Positions 1 through 64,000 of a stretch of DNA of 64,000 bases are shown one piece after another (position 1 is the stretch's first letter; each line of letters begins with the position of its first letter). The notes beneath the pieces are model-generated. The model was not told the origin of the DNA. It saw only the letters and a list, made by a program, of their open reading frames with translations, and made no database searches. Position numbers and translations under genes: made by a program. The stretch is taken from NCBI RefSeq assembly GCF_000377205.1, contig NZ_KB897910.1, positions 1 to 64,000 of the forward strand, in the 5' to 3' direction. Source of the DNA: Thioalkalivibrio sp. ALJ3. GTDB taxonomy: Bacteria > Pseudomonadota > Gammaproteobacteria > Ectothiorhodospirales > Ectothiorhodospiraceae.

Positions 1-95
1 CGCAAGACACAAGGTTCGTGACCTCAGGATGCGATCGGGTTACCCCGAGTCCGGTGCGGTCCATGGTAGCGATCCGTGAACCGCAAGACACAAGG
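1..95. repeat. Short direct repeat upstream of radC
   Basis: The 14-mer CGCAAGACACAAGG occurs at 1-14 and again at 82-95. The stretch between has no convincing gene. The second copy runs directly into the hairpin repeat at 95-127. The left copy touches the window edge, so the repeat may continue outside. Function unknown. Confidence 0.5.
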
Positions 96-127
96 ATGCG
101 TTTCGCTGCCGCTCAACGCATCCTACG
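95..127. repeat. Dispersed hairpin repeat, copy 1
   Basis: Perfect 8-bp inverted repeat, GATGCGTT and AACGCATC, around a 12-nt loop (TCGCTGCCGCTC), followed by CTACG. The same design recurs at 50154-50185, 50213-50244, 60614-60645 and 60669-60702. This copy lies about 75 bp upstream of the radC start. It may act as a transcript-end or transcript-stability hairpin; that is inference. Confidence 0.6.
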
Positions 128-202
128 GTTCTTCGTTACGGTCGGGATGGCCGGGCGGCATGGGCCGAAACAATCAAACGACCGAACCACAGGGAGGTGG
201 GG

Positions 203-874
203 ATGGCGATTACCGACTGGCCTGCGGCCGAGCGCCCGCGGGAGAAACTGATCGAGCGGGGCGCGGCCGCGCTTTCGGATGCAGAACTGCTGGCGATCTT
301 TCTGCGCACCGGCGTGGCCGGCAAGAGCGCGGTCGATGTCGCGCGCGATCTGCTCAGCCGTTTCGGCGGACTGCGGCCTCTGCTGCAGGCCGATCAGGCG
401 GGGTTCTGCGCGGCGCCGGGGCTGGGCGATGCCAAGTACGCCCAGCTCCAGGCGGTACTCGAGATGGGGCGGCGGCACCTGGCCGCCGACCTGGAGCGTG
501 GCGATGCGCTGACGTCGCCAACCGCCACTCGACAGTTCCTCGCGGCGCGTCTGCGCGACTATCCCTTCGAGGTCTTTGCGGTCCTGTTTCTGGATAACCG
601 CCACCGGGTGATCGCCTTCGAGGAGCTGTTCCGCGGCACGATTGACGGCGCCGCCGTGCACCCGCGCGAGGTGGTGCGGCGTGTACTGCACCACAATGCG
701 GCCGCGGTGATCCTTGCCCACAACCACCCGTCCGGGGTGGCCGAGCCCTCGCGCTCGGATATCGCGATCACCCGGCGCTTGACCGAGGCCCTGGGGCTGG
801 TGGATGTGCGGATACTCGATCACGTGGTGATCGCCGACACCCCGATATCCATGGCCGAGCGGGGGCTGCTATAG
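203..874 (+). CDS. radC: RadC/YicR-family JAB-domain protein
   Basis: A 223-residue cytoplasmic protein with an N-terminal helix-hairpin-helix-like region and a C-terminal MPN/JAB metalloprotease-like domain. The metal-binding signature HNHPSG followed by S and D (HxHP...SxxD) is seen near residues 173-186. The family was once called DNA repair protein RadC, but its true role is unsettled. The ATG at 203 is chosen because AGGGAGG lies 5 nt upstream; an in-frame GTG at 197 would put that site inside the gene. It converges with the next gene, with 7 nt between them. Confidence 0.92.
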
Positions 875-881
875 ACCCAGG

Positions 882-2117
882 CTAGCGCGCCAGGCGCCGC
901 CACAGTGCCTCGATCGGCCCGGCGCCGATGTAGCGCTGCCACAGCAGGGAGAAGGTGATCTGCACGGCCCAGATCGCCAGCACGATGCCGAGCAGTTCGA
1001 GATGCCCGAACTGCGAGAACAGGCCGAGCCCGATCCCGTAGAAGATCATTGCGGCCACGATCGACTGGCCGATGTAGTTGGTCAGCGCGAGGCGGCCGAC
1101 TGCCTCCAGGGCGCGGATGACGCCCGGCAGGATCCGCCGACGCCCGTCGGGATGGGCCAGCAGGATCACCAGGGCCACCCAGGCCAGGGCGATCGCGACA
1201 CTGCCCCAGAGATTCGCGATGCGGCCCAGGAACATCGAGTAGCGCAGATCCCAATCCACGGCCGTGTTGAACCACAACCCCGCCAGCACCAGCGGGATGC
1301 CGATGCCCAGTCCGGCCAGCACGACGCGCCGGTAGCCGGCCAGTGACCAGCTCCCGTGGAGAAAACCAAGCCGCATCAGGGCCATGCCGATGAACATCAT
1401 CGCGAGCATCTGCCACAGGCGCTCGGAAAAGAACATCCACAGCTGCGCCGTCAGCGCGCCGGTCGCCCGCTCGCCGGTCGCCGCCAGCCAGTGCAGGGAC
1501 ATCCGGTTGAGCTCGTCGCTGACGACATCGGCGCCGGGCTGCCAGTAGCGCTCGTTGAGCGTCTGCAGCCAGTGTTCGGGGACGAGGAAGATCAGGATCA
1601 CGCTCAGCGCGAGCCAGAGCGCGGTCAGTCCTCCGATCAGCGCGATCCCGAAGGCCAGGAGCGTCATCGGCGGGTGGTCGCGAAAATGCATGGCCACCAG
1701 TCCGCACACCGCGTACGCCGCGAGGATGTCGCCGGGCCACAGGATCAGCCCGTGTGCCAGCCCGATCAGGAACAGCCAGCCCATGCGGCGGCGAAAGCGC
1801 TGTTCGAAGGTGTCGGCCGGATGGCGTGAGCCCGACGCCATCAGAACGATCCCGGCCCCGAACAGCAGGGTCAGCATGCTGATGAACTTCTCGTCCGCCA
1901 GTACGTGGACCACGATCCAGGCGATCCAGTCCGCCAGCGGGAGGGGACCCAGTGCCATCGGGTTCAGGTATTCGCTGGAGATGCGCCCAAACGACTGGAT
2001 GTTCATCACCAGGATCCCGAGGATCGCGACCCCGCGCAGTACATCCAGCACGATCACGCGTTCCGGTGCGGACGGGGACGTATTGGCGGGCAGGGTCCGG
2101 GCCATGGAGTGAACCAT
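882..2117 (-). CDS. DUF418 family integral membrane protein
   Basis: A 411-residue polytopic inner-membrane protein of the YeiB/DUF418 type. It begins with a short polar tail, then the family-typical segment VLDVLRGVAILGILVMN. About ten hydrophobic segments follow, and it ends in the hallmark GPIEALWRRL. The biochemical role is unknown; family members are often called putative transporters. A second ATG lies at 2105 and neither start has a strong ribosome-binding site. The gene stands alone on its strand, convergent with radC. Confidence 0.88.
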   Translation of the reverse strand: MVHSMARTLPANTSPSAPERVIVLDVLRGVAILGILVMNIQSFGRISSEYLNPMALGPLPLADWIAWIVVHVLADEKFISMLTLLFGAGIVLMASGSRHPADTFEQRFRRRMGWLFLIGLAHGLILWPGDILAAYAVCGLVAMHFRDHPPMTLLAFGIALIGGLTALWLALSVILIFLVPEHWLQTLNERYWQPGADVVSDELNRMSLHWLAATGERATGALTAQLWMFFSERLWQMLAMMFIGMALMRLGFLHGSWSLAGYRRVVLAGLGIGIPLVLAGLWFNTAVDWDLRYSMFLGRIANLWGSVAIALAWVALVILLAHPDGRRRILPGVIRALEAVGRLALTNYIGQSIVAAMIFYGIGLGLFSQFGHLELLGIVLAIWAVQITFSLLWQRYIGAGPIEALWRRLAR

Positions 2118-2201
2118 TCCGTGCTGTGCGGCCCTTCGGTAGCCGGACGGAAGGCGTCGCCGGCCGGGTCAGGGCAGGTTGGCCCTGCAGGATAGGCGAT
2201 G

Positions 2202-2233
2202 GTGCCCGGGGGCGTTCAAGGCCCCCGGGGCAC
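2202..2233 (-). terminator. GC-rich hairpin downstream of the glycine-zipper gene
   Basis: GTGCCCGGGGGC and GGCCCCCGGGGCAC form a long stem with a 6-nt loop and one bulged base. It sits about 20 nt past the stop of the glycine-zipper gene and before the DUF418 start. No T-tract follows, so a classical intrinsic terminator is only a possibility. Confidence 0.4.
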
Positions 2234-2250
2234 TTGGGGCAATGACGCGC

Positions 2251-2829
2251 TTATCCGCGGATCTCCCAGTGGCCGGGTTCGTCCGGACAGGCCATGCCGG
2301 TATGGCGCTCGCCGTCGATCGTCATCTCGAAGTCCCGGCAGCCGTTATCGCGAACGCGCCCCGGCGTCATGTGCACCGGCTGGCCATGGGCGTTGTCCCA
2401 GTACACGGGCTGTCCGGGTTCGGCCAGTTCCAGTGCATGGCCCATGCAGGCCTGGTCATTGCGGTCCATCTGACGTCCGATCATGCCGCCCAGGACCGCG
2501 CCCCCGGCCGCCCCGATCAGGATGGCCACCGGATCGCCGTCGCCGACCCGGTGGCCGATGACTGCGCCGGCACCGCCGCCAATCGCCGCGCCGATCGCGT
2601 CGCGGTTGCAGCGGCCGTCCATTACGCCGTAGTCGTGTTCCCAGCGGTCGTAACTGTAGCCGTCGTAGCCGGCATAGCCCGGGTCGTTCTGCGCGCGCCA
2701 GCCGTGGGCCGGTGCCCAGGGCGGCGGGGAGGCCAGGGTGTCGGCGGCGAAGCCGAGCAGCACCGCAGCCGCCAGCGCCTTCAGATGGGTGGGGACACCG
2801 CCTCGGGAATGGTTGCGATTCCTTGCCAT
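2251..2829 (-). CDS. Glycine-zipper (17 kDa surface antigen-like) exported protein
   Basis: A 192-residue protein with an N-terminal signal sequence (basic n-region to about residue 17, hydrophobic ALAAAVLLGFAADTLAS, likely cleavage after LAS). Two glycine-zipper helices follow (AIGAAIGGGAGAVIG and LIGAAGGAVLGGMIG), then a C-terminal region with paired cysteines. Such zippers insert in or span membranes in the Rickettsia 17 kDa/SlyB superfamily. No lipobox is evident, so a periplasmic or outer-membrane location is inferred. AAGGAGA lies 7 nt before the ATG. The gene is monocistronic with a strong hairpin downstream. Confidence 0.82.
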   Translation of the reverse strand: MARNRNHSRGGVPTHLKALAAAVLLGFAADTLASPPPWAPAHGWRAQNDPGYAGYDGYSYDRWEHDYGVMDGRCNRDAIGAAIGGGAGAVIGHRVGDGDPVAILIGAAGGAVLGGMIGRQMDRNDQACMGHALELAEPGQPVYWDNAHGQPVHMTPGRVRDNGCRDFEMTIDGERHTGMACPDEPGHWEIRG

Positions 2830-2950
2830 GGTCCGTCTCCTTTCGACCGTGTTCGGCTTCAGCCTCGCGTGGGGTCGCTGAACGGTTCTTTAACGGGGAA
2901 TGGCGGTTGTCGGAAACGTGAAAGACATCAATGCCGGGGTGTGGGCTGGT

Positions 2951-4132
2951 TCACGGAGCCGCCTGATTGAGGGCGTGTTCCAGCGTGTGGAGCAGGGCAT
3001 CCACCTGGGCCTCGGTGTGGGCGGCGGACAGTGTGATGCGCAGCCGCGCCTGGCCCTCGGGGACCGTGGGTGGACGGATCGCCGGAACCAGGAAACCGGC
3101 GGCCAGCAACCTCTCTGCCACGTCGCTGGCGCGGCGGGCGTCACCAATGTGGACCGGCTGGATCGGGGTCAACGGGGGCGGGTGCTGCAGGCCGAGCCGG
3201 TCCAGTCCCGCCCCCAGACGCTGGAGCAGGCCCTGCAGGTGCGCACGCCGATCCTCGGCAGCCTCGGCGATGCGCACGGAGGCCAGCGTTGCGGCGGCGA
3301 GGGCAGCCGGCATCGCGGTGGTGTAGATGTAGGGGCGCGCGGTCTGGATCAGGGTCTCGATCAGGGCCTCGGAGCCGGCGACGAATGCCCCGGCGGTGCC
3401 GAAGCCCTTGCCCAGTGTGCCCATCAGGATCGGAACCTCGTCTGCGCCGAGGCCGTGGTGCTGGCAGCTGCCGCCGCCGGTCGCGCCCAGCACCGACAGG
3501 CCGTGGGCGTCGTCCACCATCAGCCAGGCGTCGTACTCGCGCGCCAGCGCGGCCAGCTCCGGCAGTGGGGCGATGTCGCCGTCCATGGAGAACACCCCGT
3601 CGGTCACGATCAGGCGGTGACCGCTATCGGGGGCCTGCTGCAGGCGTTCGCGCAGATGCCCGGGATCGGCATGGCGATAGCGCTGGCTGCACGCGCCGGC
3701 CAGGCGCACGGCGTCGATTAGCGAGGCATGGTTCCAGCGGTCCTCGAACACCGTGTCTCGGCGGCCGGCCAGCGTCTGTACCAGCGCCAGGTTGGCCATG
3801 TAGCCAGTGGAGAACAGCAGTGCGCGCTCGCGCCCGGTGAAGCGCGCCAGCGCCTGTTCCAGTTCCATATGGGTGCGGGTGTGGCCGTTGATCAGATGGG
3901 CAGCCCCTGCCCCGACCCCGTAGCGGTCGAGGGCCTCGCGGGCGGCGGCGGCGACGGCCGGATCCGCCGCCAGACCCAGGTAGTCGTTGGAGCAGAAGGC
4001 AACAACCGGCTGGCCGTCGATGACCTGCTCCGGTTGCTGCGGCCCACCCAGCGTGCGCAGCCGGCGCCAGCGACCGTCCGTGCGCACGCGGTCGAGACGG
4101 GCCTGCAGGAAGGCCTGCAGCGACTCACTCAT
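2951..4132 (-). CDS. bioF: 8-amino-7-oxononanoate synthase
   Basis: PLP-dependent alpha-oxoamine synthase of 393 residues. It condenses pimeloyl-ACP (or CoA) with L-alanine in the first committed step of biotin ring assembly. The Schiff-base lysine lies in GTLGKGFGTAGAF, and VDDAHGLSVLG contains the family PLP-binding Asp and His. Length and layout match BioF throughout. It is the last gene of a minus-strand biotin locus: bioB, a methyltransferase, then bioF. Confidence 0.95.
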   Translation of the reverse strand: MSESLQAFLQARLDRVRTDGRWRRLRTLGGPQQPEQVIDGQPVVAFCSNDYLGLAADPAVAAAAREALDRYGVGAGAAHLINGHTRTHMELEQALARFTGRERALLFSTGYMANLALVQTLAGRRDTVFEDRWNHASLIDAVRLAGACSQRYRHADPGHLRERLQQAPDSGHRLIVTDGVFSMDGDIAPLPELAALAREYDAWLMVDDAHGLSVLGATGGGSCQHHGLGADEVPILMGTLGKGFGTAGAFVAGSEALIETLIQTARPYIYTTAMPAALAAATLASVRIAEAAEDRRAHLQGLLQRLGAGLDRLGLQHPPPLTPIQPVHIGDARRASDVAERLLAAGFLVPAIRPPTVPEGQARLRITLSAAHTEAQVDALLHTLEHALNQAAP

Positions 4133-4160
4133 GGTGAGTGGCTCATGGTGAGTGGCTCAC

Positions 4161-4913
4161 TCACGGCCGCAGCCCGGCACGCAGGAAGATCGGCCAGTGC
4201 ACGCGGGCGGTGATGTCCGCGTTCGGCCACAGTGCGTGCAGGGCTGGCTCCAGTGCGGCCAGCGGATCCTGGCCGGCGGCCTGTGCGCGGCGGATGGCGG
4301 ACCAGGTGCCGAGATAGCCGAGCAGGGTGTCGCGGTCCCAATCGCGGTCGATACGGAACTCGGGCGTCTCGATCTCCGGCCAGGGGAAGGGCAGGTCGCG
4401 GTAGTGGCTGCGGATGTGGCTGCGCTCCTCCGGCCACCAGGGCGCCAGGGTCGTGTCGTGGAAGTCGGTCAGCAGGCGGTCCAGCGCCGGGTCCTCGGCG
4501 CGCAGGATGCCGTAGCCCCAGATCGCCAGCAGGCCGCCCGGGCGCAGGACGCGCGCGACCTCGTCATGGAACTCGGCGTGGCGAAACCAGTGTGCGGCCT
4601 GGGCGACACAGGCCAGATCCACCGAGGCGTCGGCCAGCGCGCAGGCCTCGGCGGCACAGGCCACGCGATCGACCCCGGTGGTCGCCGGCAGGGCGGCCAG
4701 CAGGGCCGGGGCGGCATCCGTCGCCACGACCTGCGGGAAGTGCGGCTTCAGGCCCTGCGCGGCCTGGCCGTTGCCGCTGGCGCAGTCCCAGGCCCGTTCG
4801 TGGCGCGGGGTGTGTGCGGCCAGCCAGTCAAACAGATCGGCGGGGTAGTCCGGGCGGTGGCGGGCATAAGCCGCCGCCACCGCCGAGAAGTGATCGGGAA
4901 AGTCGCCCGCCAC
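4161..4913 (-). CDS. Class I SAM-dependent methyltransferase in the biotin locus
   Basis: About 250 residues with a Rossmann methyltransferase fold. Motif I is WDCASGNGQAAQGL and the post-motif is LRPGGLLAIWGYG. I place the start at the GTG at 4913, 11 nt after the bioB stop, giving VAGDFPDHFSAVAAAYARHR; longer frames would run into bioB. Its position between bioB and bioF suggests the BioC (malonyl-ACP methyltransferase) slot. However, the sequence resembles the SAM methyltransferases with a DHFS..AYARHRPDYP start more than canonical BioC. Substrate unproven. Confidence 0.82.
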   Translation of the reverse strand: MAGDFPDHFSAVAAAYARHRPDYPADLFDWLAAHTPRHERAWDCASGNGQAAQGLKPHFPQVVATDAAPALLAALPATTGVDRVACAAEACALADASVDLACVAQAAHWFRHAEFHDEVARVLRPGGLLAIWGYGILRAEDPALDRLLTDFHDTTLAPWWPEERSHIRSHYRDLPFPWPEIETPEFRIDRDWDRDTLLGYLGTWSAIRRAQAAGQDPLAALEPALHALWPNADITARVHWPIFLRAGLRP

Positions 4914-4924
4914 CGGCCGTCGGC

Positions 4925-5920
4925 TCAGGCCGATGCGGAGGCGGGCCGGTCCGATTCCGCGGGGGCTTCCGGCCCGGTCTCCGGGCGCAGGCCCAGGCGT
5001 TCGAACAGCGCGAGATCGTGGTTTTCGCCGGGGTTCGGCGTGGTCAGCAGGGTGTCGCCGTAGAACAGCGAGTTGGCGCCGGCGAGGAAACACAGGGCCT
5101 GCATCTCGTCGGACATCTCGGTGCGCCCGGCGGACAGGCGCACGTAGGAGGCCGGCATCAGGATGCGGGTCGCGGCGATGGTGCGCACGAACTCGAGCGG
5201 GTCGAGGTCCTCGATCCCGTGCAGCGGCGTGCCCTCGACCTGGATCAGCTGGTTGATCGGGACAGACTCCGGGTGTTTCGGCAGGTTGGCCATCTGCTGC
5301 AGCAGGCGCGCGCGGTCGCGGCGCGACTCGCCCATGCCGAGGATGCCGCCACAGCAGACGTTCATGCCAGCCTCGCGCACGTGCTCCAGGGTCTCCAGGC
5401 GGTCCTCGTAGGTGCGCGTGGAGATGATGTGGCCGTAGAACTCGGGTGAGGTGTCGAGGTTGTGGTTGTAGTAGTCCAGCCCCGCCTCGGACAGGCGTTT
5501 CGCCTGCTCGGCCTTCAGCATGCCGAGGGTCATGCAGGTCTCCAGACCCTCGTCCTTAACCGCGCGCACCATCTCGATCACGCGCTCCAGGTTCTTGTCG
5601 GTGGGGTTGCGCCAGGCGGCACCCATGCAGAAGCGGGTCGCGCCCTGGGCGCGGGCGTTGCGCGCGGCCTCGACGACCTCGTCGAGCGGCAGCAGACGTT
5701 CGCGTTCCAGCTCCACGTCGTGGTGGGCGCTCTGCGGGCAATAGGCGCAGTCCTCCGGGCAGGCCCCGGTCTTGATCGACAGCAGCGTGCTCACCTGCAC
5801 CGCGTTCGGGTCGAAGTGCTCGCGGTGCACCGTCTGCGCGCGAAAGATCAGGTCGTTCAGCGGCAGGTCGAGCAGGGCCTCGACCTCTTCGGTGTTCCAG
5901 TCGTGGCGGGGCTCGCTCAT
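4925..5920 (-). CDS. bioB: Biotin synthase
   Basis: Radical-SAM sulfur insertase of 331 residues converting dethiobiotin to biotin. The radical-SAM [4Fe-4S] motif CPEDCAYC is present near residue 50, followed by PQSAHHD. The YYNHNLDTS segment is typical of the family. The ATG at 5920 is chosen because AAGGAG lies 8 nt upstream and the family N-terminus starts there. This ATG overlaps by 4 nt the stop of the upstream small membrane-protein gene. First of the biotin genes on this strand. Confidence 0.96.
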
Positions 5921-6375
5921 GAGTGTGGCTCCTTGTCGGCTTCCGCCGGAATGGCGACATCGGCCCAGGGTTCGCGATAGATACGGAACAGGGCGTATAT
6001 CGTCCACGGCAGCAGGATGGCGGCCGCCACGGCCCAGTAGGCTCGGTAGTAGGCCAGATCCGGCGGAAAGAAGGTGGCGACCCCGATCAACAGGCCCATC
6101 AGCGCGTAGTAGCGATAGGCCGCCCACTGCGTGAAATGGCCCACGCGCGGATCGGGGTGGTGCTTGTTCAGGGCGTAGACCAGCATGGAGGCACCAAACC
6201 ACAGCACTAGCGGCACGATGCCCATGATCGCGGCAATGATGAACCCGACCCCGACCCCTTCGCTGCTGACCACAAACAGCGGGATGCCGGCAATCGACAC
6301 GCTGATCAGATTGCCGATGTCGAACATCGCAGCGGAGCGCCGCGAACTGCGTGCGGAGACGGTCTTGGTCGCCAT
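5917..6375 (-). CDS. Conserved small membrane protein upstream of bioB
   Basis: A 152-residue protein with about four predicted transmembrane segments (near residues 20-40, 42-68, 85-105 and 112-132), a basic N-terminus and a charged C-terminus. I do not recognise the family. It overlaps bioB by 4 nt (ATGA), so the two are probably co-translated, but nothing in it points to biotin metabolism. Its start faces comF with 12 nt or slightly more between them, so the two divergent promoters must overlap. Confidence 0.72.
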
Positions 6376-6387
6376 GGACTACCCTGA

Positions 6388-7164
6388 ATGCAAAAGCGAA
6401 AGCATACCATTATGGCTCATCCCCCTTCAGCCACGCCGGGGCGAATCGGGCGGCGATCGGGCGCGTTGCGTGCGCTGGCCACTTGGGCAGCTCGGGCGCT
6501 GTACCCGGACCACTGCGGCTTGTGTCTGGCCCCGTTACCGGAGGGTGGGGCCATCTGTCCCGGCTGTCGCGAGGACCTGGTGCGGGTGGAGGCACCGTGC
6601 CCGGGCTGCGCGGCGCCTTTGCCGGTGACGGTGGCCTGCCCTGCCTGTCAGCGGCGCCCTCTCGCACTGGACAGCCTGCGGGCACCATGGGCCTATGCCT
6701 GGCCGCTGGATCGGGTGCTGCTGGCCTACAAGCGCAGTGGTTACGCCCGGGCCGAACGGATCCTCGTGGAACTGGCCGCGCAGGCGGCCCGCGAACGCCG
6801 GGCTGCGCCGACACTGTTACCTACCCGCGTGGTGCCCGTTCCATTGCACCCCTCGCGTTTGCGCGAGCGCGGGTTCAATCAGTGCGAGCCGCTGGCGCGG
6901 TGCGTCGCCGAGGTCCTGGGGCTCCCGCTGGATGCCGCATGCGTTCGCCGCGTGCGGGCCACGCCTTCGCAGCAGACGCTGAGTGGCCCTCAGCGTCGCC
7001 GGAATCTGCGCGATGCATTTGCCGTGAAGGCGGAACTGGCGGACGAACGGGTGTTATTGGTGGACGATGTGGTCACGACCGGGGCGACCCTGGATGCGCT
7101 GGCCCGTGCGCTGCGGGCGGCGGGAGCTGCGTCGGTCGAGGGCTTGGCACTCGCTCGCGCGTAA
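6388..7164 (+). CDS. comF: ComF family phosphoribosyltransferase-like protein
   Basis: A 258-residue double-zinc-ribbon plus phosphoribosyltransferase protein. The N-terminal third has several CxxC pairs (CGLC, CPGC, CPGC, CPAC). The C-terminal domain carries the PRPP-binding loop [15 protein letters not shown]. ComF proteins support DNA uptake and transformation and other DNA transactions; the enzymatic activity is not established. ATG 6412 is an alternative start and neither has a clear ribosome-binding site. The bioB-comF divergent arrangement is common in gammaproteobacteria. Confidence 0.9.
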
Positions 7165-7169
7165 GCGCG

Positions 7170-8039
7170 TTAGCCTCCCAGATAGTGATCCGCGATCATC
7201 GCGAGCATGACCACGGCGCCGAGATAGTGGTTGTTCTTGAATGCCCGCAGGCAGTCGGTCGGCTCGCGTTCGGCGATCAGGAACTGCTGGTAGAACATCA
7301 GCATCGCCACGATCACCAGCCCCGCCGTATAGTAGCCGCCGAACCCGGCATGCTGACCGATCAGGTACAGCCCCAGCCAGACGAGCACCTGTAGCCCTGC
7401 CGTGATCAGCCGGTCCATCTCGCCGAACGCGATGGCGGTGGACTTCACCCCGATCTCCAGGTCGTCTTCTCGGTCCACCATCCCGTAGAAGGTGTCGTAC
7501 ACCACGGTCCAGGCGAGCACGGTCACGTACAGCAGCCAGGCGAGCGGAGGCGGGTGATCCCCGGTAACCGCGGTAAAGGCCATGGGCACCGCCCAGGCGA
7601 AGGCCGCGCCCAGGTGCACCTGCGGAAAGTGGTGGAAGCGCTTGGCGAAGGGGTAGGTGGCGGCCAGCACCACCGCGACCAGGGAATAGAGAATGGTCAG
7701 CAGGTTGGTCAGCAGCACCAGCACGAAGGCGGTCAGCGCCAGCACGGCGAAGGTCGCCAGTGCCTCGTTCGGCGTAATGGTGCCGAGCGCCAGCGGGCGG
7801 TCGCGTGTGCGGGCGACATGGGCGTCGAAGTCGCGGTCCGCGTAGTCGTTGATCGCACAGCCGGCCGAGCGCATCAGCACGACGCCGGCAACGAAGATGA
7901 AGATCAGCGAACCCGGCGGCCAGCCCTCGGCCGCGATCCAAAGCGCCCACAGAGTCGGCCACAGCAGCAGATAGATGCCGACAGGCCGGTCCAGGCGGAC
8001 CAGTCGGGCCAGTTCCCACAGGCGTGCACGTGCGTCCAT
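7170..8039 (-). CDS. ubiA: 4-hydroxybenzoate octaprenyltransferase
   Basis: Inner-membrane prenyltransferase of 289 residues that attaches the polyprenyl tail to 4-hydroxybenzoate in ubiquinone synthesis. Both Asp-rich Mg/diphosphate motifs are visible: NDYADRDFDAHVARTRDRP and YDTFYGMVDREDDLEIGVK. There are about eight membrane helices. ATG 8039 (MDARARLWEL) fits the family start better than the in-frame start at 8099, which would add 20 unconserved residues. It converges with comF. Confidence 0.94.
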   Translation of the reverse strand: MDARARLWELARLVRLDRPVGIYLLLWPTLWALWIAAEGWPPGSLIFIFVAGVVLMRSAGCAINDYADRDFDAHVARTRDRPLALGTITPNEALATFAVLALTAFVLVLLTNLLTILYSLVAVVLAATYPFAKRFHHFPQVHLGAAFAWAVPMAFTAVTGDHPPPLAWLLYVTVLAWTVVYDTFYGMVDREDDLEIGVKSTAIAFGEMDRLITAGLQVLVWLGLYLIGQHAGFGGYYTAGLVIVAMLMFYQQFLIAEREPTDCLRAFKNNHYLGAVVMLAMIADHYLGG

Positions 8040-8130
8040 GGCGGCCAAGCTTACCAGCCTGGCGTGCCGGATGGATGCGGAAGGGGGTGGGCCGGACAAT
8101 CCCCGGCGCGACCCCGCTGGTAGTCTGCGC

Positions 8131-8796
8131 TCAGTCCGCGGTCAGCGGGAACAGGGTCAGTTCGACGCGCCGGTTCATCGCGCGGCCCTCGGCGGTCTCG
8201 TTGGTCGCGACGGGCTGATGCGGGCCGAAGCCGATGGTGTCGACTCGCACCGACTGGACCCCGCGCCGGATCAGGGCGCGCCCGACACTTTGTGCACGGC
8301 GTTCGGACAGGTCCATGTTGTACTCGACGCGTCCGGTGATGTCGGTATGGCCGGCGACCTCGATCCCGGTCTGGTCGTATTCGGCCAGGACCAGCGCCAC
8401 CGAGTCCAGCACGTCCTCGAACTCCGGCTTGATGTCGGTGCGATCGACATCGAAGGTGATGTGCCCCGGCATGTTGAGGATGATGTTGTCGCCGTCGCGG
8501 GTCACGCTGACGCCCGTCCCCTGAAGCTGCTCGCGCAGCTCGGCCTCCTGGCGGTCCATGTAGTTGCCGATCGCGCCGCCGGCCAACGCCCCGATGCCCG
8601 CCCCGATCATCGCGCGCTGCGTGCGGTTGCGGCGGCTGGTGATGCTGCCGACCACGGCGCCTGCCGCGGCGCCCACGCCGGCTCCGATCGCAGTGCGCGA
8701 TACGCGCTCCTCGCCGGTATAGGGATCCGCAGTGGTACAGCCGATGGCGAAGGTCAGAAAACCGACCAGTAACAGAACACCAATGCGCGAGATCAT
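8131..8796 (-). CDS. OmpA-family lipoprotein with glycine zipper (YiaD-like)
   Basis: A 221-residue lipoprotein. A signal peptide ends in the lipobox FAIGC (Cys20), followed by two glycine-zipper segments (AIGAGVGAAAGAVVG, MIGAGIGALAGGAIG). The C-terminal OmpA-like peptidoglycan-binding domain has VAGHTDITGRVEYNMDLSERRA and a closing NRRVELT. It probably tethers the outer membrane to peptidoglycan. The second residue after Cys is Thr, not Asp, which favours outer-membrane sorting. Monocistronic appearance. Confidence 0.9.
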   Translation of the reverse strand: MISRIGVLLLVGFLTFAIGCTTADPYTGEERVSRTAIGAGVGAAAGAVVGSITSRRNRTQRAMIGAGIGALAGGAIGNYMDRQEAELREQLQGTGVSVTRDGDNIILNMPGHITFDVDRTDIKPEFEDVLDSVALVLAEYDQTGIEVAGHTDITGRVEYNMDLSERRAQSVGRALIRRGVQSVRVDTIGFGPHQPVATNETAEGRAMNRRVELTLFPLTAD

Positions 8797-8900
8797 GCTT
8801 GCCCCCCAGCCGGGAAGGAACTCCCGGGTTTCAGTCTGCGCCCATGGGCGCGCTTGGGGACAGGATTGCGCCGTTGCTTGAACGGAAGGTGAACCGTGCG

Positions 8901-12358
<3,458 letters not shown>

Positions 12359-15011
12359 TCAGGCGGCTGTCGCCGGCGTTGTCGCCGCTGCCGGACTTCG
12401 CGCTACCAGACTTGGCGGTCGAAGCCTTCTTCGCCGGGGCTTTCTTCGACGTGCTCTTCTTGGCGGCGGTCTTTTTCGTGCCCGTCTTGCTGGCAGCCTT
12501 CTTGGTGGCCGTCTTTTTCGTGGCCGTCTTCTTCGCGGTCGACGACTTGGCGGTCGACTTGGCCGCCCCCTTGCGTCCGCGGCCCTTGCGTTCCGGCGCG
12601 GCGGCGATCAGTTCCTGGCACTGCTCAAGCGTCAGGGACTTGGGATCGGTCTCCTTGGGGATCTTGGCGTTTTTCTTGCCATCGGTCACATACGGCCCGT
12701 AGCGGCCGTTGAGGACCTGGATACCCTCTTCGTCGAAGCTCTTGATGAAGCGTTCGGCGTCCTTTTTCTTCTTCTCGGCGACGATCTCCAGCGCACGTGG
12801 CAGCTCGATGGTCCAGACGTCGTCGTCCGGCCCGAGGGAGGCGTACTTGGAGCCGTACTTCACGTACGGGCCGAAGCGGCCGATGTTGACCATCACCGGC
12901 TCGCCCTCGGGGGTCTCGCCGAGGTCACGCGGCAGTTTGAACAGCTCCAGTGCCTCGTCGAGCGTGATCTTGTCCATCTTCTGCCCGGGCAGCAGGCCGG
13001 CGAAGCGCGGCTTCTCCTCGTCGTCCTTGGTGCCGATCTGCACGATCGGGCCGAAACGGCCCAGGCGCACGCTGACCGGGCGCCCGCTCTGCGGATCGGT
13101 GCCCAGCTCGCGTGACTGCACGGCCTCGGCACGGGTGACGTTCTCTTCCTTTTCCTTTACCTGGTCGCGGAAGTCGCCCCAGAAATCCTCCAGCACCGGG
13201 ACCCAGTCCTTCTCGCCGCGCGAGATCGCGTCCAGCTCGTCCTCGAGCTTTGCGGTGAAGTCGTAGTCCACGTAGCGGTCGAAATGCTGGGTCAGGAAGC
13301 TGTTCACGATCCGGCCGGTATCGGTCGGGATGAAGCGCTTGCCGTCCATCTCCACGTATTCGCGCGACTGCAGGGTGGAGATGATGCTGGCGTAGGTCGA
13401 CGGACGGCCGATGCCGTATTCCTCCAGCGTCTTCACCAGGCTGGCCTCGGTGTAGCGTGGCGGCGGTTCGGTGAAGTGCTGGTCGGCGGTGACTTCTTCG
13501 AGTTGGACCGTGTCGCCCTCGGCCATCTCCGGCAGGCGCTTGTCCTCGTCATCGTCTTGCGCGTCGTCGCGGCCCTCCTGATAGACCGCGATGAAGCCGG
13601 GGTCGACCAGGGTGGAGCCGGTGGCGCGGAACTGATGCCGGCTGTCGCCCGGGACCAGGTCGGCGGCGACGGTGTCGAAGGTCGCGTGGATCATCTGGCA
13701 GGCGACGGTGCGCTTCCAGATCAGGTCGTACAGTCGCGCCTGGTCGCTGGTCAGCCGGGCGCGGATTTCGTTCGGCAGGCGGCGCACGGAGGTCGGGCGG
13801 ATGGCCTCGTGGGCCTCCTGCGCGTTCTTCGACTTGGTCTTGTACTGGCGCGGGCTGTCGGGGACGTTGTTGCCGCCGTAGCGCTCCCCGATCAGGCCGC
13901 GGATCTCGGCGATCGACTCGCCGGCCAGCGCCACCGAGTCGGTACGCATGTAGGTGATCAGGCCGATCGCACCGGAGCCCAGGTCGATCCCCTCGTACAA
14001 CTGCTGCGCGGTGCGCATGGTGCGGGACGCGGTAAAGCCCAGCTTGCGCGAGGCCTCCTGCTGCAGGGTCGAGGTGGTGAACGGCGCGGCCGGGTTGCGG
14101 CGGCGCTGCTTCTTCTCGACCTTGGCGACACGCAGCTCGCCGTTCGCGGCCTCGGTCAGGCGCTTCTGGGCGTCATGTGCGAGTTCGGCGCTGTTCAGGT
14201 CGAACTGGTCCAGCTTGTTGCCGTCCAGGTAGGTCAGGCGCGCGGTGAACGGCTGCTCCTGGCGCTCGGCCTTCGCATCCAGGGTCCAGTATTCGCGCGG
14301 GACGAAGGCCTCGATCGCGTCCTCGCGCTCGCAGATCATGCGCAGCGCCGGGCTTTGCACGCGTCCGGCGGACAGGCCGCGCTTGATCTTGCGCCACAGC
14401 AGCGGCGAGAGGTTGAAGCCGACCAGGTAGTCCAGCGCGCGGCGCGCCTGCTGGGCATCGATCAGCGGCTTGGCCAGGTCACGTGGCTCCTCGATCGCCT
14501 GCTGGATCGCCTTTCTGGTGATCTCGTGGAAAACGACCCGATGCACGCCGCGATCGTCCAGCAGGCCGCGGTCGCGCAGCACTTCGTAGAGGTGCCAGGA
14601 GATCGCCTCGCCTTCGCGGTCGGGGTCAGTCGCTAGGATCAGGTCGTCGGATTTCTTCAGCGCCTTGGCGATCGCGTCGATCTGTTTTTCGCTGCGCTCG
14701 ATCACGTCGTACTTCATACGGAACCCGTTTTCCGGGTCCACCGCGCCTTCCTTGGGGACCAGGTCGCGCACATGGCCATAGGAGGCCATGACCTGGTAGT
14801 CCGGGCCGAGATATTTTTCGATGGTCTTGCCCTTGGCGGGCGACTCTACGATGACGAGGTGCTTGCTCATGTCGCTCGGGACCGTCTCCGTGGCAGCGGG
14901 TTCCGTTTAGGGGCGATCGCGGTCGCATGGCAGCGACCGGGTTCACGGGCGCTAAAGACTAGAGGAGGAAATGCCGGTTGGCTACCGTGCTGTCTGCGGG
15001 AGACGGAGAAA

Positions 15012-15497
15012 TCAGTGCAGATAATCCACGGCCGCGGGGCCAGAATCGTCGCGCATCACCTCTTCCAGTCGGGAGTAGGCGATCGCGTCGTCGGGCTGGT
15101 TGAACAGCACCATCAGGACCACCCAGCGCAGCTGGTCGAGGTCGATCTCCTCGGCATCCAGCTCCATCACGCGGTCCAGCACCAGCTCGCGCGTGCCGGC
15201 GGTCAGCAGGCCGTTTTGTTCCAGGTGCAACAGGAAGCCGTGCGCCTCGGTATCCAGGCGCTTGCGCTCTTCCGGGGCGTAGATGCGCTGGGCCGCGCTG
15301 TCGCCACCGCGGCCGGTGAGCGGGGCCTCGCTCATCAGGCGATCCAGCCAGCCCAGGGCGCGGTCGATCTCGGGGCGGGCGAAACCGGCTTCCACCAGGT
15401 GGCGTTCCAGTTCCGCGCGATCCGGCTCCTCTTCGGATTCCTCGTCCATGGTGTGCTCGAACAGGTACATGAGCACATCCAGCACGCTTTCGTTCAT
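15012..15497 (-). CDS. smg: Smg/DUF494 family protein
   Basis: A 161-residue soluble protein, acidic and mostly helical, matching the Smg family that sits between dprA and topA in many gammaproteobacteria. It starts MNESVLDVLMYLFEH and has the conserved block ELVLDRVMELDAEEIDLDQL. Function is not established. It overlaps dprA by 4 nt, which suggests translational coupling. Confidence 0.9.
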   Translation of the reverse strand: MNESVLDVLMYLFEHTMDEESEEEPDRAELERHLVEAGFARPEIDRALGWLDRLMSEAPLTGRGGDSAAQRIYAPEERKRLDTEAHGFLLHLEQNGLLTAGTRELVLDRVMELDAEEIDLDQLRWVVLMVLFNQPDDAIAYSRLEEVMRDDSGPAAVDYLH

Positions 15498-16627
15498 GAT
15501 TCAGGGGATCCTGCGTCGAGGCGCTGGTAGCGCCCGTGGTCGAGGGCGGCCACACGGCCGTTGAGTTCCAGCAAAACCAGCATGGATGAAAGCCGCTCGA
15601 TGGTCAATTTGGTGCGATCCCGCAGGGTTTCCAGCGGGATCGGGTCAAAACCCATCGCGTTCAGCACGCGTTCCTGCTCCGGGTCCAGTGGTTCCCGAGC
15701 CGGCTCCGGCGACGTTTCGGGCGTCTCCCCGGGGGCGACACCGATCCAGTCCGCCAGATCCTCCAGCACGTCGTCGGCCGACTCCACGAGTTGCGCCCCG
15801 TCGCGGATCAGGCGATGGCAGCCGCGGCTGACCGAGCTCAGTACCGAGCCCGGCACCGCGTAGACCTGTCGGCCCTGTTCCGCAGCCAGCCGGGCGGTGA
15901 TCAGCGAACCGCTTTTCAGCGCGGCTTCGACGACGACCGTGCCCAGGGCCATGCCGCTGATCACCCGGTTGCGCTGCGGAAAGTTGCGCGCCAGCGGGCG
16001 TGTGCCGGTCGGCCACAGCGAGACGACCAGGCCGTGATCCGCGATGCGGTGGGCGAGGCGACGATGCTGGGCCGGGTAGATGCGGTCCGGGCCGGTCGCG
16101 ACGACCGCGATCGTGTGGCCACCGGGGGCAGCCAGGGCCCCCTCGTGGGCGGCGCCGTCGATGCCGCGCGCCAGGCCGCTGGTCACCACCACGCCGGCAC
16201 CGGCGAGCTCGCGCGCGAACTCCCCGGCCAGCCGTTCGCCCTGCGGCGTGCACTCGCGGGCGCCGATGACCGCGATCTGCGGCCGATGTAGCAGGCTCGG
16301 GTCGCCGTTCAGGTACAGGACGGGGGGCGGATCGGGGAGTTCGGCCAGTAGCGGCGGGTAGTCGGGGTCATCCCGGCACAGCAGATGGTGCCGTTCGTCC
16401 TGGTCGAGCCACGCCTGGTCGGTATCGGCCCCCGCTGTGCGGGCCTCCAGGTCGATATCCAGCTCGACGCCGTGACGCCGCCATTCGCTGAGGGGTGCGG
16501 CCAGGGCAGCGCCGGGACCGCCAAAGACCTCGACTAGATGCAGGAGGCGCTGGTGGCCAAGCCCCGGGGTATTGATCAGTTCCAGCCAGTCGCGGTGACG
16601 TGTTGCCCGCTCCCGATCATCTGCCAT
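15494..16627 (-). CDS. dprA: DNA-processing protein DprA
   Basis: A 377-residue single-strand-DNA-binding protein that loads RecA during natural transformation. The extended Rossmann fold carries VIGARECTPQGERLAG, SGLARGIDGAAHEGAL and FPQRNRVISGMA. A winged-helix-like C-terminal domain (about residues 305-370) follows an acidic linker. With comF elsewhere in the window it supports, but does not prove, competence. It starts 28 nt past the LysM gene. Confidence 0.94.
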   Translation of the reverse strand: MADDRERATRHRDWLELINTPGLGHQRLLHLVEVFGGPGAALAAPLSEWRRHGVELDIDLEARTAGADTDQAWLDQDERHHLLCRDDPDYPPLLAELPDPPPVLYLNGDPSLLHRPQIAVIGARECTPQGERLAGEFARELAGAGVVVTSGLARGIDGAAHEGALAAPGGHTIAVVATGPDRIYPAQHRRLAHRIADHGLVVSLWPTGTRPLARNFPQRNRVISGMALGTVVVEAALKSGSLITARLAAEQGRQVYAVPGSVLSSVSRGCHRLIRDGAQLVESADDVLEDLADWIGVAPGETPETSPEPAREPLDPEQERVLNAMGFDPIPLETLRDRTKLTIERLSSMLVLLELNGRVAALDHGRYQRLDAGSPES

Positions 16628-16655
16628 CGGAGGTGATCACGCCCGTGCAGCCGGG

Positions 16656-17834
16656 TCAGCGCGACGGATGGCGGACCTTGTCGCCCTCGCGCAGGGTACG
16701 GTCGGACTCTGTAACCAGGATGTAGGAGACCTTCTCGAAGGTCTGGAACACCATCACCGTGCCGACCGATTCCTCGGGCAGGGTCACGACCTCGTTCGGC
16801 CGGTCGCTGACTGGGTCGCGTACCTGGCGACCGGCGGTGTAGGCGGTCATGACCTGGCCGTTCTCGATTCCGTCGCGCTCGCCGCGATTGATGATCGCGG
16901 CCTGCAGCTGGCCGATCTGGCTAATTGCATCGAACAGGGAGATGATCGTGCCCTCCATGTCCTCCGGGGGGCGTCCGATCTCGAACAGCATGTCCTGTTC
17001 GTCGGCAAAGGGAACGAGACGATCGCCACGGATCGCCTCGCGTTCGCCCTTGCGAATGTTGGCGCGTGCCACGTTGCCGGGTTCGACGATCTCCGCCTCG
17101 CCAATTGGCAGAGTCGCAATGCCCAGGTTCTCGCCCGTGTCCGGGTCCACCAGCTCGCCGTCACGGCGAACGATGTGATAGAGGTCGTATTGCTGCGTGT
17201 CTTCGGCGTTGCGCACGTAGACACGGTCGCCCGGGCCGAAAATCACGCGTTCGTCCTGCGAGGCCAGGATGTAGGGGGCGTTGTCCAGCGTCTCGTCGTC
17301 CAGCACCTGCGGGCGGAACATGAACGACTGCAGGGTGGAGATCGGGGTGACGTCCTCTTCGCGATCCACCACGCGAACTTCGGGCGACAGGCGCTTGGTT
17401 GGACGCACGCGCGGGCCACCATCCACGGTGATGCGCGGTTCACCATCTACGTAGTAGATACTGAGGACATCACCCGGATAGATCAGGTGCGGATTCTCGA
17501 TCTCCGGATTCACCAGCCAGATCTCCGGCCAGTACCAGGGATCACGCAGGAACATCGCGGCGATGTCCCACAGGGTGTCACCTTCGCGGACCACGTAGCG
17601 TTCGGGTGCGGACTCGCGGATTTCGGGTTCCGGCTCGGAGGTGCCGGAAGTTTCGGAGGCGCGGTCGTTGTCGCGGGAGGTGCCCTCGGTGCGAGCCGTT
17701 TGAGTGGCTTCGCTGTCCGCAGGAGTGGCAGCCCCTTCTTCGGTCTGGGTGGCTGCGCAGGCGCCGAGTAACAGCGTTACACTAAATAGAATGCCCGGCA
17801 GAACGAAGGTCGTGGTCGCCCTGGTCTTGTACAT
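16656..17834 (-). CDS. LysM-domain lipoprotein upstream of dprA
   Basis: A 392-residue envelope protein. A signal peptide ends in the lipobox LLGACAA (Cys26), then comes a Ser/Thr/Glu-rich low-complexity linker. A LysM peptidoglycan-binding domain follows (RYVVREGDTLWDIAAMFL, about 80-130), including the family-typical DPWYWPEIWLVNPEI. A large C-terminal domain is of unknown fold. The lysM-dprA-smg-topA order is conserved in gammaproteobacteria. It is divergent from def, with 145 nt between. Confidence 0.88.
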   Translation of the reverse strand: MYKTRATTTFVLPGILFSVTLLLGACAATQTEEGAATPADSEATQTARTEGTSRDNDRASETSGTSEPEPEIRESAPERYVVREGDTLWDIAAMFLRDPWYWPEIWLVNPEIENPHLIYPGDVLSIYYVDGEPRITVDGGPRVRPTKRLSPEVRVVDREEDVTPISTLQSFMFRPQVLDDETLDNAPYILASQDERVIFGPGDRVYVRNAEDTQQYDLYHIVRRDGELVDPDTGENLGIATLPIGEAEIVEPGNVARANIRKGEREAIRGDRLVPFADEQDMLFEIGRPPEDMEGTIISLFDAISQIGQLQAAIINRGERDGIENGQVMTAYTAGRQVRDPVSDRPNEVVTLPEESVGTVMVFQTFEKVSYILVTESDRTLREGDKVRHPSR

Positions 17835-17979
17835 TACTGTCCCCTGTCAGGTCCGCGCGCTCCCCGAGCCTTCCTTTTGCCCTAGCCCGGCCCCATGCGG
17901 ATGACGCAATTCCGCGGATATTGCGGTCCAACGTTAGCAGAATTGTGACGTCTGTACAGTACAAAGTTTGAGGTTTTTC

Positions 17980-18513
17980 ATGGCCAAGCGCGAAATACTG
18001 CATTTCCCGGATCCGCGGCTACGCCTGAAGGCGGAGCCGGTCGAGACGGTGGACGACGAGATCCGCACCCTGGTCGACGACATGCTCGAAACGATGTACG
18101 ACGCCCCGGGCATTGGTCTGGCGGCTACCCAGATCAACGTGCAAAAGCGGGTGCTGGTGACGGACGTCTCCGACGACCAGAGCGAGCCGCACGTGCTGAT
18201 CAACCCCGAGATCCTCGAGACCTCCGGCGAGGAGGAGATGGACGAGGGTTGCCTTTCGGTGCCCGGTTTCTACGAACGCGTGCAGCGCGCCGATCGCATC
18301 CGCGTGCGGGCCCTCGGGCGTGACGGCCAGCCCTACGAGCTCGATATCGACGGCCTTCTGGCCGTCTGCATTCAACACGAGATCGACCACCTCGACGGCA
18401 AGCTGTTCGTGGACTACCTGTCCAGCCTGAAGCGCAATCGCATCCGCAAGAAGCTGGAGAAGCAGGGCGCACGGAGCGGCGCGGGAGACAAGGCCGCGGC
18501 GCCCGCCGTCTGA
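17980..18513 (+). CDS. def: Peptide deformylase
   Basis: A 177-residue metalloenzyme that removes the N-formyl group from nascent proteins. All three motifs are intact: [15 protein letters not shown] and [12 protein letters not shown] 17980 ([14 protein letters not shown]) is chosen over an in-frame TTG at 17968; GAGG lies 7 nt upstream. Its stop shares a base with the fmt start (18513), so deformylase and transformylase are coupled. First gene of a long plus-strand unit. Confidence 0.96.
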
Positions 18514-19475
18514 TGGGAGTGGCGGACACGGACGTCGAGTCCCTGCGCATTGTCTATGCCGGCACGCCGGACTTCGCGGTCCCCGCGCTGGAGGCCCTGA
18601 TCGAGCGCGGCCCGCGGCCCGTGGCCGTGTACACCCAGCCGGATCGCCCGGCGGGGCGTGGGCGTCAGTTGCGCCCGAGCCCGGTCAAGGTCGCCGCCGA
18701 AGCGGCCGGCATCCCGGTGCTGCAGCCGGAATCCCTGAAATCGCCCGAGGCGCAGGCCGAACTGACTGCCTGGCACCCGGATATCCTGATCGTCGCGGCC
18801 TACGGGCTGATCCTGCCGCGCGCGGTGCTGGAGATCCCCCGTCGGGGCGGGCTGAATATCCACGCCTCGCTGTTGCCCCGCTGGCGCGGCGCGGCGCCGA
18901 TCCACCGCGCGATCCTCGCCGGTGATACCGAGACCGGGGTCTGCCTGATGCAGATGGCGCCCGGCCTGGACACGGGGCCGGTGCACGCCTGTCGCTCGAC
19001 CCCGATCACTGCGGCGACGACCACCGGCGAGCTGCACGACACGCTGGCCGCGCTGGGCGCCGAGCTGTTGCTTGAACGGCTGCCCGCGATCCTCGCGGGG
19101 CGTTCGCAGCCGGAACCACAGGACGATGCCGGCGCGACCTACGCGCGCAAGCTGGAGAAGGACGAGGCCTGGCTGGACTTTGCCCGCCCGGCGGTGGAGC
19201 TGGATCGCCAGGTGCGGGCCTTCAACCCCTGGCCGGTTGCCCAGGCGCGCTGGGGAGAGCAGGTGATCCGCGTGCATGCCGCGCGCCCGTTGCCCGGGCC
19301 GGCGGACCCGGAGCCCGGTACCATCCGTGCCGCGGACCGCGACGGGGTGGAGGTTGGCACCGGGGAGGGCCGACTACGTCTGGAAATTGTGCAGTTGCCA
19401 GGCAAGCGGCCAGTCGCGGCCGCGGACTGGGCCAACACCACGGCGCTGGTGGGACAGCGCCTCTCGGGGCCCTAG
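18513..19475 (+). CDS. fmt: Methionyl-tRNA formyltransferase
   Basis: A 320-residue enzyme transferring a formyl group from 10-formyl-THF to initiator Met-tRNA. N-terminal Rossmann domain with the catalytic loop [19 protein letters not shown] and a C-terminal OB-like domain. It overlaps def by one base and ends 3 nt before rsmB. Confidence 0.96.
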
Positions 19476-19478
19476 GCG

Positions 19479-20834
19479 ATGGCAGCCAAGCGCTCCGGAC
19501 GCATCGTCCCCTCGCGGGTGGACTCGCGCTCCCCGCGCCAGCGGGCGCTGGAGGCGACCGAGGGGGTCGTCCTGCAGGGGCATTCCCTGACGCGCGCGGT
19601 GGAGCAGGCTGTCGAGGGACTGAACACCCGCGACGCGGCCTGGGTGCAGGCGCTGGCTTACACCACGCTGCGCTGGTATCCGCAGCTGTCGGCGCTGGTG
19701 AACGGATTTCTGGATCGCCCACTGCGCAAGAAAGACGCGGTGATCGGTGTGCTGCTGGCGCAGGGGCTGGTCGAGCTGATGCATTTCTCTACCCGGGACC
19801 ACGCGGCCGTGCGCGAGACCGCGGAACTGGCGCGGGCGATCCATCGCCCCGGTGCGGTGGGGCTGATCAATGCGGTACTGCGGCGCGCGCAGCGCGAGCA
19901 GGATGCGCTGGAGGCGGCGGTCCGGGAAGACCCGGCGCTGCGTTATGCCGTTCCGGAATGGCTGCTGGAGGCGATTCGCGCCTCCTGGCCCGACGATTGG
20001 GAGACGCTGCTGGAGGCGGCTACCCGACCCGCGCCCATGACCCTGCGCGTGAACCTGTCTCGCACATCGCGTGAGGACGCCCTCCAGGCGCTCGTTGCGG
20101 CGGGACACCCGGCACAAGCACATCCTCAGCTGGATATGGCCCTGACGCTGGAGGAACCCGCAGACGTGACCCGGCTGCCCGGTTTTGCCGAGGGCCGGCT
20201 CTCGGTGCAGGACGCCTCCGCGCAATGGGCGGCGGTGTTGCTCGATCCGCAGCCGGGCGAGCGCGTCCTGGATGCCTGCGCGGCCCCGGGAGGCAAGACC
20301 GGGCACTTGCTGGAGCGGGCCCGTGGTGATCTCCAGCTGACCGCGCTGGACAGCGACGCCGAGCGCCTGGTGCAGGTGCGCGAGAACCTCGATCGCCTCG
20401 GCTTCGCGGCGCAGTTGACCGCAGCCGATGTCGCCGATCCCGCTGCCTGGTGGGATGGTCACCCCTTCGACGCGATCTTGCTGGATGTCCCCTGCTCGGC
20501 GACCGGGGTGATCCGGCGCCACCCGGACATCAAGACCCTGCGCCGTGCCGACGACATCCCGCGCCTGGCGGCGGAGCAGGCGCGTATTCTGGAGGCCGCC
20601 TGGGGCCTGCTGCGACCTGGCGGGCGCCTGCTGTATGCGACCTGTTCGCTCCTGGCGGAGGAAAACGACGCGGTCGTTGCGGGCTTTCTCCAGCGGATGC
20701 CGGATGCGCGCGCGCCGGAGCCCGAGGGTGGCCCGCCGATCGCCGGGGCGCATGCGCGTTCAGCAGGTTGGGCGCTGCCACTGGGCCTGGAGGGCGGCGA
20801 TGGTTTCTACTACGCACTGCTGAAAAAGGACTAG
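19479..20834 (+). CDS. rsmB: 16S rRNA (cytosine-967 C5) methyltransferase
   Basis: A 451-residue RNA m5C methyltransferase. An N-terminal NusB-like RNA-binding domain (about 20-160) precedes the SAM-binding domain, with motif I in LDACAAPGGKTGHLLE. The two catalytic cysteines are in DVPCSATGVIRRHP and YATCSLLAEEN. It sits 3 nt after fmt and 3 nt before the DUF4390 gene. Confidence 0.95.
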   Translation: MAAKRSGRIVPSRVDSRSPRQRALEATEGVVLQGHSLTRAVEQAVEGLNTRDAAWVQALAYTTLRWYPQLSALVNGFLDRPLRKKDAVIGVLLAQGLVELMHFSTRDHAAVRETAELARAIHRPGAVGLINAVLRRAQREQDALEAAVREDPALRYAVPEWLLEAIRASWPDDWETLLEAATRPAPMTLRVNLSRTSREDALQALVAAGHPAQAHPQLDMALTLEEPADVTRLPGFAEGRLSVQDASAQWAAVLLDPQPGERVLDACAAPGGKTGHLLERARGDLQLTALDSDAERLVQVRENLDRLGFAAQLTAADVADPAAWWDGHPFDAILLDVPCSATGVIRRHPDIKTLRRADDIPRLAAEQARILEAAWGLLRPGGRLLYATCSLLAEENDAVVAGFLQRMPDARAPEPEGGPPIAGAHARSAGWALPLGLEGGDGFYYALLKKD

Positions 20835-20837
20835 GGC

Positions 20838-21410
20838 ATGGGCGCGGGTCGTCGGTCGCCGATCGGATTCCTGCTGGCGTGGTCGCTTGTCCTGGCGCTC
20901 GTTCCGGGTACGGCGCAGGCGCTGGAGATACGCGACGCTCGCCACCTGTGGATGGGCGATGACACTCTGCTCGTGCGCTTGATGCTCGACATGCGGCTGC
21001 CGCAGGTGCTGGAGGATGCGCTGGCCAACGGAGTCACGCTGGAGTTCGAGGCCGAGGCCCGGATCGAGCGCGATCGCTGGCTGGGCCGGGAAGACGTGCA
21101 GCGCGAGACACGCCGGGTCAAGCTGCAATACTTTGCGCTGAACCGATATTACCTGGTAACCGACGTGAACGACGACCGGATGGAGCTCAAACCGACCCTG
21201 GGCGATGCCCTGGAGCATGTGGCCCGACGGCTGGGGCGCCTGCCGATGCATGGCGTGCCGGAGGCGGTGCGCGAGCAGCCGGAAGACTACAACTTGGCGG
21301 CGCGCCTGTTGCTGGTGTATTCGGCGTTGCCCCTGCCGCTGCAGCTGGATGCCGGCCTGCGCGGTGACCTGACCACCCGGCGGGAATGGCACCGATGGTC
21401 CTTGGATTAG
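20838..21410 (+). CDS. DUF4390 exported protein between rsmB and ntrY
   Basis: A 190-residue protein with a signal peptide (GFLLAWSLVLALVPGTAQA) and a beta-rich remainder, matching the DUF4390 family usually found next to ntrY. Function unknown; a periplasmic partner of the NtrY sensor is a reasonable guess. The stop codon TAG (21408-21410) uses the first two bases of the repeat element at 21409. The C-terminal WHRWSLD looks family-typical, so the protein is probably complete. Confidence 0.85.
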   Translation: MGAGRRSPIGFLLAWSLVLALVPGTAQALEIRDARHLWMGDDTLLVRLMLDMRLPQVLEDALANGVTLEFEAEARIERDRWLGREDVQRETRRVKLQYFALNRYYLVTDVNDDRMELKPTLGDALEHVARRLGRLPMHGVPEAVREQPEDYNLAARLLLVYSALPLPLQLDAGLRGDLTTRREWHRWSLD

Positions 21411-21716
21411 GGAAATGCTGGTCAATGAACACGCTCGCGTTCGAGTCGCTTTTGCGTGCAAACAAGGCGCGGCGACTGCCGTGCAGTCATTCTGCGCAAG
21501 GGAATCGCAACGCCGCGCCCGTTTTTGTCAACAAAGGGAGGCCGGGCCCTTGCTCTCAATGGTTCGTGGAATGGGTACCCCAGGTTCCCCGATCCGGCGT
21601 TGCGGCCCGAATCAATCAAAAACGGGCCGGTAGAATTACTACGGGCTGCGGACCGTGCCTTGTCGCGGACAACCTGGGGTGCCAACGCGGGTGTTTACAT
21701 TGATCAGCGTTTCCCT
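21409..21716. mobile_element. MITE-like repeat element, copy A
   Basis: A 308-bp element bounded by imperfect terminal inverted repeats of about 32 bp (left AGGGAAATGCTGGTCAATGA, right ending in TTGATCAGCGTTTCCCT). It lies between the DUF4390 gene and ntrY. Inside are two inverted repeats: one with apex GTGCAG...CTGCGC, another from GGTACCCCAGGTT to AACCTGGGGTGCC. TA flanks both GGGAAA ends, possibly a target duplication. The left end supplies the DUF4390 stop; the right end reads in frame into ntrY. No transposase is encoded. Confidence 0.8.
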
Positions 21717-23910
21717 AAGACGCTTCCCTTGGGGCCTTCTGGGCATGGGCCTGCTGTTTCTGCTGCTGCTGACCTCGCTGGTGGTCATGGGCGGGGCGGC
21801 GCAGGATCAGGCCCGCTTCGAGCAGCTGTTCCTGTGGCTGCTGGTATTCCATGCCGCAATCCTCCTGGTGCTGGGTGGCCTGATCATCCACCAGTTCGTG
21901 CGTATGGTCGCCCAGTATCGCCAGGGTGTGCCCGGCAGCCGCCTGACACTGCGGCTGGTCGGGGGGTTCATGCTCGTCGCGGTGTTGCCCGTATCGGTGG
22001 TCTATTACTTTTCCTTCGAGTTTCTGAACGAGGGTGTGGACTCCTGGTTTGACGTACGCGTGGACTCCGCGCTGGAAGACGCCCTGGAACTGTCGCGCTC
22101 GTCGCTGGATCTGCGCGTGCGCCAGCTGGCCACCGAGACGCAGGAGATGATGAGCGAGCTGGAAGGGGTCTCCGAGGGCCTGGTCCCGCTGGCGCTGAAT
22201 GACTACCGCCGCCAGGTTGGAGCCCAGGAACTGACCCTGGTCGGCTCCAACAACCGCATCATTGCCTCCTCCACCGACAGCCCGATCCGCCGCCTGCCGA
22301 GTCCTCCGGGGGCCGATATCCTGATGCGGGTGCGCCCGGAGCAGCCGTATTCGCGGCTGGAACCGCAGCCCGATGGCTCGCTCGTGATTCGCGTGGTGGC
22401 CACTACCAGCAGTCGGCGCCCGGGGGCGGAGAACCGCATCCTGCAGGGGATCTATCCGGTGGACCCGCGCATGTCGGCCCTGTCGCAGCGGGTGGAGGAT
22501 GCCTTCGCCGGTTACCGCGAGTTCGCCTACCTGCGCGGTCCGATCATTCAGGGGTTTATCTTTACCCTGTCGCTGGCCCTGGCGATCTCGCTGATGGCGG
22601 CCCTGTGGGCCGGCCTGCTGGTCGCGCGGCGCATGGTGCGTCCGATCTCCGATCTGGTGCAGGGGACACGACTGGTGGCGGCCGGGGACTATTCCACCCG
22701 CCTGGCCGTGCAGCGGGCGGACGAGCTGGGCTTTCTCGTGCAGTCGTTCAACGCCATGACCCGAACGCTGAACGAGGCGCGTGACGAGGCCGAACGCAAC
22801 CGTCGTCTGCTGGACGCCGAGCGCGCGTATCTGGAGAGTGTCCTGCAGCATCTTCGTTCCGGCGTGCTGGCGCTGGACGGCAGTCTGCGCCTGCGCACCG
22901 CCAATGAAGCCGCCGGCCAGATCCTGGAGTGCAACCTGCAGGGTGCGCGCACCCGGTCGATCTCCGAGCTGGGCATCGAATGCCCGCTGGTGGGGCAGTT
23001 CTTCGAGGCGATCAACGATGCCCTGGCGCGCCAGGAAGACGAGTGGTCACGGCAGGTCGTTGTCTTCACCCGCTCCGGGCGCAAGGTGCTGATGACGCGC
23101 GCCGTCTGGCTGCCGACCTCGGGCTCCAGCCGCGGCCTTCACGCGATCGTGTTCGATGACATGACCGAGTTCCTGAAGGCGCAGCGCGACGCTGCCTGGG
23201 GCGAGGTGGCCCGGCGTCTGGCACACGAGATCAAGAATCCGCTGACCCCCATCCAGCTCTCCGCCGAACGCCTGTCGCGCCGACTGGGCAAGGTCCTGGA
23301 CGGCGCCGACCGCGAGGTCCTGGATCGTGCGACCAGTACCATCATTCAGCAGGTGGAGGCGATGAAGACACTGGTCAATGCCTTCCGTGATTACGCCCAG
23401 GCCCCGCGACTGGAGCTGGGGTCGGTGGACCTGAACCAGCTGATTCAGGATGTCTGCGAGCTGTATGTCGACTCCGACGGCCATTCCCTGGTGGAAACCG
23501 AACTGGAGCCGGATTTGCCCGGGATTCGTGGTGACGCCGGGCGCCTGCGTCAGTTGCTGCACAACCTGATCAAGAACGCGCTGGAGGCCGGCAAGGGCCA
23601 GGACACGTTCGCGGTGCATATCGCGACCGCCTATCTCGACGACCCGGCCGGGCCGCACATCGAACTGTGCGTGACCGATACCGGCCCGGGGATCAAGCCC
23701 GAGCTCCTGGAACGCATCTTCGAGCCCTACACGACGGACAAGCCACGTGGAACCGGTCTCGGTTTGGCGGTTGCACAGAAGATCGTCGAGGAACATGGCG
23801 GCATGATTGAGTGCCATAATGCACCGGCGGGCGAAGGCGGGGCCGTCTTTCGCATCCGCATCCCGGTGGAACATACCCCGCAGGCCCTGGCCCACGAGGA
23901 ACGGGAATGA
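21691..23910 (+). CDS. ntrY: NtrY-type membrane sensor histidine kinase
   Basis: About 739 residues. Several N-terminal membrane helices and a periplasmic-like segment lead to HAMP (about 313-367), PAS, and a HisKA phosphoacceptor at LAHEIKNPLTPIQL (His near 512). The ATPase boxes are HNLIKNALEAG, VTDTGPGI and GTGLGLAVA. The start is uncertain: GTG 21691 and TTG 21700 lie within the repeat element's right end, while ATG 21745 would begin inside the first helix. It overlaps ntrX by 4 nt. NtrYX pairs respond to nitrogen or redox state in other bacteria. Confidence 0.9.
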   Translation: MFTLISVSLRRFPWGLLGMGLLFLLLLTSLVVMGGAAQDQARFEQLFLWLLVFHAAILLVLGGLIIHQFVRMVAQYRQGVPGSRLTLRLVGGFMLVAVLPVSVVYYFSFEFLNEGVDSWFDVRVDSALEDALELSRSSLDLRVRQLATETQEMMSELEGVSEGLVPLALNDYRRQVGAQELTLVGSNNRIIASSTDSPIRRLPSPPGADILMRVRPEQPYSRLEPQPDGSLVIRVVATTSSRRPGAENRILQGIYPVDPRMSALSQRVEDAFAGYREFAYLRGPIIQGFIFTLSLALAISLMAALWAGLLVARRMVRPISDLVQGTRLVAAGDYSTRLAVQRADELGFLVQSFNAMTRTLNEARDEAERNRRLLDAERAYLESVLQHLRSGVLALDGSLRLRTANEAAGQILECNLQGARTRSISELGIECPLVGQFFEAINDALARQEDEWSRQVVVFTRSGRKVLMTRAVWLPTSGSSRGLHAIVFDDMTEFLKAQRDAAWGEVARRLAHEIKNPLTPIQLSAERLSRRLGKVLDGADREVLDRATSTIIQQVEAMKTLVNAFRDYAQAPRLELGSVDLNQLIQDVCELYVDSDGHSLVETELEPDLPGIRGDAGRLRQLLHNLIKNALEAGKGQDTFAVHIATAYLDDPAGPHIELCVTDTGPGIKPELLERIFEPYTTDKPRGTGLGLAVAQKIVEEHGGMIECHNAPAGEGGAVFRIRIPVEHTPQALAHEERE

Positions 23911-25286
23911 GCGAACCGTACGTACTGGTCGTCGACGACGAACCGGATATCCGGATGTTGCTGCAGGATGTCCTTGAGGACGAGGGCTACCAGGTGGCGC
24001 TGGCCGGCTCGGTCGCCGAGGCCAAGGCCCAGCGACGGAGTCGGCGGCCGGATCTGATCCTGCTCGATGTCTGGATGCCGGACGGCGACGGGATTTCGCT
24101 GCTCAAGGAGTGGGGCGACGACGAGGGCCTGCCCTGTCCGGTGGTGATGATCTCCGGGCATGGGAACGTGGAGACTGCGGTCGATGCCACGCGCCTGGGC
24201 GCCTACGACTTCATCGAAAAGCCGCTGTCGATCGACAAGCTGCTGATCACGCTGAACAACGCCCTGGAGGCCGCCCGCCTGCAGCGCGAGAACGTGGGCC
24301 TGAAACGCCACGCCGGTACCGTCGCCGACCCGGTGGGCGGCAGTGCGGTCATGGTGAACCTGCGCGATCAGGTGCAGCGCATGGCGCAGCACGACACCTG
24401 GGTGCTGATCACCGGAGAGCCCGGGGTGGGCAAGCAGACCTTCGCCCGCCTGCTGCATGCGCGCAGTGCGCGCCGGGACAGTCCGTTCATTGTCGTCTCG
24501 GTCGGTTCGCTGTCCGGCGACGAGGCCGTGGCCGAGTTGTTCGGCAGCGAGCAGGGCGACCGCGTGCGCTATGGCTTGCTGGAGCAGGCCGCAGGTGGTG
24601 TGCTGTTTCTCGACGAGGTCGCCGAGATGGACATGCAGACACAGGGCCGGCTACTGCATGCCCTGGACACCCAGCGCATTACCCGCATCGGGGGCGATCA
24701 GCCGATCAGCGTCAATGTACGGGTGATTGCCGCCAGCCAGCACGATCTCGGCGAGGCGGTGGAACAGGGCCGGTTTCGCGAGGATCTGTACTACCGGCTG
24801 AATGTCCTGCCCCTGGCGATCCCGCCACTGCGCGAGCACGCGGAGGACATCCCGGAGCTGCTCGACTACCATATGCGCCATCTGCACCAGCAGGAAGGCC
24901 TGCCGATGCGGGCGTTTCAGCGCCCGGCGCTGGAGCGGATGCAGCAGTATCATTGGCCCGGCAATGTGCGCGAACTGCGCAATCTGGTGCAACGGCTGAT
25001 GATCCTCGGCTCCGGTGACGAGATTACGCGCGACGAGGTCGAACGCACCCTGACCGGGCAGCCGCAGCGCGGCGAGGAGTTCGAAGAGGGGGTGCTGGCG
25101 ATCCCGGATCTGCCGCTGCGCGAGGCGCGCGAGCAGTTCGAGCGCGAGTATCTGATTCAGCAGCTGGAGCGCTCGGAAGGCAACATGACACGGCTGGCCG
25201 AGCGGGTGGGACTGGAGCGTACCCACCTCTATCGCAAGTTCAAGGCACTGGGCATCGATCCAAAACGGGTGAAGGCCGACGGCTGA
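23907..25286 (+). CDS. ntrX: NtrX-type response regulator lacking the GAFTGA loop
   Basis: A 459-residue regulator with a receiver domain (phosphoacceptor Asp54 in ILLDVWMPDG), an AAA+ domain (Walker A GEPGVGKQ near 170-177, Walker B GVLFLDEVAEM near 231-241) and a Fis-type helix-turn-helix (RLAERVGLERTHLYRKF). The GAFTGA loop that contacts sigma-54 should follow ELFG near residue 215, but the sequence reads ELFGSEQGDRVRYGLLEQ. It may thus act without sigma-54 remodelling. Cognate kinase overlaps upstream. Confidence 0.93.
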   Translation: MSEPYVLVVDDEPDIRMLLQDVLEDEGYQVALAGSVAEAKAQRRSRRPDLILLDVWMPDGDGISLLKEWGDDEGLPCPVVMISGHGNVETAVDATRLGAYDFIEKPLSIDKLLITLNNALEAARLQRENVGLKRHAGTVADPVGGSAVMVNLRDQVQRMAQHDTWVLITGEPGVGKQTFARLLHARSARRDSPFIVVSVGSLSGDEAVAELFGSEQGDRVRYGLLEQAAGGVLFLDEVAEMDMQTQGRLLHALDTQRITRIGGDQPISVNVRVIAASQHDLGEAVEQGRFREDLYYRLNVLPLAIPPLREHAEDIPELLDYHMRHLHQQEGLPMRAFQRPALERMQQYHWPGNVRELRNLVQRLMILGSGDEITRDEVERTLTGQPQRGEEFEEGVLAIPDLPLREAREQFEREYLIQQLERSEGNMTRLAERVGLERTHLYRKFKALGIDPKRVKADG

Positions 25287-25340
25287 GGCTCTGGTCGTTT
25301 TCCTGGCACGGCGCCCTGACATCTCCGGGACGGGAGACGC

Positions 25341-26720
25341 ATGAAGCACATCATTATCCTCGGCGCGGGGCAGGTGGGCCAGTCACTGGCCGAGGCCCTG
25401 AGCGCCGACGGCATCGACATCACCATCGTCGACTCCCGCGCTGAGCGCCTGGCCGAGCTGGAGGATCAGTTCGACATCAAGACGGTGAATGGCTTCGCCT
25501 CGCACCCGAGCGTGTTGGAGGCCGCGGGCGCGCAGGATGCTTCGATGGTCATTGCGGTGACCGACTCCGACGAGGTGAACATGATCGCCTGTCAGGTCGC
25601 CTCCACCCTGTTCAATGTCGAAACCAAGATCGCCCGTGTGCGCTCGCGGGACTACCACGAGACCCCGGAGCTGTTCGCCCAGGATGCGATGCCGGTGGAT
25701 ATGCTGATCTCGCCGGAGGCGATCGTCACCCGCCACATCCATCGCCTGATCGAGCACCCAGGCTCGCTGCAGGTGCTGGAGTTCGCCGAAGGACTGGTGT
25801 CGCTGGTCGGCGTGCGGGCCTACTACGGTGGCCCGCTGGTCGGACACGAGCTGAAGAACCTCAAAAGCGATATGCCCGGCATCCATACGCGGGTCGCGGC
25901 GATTTTTCGCAAGAACCGCTCCATCCAGCCGGATGGCGATACCGTAATCGAGGTCGACGACGAGGTCTTCTTTGTTGCCGCGAAGAAGAACATCCGCGCG
26001 GTGACCTCGGAGCTGCGCAAGATGGAGAAGCCGTACAAGCGCATCATGATCGCCGGAGGTGGCAATATCGGCGAGCGCCTGGCGGAGACGCTGAGCAAGC
26101 GCTACCGAGTCAAGGTGATCGAGCGCGATCCGGACCGCGCCGACCACCTGGCGCGTTCGCTGCCCGGCAATGTGCTGGTCCTGCATGGCGACAGCGCGGA
26201 CGACCGCTTCCTCGAATCGATCGGCATCGAGAACAACGATGTCTTCTGCGCCGTAACCAACGACGATCAGGCGAACATCTTTGCCGGCATGCTGGCCAAG
26301 CGCTGGGGTGTGCGCAAGGTGATGTCGCTGATCAATCGCCCGAGCTACGTGGACCTGCTGCAAAGCGGCACGATCGATGTCGCGATCTCGCCGCAGCAGG
26401 CGACCATCAGCGCGCTTTTGGCGCGTGTGCGCGAGGGCGGAACGGCCACCGTGCATACCCTGCGCCGCGGGGCCGCCGAGGCGATCGAGACGGTGGTGAA
26501 CGGCGATGCCCGCACCTCGCAGGTGGTGGGCCGGCGGATCGAGGAGATCGATTTCCCCGAGGGCACGAGTGTGGGTGCGGTGGTGCGTGGCGAGGACGTG
26601 ATCATCCCGCACCACGATACGGTAATCGAGGCCGGCGACCACGTGATCCTGTTCCTGACCGACCGGCGCAAGGTCAAGCAGGTGCAGCGCCTGTTCCAGC
26701 CCTCCGCGCTGTTTTTCTAG
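25341..26720 (+). CDS. trkA: Trk potassium uptake regulatory subunit TrkA
   Basis: A 459-residue peripheral membrane protein that gates the TrkH K+ channel. It has two RCK repeats, each with an NAD-binding Rossmann motif (GAGQVGQSLAEAL near the N-terminus, GGGNIGERLAETL at mid-protein) and a TrkA_C lobe. It lies 54 nt after ntrX and 13 nt before trkH. The rsmB-trkA linkage is also seen in E. coli. Confidence 0.96.
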   Translation: MKHIIILGAGQVGQSLAEALSADGIDITIVDSRAERLAELEDQFDIKTVNGFASHPSVLEAAGAQDASMVIAVTDSDEVNMIACQVASTLFNVETKIARVRSRDYHETPELFAQDAMPVDMLISPEAIVTRHIHRLIEHPGSLQVLEFAEGLVSLVGVRAYYGGPLVGHELKNLKSDMPGIHTRVAAIFRKNRSIQPDGDTVIEVDDEVFFVAAKKNIRAVTSELRKMEKPYKRIMIAGGGNIGERLAETLSKRYRVKVIERDPDRADHLARSLPGNVLVLHGDSADDRFLESIGIENNDVFCAVTNDDQANIFAGMLAKRWGVRKVMSLINRPSYVDLLQSGTIDVAISPQQATISALLARVREGGTATVHTLRRGAAEAIETVVNGDARTSQVVGRRIEEIDFPEGTSVGAVVRGEDVIIPHHDTVIEAGDHVILFLTDRRKVKQVQRLFQPSALFF

Positions 26721-26733
26721 GTCGTCCTGGCCG

Positions 26734-28188
26734 ATGCTCCATTTCGCATCCACTGCCCGCCTGCTTGGGGTCCTGCTGACCCTGTTCAGCCTGACGATGC
26801 TGCCGCCGGCAGCCATCGGCTTTCTCTATGGCGAATCCACCGCCTGGGTGTTTCTGCAGGCGTTTGCGTTGTTGCTGCTGATCGGCGGGATCCTGTGGAG
26901 CTCGCTGTACAAGGCGCGCTGCGATCTGCAGGTGCGCGACGGTTTCATCCTGGTCGTACTGTTCTGGCTGGGGCTGGGCATTGCCGGGGCGGCACCGCTG
27001 GTGCTGGACCCGAACCTGCCGGTGTCGTTCACCGACGCGGTGTTCGAGTCGATGTCCGGGCTCACCACCACCGGCGCGACGGTGCTCACCGGGCTGGACG
27101 ACCTGCCGCGCGCGATCCTGTGGTACCGCCAGCAGCTGCAGTGGCTGGGCGGCATGGGGATCATCGTGCTGGCGGTGGCGATCCTGCCGCTGCTGGGCGT
27201 GGGCGGTATGCAGCTGTTCAAGGCCGAAACCCCCGGCCCGATCCGCGACAACAAGCTGACCCCGCGCATCGCCGAGACCGCGCGCAACCTCTGGTATATC
27301 TACCTGGGTCTGACCGTGGCCTGTGCGCTGGCCTACTGGGCCGCCGGGATGGAGGCCTTCGACGCGGTCGGGCATGCGTTTTCGACCATCGCGATCGGGG
27401 GGTTCTCCACCTACGATGCCAGCATCGGGCACTTCGATTCGGTGGCAATCGAGACGGTCGCGATCGCGTTCATGATCCTCGGCGGGATGAATTTCGCGCT
27501 GCACTTTCTGGTGCTGCACCGCGCGACCTGGAAGCCGTATCAGCGTGACGAGGAACTACGCACCTATCTGATCCTGCTCGTCTCCGCCGCCGTGATCGTG
27601 GTCGGCTACATGCTGTGGAGCGGCTTTGCCACCGACACGAACGACGCGCTGCGGCGCGGGGTCTTCCACGTGGTGTCGGTGGCGACTACCTCGGGCTTTA
27701 CCACCGATGCCTTCTATCTGTGGCCGGGCTTCCTGCCGGTGCTGCTGATCTTCCTGTCGTTCATCGGGGCCTGCACCGGATCCACTGGTGGCGGGATGAA
27801 GGTGGTGCGCGTACTGCTGCTGGTCAAGCAGGGACTGCGCGAGATCAAGCGCCTGATCCATCCCCATGCCCGGATCGCGGTGAAGGTGAACGGCAAGGAA
27901 GCGCCCGACCGCGTGGTCCAGGCGGTCTGGGGCTTCCTCGCCGCCTACGTGATGGTCTTCGTGGTAATGATGCTGCTGATCATGGCCTCCGGGCTGGATC
28001 AGGTCACCTCGTTTTCCGCGGTGGCCGCGACTCTGAACAACCTCGGCCCCGGGCTGGGCGAGGTTGGGGCCAACTACGCCTCGATCAACGACTTCAGCAA
28101 GTGGGTGCTGGTGCTGGCGATGCTGATGGGCCGGCTGGAAATCTTTACCGTGCTGGTGCTTCTGTCGCCCGCCTTCTGGCGGCGTTAG
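26734..28188 (+). CDS. trkH: Trk potassium transporter membrane subunit TrkH
   Basis: A 484-residue polytopic membrane protein forming the K+ pore. Selectivity-filter-like P-loops are visible (GLTTTGATVLTG, TIAIGGFSTYD, TTSGFTTD, NNLGPG). Together with the adjacent trkA it makes a complete K+ uptake system, important for osmotic balance in saline habitats. The length equals that of E. coli TrkH/TrkG. Confidence 0.96.
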   Translation: MLHFASTARLLGVLLTLFSLTMLPPAAIGFLYGESTAWVFLQAFALLLLIGGILWSSLYKARCDLQVRDGFILVVLFWLGLGIAGAAPLVLDPNLPVSFTDAVFESMSGLTTTGATVLTGLDDLPRAILWYRQQLQWLGGMGIIVLAVAILPLLGVGGMQLFKAETPGPIRDNKLTPRIAETARNLWYIYLGLTVACALAYWAAGMEAFDAVGHAFSTIAIGGFSTYDASIGHFDSVAIETVAIAFMILGGMNFALHFLVLHRATWKPYQRDEELRTYLILLVSAAVIVVGYMLWSGFATDTNDALRRGVFHVVSVATTSGFTTDAFYLWPGFLPVLLIFLSFIGACTGSTGGGMKVVRVLLLVKQGLREIKRLIHPHARIAVKVNGKEAPDRVVQAVWGFLAAYVMVFVVMMLLIMASGLDQVTSFSAVAATLNNLGPGLGEVGANYASINDFSKWVLVLAMLMGRLEIFTVLVLLSPAFWRR

Positions 28189-28216
28189 CCTGAAGATATC
28201 CAGAAGGAGGAGCCCT

Positions 28217-28555
28217 ATGAGTGACATGATCGAACGCTTCCAGAACATGCTGGATGGCGGACAGGACTCCGCGATGCTGCGTTTTTCGCTGGGCAATGCC
28301 CTGGCGACCGACGGCCAGAAGGAGGCCGCGATCCCGCACCTGGAACGCGCGCTGGAGCTGGATGGTGGCTATTCCGCCGCCTGGAAGCTGCTGGCCAAGA
28401 CCCTCGTCGACCTGGAGCGGCCACAGGCCGCGCTCTCTACCTGCGAGCGCGGCATTGCCATCGCTACCGAGAAGGGCGACCTGCAGGCGGTGAAAGAGAT
28501 GGAGGTCTATGCGAAGCGCGCACGCAAGCAGCTCGACGCGGGCGGGGGCGCATGA
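28217..28555 (+). CDS. Small tetratricopeptide-repeat protein
   Basis: A 112-residue cytosolic protein with about two TPR units (LRFSLGNALATDGQKEAAIPHLERAL and the following AAWKLLAKTLVDLERPQAAL region). It probably mediates a protein-protein contact; the partner is unknown. AAGGAGGAG lies 6 nt before the ATG. It overlaps the acyltransferase gene by 4 nt, so the two are likely co-translated. Confidence 0.85.
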   Translation: MSDMIERFQNMLDGGQDSAMLRFSLGNALATDGQKEAAIPHLERALELDGGYSAAWKLLAKTLVDLERPQAALSTCERGIAIATEKGDLQAVKEMEVYAKRARKQLDAGGGA

Positions 28556-29529
28556 GCGAACCGGCCGGGGAGACCCGCTCGGGCCATGAGGCAGGCGCCT
28601 ATCGGGCCCCGCTGACCGCCCGTCATTTCGCCCCGCGCTACTGGGGCAGCTGGCTGTTGCTGGGCGTGGTCTGGGTGCTGCAGGAGATGCCGCGCCCGGC
28701 CGTGCATGCGTTGGCCCGGGGACTCGGGCGGCTGATCCGCAAGGGCGCCGGGCGCAGCCGCGCGGTGGTGGAGCGCAACCTCGAGCTGTGTTTCCCCGAG
28801 ATGACCCCGGCCGAGCGCGAGAAGCGCATGGAGGCCTATTACCGCTACCAGGCGCAGACCGTGCTGGACTACGGCCTGCTTTGGTTCGGCAAGCCCGGCC
28901 AGCACGCCGCGCGCATCCGAGTCGAGGGGCTGGAACACTACGAGCGCCTGCAGGCGGCCGGCACGCCGGTGATTATCCTCGCCCCGCACTCCCTGGCGCT
29001 GGACTACGGCGGCGTGCGCATGAGCCAGATGTACGACGGCGTGTCGTTCGCCAAGCCGATGAAGAACCCGGTGCTGGAGTGGATCAACCATCGCAGCCGC
29101 ACGCGCTATTCGGGCGACATCTTCGCCCGCGAGCAGGGCCTGCGCCCGGCCATTCGCCAGCTCCGCCGCGGCCGCTTTTTCTATTACCTGCCGGACGAGG
29201 ATCTGGGGGCCGAGGGGGCGGTGTTCGTCGACTTCTTCGGGGTCCCCAAGGCGACGCTCACCGCGCTGGGCCGCCTGGCGCGCATGTCGAAGGCGGCCGT
29301 GCTGCCCAGCTTCGTCTGGTACGACTCGGTGGCGGACCAGTACGTGATGCGCCTGTGGCCGCCGCTCGAGGGCTTCCCCAGCGGCGATGACCATGCCGAC
29401 ACCCGGCAGATGAACCAGGCCATCGAGCGCGGGGTCACGCAGGCCCCGGCCCAGTACCTGTGGTCCATGCGTCTGTTCCGCACCCGCCCCGAGGGCGAGC
29501 CCCCGCTCTACCCCAGCCGCAAGCGCTGA
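28552..29529 (+). CDS. Lipid A late acyltransferase family protein (LpxL/HtrB-like)
   Basis: A 325-residue membrane-anchored acyltransferase of the LpxL/LpxM superfamily. It has one N-terminal hydrophobic segment (SWLLLGVVWVLQEM) and the catalytic H-x4-D motif in APHSLALDYGG. The block YYLPDEDLGAEGAVFVDFFG is family-typical. It likely adds a secondary acyl chain to lipid A or a related lipid; chain specificity cannot be read here. Upstream TPR gene overlaps; nei follows 13 nt later. Confidence 0.88.
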   Translation: MSEPAGETRSGHEAGAYRAPLTARHFAPRYWGSWLLLGVVWVLQEMPRPAVHALARGLGRLIRKGAGRSRAVVERNLELCFPEMTPAEREKRMEAYYRYQAQTVLDYGLLWFGKPGQHAARIRVEGLEHYERLQAAGTPVIILAPHSLALDYGGVRMSQMYDGVSFAKPMKNPVLEWINHRSRTRYSGDIFAREQGLRPAIRQLRRGRFFYYLPDEDLGAEGAVFVDFFGVPKATLTALGRLARMSKAAVLPSFVWYDSVADQYVMRLWPPLEGFPSGDDHADTRQMNQAIERGVTQAPAQYLWSMRLFRTRPEGEPPLYPSRKR

Positions 29530-29542
29530 TCGTCCGGCCGCG

Positions 29543-30364
29543 ATGCCCGAAGGCGATACCATCCACAAGCTGGCCCGGGCGCTGGGTCCGGTGCTGACCG
29601 GTGCTGCGCTGGAGTCTGTGTTGACCCGGTCGCGGTGTGGTGAGGCACTGGTGGAGCATGGGGCCATGGCTGCGCGTAACGTGAGTGCGCGCGGCAAGCA
29701 CCTGCTGATCGAGCTCAATGACGCCTCGGGCCGCGCCTGGCAGCTGCGCACGCACCTGGGGATGTACGGGACGTGGCACCAGTATGCGCCCGGGGCCGCC
29801 TGGCACAAGCCGGAGCACCAGGCCTGGGCCGTGCTGCGACTGGCGGACCGGGTGCTGGTCTGTTTCCATCCGCGCGAACTCGCCTGGCAGCCACAGCCGG
29901 AGGGGCGCGGCGACCCGGAGCGACTGGATGCACGCGTGGGGCCGGATCTGCTGGACCCGGAGGTCGACCTGACCGCCGTCGTACGACGTGTGCGCACCCG
30001 CAGCGACCCCGCGCGACCCGTCCTGGACGTGCTGCTGGATCAGTCGCTGGCGTCCGGCATCGGGAACATCTACAAGTCGGAGGTGCTGTTCCTGCTCGGG
30101 CGATATCCACTCGACCCGGTCGGTGTGATTGCGGATGACGAGCTCCTGGCGCTCTACCGCGAAGCGGCGCGCCTGTTGCGGCGCAACCTCAAGCCCGGTC
30201 CACGCATCACGCGCGAACGGGCCGAGACGGACGAGTATCTACTCGTGTACGGGCGCGGCGGGCAGGCCTGCCGCACGTGCGGGACAGCGGTGGAGCGTGC
30301 GCTCGCGGGCGAGCACCTGCGTTCCACCTACTGGTGCCCGTCCTGTCAGCCAGGGAAACATTGA
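29543..30364 (+). CDS. nei: Nei-type endonuclease VIII (Fpg/Nei family DNA glycosylase)
   Basis: A 273-residue base-excision repair glycosylase/AP lyase. The N-terminus MPEGDTIHK (catalytic Pro2, Glu3) is the Nei variant, not the MPELPE of Fpg. Lys52 sits in ARGKHLLI, the helix-two-turn-helix has SGIGNIYKSEVLF, and a zinc finger has CRTCG and CPSC. The last residues (PGKH) and the TGA stop lie inside the palindromic repeat at 30350-30379, so the native C-terminus was probably altered by a few residues. Confidence 0.9.
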   Translation: MPEGDTIHKLARALGPVLTGAALESVLTRSRCGEALVEHGAMAARNVSARGKHLLIELNDASGRAWQLRTHLGMYGTWHQYAPGAAWHKPEHQAWAVLRLADRVLVCFHPRELAWQPQPEGRGDPERLDARVGPDLLDPEVDLTAVVRRVRTRSDPARPVLDVLLDQSLASGIGNIYKSEVLFLLGRYPLDPVGVIADDELLALYREAARLLRRNLKPGPRITRERAETDEYLLVYGRGGQACRTCGTAVERALAGEHLRSTYWCPSCQPGKH

Positions 30365-30379
30365 TCAGTGGTTCCCTGG
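30350..30379. repeat. Minimal palindromic form of the MITE-like element
   Basis: CCAGGGAAACATTGATCAGT continuing to GGTTCCCTGG is a near-perfect palindrome made of the two element ends fused head to head around TGATCA. Internal sequence is absent. It carries the nei stop codon. An overlapping perfect hairpin, GGTTCCC-TG-GGGAACC (30370-30385), could act as a transcription stop, though no T-run follows. Confidence 0.75.
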
Positions 30380-30438
30380 GGAACCCCGAGGCGGGTAGGG
30401 GCCACCAACGGGTACGGACCTAGGCGAGGGCAGGGATT

Positions 30439-31599
30439 ATGGACAAGCGATACCCGGGGCGGTTACTGGCGGCCCCATTGCTGGGCGGGCTCCTGATGGC
30501 CTGCGGGGGAGCGGCCGGGATCGCGGCCGAGGAGTTCTATGCCGCTGACGGTGAGTTGCGCGGCGAGGTCCTGAGCTCGGAGCTTAATCATCCCTGGGCG
30601 ATGGCCTTTCTGCCGGATGGCGGGATGCTGATCAGCGAACGGCCCGGGCAGCTTCGCTATATCCCCGACGCGGAGAACGTCGAGGGGCGCGGCGAGATGG
30701 TTTCCGGTCTTCCGGGCGATCTGATCGCTCAGAACCAGGGCGGGCTGCTCGATCTGGCTCTGCATCCGGATTACGAGGACAACGGCTGGCTGTACTTTAC
30801 CTACTCCGCGCAGGTGGATGGTGGCCAGACGACCCGCCTGGCCCGCGGGCAGTTCGCCGATGGTGCGCTGCAGGATGTCGAGGTGCTGTTCTCGGTGGAG
30901 CCGGGGGTGCGCGGCGGGCGCCACTTCGGTTCGCGGATCGTGTTCGACGCGGACCACTACGTCTATATCAGCATCGGGGACCGGGGAGAGCGTGACCATT
31001 CGCAAGACACGTCCACCCACATCGGCAGTATTGTCCGCCTGCATGACGATGGCTCGGTGCCCGAAGACAACCCGCTGGTGGGTGAAGGCGAGGCCAAACC
31101 GGAACTGTGGGCCTGGGGAGTGCGCAACCCGCAGGGCATGGTGATCGACCCCGAGACCGGCACCTTCTGGCAGAACGAGCACGGTCCGCGCGGTGGCGAC
31201 GAGGTGAATATCATCGAGCGCGGTCTGAATTACGGTTGGCCAGTGATCAGCCAGGGCCGCGAGTATTCCGGCGGGCCGGTAGGCGACGGTCTTACGGAAA
31301 AGGAAGGGATGGAGTCGCCTCTGCACTACTGGACTCCGGCGATCGCGCCGTCCGGTATGGCGATCCTGCGCGACCCCGCCTTTGCCGACTGGAATGGTGA
31401 TCTGCTGGTCGGCGGGCTGCGGGGCCAGACCCTGCGCAAGCTGACCTTCGACGGTCGCGAGCTGGTCAACGAGGAAGATCTGCTGCCCGACCTCGGCCGC
31501 CGCATCCGTGATGTCCGCGTGCACGATGGGGCGATCTGGGTGCTGACCGACCACAACCCGGGCGAGCTGATCCGGCTGACCCCGGCCGACCCCGGCTGA
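30439..31599 (+). CDS. PQQ-dependent soluble aldose sugar dehydrogenase-like protein
   Basis: A 386-residue periplasmic six-bladed beta-propeller of the YliI/Asd and sGDH family. An N-terminal signal peptide ([23 protein letters not shown]) is followed by family blocks [45 protein letters not shown] and [15 protein letters not shown]. It likely oxidises sugars with PQQ and passes electrons to the respiratory chain; no PQQ synthesis genes are in view. LLMAC could be a lipobox, so lipid anchoring is possible. Confidence 0.9.
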
Positions 31600-31630
31600 T
31601 GAATCCACGTTTCCGGAAGGAGCCCTTTTG

Positions 31631-32266
31631 ATGTTTGCGTTTTCCGAGCCGCGCATGCCCGCGCCCGAGGAGGCCTTGCCCGGGCGCGAAGAGCCGCTGC
31701 CGGTCCCGCCACGGCACATGGTGCTGGGCACACCGCTGGTGCTGCCCTATCCGGAGGGCGCGCAGGTGCTGCATGTGGGTATGGGCTGCTTCTGGGGTGC
31801 GGAGCGGCTGTTCTGGCAGATCGACGGCGTGTATTCGACCAGTGTGGGTTATGGCGGCGGCTATACCCGCAACCCGACCTACCGCGAGGTCTGTTCCGGG
31901 CAGACCGGGCACACCGAGTTGGTGCGTGTCGTGTTCGACCCGGCCCGAGTGTCGATCGATACGCTGTTGCGGGTGTTCTGGGAGGGACACGACCCGACCC
32001 AGGGCATGCGCCAGGGCAATGATGTCGGCACGCAGTACCGCTCCGCGATCTATGTGGAATCGGCCGAACAGCAGGCGGCGGCCGAGGTCAGCCGCGAGCG
32101 CTACCAGGCGGCGCTGGATGCCGCAGGGCGTGGCGCCATCACCACGGAGATCCAGCCACTGGACGCCTGGTACTTTGCCGAGGACTACCACCAGCAGTAC
32201 CTGGCCAAGGTGCCTAACGGCTACTGCGGTCTGGGTGGGGTGGGCGTGCCCTATCCCTCGGGCTGA
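31631..32266 (+). CDS. msrA: Peptide methionine sulfoxide reductase MsrA
   Basis: A 211-residue enzyme that reduces methionine-S-sulfoxide in proteins. The catalytic motif is [11 protein letters not shown] (Cys53) and one resolving Cys is in GYCGLGG near the C-terminus. The second resolving Cys of E. coli MsrA is missing: the end reads GVGVPYPSG where E. coli has GIGVC. ATG 31631 is preferred to the TTG at 31628; AAGGAG lies 8 nt upstream. It follows the sugar dehydrogenase by 31 nt. Confidence 0.94.
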
Positions 32267-32281
32267 GGGTTCTTCCGTCTG

Positions 32282-32743
32282 CTATCCGCGGCCGGAAGAG
32301 CCGAAGCCGCCGGCGCCACGGGCGCTCTCCTCGAAGTCCTCGACCACGCGAAAGCGCGGCTGGACGACCGGGACGATGACCAGCTGCGCCAGGCGTTCGC
32401 CGACCTCCAGGGTGTAGGCGTACGCGCCCCGGTTCCAGCAGGAGACCATCAGCGGCCCCTGGTAGTCGGCGTCGATCAGTCCGACCAGGTTCCCCAGCAC
32501 CAGGCCGTGCTTGTGACCTAGCCCGGAGCGGGGCAGGATCATCCCGGCATAGCCCGGGTCCTCGATATGGATCGAGAGCCCGGTCGGGATCAGTTCGGCG
32601 GCGCCCGGCTCCAGCGTCAGCGGCGCCTCGATCATCGCGCGCAGGTCGACGCCGGCCGAGCCGTTGGTGGCCGGGGCGGGCAGCGGGAAGTCCGCGCCCA
32701 TGCGCGGGTCCAGGATCTTCAGGTTAATCTCGGGGGCGGGCAT
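32282..32743 (-). CDS. dut: dUTP diphosphatase
   Basis: A 153-residue trimeric dUTPase converting dUTP to dUMP. All five motifs are seen: [41 protein letters not shown] and the C-terminal GAGGFGSSG. It overlaps coaBC by 20 nt on the same strand, the classic coaBC-dut pairing. It converges with msrA with 15 nt between. Confidence 0.96.
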
Positions 32744-33971
32744 TCGGGGTTCCTTGATCCGTTTCGCATTCGGCCAGGCGCTCGACGATCAGGTCGATCA
32801 GCGCCCGGGCCAGCTGGGTTTTCGGCTGGCTGGGAAGCCGGTGCTCGCCGCCCTCCCAGAGGCACAGCAGTTCGTTGTCGGGTGTGCCAAAGGCGCGGCC
32901 CTCGCCGACCCGGTTGGCGGCGATCAGGTCGAGTCCCTTGGCGCGGCGCTTGGCCTCGGCGTGTTCGCGCAGGTGCTCGGTCTCGGCCGCGAAGCCGACC
33001 AGGAACGGGCGTCGGGGGAGGGAGGCCGCCTGTGTTGCCGCCTCGGCCAGGATGTCCCGGGTGCGCTCCAGTGCCAGGTGCATCACCGGGTCGGATTTCT
33101 TGATCTTCTGTGCCTGCGGTTCGGCCGGGCGGTAGTCGGCTACGGCCGCGGCCGCGATCAGGATGTCGGTCTCGGGCAGTCGCTCCATCACCGCGGCGTG
33201 CATGGCGGCCGCCGTTTCCGTGGCGATGCCTGCGACGCCCGCGGGCACGGCCTCGGCCGTCGGCCCATGCACCAGGGTCACGTGTGCGCCCGCATCGCGC
33301 GCCGCCGCGGCCAGGGCAAAGCCCATGCGCCCGGAGCTGCGGTTGCCGATAAAGCGCACGGGGTCGATCGGCTCGAAGGTGGGGCCGGCGGTGATCAGTA
33401 CGTGACGTCCGGCCAGCGGGGCGTGTACCGGCTGCAGCAGCTCCCGCGCAATCGCGGCGGGCTCGCGCATGCGGCCCTCGCCCTGCTCGCCACAGGCCTG
33501 ATCGCCGCTGTCCGGCCCGATCAGGGTTACGCCGCGCTCGCTCAGGGTTGCAATATTGGCCTGCGTGGCCGGGTGGGCCCACATGCGATGGTTCATCGCC
33601 GGTGCCAGGGCGACCGGCGCGGTGGTGGCCAGCAGCAGCGTACTCAGCAGATCGTCCGCCAGGCCCTGGGCGTAGCGGGCGATCAGGCTGGCGCTGGCCG
33701 GGGCGACCACGATGCGGTCCGCCCATCGTGCCAGGGCGATGTGATCCATGCCGGATTCCGCTTCGGCATCCAGCAGCTCGGTACGCACCGGCGCGCCGGA
33801 CAGGGCCTGGAAGGTCAGCGGGGTTACGAAGGCGCGGGCGCCGGCCGTCATCACTACGCGCACTTCGCAGCCGGCGCGCTTTAGCTCGCGCACCAGCTCG
33901 CAGGCCTTGTAGGCGGCGATGCCGCCACTGACGCCGATCAGGATCCTAGGTTGGCTTTGATGGTCCGTCAT
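32724..33971 (-). CDS. coaBC: Bifunctional phosphopantothenoylcysteine decarboxylase/synthetase
   Basis: A 415-residue two-domain coenzyme A biosynthesis enzyme. The N-terminal flavoprotein decarboxylase (CoaC) has [15 protein letters not shown] and PAMNHRMW. The C-terminal CTP-dependent synthetase (CoaB) has [16 protein letters not shown] and NRSSGRMG. It starts 18 nt after the DUF502 gene and overlaps dut. Confidence 0.96.
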
Positions 33972-33989
33972 GCGGCGGATTCTACCCGT

Positions 33990-34586
33990 TCAGGTCTTTT
34001 CCTGGCGCGCGGAGACGCCGGCGGTCAGGGCGTAGCGCATCGCGTCTTCCAGCGACATATCGAGCGGTTCCACGCGGCTGCGCGGCAGCATCAGCGTGTA
34101 GCCGCCGATCTGGTAGCTCATCGGTGTGTATACGGCGATGGTTTCCGGGCCGCCCAGGTTGTCCGGTAGTCCCTCGAAATCCTCGCGGGTGACAAACCCG
34201 ACCAGCTTGAAGTCGCTGCCCGGGAAGGTGACCAGCACGGCCTGTCCGAAGCGCTGGTGGATGTCGCCGGAAAGGAGATTCGTTACGTCGCGCACGGTCC
34301 CGTGGATGGTCTTGACCACCGGGATGCGCTGCATCAGCGATTCCATCCAGTCGAACAGGCCGCGTACCACATAGGCCTGCAGCAGTACGCCCAGTGCGAA
34401 CACGAGCACCAGCCCGGCGAGGATGCCCAGGCCCGGGAAATACAGGGCATCGGGCAGGATCGCGCGCAACAGCCCGCCCAGGACAGTTTCCGCTGTGGTG
34501 CCCAGCCACCAGAGCAGGGCCAGGGTGATGACCAGCGGCAGGATGGCCGCCAGGCCGGTCAGGAAGGTCCGGGAAATCTTGCGCAC
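33990..34586 (-). CDS. DUF502 family membrane protein
   Basis: A 198-residue inner-membrane protein with two N-terminal helices (about 8-30 and 50-75), the segment GSDFKLVGFVTRE and the typical FTPMSYQIGGYTLMLPRS-like block (here YTPMSYQIGG). The family's role is unknown. The GTG at 34586 is chosen because GGAG lies 7 nt upstream and the family start RKISRTFLTGL follows. A longer frame runs through the repeat element (copy B), whose edge is only 17 nt upstream. Confidence 0.87.
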   Translation of the reverse strand: MRKISRTFLTGLAAILPLVITLALLWWLGTTAETVLGGLLRAILPDALYFPGLGILAGLVLVFALGVLLQAYVVRGLFDWMESLMQRIPVVKTIHGTVRDVTNLLSGDIHQRFGQAVLVTFPGSDFKLVGFVTREDFEGLPDNLGGPETIAVYTPMSYQIGGYTLMLPRSRVEPLDMSLEDAMRYALTAGVSARQEKT

Positions 34587-34602
34587 TTGCAGTCTCCATC
34601 CT

Positions 34603-34886
34603 AGGGAAACACTGATCAATGTACACGTCGCGCTCGAGTCGCTTTTGCGTGCGAACAAGGCGCGGTGAGCGCAGTGTAGCCGAGCTACATAAGCGAGCCG
34701 CAACGCCGTACGCACGCAAAAGCGGCCGAGCCCCTGCTGTTCAATGGTTTGTGGGGTTGGCACCCCAGGTTCCCCGATCCTGCGTTGCGCCGCTTGCGGG
34801 TAGAACCACTACCCGCTGCACGACGCTCCTTGTCTCGGAAAACCTGGGGTACCAACGCGAGCGTGTACATTGATCAGTGTTTCCCT
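34603..34886. mobile_element. MITE-like repeat element, copy B
   Basis: A 284-bp element and the cleanest copy. The terminal inverted repeats are identical over at least 24 bp (AGGGAAACACTGATCAATGT onward). Hairpin 1 (34641-34723) has a perfect 13-bp outer stem GCTTTTGCGTGCG/CGCACGCAAAAGC and an apex TGTAGC-CGA-GCTACA. Hairpin 2 (34756-34856) runs from GTTGGCACCCCAGG to CCTGGGGTACCAAC with the tip GCGGGTAG-AACCA-CTACCCGC. It lies between the divergent DUF502 and metallo-hydrolase genes and has no transposase. Confidence 0.85.
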
Positions 34887-34994
34887 GGGGGAGGCCCCGA
34901 TGCTACCAGTTTCGGGCGCGCAGGCGCCGCTCCGCACTTTGTGGGGGTTGGCGGGTCTATTCTTCACAATCGAGAATATCCGGGGGTTATTGCG

Positions 34995-35966
34995 ATGCAG
35001 GGATGGAAGCCATGGGGGATGTTACTGGCGGTTGTAGCGATGGGATCGGTCTTCGTGACATCGTCGCCGGCCGGCGAGCCGGCGGCGCCTGAAGATTACG
35101 AAATGCAGCCCGAGGTCGTGGCCCCGGGGGTCTATGCAGTGATGACTCCGGCGCGCGATTTCCCCAGCCGAGAGAATCTCGGCTGGAATGCGAACATGGC
35201 GTTCGTGGTGACCGGCGACGGCGTGCTCGTGTTCGATACGGGGTCGTCCGAGACCATGGGCGTTGCCCTGCGCGAAGCAATCCGCGAGGTGACCGATCAG
35301 CCCGTGCGCTGGATCGTGAACAGCCACAGTCATGGCGACCACTGGCTGGGCAATCATGCCTTCGCAGAGGACAAGCCGGAGATCATGGCCGGCCCCGAGG
35401 CCATCGAGCGCATGAAGGCCGAAGCCGAGACCTGGGTCGATAATTTTCGCGAGATGACCGAGGGGGCGACCGGTGACACCACGCCACTGCTGCCGAACAC
35501 GCCCGTGGATGAGCGCATCACGCGCGATCTCGGCGGAAAGGAGGTGGTCATCCTGCCCTCCGGCGGCGCCCACTCCCCGGGTGACCTGATCGTCTGGTTG
35601 CCGCAGACGAAAGTCCTGCTGGCTGGGGATGTGGTGTACAGCGATCGCGCGCCCTCGGTCTGGGATGGCGACGTCGTGCAGTGGATCGAGCTGCTGGACG
35701 AACTGATCGCGCTGGAGCCCGATGTGGTCGTGCCCGGCCATGGCCGGCTCGAGGGGGCGGAGACCCTGCCGCGCCTGCAGAACTACCTGGTCACCCTCTG
35801 GGGCGCGATCGAGGAGGGTGTGGAGCAGGGGCTGGCCGACTTCGAGACCGTGCCGCTCGTGCGCGAGCGCATGGCGGACATCATTGATGACTACCCGGGC
35901 TTCGAGGACAAGATCGACCGCTCGGTCGCCACGACCTACCCTGATGTGGAGGCTGCCGTGTTCTGA
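34995..35966 (+). CDS. Exported metallo-beta-lactamase-fold hydrolase
   Basis: A 323-residue MBL-fold protein with a signal peptide (MLLAVVAMGSVFVTSSPAG). Zinc ligands are NSHSHGDHWLGN (HxHxDH), a later His in GGAHSPGD, Asp in LAGDVVYSD and His in VPGHG. The substrate is unknown; it resembles the SoxH/quinoprotein-relay hydrolase group found in many sulfur oxidisers. The ATG at 34995 gives a proper signal peptide; upstream in-frame sequence is only the repeat element. The 108 nt from the element to the ATG probably hold its promoter. Confidence 0.88.
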   Translation: MQGWKPWGMLLAVVAMGSVFVTSSPAGEPAAPEDYEMQPEVVAPGVYAVMTPARDFPSRENLGWNANMAFVVTGDGVLVFDTGSSETMGVALREAIREVTDQPVRWIVNSHSHGDHWLGNHAFAEDKPEIMAGPEAIERMKAEAETWVDNFREMTEGATGDTTPLLPNTPVDERITRDLGGKEVVILPSGGAHSPGDLIVWLPQTKVLLAGDVVYSDRAPSVWDGDVVQWIELLDELIALEPDVVVPGHGRLEGAETLPRLQNYLVTLWGAIEEGVEQGLADFETVPLVRERMADIIDDYPGFEDKIDRSVATTYPDVEAAVF

Positions 35967-35981
35967 AGCGCGCGGCCGGCG

Positions 35982-36974
35982 TCAGAACTGCCAGGTGGCG
36001 TGCAGCGAGCCGAACTCCGCTGCGCGCTTGGCCTGGCCACTGAACTCGCGCGAACGCCAGACATGGGTGTATCCCAGGCGCACCCCACCCACGTGGAACA
36101 CGAATCCGGCCGTAAACTCCCCCACCGCCGGGTGCTTGTCCACCGAGGGCCCGTCGCGAAACAGCGGGCCGTCCAGAAACAGGTCGTAGGCCATCAGCCG
36201 GGTATCCACCCCCGCGAACAGGTAGCCGCCCGCGGAGCCGACCGTCTCGAAGGTATGCGAACCTGATAGCGCCGGGTTGATCCGGGGCGGGCCGTAGTCG
36301 CGCGGCAGGTTCCGTCCGGCGCGCACGATCGCGCCAGCGTTGGCGAACGTGAACGGGCTGCCCACGGTCGCGCCCCAGTGTGGGGTCAGGTCCCAGCCCC
36401 AGCCGCCCTCGGCGCGATGCGAGCGCCCGCGCAGCTGGCGCTCGTAACCCACCATCAGGGTCGCCTCGTTGCCGATCTGGTCGTCCCACCCCTGCGGTTG
36501 CGGTGCGCTGGACCAGCTGTGGACTTCCTTTTGTGTGCGGTCGGCCAGCGAGGCGGGCCCGACGGTGCCCACGGTGACCTGCAGGCGGTCCAGACGGTCG
36601 CCATGATCCTCGGCCAGGCTGAAGTTCAGGTATAGCCAGCCGGCGTAGGGGCGGTCGTCCGGGTCTGCGGGCGACCGCTCGATGTCCTCTGGGGTGTACA
36701 TGTTCTGGCCCAGGTGGATAGCCGATTTCAGGCGGCCGCGTTCCTCGCGATCGACGAAGTACGGCAGTGCGTCCGCGACCCGCTGCAGCCAGGGGGGTAC
36801 GCGCTCTTCGCTGCGCGTCCAGCCGATGCGGAAGCCATTGGTGTAGTAGCGGTCCTCACCAGCGAACAGGTCGTTCTCGAACTCGAAGTGCAGTGCGTCG
36901 ACGCCGCGTTCAGCGGCGGCCGGTGCCGCCGCGAGACCCAGCGCGGCAACCAGCCCACAGGCCATAACGCGCAC
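35982..36974 (-). CDS. lpxR: Lipid A deacylase LpxR family outer-membrane protein
   Basis: About 330 residues. A signal peptide (VRVMACGLVAALGLAAAPAAA) precedes a beta-barrel of the LpxR/DUF2219 family, which removes the 3'-acyloxyacyl chain from lipid A. Family residues are visible in FEFENDLFAGEDRYYTNGF and KEVHSWSS, and the protein ends in Phe like a barrel (ATWQF). The start is uncertain: GTG 36974, ATG 36965 or ATG 37022 are possible, and the last overlaps the nhaP2 start. It faces nhaP2 divergently and converges with the metallo-hydrolase. Confidence 0.85.
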   Translation of the reverse strand: MRVMACGLVAALGLAAAPAAAERGVDALHFEFENDLFAGEDRYYTNGFRIGWTRSEERVPPWLQRVADALPYFVDREERGRLKSAIHLGQNMYTPEDIERSPADPDDRPYAGWLYLNFSLAEDHGDRLDRLQVTVGTVGPASLADRTQKEVHSWSSAPQPQGWDDQIGNEATLMVGYERQLRGRSHRAEGGWGWDLTPHWGATVGSPFTFANAGAIVRAGRNLPRDYGPPRINPALSGSHTFETVGSAGGYLFAGVDTRLMAYDLFLDGPLFRDGPSVDKHPAVGEFTAGFVFHVGGVRLGYTHVWRSREFSGQAKRAAEFGSLHATWQF

Positions 36975-37020
36975 CGTGCCGGCCGGGCGGGTTGTCGGGA
37001 GCTTCCGGTATGATCGACGC

Positions 37021-38742
37021 ATGGACCTCTCCAACCAGATCATCTTCCTGGCGGCCATTGTGCTGCTGGGCAGCATCCTTTCGAGCGTGATCACCTCGCG
37101 CCTGGGCGTGCCCCTGCTGCTGGTGTTCCTGGTGATCGGCATGCTGCTCGGGCCGGAGGGCCCGGGCGGTCTCGAGGTGGAGAATATCACCCTGGCCTAT
37201 CTGGTCGGCTCGGCCGCGCTCGCGATTATCCTTTTCGACGGCGGGATGCGCACTCCGGCCCGCAATTTCCGTATCGGGCTGAAACCAGCCCTGGGGCTGG
37301 CCACGCTCGGGGTGCTCGTCACCTCCGGGCTGACCGGGGTCTTTGCGGTCTGGTGGCTGGGCCTGTCCTGGCTGGAGGGCCTGTTGCTGGGGGCCATCGT
37401 GGGTTCCACCGACGCGGCTGCGGTGTTCTCGCTGTTGCGCTCGCGCGGGCTCGAGCTGAAAAGCCGTGTTGGTGCCACGCTCGAGATCGAGTCCGGCTCC
37501 AACGATCCGATGGCGATCTTCCTGACCATCGTGCTGATCGAGTTGCTGTTGATGCCCGATCAGCAGTTCGGCGCTGTCGTTGCCATCGAGTTCGTCCAGC
37601 AGATGGGGCTGGGGGCCCTGTTCGGTGTGGCCGGAGGTTTCGCCCTGCTGGCGCTGATCAATCGGGTGCCGATGGCGGGCGGGCTGTATCCGCTGTTCGC
37701 GATGGCCGGGGCGCTGGCCATCTTCGGCCTGACCGGTCTGGTGGGCGGCTCGGGCTTTCTGGCCGTGTACCTGGCGGGGCTGCTGATCGGCAACCGTCCG
37801 CTGGAGGCCTCGCAGAACATCAAGCGCTTCCATGACGGGATCGCCTCGCTCGCACAGATCGGGATGTTCCTGATGCTCGGCATGCTGGTGACCCCCTCGG
37901 GCCTGCCGCCGGTGGCCCTGGACGCCGGGCTGGTCGCCGCGGTCCTGATCCTGATCGCCCGTCCCCTGGCCGTATGGCTGTGCCTGTTCCCGTTCCGCTT
38001 CCCCTGGCGCGAACAGGTTTTCATTGCCTGGGTCGGTCTACGCGGCGCGGTACCGATCATCCTGGCGCTGTTCCCGCTGCTCGCCGGGTTGGAGTTGGCC
38101 GGCTATTTCTTCCACGTCGTGTTCTTCGTGGTGCTGATCTCGCTGCTGGTGCAGGGCTGGACCGTCGCGCCCTCGGCGCGCTGGCTGGGGCTGGAGCTGC
38201 CGCCGACCACCGCACGGGTACAGCGCACCGAGCTGGATATCCCCGGGCAGCAGGAGATGGAGCTGGTTGGTTATCGCCTGGCCGAAACCACACCGGTCGT
38301 GCGCGAGGCGTGGTCGAATTTCCGTCTGCCGGGCAGCGCGCGGGTCGTGGCCCACCTGCGCAAGGGCAAACTGCTGGACACCCTGGAGCTGCTGGATCTG
38401 CATGCTGGCGACCACCTCTACATTATGGTCGCCCCGGCCGATCTGCATGACCTCGACCGCCTGTTCGTCCCGCAGGACGAGGTGCCGGAGCGCCTGACCG
38501 AGCGCAGCGTGTTCGGGGAATTCGCCCTCAATGGCGACGCCCAGCTCGGCGCGGTCGGCATGGCCTACGGCGCCCCGGTTCCGCCCGAGCGCCAGGGTGA
38601 CACCCTGGAGGCCTACCTGCGCCGCGAACTCCAGGCCGAGCCGGTCGTCGGCGACGCCGTCAACCTCGGCCCGATGCGCCTGGTCATCCGCGAGATGGAC
38701 GGCGCCCGTATCACCAAGGTCGGCCTGAAACTCCGACACTGA
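37021..38742 (+). CDS. nhaP2: K+(Na+)/H+ antiporter, NhaP2/CvrA type
   Basis: A 573-residue CPA1 antiporter. About twelve membrane helices span residues 5-390, with GSTDAAAVFSLL (conserved Asp pair) and LEIESGSNDPMA. A cytosolic TrkA_C-like domain (about 400-485) and a CorC_HlyC-like C-terminal domain follow. It probably expels K+ or Na+ and pairs functionally with TrkAH in ion balance. ATG 37021 (MDLSNQIIFLAAIVLLGS) matches the family N-terminus. Confidence 0.94.
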   Translation: MDLSNQIIFLAAIVLLGSILSSVITSRLGVPLLLVFLVIGMLLGPEGPGGLEVENITLAYLVGSAALAIILFDGGMRTPARNFRIGLKPALGLATLGVLVTSGLTGVFAVWWLGLSWLEGLLLGAIVGSTDAAAVFSLLRSRGLELKSRVGATLEIESGSNDPMAIFLTIVLIELLLMPDQQFGAVVAIEFVQQMGLGALFGVAGGFALLALINRVPMAGGLYPLFAMAGALAIFGLTGLVGGSGFLAVYLAGLLIGNRPLEASQNIKRFHDGIASLAQIGMFLMLGMLVTPSGLPPVALDAGLVAAVLILIARPLAVWLCLFPFRFPWREQVFIAWVGLRGAVPIILALFPLLAGLELAGYFFHVVFFVVLISLLVQGWTVAPSARWLGLELPPTTARVQRTELDIPGQQEMELVGYRLAETTPVVREAWSNFRLPGSARVVAHLRKGKLLDTLELLDLHAGDHLYIMVAPADLHDLDRLFVPQDEVPERLTERSVFGEFALNGDAQLGAVGMAYGAPVPPERQGDTLEAYLRRELQAEPVVGDAVNLGPMRLVIREMDGARITKVGLKLRH

Positions 38743-39050
38743 GGCCTCTGGCGCTGGATGCTGGATAAGGGTTGCGCCTTGGTGAATCAGCATAGAGAGC
38801 ATTTGCCGATTCAATTGAAGTGGAGCCTTTGCTATAAGAAAACAAAGGAGAGTGTGACGAACTTCATACTTTCCAGACGGGCCGGAAGCTTGGGGCGAGC
38901 GAGCCGCATGCTGCAACTTGGCGTACGCAGTATGCCCGTCACCTTCCGGGTGCCGGAAACGGTACAGCGCACGGCGCGCAGGCCAAAAAGACAAGGGGGG
39001 AGCGGGCCGGGCGCCCCTATTCGTGAGCGGATTGCGCCTCCTTCGGCCAC
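38743..39050. other. Intergenic region with a lower-GC patch
   Basis: This 308-nt gap between the convergent nhaP2 and rep genes has no supported gene. Bases about 38757-38870 are clearly less GC-rich than their surroundings. They hold an inverted repeat (TGAATCAGC and GCCGATTCA, 38783-38813) and a TATAAG box at 38833-38838 on the plus strand with only a weak -35. I see no T-tailed terminator. Confidence 0.4.
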
Positions 39051-41108
39051 CTACTTGCCGAGCATGGCCTTCAGGCCAGCCAGGTGGGCCTGGGCGGTGA
39101 GTTTCTGCGTCTCGGGGTCCGGTGGTCTGGCGTCCGGCCATTCGAGGTGTTCTTCGGGTAGCTCGTCGAGAAAACGCGAGGGTTCGCAGTCGATGGTCTC
39201 GCCGTAGCGGCTCCGGTTCTGGGCGTAGGTGATCAGCAGGGTCTGCTGGGCGCGGGTCAGCCCGACATAGGCGAGACGCCGCTCTTCCTCGATGGAGTCG
39301 TCCTCCACGCTGACCCGGTGCGGCAGCAGCTCTTCCTCGAAACCCACCAGGCAGACATGCGGGAACTCCAGGCCCTTGGCGGTGTGCAGGGTCAGCAGTT
39401 GCACCGATTCGTCGCCGTCCTGGGCTTCGCGGTTGCGGTCGAGTATGTCCATCAGGCTGATGCGGTTGACGATGTCGGCCAGATCCATCGTTTGGTCGTC
39501 GTCCGCCTCGTCGTCGCCGTACTCGGCCGTGGTGTTGCCACCACCCATGCGCCCGACCCAGTCGATGAACTCGCGCACGTTCTCCATGCGCCGGGTCGCG
39601 GCACGCGGGTTGGGACTGTTCTCCAGTAGCCACGATTCGTAGTCGATGTCCTCAATCAGGGCGCGCAGCAGTGCGTCCGGGGCCTCGTCTTCGCCGCGGC
39701 GCTGGAAGCCGTCGACCCAGTCGGTAAAGCGCTCCAGACGTGCCTGCGCACGGGCGTCCATGTACTCGGACAGGCCGGCCCCCCGTGCGGCCTGCAATAG
39801 CGAAGTCCCGCGCTGGTTGGCGTAGTGGCCCAGCTTCTCCAGTGTGGCCGGACCGATCTCGCGGCGCGGCACATTGACCACGCGCAGGAAGGCGGTGTTG
39901 TCGTCGGGGTTGGCGAGCAGGCGCAGGTAGGCGACCAGGTCCTTGATCTCGGCCTTCTCGAAGAACGACTGGCCGCCACTCAGGCGGTAGGGGATGCCCT
40001 GCTCGCGCAGGAGCTTCTCGAACAGCCTGGACTGGTGGTTACTGCGGTAGAGGATCGCGAACTCGCCCCAGCCCGCATTCAGGCGAAAGCGCCGGCGCAT
40101 CAGTTCGGAGACCACGCGCGCGGCCTCGGTGTCGGCGTCGGAGCAGCCGATCACCTCGATCTTCTCGCCCTCGCCGAGTGCACTCCACAGGCGTTTCTCG
40201 AACACGTGGGGGTTGTTGGCGATCAGTGCGTTCGCGGTGTGCAGGATGCGGTTGGTGGAGCGGTAGTTCTGCTCCAGCTTGATCACCTCCAGGCGCGGGA
40301 AGTCCTGCTGCAGACGTGCGAGGTTCTCCGGGCGGGCGCCGCGCCATGCATAGATCGACTGATCGTCGTCGCCAACCACCGTCAGGCCGTCGCTGACGCC
40401 GACCAGCAGGCGCACCAGTTGGTACTGCGCGGAGTTGGTGTCCTGGTACTCGTCCACCAGCAGGTGTCGGATGCGGTCCTGCCAGCGGTTGCGCAGTTCC
40501 GGGTCCTCGCGCAGGCAGTCCACCGGGCGCTTGATCAGGTCGTCGAAGTCCACCGCGTTGTAGGCGCGCAGGGCGTCCTCGTAGCGCGGGTAGAGGTTGG
40601 CCGCGGCGAGCGCCTCCGGCGCGTCGCTCATCTGACTGGCCTCGTGCAGCGCCGCTTCCGGCGTCATCAGGTCGTTCTTCCAACGGCTGATGTGGCCAAT
40701 CAGGGCGTCGACCTCGGAGCTGGTATCGTCACGGTAGGTGATCTCGCGCAGCAGTGAGCGGCAGTCGCCCGGGTCGAGGATGGAGAAGCCGGGACGCAGC
40801 CCGGCCGCGGCCAGTTCGCGGCGCAGGAAATTCAGCCCGAAGGTGTGGAAGGTCGAAACATTCAGCCCGCGTGCCTGTTCGTTCGAGAGCCGTCCCTGGA
40901 CACGTTCACGCATCTCGCGCGCAGCCTTGTTGGTAAAGGTGATTGCGACAATCCGGCGCGCCTCGACTCCGCGCTGTTCGATCAGGTGCGCGATCTTCTC
41001 GGTGATCACGCGGGTCTTGCCCGAGCCCGCTCCGGCCAGCACCAGCAGGGGGCGGTCCGTGGTGGTCACGGCCGCCTGTTGTTGCGGATTTAGGGAAATA
41101 CTGATCAA
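39051..41108 (-). CDS. rep: ATP-dependent DNA helicase Rep
   Basis: A 685-residue superfamily 1 helicase that restarts stalled replication forks. It has Walker A GAGSGKT, DEYQDTN, GDDDQSIYAWRGARP, KLEQNYRST and TLHTAKGLEFPHV; alignment to E. coli Rep is close throughout. The native start should precede LNPQQQAAV, but no ATG is there. The only nearby initiator is TTG 41108 inside the left end of repeat copy C (MISISLNPQQQ), with GAGGG 6 nt upstream. An in-frame ATG at 41180 also lies inside the element. Confidence 0.94.
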   Translation of the reverse strand: MISISLNPQQQAAVTTTDRPLLVLAGAGSGKTRVITEKIAHLIEQRGVEARRIVAITFTNKAAREMRERVQGRLSNEQARGLNVSTFHTFGLNFLRRELAAAGLRPGFSILDPGDCRSLLREITYRDDTSSEVDALIGHISRWKNDLMTPEAALHEASQMSDAPEALAAANLYPRYEDALRAYNAVDFDDLIKRPVDCLREDPELRNRWQDRIRHLLVDEYQDTNSAQYQLVRLLVGVSDGLTVVGDDDQSIYAWRGARPENLARLQQDFPRLEVIKLEQNYRSTNRILHTANALIANNPHVFEKRLWSALGEGEKIEVIGCSDADTEAARVVSELMRRRFRLNAGWGEFAILYRSNHQSRLFEKLLREQGIPYRLSGGQSFFEKAEIKDLVAYLRLLANPDDNTAFLRVVNVPRREIGPATLEKLGHYANQRGTSLLQAARGAGLSEYMDARAQARLERFTDWVDGFQRRGEDEAPDALLRALIEDIDYESWLLENSPNPRAATRRMENVREFIDWVGRMGGGNTTAEYGDDEADDDQTMDLADIVNRISLMDILDRNREAQDGDESVQLLTLHTAKGLEFPHVCLVGFEEELLPHRVSVEDDSIEEERRLAYVGLTRAQQTLLITYAQNRSRYGETIDCEPSRFLDELPEEHLEWPDARPPDPETQKLTAQAHLAGLKAMLGK

Positions 41109-41405
41109 TGGACACCCTCGCGCTCGAGTCGCTTTTGCGTGGGAACAAGGCGCGGTGACTGCCGTGCAGTCATTCTGCACAAGGGAGCCGCAACGCAGTT
41201 CCCGCGCCCGTTTTTGATAACAACGGGCGGCCGAGCCCCTTCGTTCATTAAGCTGTGGGGTTGGTACCCCCTGTTCCCCGATCCGGCGTTGCGCCCCGAA
41301 TCCATCAAGAACGGGCGGGTAGAACCACTACCCGCCGCACGACGCGCCTTGTCTCGGAAAACCTGGGGTACCAACGCGAGTGTGTACATTGATCAGTGTT
41401 TCCCT
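41092..41405. mobile_element. MITE-like repeat element, copy C
   Basis: A 314-bp element with terminal inverted repeats of about 32 bp (left AGGGAAATACTGATCAATGG, right ending in TTGATCAGTGTTTCCCT). Hairpin 1 has apex GTGCAG-TCATT-CTGCAC, so it pairs with different bases from copy B. Hairpin 2 keeps the tip GCGGGTAG-AACCA-CTACCCGC. The left end overlaps the start of rep by 17 nt; the right end lies 150 nt before the entericidin-like gene. Confidence 0.85.
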
Positions 41406-41487
41406 GGCTCGAACACCGGGTTGCGACTTCCTTCACGAAAAGAGGGCGGCGCGTAAACTACCCCAGTGCGTGCGCCTCATAAAGTGT

Positions 41488-41516
41488 GACCCTCCCGGGA
41501 ACGTCCTTTGAGGGTC
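41488..41516 (+). promoter_or_regulatory. Leader inverted repeat upstream of the entericidin-like gene
   Basis: GACCCTC and GAGGGTC form a 7-bp inverted repeat around a 15-nt spacer, 40 nt before the entericidin-like start. It could be an operator or a leader hairpin; nothing distinguishes these from sequence alone. The rest of the 150-nt gap after the repeat element shows no clear sigma-70 pair. Confidence 0.3.
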
Positions 41517-41555
41517 GGTATCACGGACCGAATCACGAAAGAGAGAGGAGGCCGT

Positions 41556-41714
41556 ATGCATTTTTCTTTCCGTATCTCCGCCGCCTTGCTGATTCTTCTG
41601 GTGGCGGTGGGCTCGCTTGGCGTCGCCGGTTGCGCCACTATGGAGGGGTTTGGCGAAGACGTGCAGGATGCCGGTGAATCCATTGAGCGACAGGCCGAGG
41701 ATAACTCCAACTGA
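41556..41714 (+). CDS. Entericidin EcnA/B-like small lipoprotein
   Basis: A 52-residue lipoprotein. A hydrophobic signal (ISAALLILLVAVGSLGVAGC) ends in a lipobox with Cys27, followed by ATMEGFGEDVQDAGESIERQ, the entericidin signature of a short amphipathic acidic helix. Entericidins are small envelope peptides linked to stress-induced lysis; the role here is inferred. AGGAGG lies just upstream of ATG 41556. A 13-bp-stem hairpin follows 9 nt after the stop. Confidence 0.85.
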   Translation: MHFSFRISAALLILLVAVGSLGVAGCATMEGFGEDVQDAGESIERQAEDNSN

Positions 41715-42072
41715 CTCATCCCTGCGTCAGACGGGCCTGTCCCGTCTGACGCAGTTCGACTTCCATCAACACCTCCTGGAGGTTCCGGGCCCCGCGGTGA
41801 TCCTGTTCACTCGTCGGGGCTGCGGTGCCTGCAAGGTGATGAGCCGGGTGCTGGAGCAGTGGCAGGCCGAGTCCGAAGCGCCCGCCCTGTTTGTCGTCGA
41901 TGCGGAGACCGATACCGCGCTGGTGCGCGAGTTCGAGGTCTTCCACCTTCCGGCCCTGTTCGTCTTCAACGCCGGTGCTTACCACGGGCGCCTTGAGGCC
42001 CCGCCGCGTCTGCCGTTGCTCCGCAAGGCCCTCACGGCTTGTCTGCAGCGCCCGCCCGAGGAGGCCCCGTGA
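41668..42072 (+). CDS. Thioredoxin-fold protein with CGAC active site
   Basis: About 134 residues; the recognisable domain begins near RLTQFDFHQHLLEVPGPAVI. The redox motif CGAC lies in LFTRRGCGACKVMSRVLE, with the cis-Pro region FHLPALFVF. A general thiol oxidoreductase is likely. The start is uncertain: ATG 41668 and GTG 41674 lie inside the entericidin gene in another frame without a good ribosome-binding site. A CTG after the hairpin at 41723-41753 is another option. It overlaps ampD by 4 nt. Confidence 0.75.
   Translation: MPVNPLSDRPRITPTDSSLRQTGLSRLTQFDFHQHLLEVPGPAVILFTRRGCGACKVMSRVLEQWQAESEAPALFVVDAETDTALVREFEVFHLPALFVFNAGAYHGRLEAPPRLPLLRKALTACLQRPPEEAP
41723..41753 (+). terminator. 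Perfect 13-bp stem-loop after the entericidin-like gene
   Basis: TGCGTCAGACGGG and CCCGTCTGACGCA pair perfectly around a 5-nt loop (CCTGT). It begins 9 nt past the entericidin stop. No T-tract follows, and the sequence seems to be translated as, or lie at, the beginning of the thioredoxin-like protein. It may be a partial terminator that protects the upstream short message, or a translation-control hairpin. Confidence 0.5.
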
Positions 42073-42635
42073 CCGAAGCCATGACCGTCGATCACAACTG
42101 GTGGCCGCCGGCCCACGTGCTCGAAAGTCCGAACCAGGACGCGCGCCCTGCGGGGATGCAGCCCGAACTAATCGTCGTGCATGCCATCAGTCTGCCGCCG
42201 GGCACGTTCGGCGGGCCGCACGTGGCCGAACTGTTCCAGAACCGGCTGGACCCCGATGCCCACCCGTACTTTGCGCAGATCGCCGATTTGCGCGTGTCCG
42301 CGCATGTGCTGATCGATCGCGGGGGGGCGGCGACCCAGTTCGTGCCATTCTCCCGGCGTGCCTGGCATGCCGGCGCCTCGCAATGGCGTGGCCGCGCGCG
42401 CTGCAACGATTTTTCCATTGGCATCGAACTCGAGGGCACCGACGACGACCCGTTCACGCCGGTACAGTACGCCGAGCTGGCTCGTCTGATCGGCTGGCTG
42501 CGCGAACGCTTTCCCGCCATTACCCCGGATGCGCTGGCGGGTCACTGCGACATCGCCCCCGGGCGCAAGACCGACCCGGGCCCGCATTTCGACTGGGCGT
42601 ACCTGGAGACCTGCCTGCGCGAGGACACGGCATGA
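42069..42635 (+). CDS. ampD: 1,6-anhydro-N-acetylmuramyl-L-alanine amidase AmpD
   Basis: A 188-residue cytosolic zinc amidase that recycles anhydro-muropeptides. Zinc and catalytic residues lie in VVHAISLPPGTFGG, FSIGIELEG and GHCDIAPGRKTDPGPHFDW. GTG 42069 is chosen: GAGGAGG lies just upstream and it overlaps the thioredoxin-like stop. The stop overlaps the following phosphatase start by 4 nt, so three genes are coupled. Confidence 0.94.
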   Translation: MTEAMTVDHNWWPPAHVLESPNQDARPAGMQPELIVVHAISLPPGTFGGPHVAELFQNRLDPDAHPYFAQIADLRVSAHVLIDRGGAATQFVPFSRRAWHAGASQWRGRARCNDFSIGIELEGTDDDPFTPVQYAELARLIGWLRERFPAITPDALAGHCDIAPGRKTDPGPHFDWAYLETCLREDTA

Positions 42636-43219
42636 TTGTGGATCTGTTGCGACACGGCGAGCCAGAAGGCGGGCAACGCTACCGTGGACATGGCTGCGAC
42701 GACCCGCTCAGCGCGCAGGGATGGACGCAGATGGAGCACGCGGTGCGCGACGATGATGGCTGGCAGGCGGTGGTCAGCTCGCCAATGCGTCGTTGCTGCG
42801 AATTCGCCGAGCGCCTGGCGGACGAACGTGACCTGTCCCTGCATCTGGAGCCGGATCTGCGCGAGGTCGGCTTTGGCGAGTGGGAGGGGCGCACGCGGGT
42901 CGAGCTGCAGCGCGAACGGTCGGAGGAGTACCGCGCGTTTTATGCCGATCCCGTGCACGCGCGCCCAGCCGGGGCGGAGCCACTGGGGGCCTTTCGCCGG
43001 CGGGTGGAGATGGCCTTCGAGGCCACGGTCGACGGCCAGTCGGCGGAACGCGTGCTGGTGATCGTGCACGCCGGGGTCATACGCGCGCTGGTCGGCTGGG
43101 TGATGGGCGTGCCGGACGAGCGGTTGTTCCAGCTGGAATGCGAGTATGCGAGCCGGACCCGGCTGCACCGACATCCGACGCGCGGCTGGCGCGTGATCCA
43201 TACCAACCGCCTGCCGTGA
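42632..43219 (+). CDS. Histidine phosphatase family protein (alpha-ribazole phosphatase-like)
   Basis: A 195-residue phosphoglycerate-mutase-fold phosphatase. The catalytic RHG is in DLLRHGEPEGG, the second His in VIVHAGVIRALV, and the acid in LREVGFGEWEG. The N-terminus YRGHGCDDPLSAQGW resembles CobC-like members acting in cobamide assembly, but no cobalamin genes are here, so the substrate is open. Overlaps ampD by 4 nt. Confidence 0.85.
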   Translation: MIVDLLRHGEPEGGQRYRGHGCDDPLSAQGWTQMEHAVRDDDGWQAVVSSPMRRCCEFAERLADERDLSLHLEPDLREVGFGEWEGRTRVELQRERSEEYRAFYADPVHARPAGAEPLGAFRRRVEMAFEATVDGQSAERVLVIVHAGVIRALVGWVMGVPDERLFQLECEYASRTRLHRHPTRGWRVIHTNRLP

Positions 43220-43282
43220 TGCGAACCAGACGGTTCCGGTTTGCGCGTGCGCGCCGGAACGGGAAGACGTCTCTGCGAAAAA

Positions 43283-43600
43283 CTATCCGGCGCGGCTCTT
43301 GCGCTTGGGTACGGCCTTCACCGACAGGTAGTAGCCCTGGTCGAGGATCTCGAACAGGCGGTCGATGTTCGGGTGCTTGCCCGGGTTGGCACGGGCATCG
43401 TCGGCATGGCTGCCGTACATCAGCAAACCGGAGTTGGCGGCCTTCGGGCCGATGCCACCGTAGTCCAGCGCCAGCTGGTAGTAGATCTGCAGCGACAGGG
43501 TCTGGCCGTCCACGTTCTCGATGGTCGCGCTCGGGTTGTAGTCCTCGCCAAACAGTTCCAAGCGTTCGAGATTGCTGACGTCGGGCAGGTTCTTGGGCAT
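43283..43600 (-). CDS. DUF2322 family small protein
   Basis: A 105-residue soluble protein with the DUF2322 signature DARANPGKHPNIDRLFEIL and an N-terminal LERLELFGEDYNPSATIEN. Function unknown. AGGAG lies close upstream of the ATG. It is divergent from the HisN-like gene (130 nt) and converges with the histidine phosphatase. Confidence 0.82.
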   Translation of the reverse strand: MPKNLPDVSNLERLELFGEDYNPSATIENVDGQTLSLQIYYQLALDYGGIGPKAANSGLLMYGSHADDARANPGKHPNIDRLFEILDQGYYLSVKAVPKRKSRAG

Positions 43601-43697
43601 GTCGGACTCCTCGAAAAGATGGCGGCATTATCGGGGCATGCCGGAGTCGGGACAACCGCCGGCCGCTTCCTGGTCCGAGCCGCTCGGGGCGGCATGC

Positions 43698-43703
43698 TAA
43701 GAT
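43698..43703 (+). promoter_or_regulatory. Candidate -10 box for the HisN-like phosphatase gene
   Basis: TAAGAT lies 27 nt before the start codon, in an A/T-rich spot followed by a T7 run and the ribosome-binding site GAAGGGG. No good -35 is visible at 17 nt, so this is a weak call. Confidence 0.3.
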
Positions 43704-43730
43704 AGCTCCTTTTTTTGAAGGGGTAGCAGC

Positions 43731-44510
43731 ATGCAGCAAAGCGCGTTCATGGAGGCCGCCCAGGCCGCCGCCGATGCCGCGGACAAGGTCATCCGTCATT
43801 ACTACGCCGCCGGCGTCGACGTCGAGACCAAGCCCGACGACACGCCCGTGACGCGCGCCGACGTGGAAAGCGAACAGGCGATCCGCCAGGTGATCCGCGA
43901 GCGCTTCCCGGATCACGGCTTCTACGGCGAGGAAACCGGGCAGTCGGACATGGACTCCGACTATGTCTGGCTGATCGACCCGATCGACGGCACCAAGAGC
44001 TTCGTACGCCGCTATCCGTTCTTCTCCACCCAGATCGCACTGATGTACAAGGGCGAGTTGATCCTCGGGCTGTCCAACGGCATGCAGTTCGGCGAGCGTG
44101 CCTGGGCGGAAAAGGGCCAGGGCGCCTTCCTCAACGGCGAAAAGATCGCCGTCGCCCCGACCACCGAGCTGGGCCGCGCCTCGCTGTCCACGGGGAACCT
44201 GAAGACCCTCGCGCAGCATGCCGAAGGCTGGAAGGCGCTGGGCGGGATTATGGCCGAGGTCAATCGCACGCGCGGCTATGGCGACTTCTACCACTACCAC
44301 CTGCTGGCGCGCGGCAGTATCGATCTGATCATCGAGTCGGACGTGAACATCCTCGACATCGCGGCGCTTGCCGTAATCGTGCGCGAGGCGGGCGGGACTT
44401 TCACCAATCTGTCCGGCGGCGAGCTGGACCTGCAGACCACCAACGTGCTGGCGGCCGCGACACCGGAACTGCACCGCACGGCGCTGCAGCGCCTCGGCTG
44501 GAAGGGATAG
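43731..44510 (+). CDS. Inositol monophosphatase-family phosphatase (HisN-like)
   Basis: A 259-residue Mg-dependent phosphatase. Metal-binding motifs are EETG (near 66-69), WLIDPIDGTKSF and a late D in ESDVNILDIAALAVIVREAGG. The DPIDGTKSF form and GDFYHYHLLARGSIDLIIE are closest to histidinol-phosphatase (HisN) members. CysQ or SuhB activity cannot be excluded. It stands alone, with a ribosome-binding site GAAGGGG 9 nt upstream. Confidence 0.85.
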   Translation: MQQSAFMEAAQAAADAADKVIRHYYAAGVDVETKPDDTPVTRADVESEQAIRQVIRERFPDHGFYGEETGQSDMDSDYVWLIDPIDGTKSFVRRYPFFSTQIALMYKGELILGLSNGMQFGERAWAEKGQGAFLNGEKIAVAPTTELGRASLSTGNLKTLAQHAEGWKALGGIMAEVNRTRGYGDFYHYHLLARGSIDLIIESDVNILDIAALAVIVREAGGTFTNLSGGELDLQTTNVLAAATPELHRTALQRLGWKG

Positions 44511-44574
44511 GTCGGTCGATGATTGCGCACACGCCCGTCAGGCGGCGGGCGTGTCCCGGGTCTGGCTGGGTGGG

Positions 44575-44913
44575 TTAGCGCTGGGCGCCGTTCCCGTTCC
44601 CGTGGCCGTTCTCGCAGATCAGGCCATGGGCGCGCAGCTTCTTGCGCAGTGTGGCGCGGTTAAGTCCCAAAAGCGCTGCCGCCCGGCTCTGGTTGCCGTT
44701 GCAGCGTTCCAGCACGCAGGCCAGTAGCGGGCGTCCGACCTCGTTCATTACCAGGGCGTAGAGGTCGTGGCTGCTCTGCCCGTCCAGCGTCTCGAAGTAC
44801 TGGTCCAGCGCATTGCGCACCGACTCGGCGAGTACACAGCCCGATGCGAGGTTGTCCGATGATGCCGGTTCCCCGCTTTGTTCTTGTTCGAAAGTGGGTA
44901 CGTCCATCCTCAT
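44575..44913 (-). CDS. fis: DNA-binding protein Fis
   Basis: A 112-residue nucleoid protein and regulator of growth-phase genes. The C-terminal helix-turn-helix NQSRAAALLGLNRATLRKKL is intact. The N-terminus is about 14 residues longer than E. coli Fis and acidic, and the tail NGHGNGNGAQR is extended. It overlaps dusB by 4 nt, the conserved dusB-fis operon. Confidence 0.95.
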   Translation of the reverse strand: MRMDVPTFEQEQSGEPASSDNLASGCVLAESVRNALDQYFETLDGQSSHDLYALVMNEVGRPLLACVLERCNGNQSRAAALLGLNRATLRKKLRAHGLICENGHGNGNGAQR

Positions 44914-45902
44914 GCAGCCTCGCTTGCGGTTCCTGTCAGGATGGCGCGCAGGCGCCGAAGCTGTTCATTAGCGGTTGTGGCGGCAAGAAGGGACGCCCGT
45001 GCCGCCCGAGTTGGGTCCTCCCCCAGGCCCATATGTTGAAGATACCAGCCCAGATGCTTGCGCGCGATACGTACGCCCTGCGTTTCTCCGTATTGCGCAT
45101 GCAGTTCGAGCAAGTGCTCCTCGATCAGCGCAAGACGCGCATCCCAGGCCGGGTCGGCCGGCACCGGCTCGCCGGCAAGGGCGGCGCGGATCTGGCCCGG
45201 TAGCCAGGGGCGCCCCTGTGCCCCGCGACCGATCATCAACCCGGTCGCGCCGGTCACCGCGAGCGCCCGGCGCGCACTGTCGATGTTGACGACGTCACCG
45301 TTGGCCAAAACCGGGATGGACACCGCGCGGACCACGCCCGCGATGGTCTCGTAATCGGCCGTACCACGATAGGCGTCGGCGCGGGTGCGCCCGTGTACGT
45401 TCAGCATCGCGACCCCGCAATCCTGAGCGATGCTCGCGATGGTCTCGGCGTTGATCCGCTCGCGATCCAGTCCCAGGCGCATCTTGAGGGTGACCGGCAC
45501 CTCAACGCTCTCCACCAGTGCGGTCAGCAGTTCGCGTACCCGCTCCGGTTCGCCCAGCAGGGCCGATCCCGCGGCCCTGCTGCAGACTTTCTTGGCCGGG
45601 CAGCCGAGGTTCAGGTCGATCACGTCCGCTCCGCGGCGCACGTTCTCGCGCGCGGCCTCGGCCAGCGGTTCGGGTTCGTTGCCGAGCAGCTGCACGATGC
45701 GTGGGCGGGGCTCCTGTCGGTGGTCCAGACGGTGCCGGCTCTTTTCGCTGTCCCACAGGCGCGTGTCCGAGGTGACCATCTCCGAGACGGCCGCGCTGGC
45801 ACCCAGGCGCCGCGCGATCAGGCGCAGAGGGCGGTCACTGACTCCCGCCATGGGGGCCAGGAATACCGGCGGGTCGGGGAAATGGTAGGGGCCGAGCTGC
45901 AT
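44910..45902 (-). CDS. dusB: tRNA-dihydrouridine synthase B
   Basis: A 330-residue FMN enzyme that reduces uridine in the tRNA D-loop. The TIM barrel carries LAPMAGVSDRPLRLIARRLG, the catalytic Cys in NLGCPAKKVCSRAAGSALL, and LMIGRGAQGRPW. ATG 45902 (MQLGPYHFPDPPVFLAPM) matches the family start; upstream in-frame sequence antiparallels the neighbouring gene. It precedes and overlaps fis. Confidence 0.95.
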   Translation of the reverse strand: MQLGPYHFPDPPVFLAPMAGVSDRPLRLIARRLGASAAVSEMVTSDTRLWDSEKSRHRLDHRQEPRPRIVQLLGNEPEPLAEAARENVRRGADVIDLNLGCPAKKVCSRAAGSALLGEPERVRELLTALVESVEVPVTLKMRLGLDRERINAETIASIAQDCGVAMLNVHGRTRADAYRGTADYETIAGVVRAVSIPVLANGDVVNIDSARRALAVTGATGLMIGRGAQGRPWLPGQIRAALAGEPVPADPAWDARLALIEEHLLELHAQYGETQGVRIARKHLGWYLQHMGLGEDPTRAARASLLAATTANEQLRRLRAILTGTASEAA

Positions 45903-45961
45903 AGGGGGCTGGGTCGACGGCGTAAAACAGGCGATTCTAGCAGCTGCTGTGGAAGCCGAAC

Positions 45962-46702
45962 TCAGTGCAATGTGATCTGGGCCCCTGTGATGTGGGGGCC
46001 GGTATCGGGTAATTCGATCTCGATCGCATAGCGTTGATCCGCGCTCATCGGGGATTGCAGGTTGGCATGGCCATCTTCGGGGTGGAGGCGCCAGCCACCG
46101 CGACGGGTGCCCAGGCGGTCCGAAATCTGGACGTCCATTACCGGCCATGCCTGTTCCAGTGGGCTCGTCAACTCGAAGCGAATGGACAGGTCGCCCGCGT
46201 TGGCGAGACCCAAGTCGGGGGACGAGACGCGGATGAGCCGAGGCTCCCGTGGTGCTTGCCACCGCGGGCAGAGACCCTCGACACGAGGCGTGGTGCAAAG
46301 GCTCTCCCGAGTCTGATCCAGTACGCTCCAGGTGCCCGGGGCCACGGGTGGCACCAGCAGGAATTGCAGCGTGAAGGCCGTGAGCAACAGGAGTGCGAGG
46401 CTGGCCATGGCGGCCCCGCGCCCTGAGCGGTGTGCGGGCGGTTCCGTCGAGCGTGACGGTCGGGTGTCGATATCGAGTTCCAGCGTTTGCTGTCTGGGGC
46501 TGCGCTCGATGTCCAGGGGGGCCGCGTGGTGTACCGAAGAGATGCCGGGGCCGGTCGTCCGTTCGCCGGCGCCACCGATTTCGAGTGCGGGAAACAGTGC
46601 AAAGTCCGTACCACAGGCATCGCAGTGAGCCTGGTCCAGTCGCAGTTCCTCGCCACGGGTCAGGGTGTGGGCGACACCGCAATGGGGACAGCGGGCGAGC
46701 AT
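45962..46702 (-). CDS. Zinc-ribbon DUF3426 membrane protein
   Basis: A 246-residue protein with an N-terminal zinc ribbon (CPHC at 5-8 and CDAC near 27-30). A disordered linker, one membrane helix (ASLALLLLTAFTLQFLLV, near 100-117) and a DUF3426 beta domain follow. Members usually sit between prmA and dusB, as here; the role is unknown. Its start is 27 nt from a solo repeat end (46730-46760). Confidence 0.85.
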   Translation of the reverse strand: MLARCPHCGVAHTLTRGEELRLDQAHCDACGTDFALFPALEIGGAGERTTGPGISSVHHAAPLDIERSPRQQTLELDIDTRPSRSTEPPAHRSGRGAAMASLALLLLTAFTLQFLLVPPVAPGTWSVLDQTRESLCTTPRVEGLCPRWQAPREPRLIRVSSPDLGLANAGDLSIRFELTSPLEQAWPVMDVQISDRLGTRRGGWRLHPEDGHANLQSPMSADQRYAIEIELPDTGPHITGAQITLH

Positions 46703-46729
46703 CGCGGGAGGGCTCCGGTCAGCCGTGCC

Positions 46730-46760
46730 AGGGAAACATTGACCAATTCACACACTCGCG
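46730..46760. repeat. Solo end of the MITE-like element
   Basis: AGGGAAACATTGACCAATTC followed by ACACACTCGCG matches one terminal inverted repeat of the elements at 21409, 34603 and 41092. The rest of the element is absent. It lies between prmA and the DUF3426 gene, 21 nt past the prmA stop. It is best explained as a remnant. Confidence 0.65.
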
Positions 46761-46781
46761 GACCGGGCGCGTGCGCATACG

Positions 46782-47663
46782 CTAGCGCCGGCGCCCGCTG
46801 AGCAGGGCCCAGCCCTCGCGGGTGTCCTCGATCCCGATGTCGAAGGCGTCCGTGTAGGCCGCCATGACCTCGTCGGCCTGGCGCTCCAGCAGGCCGGCCA
46901 GCAGCAGGCGCGCGCCCGGGCGGGCCGCGCGCGCGAGTTCCGGGGCGAGGTCGATCAGGGGCTTGGCCAGGATGTTGGCGATCACTAGGTCAAAGCCCGC
47001 ATCCGGTACCGGGTGATCGGTCAGTCCGACCTCGATCTGGTTCTCGGGGATGTCGTTCGCCGCCGCATTGCTGTAGGCGGCTTGGACGGCCTGGCGGTCG
47101 ATGTCGGTGCCTACCGCATGCCGTGCCCCCAGCTTCAGCGCGGCGATCGCAAGGATGCCGGAGCCGCAGCCGTAGTCGAGCACCTCCTGATCGCGCGGCG
47201 GGTTTGCTGCCAGCGATTTCAGGCACATCGCGGTTGTCGGGTGGTTGCCGGTGCCAAAGGCCAGGCCCGGGTCGAGATGGACGAATACGCCATCCTCGAC
47301 GTCGGGCGGGTTTTCCCAGGAGGGCACGATCCACAGCGGGCCCCCGCAGTGGATGGCGCCCAGGCCGTCGAGCCCCGCGCGCACCCAGTCCTGGTCCTCG
47401 ATCGCGACCACCGCGACCGACTCCGGTGCCGGCTGATATCGCTCCAGCGAGGCGGCGGCCAGTTCGGCATGGGTGGCGTCGGCGAACACGGCCTTCAGGC
47501 ACACACTGGACCACAGCGGATGGGTACCAATCGGGGGCTCGAACAGCGGCTCGTCGGCGCCGTCGTGCAGCTCCACGCTGACCGCGCCGAGCTCGAACAG
47601 GGCATCCTCCAGGGGCTCGGCCTGTTCCGGGGCGATCTGGCACTGCAGTTCGGCGAGGCTCAT
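46782..47663 (-). CDS. prmA: Ribosomal protein L11 methyltransferase
   Basis: A 293-residue SAM methyltransferase that trimethylates ribosomal protein L11. The N-terminal substrate-recognition domain is followed by LDPGLAFGTGNHPTTAMCL, motif I LDYGCGSGILAIAAL and ANILAKPLIDLAPEL. It directly follows accC, sharing one base (start at 47663). Confidence 0.95.
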   Translation of the reverse strand: MSLAELQCQIAPEQAEPLEDALFELGAVSVELHDGADEPLFEPPIGTHPLWSSVCLKAVFADATHAELAAASLERYQPAPESVAVVAIEDQDWVRAGLDGLGAIHCGGPLWIVPSWENPPDVEDGVFVHLDPGLAFGTGNHPTTAMCLKSLAANPPRDQEVLDYGCGSGILAIAALKLGARHAVGTDIDRQAVQAAYSNAAANDIPENQIEVGLTDHPVPDAGFDLVIANILAKPLIDLAPELARAARPGARLLLAGLLERQADEVMAAYTDAFDIGIEDTREGWALLSGRRR

Positions 47664-49009
47664 CAGGTCAGCGACTTCAGCTTCTTCTCCAGGTAGTGGA
47701 TATCGGTCCCACCGTTCTGGAAGTTAGCGTCGTTCATCAGTTCGCTGTGCAGCGCGATGTTGGTCTCGATGCCATCGATCACGATCTCGCCGAGCGCGCC
47801 CCGCATGCGTGCGATTGCAATGCTGCGGTTATGACCGTGGGCGATCAGCTTGCCGATCATCGAGTCGTAGTAGGGCGGCACCGCATAGCCGTTGTAGATG
47901 TGGGTATCCATGCGGATGCCAAGCCCGCCCGGGGCGTGATACTGCTGGATAGTGCCCGGGCTGGGAATGAATGTAGCCGGGTTCTCGGCGTTGATTCGGC
48001 ACTCGATCGCGTGCCCGCGGATCTCGACCTGATCCTGGTTCAGGGAAAGCGGCTCGCCCGCCGCGATGAGAATCTGCTCGCGCACCAGGTCGATGCCGGT
48101 GACCTGCTCGGTCACCGTATGCTCGACCTGCAGCCGGGTGTTCATCTCGATGAAGTAGAACTCCCCGTTCTCGTAGAGGAACTCGAAGGTCCCGGCACCG
48201 CGGTAGCCGATCTCCTGACAGGCCCGCACCAGCCGCTCGCTCATGGCCTGACGCTGCTCGTCGGTGATGCCGGGCGCGGGGGCCTCCTCGATCACCTTCT
48301 GGTGGCGGCGCTGCATCGAACAGTCGCGCTCGCCCAGGCAGACGGCGTTGCCATGGCTGTCGGAGAGGATCTGGAATTCCACGTGGCGCGGGTGCTCGAG
48401 ATACTTCTCCATGTACAGGGTGTCGTTGCCGAACCCCTGCTGGGCCTCGTTGCGGGTCAGCGAGATCGAATGCAGCAGCGCACCCTCGGTGTGCACCACG
48501 CGCATGCCGCGGCCACCGCCGCCCGCGGCGGCCTTGATGATGACCGGGTAACCGATCTCGTGGGCCAGCGCCATGTTGGTGTCGGCGTCATCGGTCAGCG
48601 CGCCGCCGGAACCCGGCACGCAGGGTACGCCGGCATCCAGCATCGCCTGCTTGGCCGAAACCTTGTCGCCCATCAGGCGAATCGTATCGGCGCGCGGGCC
48701 GATAAAGGCAAAGCCCGAGGACTCCACGCGCTCGGCGAAGTCCGCGTTCTCCGACAGGAAGCCGTAGCCGGGGTGGATCGCACCGGCATCGGTGACCTCG
48801 GCCGCGGCGATCAGCGCGGGGATGTTCAGGTAGCTCTCACCGGAGGCGGCCGGACCGATGCAGACCGACTCGTCGGCCAGGCGCACGTGCTTCAGGTCGC
48901 GGTCGGCGCTGGAGTGCACCGCAACCGTCGCAATGCCCATCTCGCGGCAGGTGCGCAGAACCCGCAGGGCGATCTCGCCGCGGTTGGCGATCAGAATCTT
49001 TTCAAACAT
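47663..49009 (-). CDS. accC: Acetyl-CoA carboxylase, biotin carboxylase subunit
   Basis: A 448-residue ATP-grasp enzyme that carboxylates biotin on AccB, the first step of fatty acid synthesis. It has [36 protein letters not shown] and [14 protein letters not shown]. It follows accB by 33 nt, and prmA begins at its stop. Confidence 0.97.
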
Positions 49010-49042
49010 GCTCGGACCTGTAGGCAGCGAAGTCGGAAGGGG

Positions 49043-49495
49043 TCAGCCGATGATGAATAGGGGCTGGCCGTATTCCACCGGGTTGCCGTTTTCGACCAGG
49101 ATGTCGCGGATGGTGCCGGCCTGGTCCGCCTCGATGGGGTTGAGCATCTTCATCGCCTCGATGATGCACAGTGTCTCGCCGACCTCTACCGTCTGGCCGA
49201 CCTCGACAAAGGGCTTCGCGCCGGGGCTCGGGGCGCGGTAGAAGGTGCCGACCATCGGCGCGGTGACCGGGTGGCCATCCACTTCCGGCGCCGCCGGTGC
49301 CGCGGCCTCGCCCGCCGGGGCGGCCGCTGGGGCGGCTGGTGCCGGGGCGGGCATCGCTGCCGGGGCGGCGGCCACGGCGGAGCCACTCGGCGAGCGGGTG
49401 ATGCGCACCGACTCCTCGCCTTCGTGGATCTCGATTTCGTGTATGCCGCTCTCGTCGAGCAGATCGATCAGTTTCTTGACCTTGCGAATATCCAT
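49043..49495 (-). CDS. accB: Biotin carboxyl carrier protein
   Basis: A 150-residue carrier. An N-terminal helical part precedes a 35-residue Ala/Pro-rich swinging linker (about 40-70). The biotinyl domain has the target lysine Lys116 in [10 protein letters not shown], with the thumb segment [13 protein letters not shown]. It follows aroQ by 7 nt: aroQ-accB-accC is a conserved operon. Confidence 0.97.
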
Positions 49496-49502
49496 GGGGT
49501 GT

Positions 49503-49946
49503 CTATGACTCCTTGAGGGCCGCGATTGCCGCGTCCAGCGCCATCCGGTAGCCGATCACGCCGAACCCGCTCAGGGTGCCGGCGGCGACATCGGCCAGGC
49601 GCGAGGTGTGGCGAAACGCCTCGCGCGCGTGGATGTTGCTGATGTGAATCTCGTAAAACGGGATGTCGACGCCCAGCAGGGCATCGCGCAGGCTTACGCT
49701 GGTGTGCGTCAGGCCGCCCGGGTTGATCAGGATGCGGCGTACGCCCTCGCTGCGTGCCGCATGGATGCGGTCGATCAGCTCGCCTTCATGGTTGCTCTGA
49801 AAGCAGGCCAGGGTCTCCCCGGCGGCCTGGGCGTGCGCGGTCAGGTCGGCCTCGATATCCGCCAGCGTATGGTGCCCGTACCGCTCCGGCTCCCGCTGTC
49901 CCAGCAGGTTCAGGTTGGGGCCGTTGAGCAGCAGGATAGAAGGCAT
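49503..49946 (-). CDS. aroQ: 3-dehydroquinate dehydratase, type II
   Basis: A 147-residue dodecameric shikimate-pathway enzyme. Active-site blocks are [32 protein letters not shown] and [17 protein letters not shown]. It is first in the aroQ-accB-accC-prmA run on the minus strand. With aroE (8901-9749) it is the second shikimate gene in the window. Confidence 0.96.
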
Positions 49947-50242
49947 GATGGGCGGAATCGGCAGCGATCCTGTCGTGAATGGACGCGATTACACCAAAAA
50001 TGGAAGGTGCATCGAATGAACGGGATTCTGCCGTACCGGCGGTGCGAGTGTCCAGCCAGACAGGCGTTTTTTGCCCGAGCTCGGGTGATGGGCGACTGCG
50101 ATATGCCGATGAGCTGGGGCCGCCGTTCGAGCCTCGCGAGATTCCGGGCGAACGGTACGTTTCGCAGGGCTCAACGCACCCTACGACACTGCCCCGATCT
50201 GCAATCGTGCCCCGTAGGATGCGAAGAACGCGGCGAATTGCA
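49947..50242. other. Intergenic region upstream of aroQ with hairpin repeats
   Basis: These 296 nt separate the aroQ start from the end of the Lhr-type helicase gene on the same strand. No supported gene is present. The part near lhr contains an inverted pair of dispersed hairpin repeats (50154-50185 and 50213-50244). The aroQ promoter must lie at roughly 49947-50150, but I see no strong sigma-70 pair. Confidence 0.5.
50154..50185. repeat. Dispersed hairpin repeat, copy 2
   Basis: GGTACGTT and AACGCACC pair with one mismatch around TCGCAGGGCTC, followed by CTACG. Same design as 95-127, and inverted relative to the next copy. Confidence 0.55.
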
Positions 50243-50244
50243 TC
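50213..50244. repeat. Dispersed hairpin repeat, copy 3 (inverted)
   Basis: CGTAGGATGCGAAGAACGCG continuing to AATTGCATC is the reverse-oriented form. Its last bases overlap the stop codon of the Lhr-type helicase (50243-50245), so it could serve as the 3' end structure of that long transcript. Confidence 0.55.
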
Positions 50245-53200
50245 AACGGCGGCCGGTGGGTGGTTCCAGGCGCAGGCCACGGACCTCGCCCATGGCACCG
50301 CCGGCGCGCAGCGCAGCCGCGAACGGAGACTGGCGCGCCGGTTCGCCGTTGATGGTTTCGATGGTGACGCCGCGGCGCTTGGGCAGCCAGCGGCTCCCGG
50401 CGAGCTGGCGGATGGCCTCGGTGACGAGGGCCGCGTGTTCCTCCGCGGTGTCGATGCTGGGTATCGTCTCCCAGAGGAACAGCTGGCGGCCGGAGGCGGT
50501 CAGGTACAGCAGCGGCTGGCCACCGGCCAGGGCTACCAGCGCCCCGGCGACCCGGCGCAGGCGGCCCTCGGCCGCTTCCGGCGGTTCCGGCCAGGGCAGG
50601 AGCTGGCCCCAGGGGCTGGCGGGGTCGACGCTCGCCAGCCACTGCGGTTCGGGGATGTCGTCGGCCGCGCGTTCCAGGGCGCGCAGGCGGTCCACCGCGC
50701 CGGCGCGGGCGAACTGCGCGCCGGTCAGGCCCTCGACGAAGTGGCCGCGGCGCAGCTTGCCGGCGTCCTCCATCGCGCGGTAGACGGGATACACGCGCCC
50801 GAAGCCGCCCGGCAGGCCCTCGGCGCGGGCCATCTCGCGGCTGACCACGCCGTAGCGGGCCAGCAGGTTCTCGGCCTGTTCGCGGGCGCGCTCGGTCAGC
50901 GACACGCCGGGGTCGATCAGCTCGGTGACCCGTGACCAGCGCCCGCCCGCCAGACCCTGTCCTGGTCGCCGTCGGCCGCGCGTGGACGTCCTGCGCTGGC
51001 CGAGGCTGCGCAGCGGCGCGAAGGTGTCGTTGGTGATCTGCCCGGCCCAGACCAGGTCCCAGATCGCGGCCTCGATCGCGTCCTGGCGGGCGTCCGGCTG
51101 CGCCGTCCGGGCCGCGCGTTCCAGCTCCAGGTAGAAGCAGGCGCCGCGCCGGTCCAGGGCCTCGAGGATCGCCTGCGCCAGCGGGTCGTCGCTGGCGGGG
51201 GTATCCGCGGCATCGGCCTCCGGCTCCAGCAGCACCATCGCCTGTTCGCGGCGCAGGAAGCGGATGCGTCCGTCGCGCTGGCCCAGCGCACCACTGCCCA
51301 CCCAGACGAACTCCCCGGAGGCGGTGATGCGGTCCAGCGCATCCAGCGAGAAGTCGCGCACCCGCATCGGCAGCACATGGGCGGTCCAGGCGGACCAGGG
51401 CAGGGCGATGCCCTCCAGTTGCGTCAGCGTGTCGCGCAGGGCGCCGGCCCCACGGCCGGGCTCGGTCAGGCCTTGCCAGGCGGGCAGGAAGCGGCCCAGC
51501 GCACGGGCATCGACCGCGGCCGCCTCGTCGCGCAGCCGCGCCAGGGTGCGGCGCTTCAGCCGCCGCAGGATGTCCAGTTCGCACCAGTCCTCGCCCGTGC
51601 CCTGCGGTCGGATCTCGCCGCGCAGCAGCACACCGGCGCGCTCCAGGCTCTCGAGCGCCGGCAGCAGCGCGCCCGGTGCGAGGCCGTAGCGTGCGCCCAG
51701 GTCTTCGCTGCGGAACGGGCCGTGGGTGCGGGCGTAGCGGCGCAGCAGTTGTTCCAGCGGGCGCTGCGGCGGTTCCAGGAAGGCGGCGGGCAGGCCGGGC
51801 GGGGGCACCACACCGAGGGCATCGCGGTACAGTGCGGCGTCCTCGGCGGCGATCCAGCGCGGCTCGCCGGCGATGCGCACCTCCACCGCGCGCAGGGACT
51901 GGGCGAGTTGTTCCAGCCACGGCCCCGGCGTCTCGGCGCAGGCGGCTGCGACCTCGTCCCGGGTCAGGTCGCCGCGCCGGCGCAGCAGGTCGTGCAGGGC
52001 GTCGGCGTCCTGCACCCGGGTCGCCTCGGTGGCGTGCGCCAGCTCGGCCTCCAGCTCGGCGAGGGCCTCGGGGTCGATCAGTTCGCGCAGCTCGGCCTGG
52101 CCCAGCAGTTCGGCCAGCATTCCGCGGTCCAGCGTCAGCGCCTGGGCCTTGCGCTCGGCCATCGGCGCGTCCTGCTCGTAGATGTAGGCCGCGACATAGG
52201 CGAACACGAGGCTGCGGGCGAACGGCGAGGCCTGTGGCGTCTCCACCTCGTGCACGCGGATGCGGCGTTCCTGCACGCCGCGCAGGATCTGCCGAAGCGC
52301 GTCCAGATCGAACACGTCGGCCAGTACCTGGCGGTAGGTCTCCAGCACCACCGGGAAGCTCGCGTACTCGCGCACCGAGGCCAGCAGCTGCTGCGACTTC
52401 AGCCGCTGCGCCCACAGCGGGGTGCGCTGGCCGGGGCGGTTGCGCACCAGCAGCAGGGCGCGTGCCGCGTTCTCGCGAAAGGCGCTGGCGAACAGGGTGG
52501 AGTTGCCCAGCTCGCGGGTGACCGCCTCCTCCAGCTCCTCCGGGTCGGGAAACAAGGCGTCCAGCTCGGGCAGGTCCTCGCTGTCGGCCAGGCGCAGCAC
52601 GATGCCGTCATCGGTGTACATCACCTGCACCTCGAAGCCGGAGCGGCTGGTCAGCGCGCCCTGCAGGGCCAGCGCCCAGGGGGCGTGCACGCGCGCGCCG
52701 AATGGCGTCAGGATGCAGACGCGCCAGTCGCCGACCTCGTCGCGGAAGCGTTCGACCACGATGCGCTGGTCCGAGGGCAGCTGCCCGGTGGCCTCGCGCT
52801 GCTCGTCGATGTAGTCGCAGAGGGTCTCCACCGCCGCCTCCGACAGTGGCGCGTGTTCCCTGAGCCAGGCGGCGCGCTCGGCGCGGCCCATGCGTGCCAG
52901 CCGCTCGGTGGCGGCGCCGATGGCCTGGCCGAGCTGGATCGGGCGGCCGGGGCCGTCGCCATGCCAGAACGGCAGCTTGCCGACCTCGCCGGGGGCGGGG
53001 GAGACCAGCACGCGGTCGCGGGTGATCGCCTCCACGTGCCAGGTGCTGGCGCCGAGGGTCACGTTCTCGCCAGTCTTCAGCTCGAACACCATCTCCTCGT
53101 CCAGTTCGCCGATGCGCGGCCCGCCCTCGCCGACATGTACGCCGTACAGCCCGCGGTCGGGGATGGTCCCGGCGTTCAGGCGCGCGGCCAGTGCCGCGCC

Positions 53201-54784
53201 CCGGCGCGGGGTCAGCTCGTCGCGGGCGCGGTCCCAGGCGAGCCAGGGGCGCAGGTCGGCGAAGTCGGTGCTGGGGTAATGGCCGGAGAGCATGTCCAGC
53301 GTGGCCTCGAGCAGCGGGCGCGACAGCTCGCGCCAGGGCGCGGCACGGCGGACCAGCGCGTGCAGTTCGTCCACCGTGCGCGGGCGTTCGCAGACCATCG
53401 CGACGAGCTGCTGGGCCAGCACATCGAGCGGGTTGTGCGGGGCGTGGATCGGTTCCAGTGCGCCGGCCTGCATGCGCTCGCCGATCACCGCGCATTCGAG
53501 CAGGTCGCCGCGAAAGCGCGGCAGCAGCAGCGAGCGCGAGACCTGGCCCACGCCGTGCCCGGCACGCCCGGCGCGCTGCAGCCCGCGGGCGACCGCGCCG
53601 GGGGATTCGACCATGATCACCAGATCCACCGCGCCCATGTCGATGCCCAGCTCCAGCGAGCTGGTCGCGACGATGCCGCGCAGGCGCCCGGTCTTCAGCC
53701 GGCCCTCGATCTCGGCGCGGCGCTCGTGGGAGACGCTGCCGTGGTGGGCGGCGACCAGGTCCTCCACCGGTTCGGCGTCCTCCGGCTGCTGTTCGCGCCA
53801 GGCCTCGTTGATGCGCTGGACCAGGCGCTCGCACAGCCCGCGGCTGTTCACGAACACGATGGTGGAGCGGTGCTCGAGGATCGCGGCCAGCAGGCGCGGC
53901 TCCAGGCGTGCGGCGCGGTCACCGCCAGCGGCGGGGAGCTGCCCGGTGCCCTGGCCGTACACTGCGCCGAGGATGGAGCCGGACGGGATCGGGCTTGTCG
54001 TATCCGGGCCCTCGACGGTGGCGGGTGCGTGCTCGGCGGGTGGCTCCTCGGGAGCGAGGATCTCGAGGTCCAGGCGCGGGGGCTCGGCGGCGTCGATCAC
54101 CTCCACCTCGCGGTCGCCGCCAAGGAAGCCGCGCGCCACCTCCACCGGGTGCACGGTGGCGGACAGCCCGATGCGCTGCGGGTCCTCGCCGCAGTGCTCG
54201 GCCAGGCGTTCCAGCGACAGGGCGAGATGCGCGCCGCGCTTGTTGCCGGCCAGCGCATGTACCTCGTCGATGATCACCGTGTGCACTGACTCGAGGTTCT
54301 CGGCGGCCTTCGAGCCCAGCAGCAGGTACAGCGATTCCGGCGTGGTCACCAGGATGTCGCCGGGTTCGCGGGCCTGGGCGCGGCGCTCGGCCTGCGGGGT
54401 GTCGCCGGTGCGGATGTGTACGACCGGCTCGCTCGGGGCATCACCTACAGTCTGGCCCGTGGTCTGCTCCAGGCGCGCGGCGGTCTGCGCGATGCCGGTC
54501 AGCGGGGCGCGCAGGTTGCGTTCGATGTCGGTGGCCAGCGCCTTCAGCGGCGAGATGTACAGCACCGAGTAGCCGCGACGGGCATCCGGCGCGGGCTCGC
54601 CGGTCAGGCGGTCAATGGCGCTCAGGAACGCGGCGAGGGTCTTGCCGCTGCCGGTGGGGGCGATCAGCAGGCAGTGGTGGCCGGCCCGGATCGCGGGCCA
54701 GCCGCGCGACTGGATCGCGGTCGCCTGCCCGAAGGCCTCGCCGAACCAGGTGTCGGTCGCGGGGCGAAAGGGCGTGACCGGCAT
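50243..54784 (-). CDS. lhr: Large ATP-dependent helicase, Lhr family
   Basis: A 1513-residue superfamily 2 helicase, close to E. coli Lhr in size. The helicase core has Walker A APTGSGKT (near 44-51), IIDEVHALAGNKRG, and motif VI in GLQRAGRAGHGVGQV. A winged-helix/beta-barrel core follows, then a long C-terminal extension of several winged-helix-like modules. Lhr proteins unwind RNA:DNA hybrids and are linked to DNA repair. ATG 54784 directly precedes PVTPFRPATDTWF. No partner nuclease gene is adjacent. Confidence 0.93.
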   Translation of the reverse strand: MPVTPFRPATDTWFGEAFGQATAIQSRGWPAIRAGHHCLLIAPTGSGKTLAAFLSAIDRLTGEPAPDARRGYSVLYISPLKALATDIERNLRAPLTGIAQTAARLEQTTGQTVGDAPSEPVVHIRTGDTPQAERRAQAREPGDILVTTPESLYLLLGSKAAENLESVHTVIIDEVHALAGNKRGAHLALSLERLAEHCGEDPQRIGLSATVHPVEVARGFLGGDREVEVIDAAEPPRLDLEILAPEEPPAEHAPATVEGPDTTSPIPSGSILGAVYGQGTGQLPAAGGDRAARLEPRLLAAILEHRSTIVFVNSRGLCERLVQRINEAWREQQPEDAEPVEDLVAAHHGSVSHERRAEIEGRLKTGRLRGIVATSSLELGIDMGAVDLVIMVESPGAVARGLQRAGRAGHGVGQVSRSLLLPRFRGDLLECAVIGERMQAGALEPIHAPHNPLDVLAQQLVAMVCERPRTVDELHALVRRAAPWRELSRPLLEATLDMLSGHYPSTDFADLRPWLAWDRARDELTPRRGAALAARLNAGTIPDRGLYGVHVGEGGPRIGELDEEMVFELKTGENVTLGASTWHVEAITRDRVLVSPAPGEVGKLPFWHGDGPGRPIQLGQAIGAATERLARMGRAERAAWLREHAPLSEAAVETLCDYIDEQREATGQLPSDQRIVVERFRDEVGDWRVCILTPFGARVHAPWALALQGALTSRSGFEVQVMYTDDGIVLRLADSEDLPELDALFPDPEELEEAVTRELGNSTLFASAFRENAARALLLVRNRPGQRTPLWAQRLKSQQLLASVREYASFPVVLETYRQVLADVFDLDALRQILRGVQERRIRVHEVETPQASPFARSLVFAYVAAYIYEQDAPMAERKAQALTLDRGMLAELLGQAELRELIDPEALAELEAELAHATEATRVQDADALHDLLRRRGDLTRDEVAAACAETPGPWLEQLAQSLRAVEVRIAGEPRWIAAEDAALYRDALGVVPPPGLPAAFLEPPQRPLEQLLRRYARTHGPFRSEDLGARYGLAPGALLPALESLERAGVLLRGEIRPQGTGEDWCELDILRRLKRRTLARLRDEAAAVDARALGRFLPAWQGLTEPGRGAGALRDTLTQLEGIALPWSAWTAHVLPMRVRDFSLDALDRITASGEFVWVGSGALGQRDGRIRFLRREQAMVLLEPEADAADTPASDDPLAQAILEALDRRGACFYLELERAARTAQPDARQDAIEAAIWDLVWAGQITNDTFAPLRSLGQRRTSTRGRRRPGQGLAGGRWSRVTELIDPGVSLTERAREQAENLLARYGVVSREMARAEGLPGGFGRVYPVYRAMEDAGKLRRGHFVEGLTGAQFARAGAVDRLRALERAADDIPEPQWLASVDPASPWGQLLPWPEPPEAAEGRLRRVAGALVALAGGQPLLYLTASGRQLFLWETIPSIDTAEEHAALVTEAIRQLAGSRWLPKRRGVTIETINGEPARQSPFAAALRAGGAMGEVRGLRLEPPTGRR

Positions 54785-54802
54785 TGGCTCGGGCGTAGCG
54801 GG

Positions 54803-55105
54803 TCAGGCGTGGCCGACGGTGGTGTCGGTGGTGGCGTGGAAGTAGTCGCTGTCGCGTGCCAGCTCGTCGATCAGCTCGTGCAGCATGGCCAGACGGCTCT
54901 CGGCGTCCGCGAACGGCGCGCAGTCCTCGCACAACGGATCGCCGCAGGGCTGGCGGCTGTAGAGCCAGAAGTGCACGGCACCGGCCAGCAGGCCGTCGGC
55001 GACGTCGCCGGTCTCGGCGGCCTGGCCGTCATCGGCGAGCCGGTTCGCCAGCTCGATCAGGTGCTGGGCGGCGTTGTTGTAGGTCTGGTCGGCGGTGTCG
55101 TTCAT
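54803..55105 (-). CDS. Small unrecognised acidic protein upstream of lhr
   Basis: A 100-residue acidic soluble protein (MNDTADQTYNNAAQHLIELA) with a cysteine cluster CGDPLCEDCAPF and predicted helices on both sides. I do not recognise the family. It could bind a metal through its three cysteines. It lies 18 nt before lhr on the same strand, so it may be co-expressed. Confidence 0.65.
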   Translation of the reverse strand: MNDTADQTYNNAAQHLIELANRLADDGQAAETGDVADGLLAGAVHFWLYSRQPCGDPLCEDCAPFADAESRLAMLHELIDELARDSDYFHATTDTTVGHA

Positions 55106-55176
55106 GGGATCTCGGGACAGTCTTGTTTCAGCCAGCGCCCGCCCGTTTGGCCGGCACAGAACCTGACAGTTTACCG

Positions 55177-56376
55177 CTACTGGCCGATATTCCGAAGAAA
55201 CAGGGGAATATGCCGCTCTTCCGGCGACAGGCCGCCGTGGGCACCGCGGAAGAATGGCCCCTCGTCGTCGTCCGGCGGGTCCACCAGGTAGGCGTCCTCC
55301 GCAGGCAGCAGCAGGTAGTCGCCGGCGCGTGCCCGTAGTTCGGGGTGCTCCCGGTCATGTCCCGGGGGCAGGCCCAGGGTCCCGGGCCCCAGCCAGTCAG
55401 CGGCGGGGACTGCGGCTACGTCCGCGCCGAAGGCGGCGTCCAGGACCGTCAGGAAGTCCGTGTCGCGTCCTTCGCGCACATGGGCGATGGCGGCACGTGG
55501 CTCGCCGGTCAGGCGGTGGCGCAGGCAGGCCTGCACCGCCGGGTGCTCGCGCAGGTCCAGCCGGCGTTCCATGGTGCGCATGCCGTGGTCAGCGGTGGTC
55601 AGGAAGATGCTCTCGGGGCGCTGGATCTGCGCGCAGGTTGCGGTGTAGGCCAGGTCCAGCTGCTTCAGGTGGCGCTCCACCTCCGGGCTTTCCGGGCCGT
55701 AGGCGTGGCCCAGGTGGTCCAGCTCCGACCAGTAGACGTAGGTGAAATGTGGCCCCGGCGTTGCGTTCACATGCGTGGCCACCCGCGCCGGCAGCTCGGA
55801 CAGGTCCTCGAAGCCGATGAACGCGGCGGAGCCGTTCATCATGCGGTTGTACGGTGTGCCGCCGATCCAGTCCGGGCCGATCATGGTGGTGTGGCAGCCG
55901 AGCCGGTCGACCAGTCGGTCCGGCTGTACGCGGCCGGTCAGCTCGCGGTAGCCGAGCGTGGCCGGGCGGTCCTCGGTGTCGCGCTCCTGCCCCATCAGCA
56001 CCGTCAGCGTGCGCTCGGCGGACGGCAGGCGGGTGTGCCAGCCGAGCAGGCCGTGCTGCGCGGGCGTGCGCCCGGTCAGGATGCTGCTGATCGCCGTGGC
56101 CGTGGTGCTGGGGAACACGGTCTCGAGGTCGGTTACGTAGTCCGCGCCCAGTAGCGGCGTGTGGCGGCGGTAGCGGGTGGCAAAGCCGTCGATCAGCCAC
56201 AGCACGATGTGGCAGTCCGGCCCGAGGTGCTCGGATACGCCCGCCAGCGGCGGGTGGCTGGCCGCCGGGTTCAGGCTGGCCTCGATCTGGCCGAGCAGGT
56301 CCATCAGCCCCGGCGATTGCAGCCGGGCGCGCAGGATGTCATCCACGACCGAGGCGGCCGCAGGAGGGTGTGTCAT
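55177..56376 (-). CDS. Type I phosphodiesterase/nucleotide pyrophosphatase-family protein
   Basis: A 399-residue alkaline-phosphatase-superfamily enzyme. The metal site and Thr nucleophile are in VFPSTTATAISSILTG, with further ligands in YWSELDHLGHAYGP and TTADHGMRTM. No signal peptide is seen, so it is probably cytosolic; the substrate is unknown. ATG 56376 is chosen because it follows the bolA stop by 10 nt; an upstream in-frame ATG would lie within bolA. Confidence 0.85.
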   Translation of the reverse strand: MTHPPAAASVVDDILRARLQSPGLMDLLGQIEASLNPAASHPPLAGVSEHLGPDCHIVLWLIDGFATRYRRHTPLLGADYVTDLETVFPSTTATAISSILTGRTPAQHGLLGWHTRLPSAERTLTVLMGQERDTEDRPATLGYRELTGRVQPDRLVDRLGCHTTMIGPDWIGGTPYNRMMNGSAAFIGFEDLSELPARVATHVNATPGPHFTYVYWSELDHLGHAYGPESPEVERHLKQLDLAYTATCAQIQRPESIFLTTADHGMRTMERRLDLREHPAVQACLRHRLTGEPRAAIAHVREGRDTDFLTVLDAAFGADVAAVPAADWLGPGTLGLPPGHDREHPELRARAGDYLLLPAEDAYLVDPPDDDEGPFFRGAHGGLSPEERHIPLFLRNIGQ

Positions 56377-56384
56377 CGGCAAAG

Positions 56385-56399
56385 GGTCAGGCCTTGCCG
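56385..56399. repeat. REP-like half-site at the bolA 3' end
   Basis: GGGTCAGGCCTTGC on the plus strand matches the arm of the REP-like hairpin at 61419-61478 and includes the bolA stop codon. The second arm is missing here, so this may be chance. Confidence 0.35.
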
Positions 56400-56707
56400 C
56401 CGTCGCCACCCATGCAGGGCGGGGAGTCGGCGACCTTGCCGGCACGCTCGAACCACTGGTCCGGGTCCAGCGTGTGCAGCGCCAGGGCGTGGATGCCTCC
56501 GGCCAGTTCGTCGGCCAGGGCCTGGTTCACCAGCCGGTGCCGCGCGATCAGCTTCTGGTCACGAAAGGCCTCGGACACCACCGTCACCTTGAAATGCGAC
56601 TCCGAACCCGGTGGCACGTTGTGCATGTGGCTCTCGTTCACCACCTCAAGATGCTCGGGCGCAAAGTGCTCCTCCAGCTTCCGGGTAATGGTCTCCTGCA
56701 TGCTCAT
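56387..56707 (-). CDS. BolA family protein
   Basis: A 106-residue BolA/IbaG-type protein that partners monothiol glutaredoxins in iron-sulfur handling and stress response. The core reads ESHMHNVPPGSESHFKVTVV and RHRLVNQALADEL. The final CMGGDGGKA tail is short and holds a Cys. A glutaredoxin partner is not in the window. The phosphodiesterase gene follows 10 nt later. Confidence 0.92.
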   Translation of the reverse strand: MSMQETITRKLEEHFAPEHLEVVNESHMHNVPPGSESHFKVTVVSEAFRDQKLIARHRLVNQALADELAGGIHALALHTLDPDQWFERAGKVADSPPCMGGDGGKA

Positions 56708-56832
56708 CGACGACTCCAGTGCTTCGATTAACGGGACATCGCACTCAGTGTGCCGTGTCGTACCCGCATGTCCAGATCCTTCGCGGACGGCATGGCTGAC
56801 CGTTTTCGACGGACAGGAGATCGAGTCGCGGA

Positions 56833-57054
56833 TCAGTCTTTATGTCTGAAGATTCTCCGGAAGACCTCGTCGCCCGGTACGGTGTCTACCGAACCCGAAC
56901 GGACATCTTCCAGGCGTTTTCGGGAGACCTCCGCCCATTTCCGGTCCACGCCCGCATCGGGCGGGTTAAGGCTGCGCAGTAGCGATTCGGCCACCAGTCC
57001 GCGTTCCTCCACAGGAAGGGAATTGGCTTTGTCGATGAGATCTTTGATCTTCAT
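56833..57054 (-). CDS. Orphan addiction-module antitoxin-like protein
   Basis: A 73-residue protein of the putative addiction-module component family (PF09720-like): MKIKDLIDKANSLPVEER, then VAESLLRSLNPPDAG and KRLEDVRSGSVDTVPGDEVF. Such genes normally precede a ParE/RelE toxin. The 125 nt downstream hold no recognisable toxin, and bolA comes next. ATG 57054 has GGGA 6 nt upstream; a longer in-frame start at 57108 is less likely. Confidence 0.78.
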   Translation of the reverse strand: MKIKDLIDKANSLPVEERGLVAESLLRSLNPPDAGVDRKWAEVSRKRLEDVRSGSVDTVPGDEVFRRIFRHKD

Positions 57055-57169
57055 GATTTTTCCCGTGACATCACCATGTGCGGTGAGGAACGCAAGGACT
57101 GTGGTCATACTGGCATCTTGCGGCCGGTAGTGCGAGATGGCGGTTTGGTGGTGACATCCGGGAGGAGCT

Positions 57170-57838
57170 ATGCGGCAGACGCTGGCGTTTGATGTTTACG
57201 GGACGCTGATTGATACGCAGGGGATTGCGGCCACACTCGAGGGATGGATTGGCGAGCGGGCGCCGGTGCTGGCGCGTGCCTGGCGCGAGAAGCAGCTGGA
57301 GTACACCTTTCGGCGCGGGCTGATGGGGGCGTACGCGGACTTCGATGCCTGCACCGAGCAAGCGTTTCAGTACTGTTGCGAGGCGCTGGGTATCGTGCTC
57401 GAATCGGAGCAGAAGGCGGAGCTGTTGCGGCGCTATCGAGAGCTCCCGGCCTTCGCTGATGCGGGGCCGGCGCTGGACGGACTGCGCGCGGACGGGCACC
57501 GCCTATTTGCGTTCTCCAACGGGACGGCCGAGACGGTCAGTGGGCTGCTGCGGAACGCCGGGCTGGAGGATCGCTTCGAGGATCTTGTCAGCGTGGACGA
57601 GATCGGCTGCTTCAAGCCGGACCCGCGGGTGTACCGGCATTTTCTGCAGCGGGCGAATGTGCTGCCCCAGCAGGCGTGGCTGGTTTCAGGCAACGCCTTC
57701 GACGTGATCGGCGCGCAGGCTGCGGGCATCAACACGGCCTGGCTCGACCGGGCAGGGGAGGGCCTTTTCGACCCTTGGGGCGGGAAGCCCACGGCCACCA
57801 TCGGCGGCCTGGACGAACTGGCCGGGGCACTGCATTAG
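57170..57838 (+). CDS. HAD-superfamily type II haloacid dehalogenase-like protein
   Basis: A 222-residue HAD hydrolase. Nucleophile Asp8 is in FDVYGTLID, motif II in FSNGT, Lys in DEIGCFKPDPRVYRHFL and the final acids in GNAFDVIGAQAAG. This matches L-2-haloacid dehalogenases, but many members have other substrates. GGGAGG lies 5 nt before the ATG. It stands ahead of the GNAT-C39 gene with 98 nt between. Confidence 0.88.
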   Translation: MRQTLAFDVYGTLIDTQGIAATLEGWIGERAPVLARAWREKQLEYTFRRGLMGAYADFDACTEQAFQYCCEALGIVLESEQKAELLRRYRELPAFADAGPALDGLRADGHRLFAFSNGTAETVSGLLRNAGLEDRFEDLVSVDEIGCFKPDPRVYRHFLQRANVLPQQAWLVSGNAFDVIGAQAAGINTAWLDRAGEGLFDPWGGKPTATIGGLDELAGALH

Positions 57839-57936
57839 TTGGGGTCTCGCCCCCGGCAAATATTCCTGCTGGAACGGGCCATGGGTGCCCGGTGGTTGCG
57901 CTACGATGGAGACCGGGCAGCCGCCAGGAGAGGAGC

Positions 57937-59106
57937 GTGAGCCAGCAGGTCAAGCAGCGGGTTGCGCCCGCCGCACAATCGCCCTTGATCCGTCCGGCCG
58001 CGCTGGAGGATCTGGAGGCGCTGGTGGCGCTGGAGGATGCGGCGTTCGAGATCGATCGGATCTCGCGGCGGCAGTTTCGCTACCTGCTGACGCGCGGGCA
58101 TGCGGCCACGCTGGTCGCGGAAGATCCCGGCGGGGAGGGCCTGCTCGGCTACGTGATGCTGTTGTTCAGCCGCGGTACGTCGCTGGCGCGGCTGTACTCG
58201 ATTGCGGTCAGCGCGCGGGCGCGCGGCCAGGGGCTGGGGCGGCACCTGGTCGAGGCGGCGGAGGACGCGGCGCGCCAGCACGGGCGGACCGATCTGCGCC
58301 TGGAGGTGCGGCGCGACAACGCCGCCAGCCTGGCCCTGTTCCGCAGGCTCGGGTATCGCGACTTTGGCACCATCGACGACTACTACGAGGACCACATGGA
58401 TGCCCTGCGGCTGCAGAAGTCGCTGGCGCCCGGGCCCGATCCGGCGCTGGTGCGCGCGCCCTACTACGCGCAGACGCTGGAGTTCACCTGCGGCCCGGCC
58501 GCGCTGATGATGGCGATGCGCGCGGTGGACCCGGCGCTGAAGCTGGACCGGCGCCTCGAACTGCGCCTGTGGCGCGACGCCACCACGATCTTCATGACCT
58601 CGGGCCACGGCGGCTGCGGGCCGTACGGGCTCGCGCTGGCGGCCGCTCATCGCGGGTTCGAGGTGGAGCTTCTGGTGCGCGATCGCGGTGTGGCGTTTGC
58701 CGACTCGGTACGCAGTGCGGAGAAGAAGGAGGTCATGCAGCTGGTGCAGGAGGACATGATCGAGGAACTGAAACAGCTCGGGGTGCCGGTGGTGCACGGC
58801 CCGGTGAACGCGTCCCAGCTGGAGGCGCGCTTTGCCGAGGGCGGGGTGCCGGTGGTGCTGATCAGCAGCGTGCGGCTATATGCCGAGCGCTTCCCGCACT
58901 GGGTCACGGTGACCGGTTTCGACGAACGCTTTGTCTACGTGCACGACCCGTTCGTGGATGTGGAGCAAGGCGAGCGCGCGGTGGACTCGGTGAACATGCC
59001 GATCGCGCGTGCCGATTTCGAGCGCATGGCGCGCTACGGTCGCGCCGGGTTGCAGGCGGCGGTGATCGTCGGCCCGCGCCGTCTGGCGGAGGGTGCGCAT
59101 GCCTGA
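57937..59106 (+). CDS. GNAT acetyltransferase fused to a C39-like peptidase
   Basis: A 389-residue two-domain protein. The N-terminal GNAT domain (about 15-160) has the acetyl-CoA loop RARGQGLG (94-101), RimI-like. The C-terminal papain-like C39/DUF3335 domain (about 170-385) has a full triad: Cys185 in LEFTCGPAALMM, His321 in FPHWVTVTGFD and Asp337 in VYVHDPF. GTG 57937 is preceded by AGGAG. It overlaps the ATP-grasp gene by 8 nt, so the two are translationally coupled. Likely a peptide-processing and acylating enzyme; the substrate is unknown. Confidence 0.88.
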   Translation: MSQQVKQRVAPAAQSPLIRPAALEDLEALVALEDAAFEIDRISRRQFRYLLTRGHAATLVAEDPGGEGLLGYVMLLFSRGTSLARLYSIAVSARARGQGLGRHLVEAAEDAARQHGRTDLRLEVRRDNAASLALFRRLGYRDFGTIDDYYEDHMDALRLQKSLAPGPDPALVRAPYYAQTLEFTCGPAALMMAMRAVDPALKLDRRLELRLWRDATTIFMTSGHGGCGPYGLALAAAHRGFEVELLVRDRGVAFADSVRSAEKKEVMQLVQEDMIEELKQLGVPVVHGPVNASQLEARFAEGGVPVVLISSVRLYAERFPHWVTVTGFDERFVYVHDPFVDVEQGERAVDSVNMPIARADFERMARYGRAGLQAAVIVGPRRLAEGAHA

Positions 59107-60583
59107 GCACCGCATCCTGGTCGAGCGGCGGGCGGACTGGAAGCCGCACTTCCCCGACCTGCCGGTGATAGCCATCGACGACTACCTGCGCGGACCGGCC
59201 GCCGACGACCCGGCTACCCTGCGTGTGATCAACCTGTGCCGCAGCCAGCGCTACCTGTCCGCCGGCTACTATGGCTCGCTACTGGCGGAGGCGCGTGGGC
59301 ACCGGGTGATCCCCAGCGTGCGCACCCTGCAGGACCTGTCGCGCAAGTCCATCTACAGCCTGGATACCGAGGAGCTGGACGAGCGCGTGGCGCGCGTTCT
59401 GGGCCGCAGTCGCCAGGGCGCGCAGCCCGAGCGCCTGGAGCTGACCGTGCTGTTCGGCCAGTGCGACGAGCCGGCGCTGCAGGAGATTGCCGCGCAGCTG
59501 TTTGCCCTGTTCCCCGCGCCGATGTTCCGGGTGGAGTTCCGGTTGCAGGGGCGCTGGCAGATTCACGCCCTGCGCCCGTTCGCGCTGAACACGCTGGAAC
59601 CCGAGCAGGAACCAGCCTTCTTCGCCGCGCTGGAGCGCTACCTCTCCAAGCCCTGGCGCCGCCGCCGCGGGGCGCGTAGCGCGCGCTACGAGTTGGCCAT
59701 CCTGCACAACCCGGACGAGGCGATGGCCCCGTCCACGCCGGCCACGCTCAAGCGCTTCGCCCGCGCCGGGCAGGAGCAGGGGATGGATGTCGAGCTGATC
59801 CAGGCACGCGATCTGCCACGGCTGGCGGAGTTCGACGCCCTGTTCATCCGCGAGACCACCGCCATCGACCACTACACCTATCGCTTCGCGCGCAAGGCCG
59901 AGGCCGAGGGCATGGTGGTGATCGACGACGCCGACTCCATCCTGCGCTGCACCAACAAGGTCTATCTGGCTGAGCGCCTGGCCGCCCATCGTGTGCCGAC
60001 GCCAATGACCGTGATCCTCAACCGCGAGACCATCCTGCGTGCGGAGGAACAGATCGGCTATCCCGTGGTGCTCAAGATCCCGGATGGCAGCTTCTCGCGC
60101 GGGGTATTCAAGGCGAACGACCGCGCCGAGCTGGAATCCATCGCCCGGCGTCTGCTGAAGGAGAGCGATCTGATCCTCGCCCAGGAGTTCGTCTACACCG
60201 AGTTCGACTGGCGCATCGGCGTGCTCAACCGCCAGCCGCTGTACGCCTCGCAGTACCTGATGTCGCGCAAGCACTGGCAGATCGTCAACCACGACGCCAA
60301 GGGTGGCCCGCGCGAGGGCGGCTTCCGCACACTGACACTGGCGGACGTGCCCGCCGCCGTGGTCAAGACGGCCGTCAAGGCCGCCAACCTGATCGGCAAT
60401 GGCCTCTACGGCGTCGATCTCAAACAGACCCCGCGCGGCGTGATGGTCATCGAGGTCAACGACAACCCCAACCTCGACGCCGGCATCGAGGACAAGGTCC
60501 TCGGTGAAACGCTCTACACCACCCTGATGCAGGACTTCGTCCGCCGCCTCGACGCCGCCCGCCGCCACCGAGCCGCGCCCTGA
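59099..60583 (+). CDS. RimK-family ATP-grasp ligase with RLAN-type N-terminal domain
   Basis: A 494-residue protein. The N-terminal part (about 1-190) is like the RimK-associated RLAN domain, with LVERRADWKPHFPDLPV and VINLCRSQRYLSAGYYGSLL. The C-terminal ATP-grasp domain (about 200-485) has PVVLKIPDGSFSRGVFK and MVIEVNDNPNLDAGIED. The family forms amide or peptide bonds. ATG 59099 has GGAGGG 5 nt upstream and overlaps the GNAT-C39 gene. The two-gene pair suggests one modification pathway. Target unknown. Confidence 0.88.
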   Translation: MPEHRILVERRADWKPHFPDLPVIAIDDYLRGPAADDPATLRVINLCRSQRYLSAGYYGSLLAEARGHRVIPSVRTLQDLSRKSIYSLDTEELDERVARVLGRSRQGAQPERLELTVLFGQCDEPALQEIAAQLFALFPAPMFRVEFRLQGRWQIHALRPFALNTLEPEQEPAFFAALERYLSKPWRRRRGARSARYELAILHNPDEAMAPSTPATLKRFARAGQEQGMDVELIQARDLPRLAEFDALFIRETTAIDHYTYRFARKAEAEGMVVIDDADSILRCTNKVYLAERLAAHRVPTPMTVILNRETILRAEEQIGYPVVLKIPDGSFSRGVFKANDRAELESIARRLLKESDLILAQEFVYTEFDWRIGVLNRQPLYASQYLMSRKHWQIVNHDAKGGPREGGFRTLTLADVPAAVVKTAVKAANLIGNGLYGVDLKQTPRGVMVIEVNDNPNLDAGIEDKVLGETLYTTLMQDFVRRLDAARRHRAAP

Positions 60584-60613
60584 TTGGCAACGAGAGTCCA
60601 CCAGTCGCCGCGT

Positions 60614-60645
60614 CGTAGGATGTGATGAGCGAAGCGAATCGCATC
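60614..60645. repeat. Dispersed hairpin repeat, copy 4 (inverted)
   Basis: GATGTGAT and ATCGCATC pair with one mismatch around GAGCGAAGCGA, preceded by CGTAG. It lies 30 nt past the ATP-grasp stop and faces the next copy. Confidence 0.6.
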
Positions 60646-60668
60646 GGGGGCCGCACCGAGCGGGGAGT

Positions 60669-60702
60669 GGTGCGTTTCGCTGCGCTCAACGGCACCCTAA
60701 GG
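60669..60702. repeat. Dispersed hairpin repeat, copy 5
   Basis: GGTGCGTT and AACGGCACC pair with one bulge around TCGCTGCGCTC. With copy 4 it forms an inverted pair between the convergent ATP-grasp and gcvR genes, a plausible two-way transcript-end structure. Confidence 0.6.
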
Positions 60703-60742
60703 TTGTAGAATCAGGATGTTGCCTGCCTGTGTCGGCAGGCGG

Positions 60743-61288
60743 TCAGGCCACGGCCTCGGGTGGTTCCTGCAGCGGGTCGTGGAGTTCGAGGTCGACCATC
60801 AGTTCGTTGGCCAGAGCCTCCAGGTCGTCCTGCAGGGTGTGCAGGTCCAGGCCTTCCGGCACGCCCAGGCGGGCCATTGCGCGGAACATCGGCTCGCCGG
60901 TCATCGAGCCCGGTTCGCAGGCGGTCTCCAGCGTCTCGACGCTCACGCCGTGGCGCGAGAGCACGGCGGTAATATCCTGCACGATCCCCGGCCGGTCGTG
61001 TCCGATCAGGTCCAGCACCACCGGATGCCGCGCCGCCGGGGGCAGCTCGCTGCCACGCTGGATATGCACCTGCAGCCCGTCGCCTGCCAGCTCGCGCAGC
61101 GCGGCCTCCAGCGCGTCGGCGTTCTCGGCATCCACCTCCAGCAGTACCACCCCGGCAAACTGCCCGGCCAGCTGCGTCATCCGGCTTTCCAGCCAGTTGC
61201 CGCCCGCCGACCGAGCCCGCGCCGCCACCGCGCTCACCAGCCCCGGCCGGTCCGGCCCCACCAGTGTCAGAATCAACGAAGTCTTCAT
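60743..61288 (-). CDS. gcvR: Tandem ACT-domain protein, GcvR-like
   Basis: A 181-residue protein with two ACT domains (LILTLVGPDRPGLVSAVA near the N-terminus and VLDLIGHDRPGIVQDITAVL near 90-110). This is the architecture of GcvR, which antagonises the activator GcvA of glycine cleavage. No gcv genes or GcvA are nearby, so the regulatory target is inferred only by family. ATG 61288 has GAGGA 7 nt upstream. Confidence 0.87.
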   Translation of the reverse strand: MKTSLILTLVGPDRPGLVSAVAARARSAGGNWLESRMTQLAGQFAGVVLLEVDAENADALEAALRELAGDGLQVHIQRGSELPPAARHPVVLDLIGHDRPGIVQDITAVLSRHGVSVETLETACEPGSMTGEPMFRAMARLGVPEGLDLHTLQDDLEALANELMVDLELHDPLQEPPEAVA

Positions 61289-61418
61289 ACGCACTTCCTC
61301 ACGCGAGCCGCTATCGGGTCAACCATCCTGCGCGCCCTTGCAGGCCATGACAATGCGCTGGATGTTGCTCACGACGCAGCCGTTCTCAGGCGTCGGGCTC
61401 GGAGCCGGGGCGTGGCAT

Positions 61419-61478
61419 GGGGTCAGGCCTTGCCTTTGCCCTTCCTGGCTGAGGAGACAAGACGCAAGGCCAGACCCC
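61419..61478. repeat. REP-like inverted repeat
   Basis: GGGGTCAGGCCTTGC (61419-61433) and GCAAGGCCAGACCCC (61464-61478) pair at 14 of 15 positions across a 30-nt spacer. The GGGGTCAGGCCTTGC core resembles REP sequences associated with RAYT transposases in other proteobacteria. No such transposase is in the window. It lies in the 222-nt gap between gcvR and tatD, which otherwise shows nothing. Confidence 0.6.
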
Positions 61479-61510
61479 TTGGTTGTTGGCCGGGGGTGCT
61501 GGCGGGGGCC

Positions 61511-62332
61511 TCAGGCGTCGGCGGTTTCGGGCAGGTTGTAGAAGGCGCGGGCGGTGGCGGTGGTGTGGGCGGCGAGGTCTTCAGGGGTCTCGTCACGCAG
61601 TTGGGCCAGGTACTCGCCGATGTGGGGGAGGAACGCGGGTTCATTGCGCCGGCCATTGCCGATTTTCTTGCCACTCCCCTTGGGCAGGGTGCGCGGCAGG
61701 AGGTAGGGGGCGTCGGTCTCGATCATCAGGCGGCCGCGCGGGATGCGCGGGACCAGCGGATGCAGGTGGGTGCCGCGCCGTTCGTCGCAGACCCAGCCTG
61801 TGATGCCGATGTGGCAGTCGAGGTCGAGGTATTCGGCCAGGGCGTCGGCCTCGCCGGTAAAGCAGTGCACCACGGTGGCCGGCAGCTTGTCGCGCCAGCG
61901 ACGCAGGATCTGGGCGAAGTCGTGGTGGGCGTCGCGCTCGTGCAGGAACACCGGCAGGCCGAGATCGGCTGCCAGCTCCAGCTGGGCCTCGAAGGCGATG
62001 CGCTGCTGCGGGCGCGGCGAGTGGTCGCGGTTGTAGTCCAGCCCCATCTCGCCCATGGCGACGACGTTTTCGTCCGCGCGGGCGAGGTCACTGAACCGCG
62101 CGGCGATCGCATCGGTCCACTGTCTGGCCAGGTGCGGGTGCACGCCCAGGGTCGCGCGGCAGCAGTCCGGGTACTGGTCGGCGATCTCCAGGCACTTCTC
62201 GCTCTGGTGGGCGTCGGCGCCGGTGATCAGCATCCAGGAGACGCCGGCCTCGCGGGCGCGCTCGAGGACCTCGGCGCGTTCCTTGTTGAAGGATTCGTGG
62301 GTGAGGTTGAAGCAGATATCGATCCATTCCAT
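61511..62332 (-). CDS. tatD: TatD family metal-dependent DNase
   Basis: A 273-residue TIM-barrel nuclease very close to E. coli TatD: FNLTHESFNKERAEVLE, GEMGLDYNRDHSP, HCFTGEADALAEYL and TGWVCDERRGTHLH. As in true TatD, the N-terminal HxH is replaced (ICFNLT). The enzyme has 3'-5' exonuclease activity linked to oxidative DNA damage. ATG 62332 (MEWIDICFNLT) is the homologous start; a longer in-frame reading is unsupported. Confidence 0.93.
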   Translation of the reverse strand: MEWIDICFNLTHESFNKERAEVLERAREAGVSWMLITGADAHQSEKCLEIADQYPDCCRATLGVHPHLARQWTDAIAARFSDLARADENVVAMGEMGLDYNRDHSPRPQQRIAFEAQLELAADLGLPVFLHERDAHHDFAQILRRWRDKLPATVVHCFTGEADALAEYLDLDCHIGITGWVCDERRGTHLHPLVPRIPRGRLMIETDAPYLLPRTLPKGSGKKIGNGRRNEPAFLPHIGEYLAQLRDETPEDLAAHTTATARAFYNLPETADA

Positions 62333-62434
62333 GCGCGGTATGCTAACGGATTGTTGGTGTGGTGCCAGTTCCCGGGCCGTCATCACGGCGAGGGGCCGGA
62401 GCTGCGGTGGCAATGACAGGGCCATGGTCCGGGT

Positions 62435-62463
62435 TTGACGTCGGCACCGCGGCAGCGTGTTAA
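62435..62463 (+). promoter_or_regulatory. Candidate sigma-70 promoter for pepN
   Basis: TTGACG (62435-62440) and TGTTAA (62458-62463) are separated by exactly 17 nt, 33 nt before the pepN start, in the gap between divergent tatD and pepN. The -35 matches consensus at five of six positions. Confidence 0.45.
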
Positions 62464-62496
62464 ACCTTTTGCAGTGCCTTTGATTTGGAGTTCGGA

Positions 62497-64000
62497 ATGC
62501 GTGATGCGAGTCCCCAGGCGGTTTATCTGAGCGATTACCAGCCGCCGGCGTTTGTGGTGGAGAGCCTGGAGCTGGACTTTGACCTGGCGGCGGCGACCAC
62601 CGAGGTGACCACGCGCATGGCGGTGCGGCGCAATCCGCAGGCGGCGGAGCCGAACGGGGCGCTGCGGCTCTACGGCGATGGCGTGGAGCTGGTGTCGCTG
62701 GCCGTGGATGGCGCGGAGCCGGGCGAGGGCATGCTAGAGCAGGACGACGAGGGCCTGCTGCTGCACGGCCTGCCGGAGTTGGCGCGGCTGGAGATCGTCA
62801 GTCGCTGCCACCCGGAGCAGAACACCGCGCTGGAAGGCCTGTATGCCTCCAGCGGCAATCTGTGCACGCAGTGCGAGCCGGAGGGCTTTCGCCGCATCAC
62901 CTTCTTCCCCGACCGCCCGGATGTGCTGACCACCTATCGCGTGCGGCTGGAGGCGGACCGGGCGCAGTACCCGGTGCTGCTGGCCAATGGCAATCGCGTG
63001 GAGGCCGGCGAGCTGGATGGCGGGCGCCACTATGCGGTGTGGGAGGATCCGTTCCCCAAGCCGTCGTACCTGTTTGCGCTGGTTGCCGGAGATCTGGCCT
63101 GCCAGCGCGATACCTTCACCACAATATCCGGGCGCGAGGTCGCGCTGGAGCTGTTTGTGGAGGCGCACAACGCGGATCGCTGCGACCACGCGCTGGCCTC
63201 GCTGAAGCGCGCGATGCGCTATGACGAGGAGGCCTTCGGCCGCGAATACGATCTGGACGTGTACATGATCGTCGCGGTGGACGACTTCAACATGGGGGCG
63301 ATGGAGAACAAGGGGCTGAACCTGTTCAACGCCAAGTACGTGCTGGCCAGCCCCGACACCGCCACCGACAGCGACTTTGTCGCCATCGAGTCGGTGATCG
63401 CCCACGAGTATTTCCACAACTGGTCCGGCAACCGCGTGACCTGTCGCGACTGGTTCCAGCTGTCACTCAAGGAAGGGCTCACGGTCTTCCGCGACCAGGA
63501 GTTCACTACCGACTGCACCCTGTTCGGCGTCAAGCGCATCGACGATGTCGCCATGCTGCGCGCCTTCCAGTTCCCGGAGGACGCGGGGCCGCTCGCGCAC
63601 CCGGTGCGCCCGGATCACTATGCCGAGATCAACAACTTCTACACGCTGACGGTGTACGAGAAGGGCGCGGAGCTGATCCGCATGCTGCGCACCCTGATCG
63701 GTCGCGAGACCTTCCGCCGGGGGCTGGATCTCTACTTCGAGCGCTTCGACGGCCAGGCCGTGACGACGGACGACTTTGTCGCGGTAATGGCCGAGGCCAG
63801 CGGGCGCGATCTCTCCCGCTTCAAGCGCTGGTACACCCAGGCGGGCACCCCGCACGTGACTGCGAGTACCGCCTTTGACGGCCCCGGTGGCCCGGCCCGC
63901 ATCACGCTCGCGCAGGAGACCCCGCCAACGCCCGGGCAGGACCACAAGGATCCGCTCGTGATCCCGGTGCGCATGGCCTTTCTCGATGCCCAGGGGCGGC
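62497..64000 (+). CDS. pepN: Aminopeptidase N (truncated by the window edge)
   Basis: The first 501 residues of a zinc M1 aminopeptidase are in view; the gene continues past the window. It has the exopeptidase motif MGAMENKGLNLFN, the zinc motif HEYFHNWSGNRVTCRDW (HEXXH, with the downstream Glu in LKEGLTVFRDQEF) and a Tyr in YTLTVYEKGAELIRML. ATG 62497 begins RDASPQAVYLSDYQPP as in E. coli PepN. It releases N-terminal residues from peptides in the cytosol. Confidence 0.95.
   Translation, partial: MRDASPQAVYLSDYQPPAFVVESLELDFDLAAATTEVTTRMAVRRNPQAAEPNGALRLYGDGVELVSLAVDGAEPGEGMLEQDDEGLLLHGLPELARLEIVSRCHPEQNTALEGLYASSGNLCTQCEPEGFRRITFFPDRPDVLTTYRVRLEADRAQYPVLLANGNRVEAGELDGGRHYAVWEDPFPKPSYLFALVAGDLACQRDTFTTISGREVALELFVEAHNADRCDHALASLKRAMRYDEEAFGREYDLDVYMIVAVDDFNMGAMENKGLNLFNAKYVLASPDTATDSDFVAIESVIAHEYFHNWSGNRVTCRDWFQLSLKEGLTVFRDQEFTTDCTLFGVKRIDDVAMLRAFQFPEDAGPLAHPVRPDHYAEINNFYTLTVYEKGAELIRMLRTLIGRETFRRGLDLYFERFDGQAVTTDDFVAVMAEASGRDLSRFKRWYTQAGTPHVTASTAFDGPGGPARITLAQETPPTPGQDHKDPLVIPVRMAFLDAQGR

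Follow-up and report, generated by a model that had tools for sequence, protein, structure and literature searches.

The usual view of bacterial MITEs is that they are host-specific remnants left by the decay of single insertion sequences (ISs). The ERIC (or IRU) elements of Enterobacteria are palindromic intergenic repeats with terminal inverted repeats (TIRs). The repeat that we describe here, from the first 64,000 nucleotides of a contig of Thioalkalivibrio sp. ALJ3 (the window), resembles several described systems in part. Like the IS5-derived MITEs (IS5 group, YTAR targets), it is ~300 bp long, contains no transposase, and has TIRs that match an IS5-family element and 4-bp YTAR-type flanks; unlike them, it has an interior that does not look IS-like, it carries one IS end at both sides, and its core is common to elements with other ends. 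It is palindromic, intergenic, and bounded by TIRs, as ERIC is. The Correia/NEMIS elements of Neisseria are also structured repeats bounded by TIRs, and the one copy examined has ACAAGGCG and GCAACGCCG near both ends, but we recognised no two-module plan in them. TIMEs are non-autonomous miniature elements as well, but with Tn3-family ends, and we know of no folded core that they share. The available text of PMC4133298 presents TIMEs as Tn3-derived inverted-repeat miniature elements that are non-autonomous and depend on an IS or transposon family. REPs, REPINs, and TIRtrons have inverted hairpin pairs and a high copy number, as our repeat does; according to the available text of PMC3733652, REPs are 20–40 bp long and tagged GTAG or CGTC, and the GTAG REPs are linked to tyrosine transposases. 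Our repeat is a MITE, which is a known kind of element, and the new part is a shared core with exchangeable ends. We found no published description of this core, which is a weak negative, as subscription papers were mostly outside the search.

The best reading, in which we have considerable confidence, is that an IS5-family transposase moves the repeat in trans and that the repeat belongs to a widespread superfamily of MITEs whose folded core is conserved and whose ends are exchangeable. A preliminary description of this DNA had likened the repeat to Correia and ERIC elements. The likeness stands for the architecture; for the ~54-nt module of the core, which we represent with a covariance model (R1, see below), it was absent at the ERIC locus searched and weak in Correia. 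At one E. coli ERIC locus (844 bases), the best R1 match scored 2.1 bits and lay away from the repeat. For Correia/NEMIS, we began with 16 viral-contig stretches that have the end pattern and searched the 6 with two close, opposed ends. The R1 matches at these two-ended loci were weak (8.9–13.8 bits, E 0.02–0.95, none of them significant), and they fell partly inside and partly outside the repeat. Membership in ERIC is not supported, and the same can be said of Correia only tentatively.

The window contains three copies, each of 280–310 bp, which share the TIR type GGAAAC-ACTGATCAATG, the internal plan, and the length. The mobile unit proper is GGAAA...TTTCC and lies on the forward strand at 21411–21714 (copy A), 34605–34884 (copy B, GGAAAC...GTTTCC), and 41094–41403 (copy C). 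The preliminary description had placed the copies correctly but had included two bases of the palindromic flank at each side in its ends. In copy B, the left TIR (34605–34633, forward strand) and the right TIR (34856–34884, reverse strand) are 96% complementary across 28 nt; the left target flank is CTAG (34601–34604), and the right flank differs from it (CTGG, 34885–34888). A search of the window with a TIR pattern, allowing up to 3 mismatches, gave 10 matches, as compared to 0.03 expected. Six are the ends of A, B, and C; the claim of three copies with long shared TIRs holds. Two more overlap in a solo 26-bp palindrome (30352–30377), a scar in which both TIR ends of a copy that has been lost are fused. 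The others are a one-ended remnant with a degenerate TIR (46730–46765, forward strand) and a match at 23362 (3 mismatches) that is perhaps due to chance.

Three copies in such a short stretch had suggested that the genome holds many, and it does. Across the ALJ3 genome (2.63 Mb in 12 contigs), the TIR pattern had 131 matches versus 1 control match, and a second pattern, which catches mostly a second type of TIR, had 48 versus 0. The first whole-genome query gave at least 40 long matches (40 of 104 first-look candidates were scored). We then catalogued copies in the fetched loci with a script that requires both ends and an internal marker and that drops one-ended copies and those at contig ends. 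Of the 83 elements in this catalogue, 59 are from ALJ3, which therefore has at least 59 two-ended copies, all of them distinct. Several of its contigs end in or near a copy, which fits a repeat that breaks assemblies. Relatives have further copies as well: among 24 congeners, the repeat's DNA sequence had strong matches in 12 and none in the other 12.

Congeners also reveal where the element begins and ends. At locus A, G041 lacks the element, and G020, G001, and G040 have it; at locus B, it is missing from G020 and G040 but present in G041 and G001; and at locus C, G041 again lacks it, and G020 and G040 have it (for G001, we recovered just one flank). For three of the four empty sites, the difference in length from the filled site is the unit plus exactly 4 bp, and the fourth (G040 at locus B) is off by one base. 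Conversely, near position 33994 of the window, ALJ3, G041, G001, and G020 have no element and G040, G010, and G008 have a related one. The ends of the element therefore coincide with insertion differences between strains, for all three copies in the window, and neither of the two findings that would have overturned the preliminary description was made.

The flanks are YTAR-like: out of 166, 76 are CTAG, 20 are TTAG, 18 are CCAG, and 12 are TTAA. An exact 4-bp direct repeat flanks 27 of 82 copies from ALJ3 and its congeners (22 CTAG and 5 TTAA), while an exact 5-bp repeat flanks 3 of the 82 and a 6-bp repeat flanks none. A, B, and C are without an exact 4-bp duplication (TTAG/CTAA, CTAG/CTGG, and TTAG/CTGG, respectively). 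A simple TA target, which is suggested by TA|GGG...CCC|TA at copy A, is disfavoured by an IS copy with GTAG at both sides (L138, see below) and by the lengths of the empty sites, which fit 4 bp. Three copies (L003, L044, and L047) have CTTAG at both sides in place of the 4-bp repeat and look as if one extra base had moved with the element. Besides CTAG, a frequent flank is CCAG with GG after it (18 of the 166, from the 83 catalogued copies), which is presumably the change to be expected from very-short-patch repair at CTAGG. Also, copy A sits exactly in a stop codon (window 21408–21410), which is TAG here and TAA in the empty relative. Because YTAR targets contain stop codons, insertions at the ends of genes may be nearly neutral.

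The preliminary description had proposed looking for an autonomous, IS5-like relative with the same ends, and congeners do carry one: a ~1.2-kb IS5-family element whose ends match those of the repeat. We found this IS in five congeners (three copies in G040, two in G012, and also in G021, G022, and G010), and three others (G006, G008, and G004) have fragments or weak matches to the transposase. The protein belongs to IS5_4 (NCBIfam; 319 bits versus a cut-off of 140) and has the domains DUF772 and DDE_Tnp_1; its closest named relatives are from Thioalkalivibrio sp. ALJ24 (89–93% identity). Among 30 genomes from the genus, 5 encode near-full-length partner transposases (91–100% identity) and 8 have any match, two of these being weak (32–39% identity). 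All 8 genomes contain the repeat, and none of the 12 congeners that lack a repeat match has the transposase. The copies of the repeat contain no transposase, as claimed earlier, and the ALJ3 genome has no match to the partner transposase or to DDE_Tnp_1 (PF01609). Because the partner was not found in this genome, its set of repeats looks orphaned at present.

We looked for TIR-like ends in 30 fetched PF01609 loci from the congeners (17 in a second script), and every locus with repeat-type ends on both sides of the transposase belongs to the IS5_4-type group. One IS copy is inserted in the CTAG flank of a MITE. The transposase-proximal end of the IS is GGARACRCTGATTTAWTC in most copies, the distal end is GGAAACGCTGATCAATGG or close to it, and the left and right ends of seven IS copies from the genus differ at 6–8 of 20 positions. 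Such asymmetry is common in this group of ISs (mean left-right difference of 6.2 of 20 positions, using 48 of 80 related loci). In the 44 loci for which the script recognised both ends, the upstream end was GATTTAT or GATTTAA in 26, and the downstream end was GATCAAT in 15 and GAACAAA or GAACAAT in 11. The MITEs are symmetric by comparison: type 1 has the distal-type IS end at both sides, and type 2 has the proximal-type end at both sides. Beyond ~20 bp, the ends of the IS and the interior of the MITE look unrelated (as compared by eye). We infer that the IS5-family transposase moves the repeats in trans. Specifically, the IS5_4-type transposase of several Thioalkalivibrio species would recognise the outer ~20 bp (GGAARCRCTGATNNAAT) and would leave a 4-bp duplication of a YTAR target, which is usually CTAG or TTAA. 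Overall, the many copies, the TIRs, the YTAR-type flanks, the empty sites in congeners, and the IS5-family element with the same ends bear out the initial view of the repeat as a non-autonomous mobile element.

Within a copy, the left and right TIRs tend to carry the same variants. Across 40 type-1 copies from ALJ3, there were 28 left-right mismatches over 20 nt, as compared to an average of 99 and never fewer than 83 across 2,000 shuffles (which ignore the kinship of the copies). The two arms were identical in 21 of the 40 copies versus 2.8 after shuffling, and 90 of the 118 deviating arm positions were matched by the same deviation in the opposite arm. (Of the 59 ALJ3 copies, L080 and L083 were left out because an end does not start with GGA.) The 24 copies from congeners agree (11 mismatches versus 34 shuffled). 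For the 17 type-2 copies, the effect was weak because there is little variation: there were 12 mismatches versus 19.8 shuffled, and some shuffles reach 12. Also, across 32 aligned ALJ3 copies, 16 of the 28 TIR pairs have double changes. Plain descent of the two ends does not explain why they would converge on new shared variants, and copying from arm to arm would explain it, although selection on the hairpin would also yield matching arms. That template switching can homogenise the arms of inverted repeats is documented in general in the available text of PMC8604942. One copy (L102) combines type-2 ends with one half of a type-1 arm. It is a plausible half-converted intermediate and the only possible instance of a switch of ends that we found.

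The interior is highly structured. When folded as DNA, copy B has an energy of -104.5 kcal/mol, as compared to a mean of -53.4 for shuffled sequences (z = -12.3), and it forms a three-way junction made of the TIR stem and two arms, which are the two internal hairpins that had been noticed at the outset. Each arm is an outer stem that encloses a ~54-nt module with fixed outer letters (ACAAGGCG...GCAACGCCG). The two modules are inverted relative to each other, with a short linker between them. In 32 aligned ALJ3 copies, the linker is CCCCTTCGGGG (10 copies), CCCCTTGGGG (8 copies), CCCCTCCGGGG (1 copy), or a longer CCCC...GGGG stretch (13 copies, including copy B). In an alignment of whole elements (32 ALJ3 copies of 255–285 bp, with the structure taken from copy B), 95.1% of cells were paired, and there were 132 double-change cells versus 38 after shuffling and 8–18 in slid controls.

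To describe the module by itself, we trained R1 on 27 modules that were picked from pattern matches in ALJ3 and about 20 other genomes; R1 matches in those genomes arise by construction. Considering just the pairs that lie outside the pattern, 83.3% of cells in the 27-module alignment were paired versus 64.5% shuffled, there were 101 double-change cells versus 39.9 shuffled, and the covariation score was 0.484, as compared to 0.171 after shuffling and no more than 0.10 in slid controls. Pairs that show any double change numbered 12, which was not above the shuffles (11.5). In the window, R1 finds both modules in all three copies, and the next best match has E = 0.15. The first module of each copy is on the forward strand (A, 21462–21515, E = 3.1e-16; B, 34655–34708, 63.4 bits, E = 3.3e-19; C, 41145–41198, E = 4.9e-15) and the second is on the reverse strand (A, 21595–21663, E = 9.7e-7; B, 34780–34833, 40.2 bits, E = 2.5e-11; C, 41284–41352, E = 2.5e-8). 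The first module of copy B was in the training set and its second module was not.

Folds as stable as these raise the alternative that the core is an RNA device (a terminator, an RNase III substrate, an mRNA stabiliser, or a small RNA) that is under selection at the level of the transcript, with mobility being secondary. There are MITEs, NEMIS and ERIC among them, that are transcribed and influence mRNA, according to the available text of PMC3733652. The raw counts also point this way, with more G-T than A-C cells both in the five helix groups of the ALJ3 copies (117 versus 40) and in the modules (28 versus 13). This excess comes from certain paired columns in which most copies have G-T; with G-T-consensus columns set aside, the two kinds of cell are equally frequent (40 versus 39 in the ALJ3 copies and 15 versus 13 in the modules), whereas selection on the RNA of one strand should favour G-U in the remaining columns too. 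Because the counts are equal after the exclusion and unequal before it, the test is only partly clear, and it slightly reduces our confidence in the main reading. Furthermore, searches of the window and of nine other loci gave no Rfam family at the gathering score, and the insertions differ between congeners. We consider an RNA device to be unlikely.

Two inverted hairpins with a short linker also resemble REP doublets, and REP families are reported from Thioalkalivibrio in the available text of PMC3733652. Still, the long GGAAAC TIRs, the 4-bp YTAR-type flanks, and the IS5-family element with the same ends are features of DDE transposition, and we think that there is very little chance that these are REP/RAYT-type elements whose hairpin modules are recognised by a tyrosine (HUH) transposase.

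Returning to the reading of a superfamily with a conserved core, we asked how far the module extends. Because similar letters occur in other repeats, we searched 369 genomes from the class with the bare seed pattern (ACAAGGCGN{28,58}GCAACGCCG) and found it in 49 of them. Outside the genus, it had 89 matches in 47 genomes, as compared to 11 matches in 11 genomes for the reversed pattern. Although the pattern allows 45–75 nt, 58 of the 88 listed places outside the genus were 53–56 nt long; many of the others look like chance matches. R1 had matches (E of 0.001) in 124 of the 369 class genomes and 99 of 271 genera, and 68 genomes had at least five matches. In a sample of 398 genomes from the phylum, R1 matched 98: 39 inside the class and 59 outside it, and 44 of those 59 are from one family with genomes of 1–3 Mb. 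These surveys used stricter filters and scored up to 15 (class) or 14 (phylum) candidates per genome; at this threshold, about 0.4 false genomes are expected per survey if the E values, which are rough, were exact.

The matches in other bacteria often look like whole elements. Of 40 stretches from 16 other genomes, 35 had flanking inverted repeats, spanning 194–291 bp in 33 cases and ~166 bp in 2 cases; the other 5 stretches are cut off by contig ends. Among 45 loci from other genomes, 23 had a second, inverted module at E of 0.05 and 22 did not. Many loci have a recurring order of TIR, outer stem, module, outer stem, and a linker similar to CCTTCGGG. We folded one whole foreign element, from G054, as RNA, and it formed a three-way junction like that of copy B (z = -16.2). 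The same module, often in the same plan, occurs between differing ends in a large part of the Gammaproteobacteria and, elsewhere in the phylum, in one more family.

Could this instead be an ordinary IS5-derived MITE family that is confined to Thioalkalivibrio, with the modules found elsewhere being convergent hairpins caught by a permissive model? The repeat's DNA sequence does have strong matches inside the genus only, with a single weak match (G039) among 15 genomes outside it. Also, the 17-base seed pattern guarantees that the training set has the fixed ends, and many single pattern matches, like single low-scoring model matches, may be due to chance. However, a confined family does not readily account for the excess over the reversed pattern, for the narrow range of lengths, for the strong covariation of pairs outside the pattern, or for the second inverted modules and the junction in G054, and we view it as improbable. 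Two side observations concern the modules. Modules in G064, G169, and G332 are longer (74–75 nt); they share the fixed ends, have a longer inner stem, and are perhaps a second class. One 1.1-kb stretch (L324) has a third module match (941–994, 37.2 bits) that is ~300 bases from a full element.

Although the module is shared, the ends are not. The TIRs of 16 representatives from 13 genomes form eight clusters (with an analyst-chosen threshold of 14 of 20 and shuffle p of 0.01, and leaving out the short second element type of G285), or fairly, seven or eight types, because the end of L272 seems intermediate between two clusters. In comparisons between clusters, the TIR score is 8.5 of 20, and the module score is 37 of 54 versus 23 shuffled with the fixed ends included; without the fixed ends, the identity of the modules is 0.58 versus 0.41 shuffled. 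G341, G381, and G285 each have two types of TIR with the module. One cluster, from ALJ3, G375, and G187, is IS5_4-like, and it is the sole cluster that we tied to an IS.

Ends are probably exchanged by copying from arm to arm. Because the element is nearly palindromic, one arm could be copied repeatedly onto the other by template switching in the fold-back strand. This would keep both TIRs alike and could also carry an IS end that was newly gained at one side over to the other, which would let a lineage switch to another transposase. More broadly, these may be phylum-wide structured DNA parasites whose heritable part is the three-way-junction core, with fold-back copying having let one core lineage exploit many unrelated ISs in turn; Correia-like, end-symmetric repeats may be distant members. 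We put forward this wider proposal tentatively, as somewhat less probable than its opposite. With the module in about a third of the sampled class genomes and appearing to outlive its ends, the origin and persistence of MITEs become directly testable. The set in Thioalkalivibrio has a same-ended IS, two subfamilies of ends, a possible half-converted copy, and empty sites in congeners, and it is well suited to studying end conversion, palindrome-driven deletion, and transposase switching.

Folding back may also lead to deletions that leave short palindromic scars. We saw eight short palindromes of two fused ends in the ALJ3 genome, and four of them are exact or near matches to a deletion between the copies of TGATCA that both TIRs contain. 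Palindrome-stimulated deletion would explain these scars. At the 30352 site, G041, G020, and G001 have a 41-bp one-ended remnant, G042 has a diverged element of 212 bp, and G022 and G024 are empty; the congeners here show an element that decayed differently. G022 carries a scar and a nested element at the 33994 site. Near two scars (L084 at ~1290 and L095 at ~1600), there is a second repeat, AAGAAGCACTGAATAAAGCCATC...GGCTTTCTCAGCGC, which may be another short mobile repeat.
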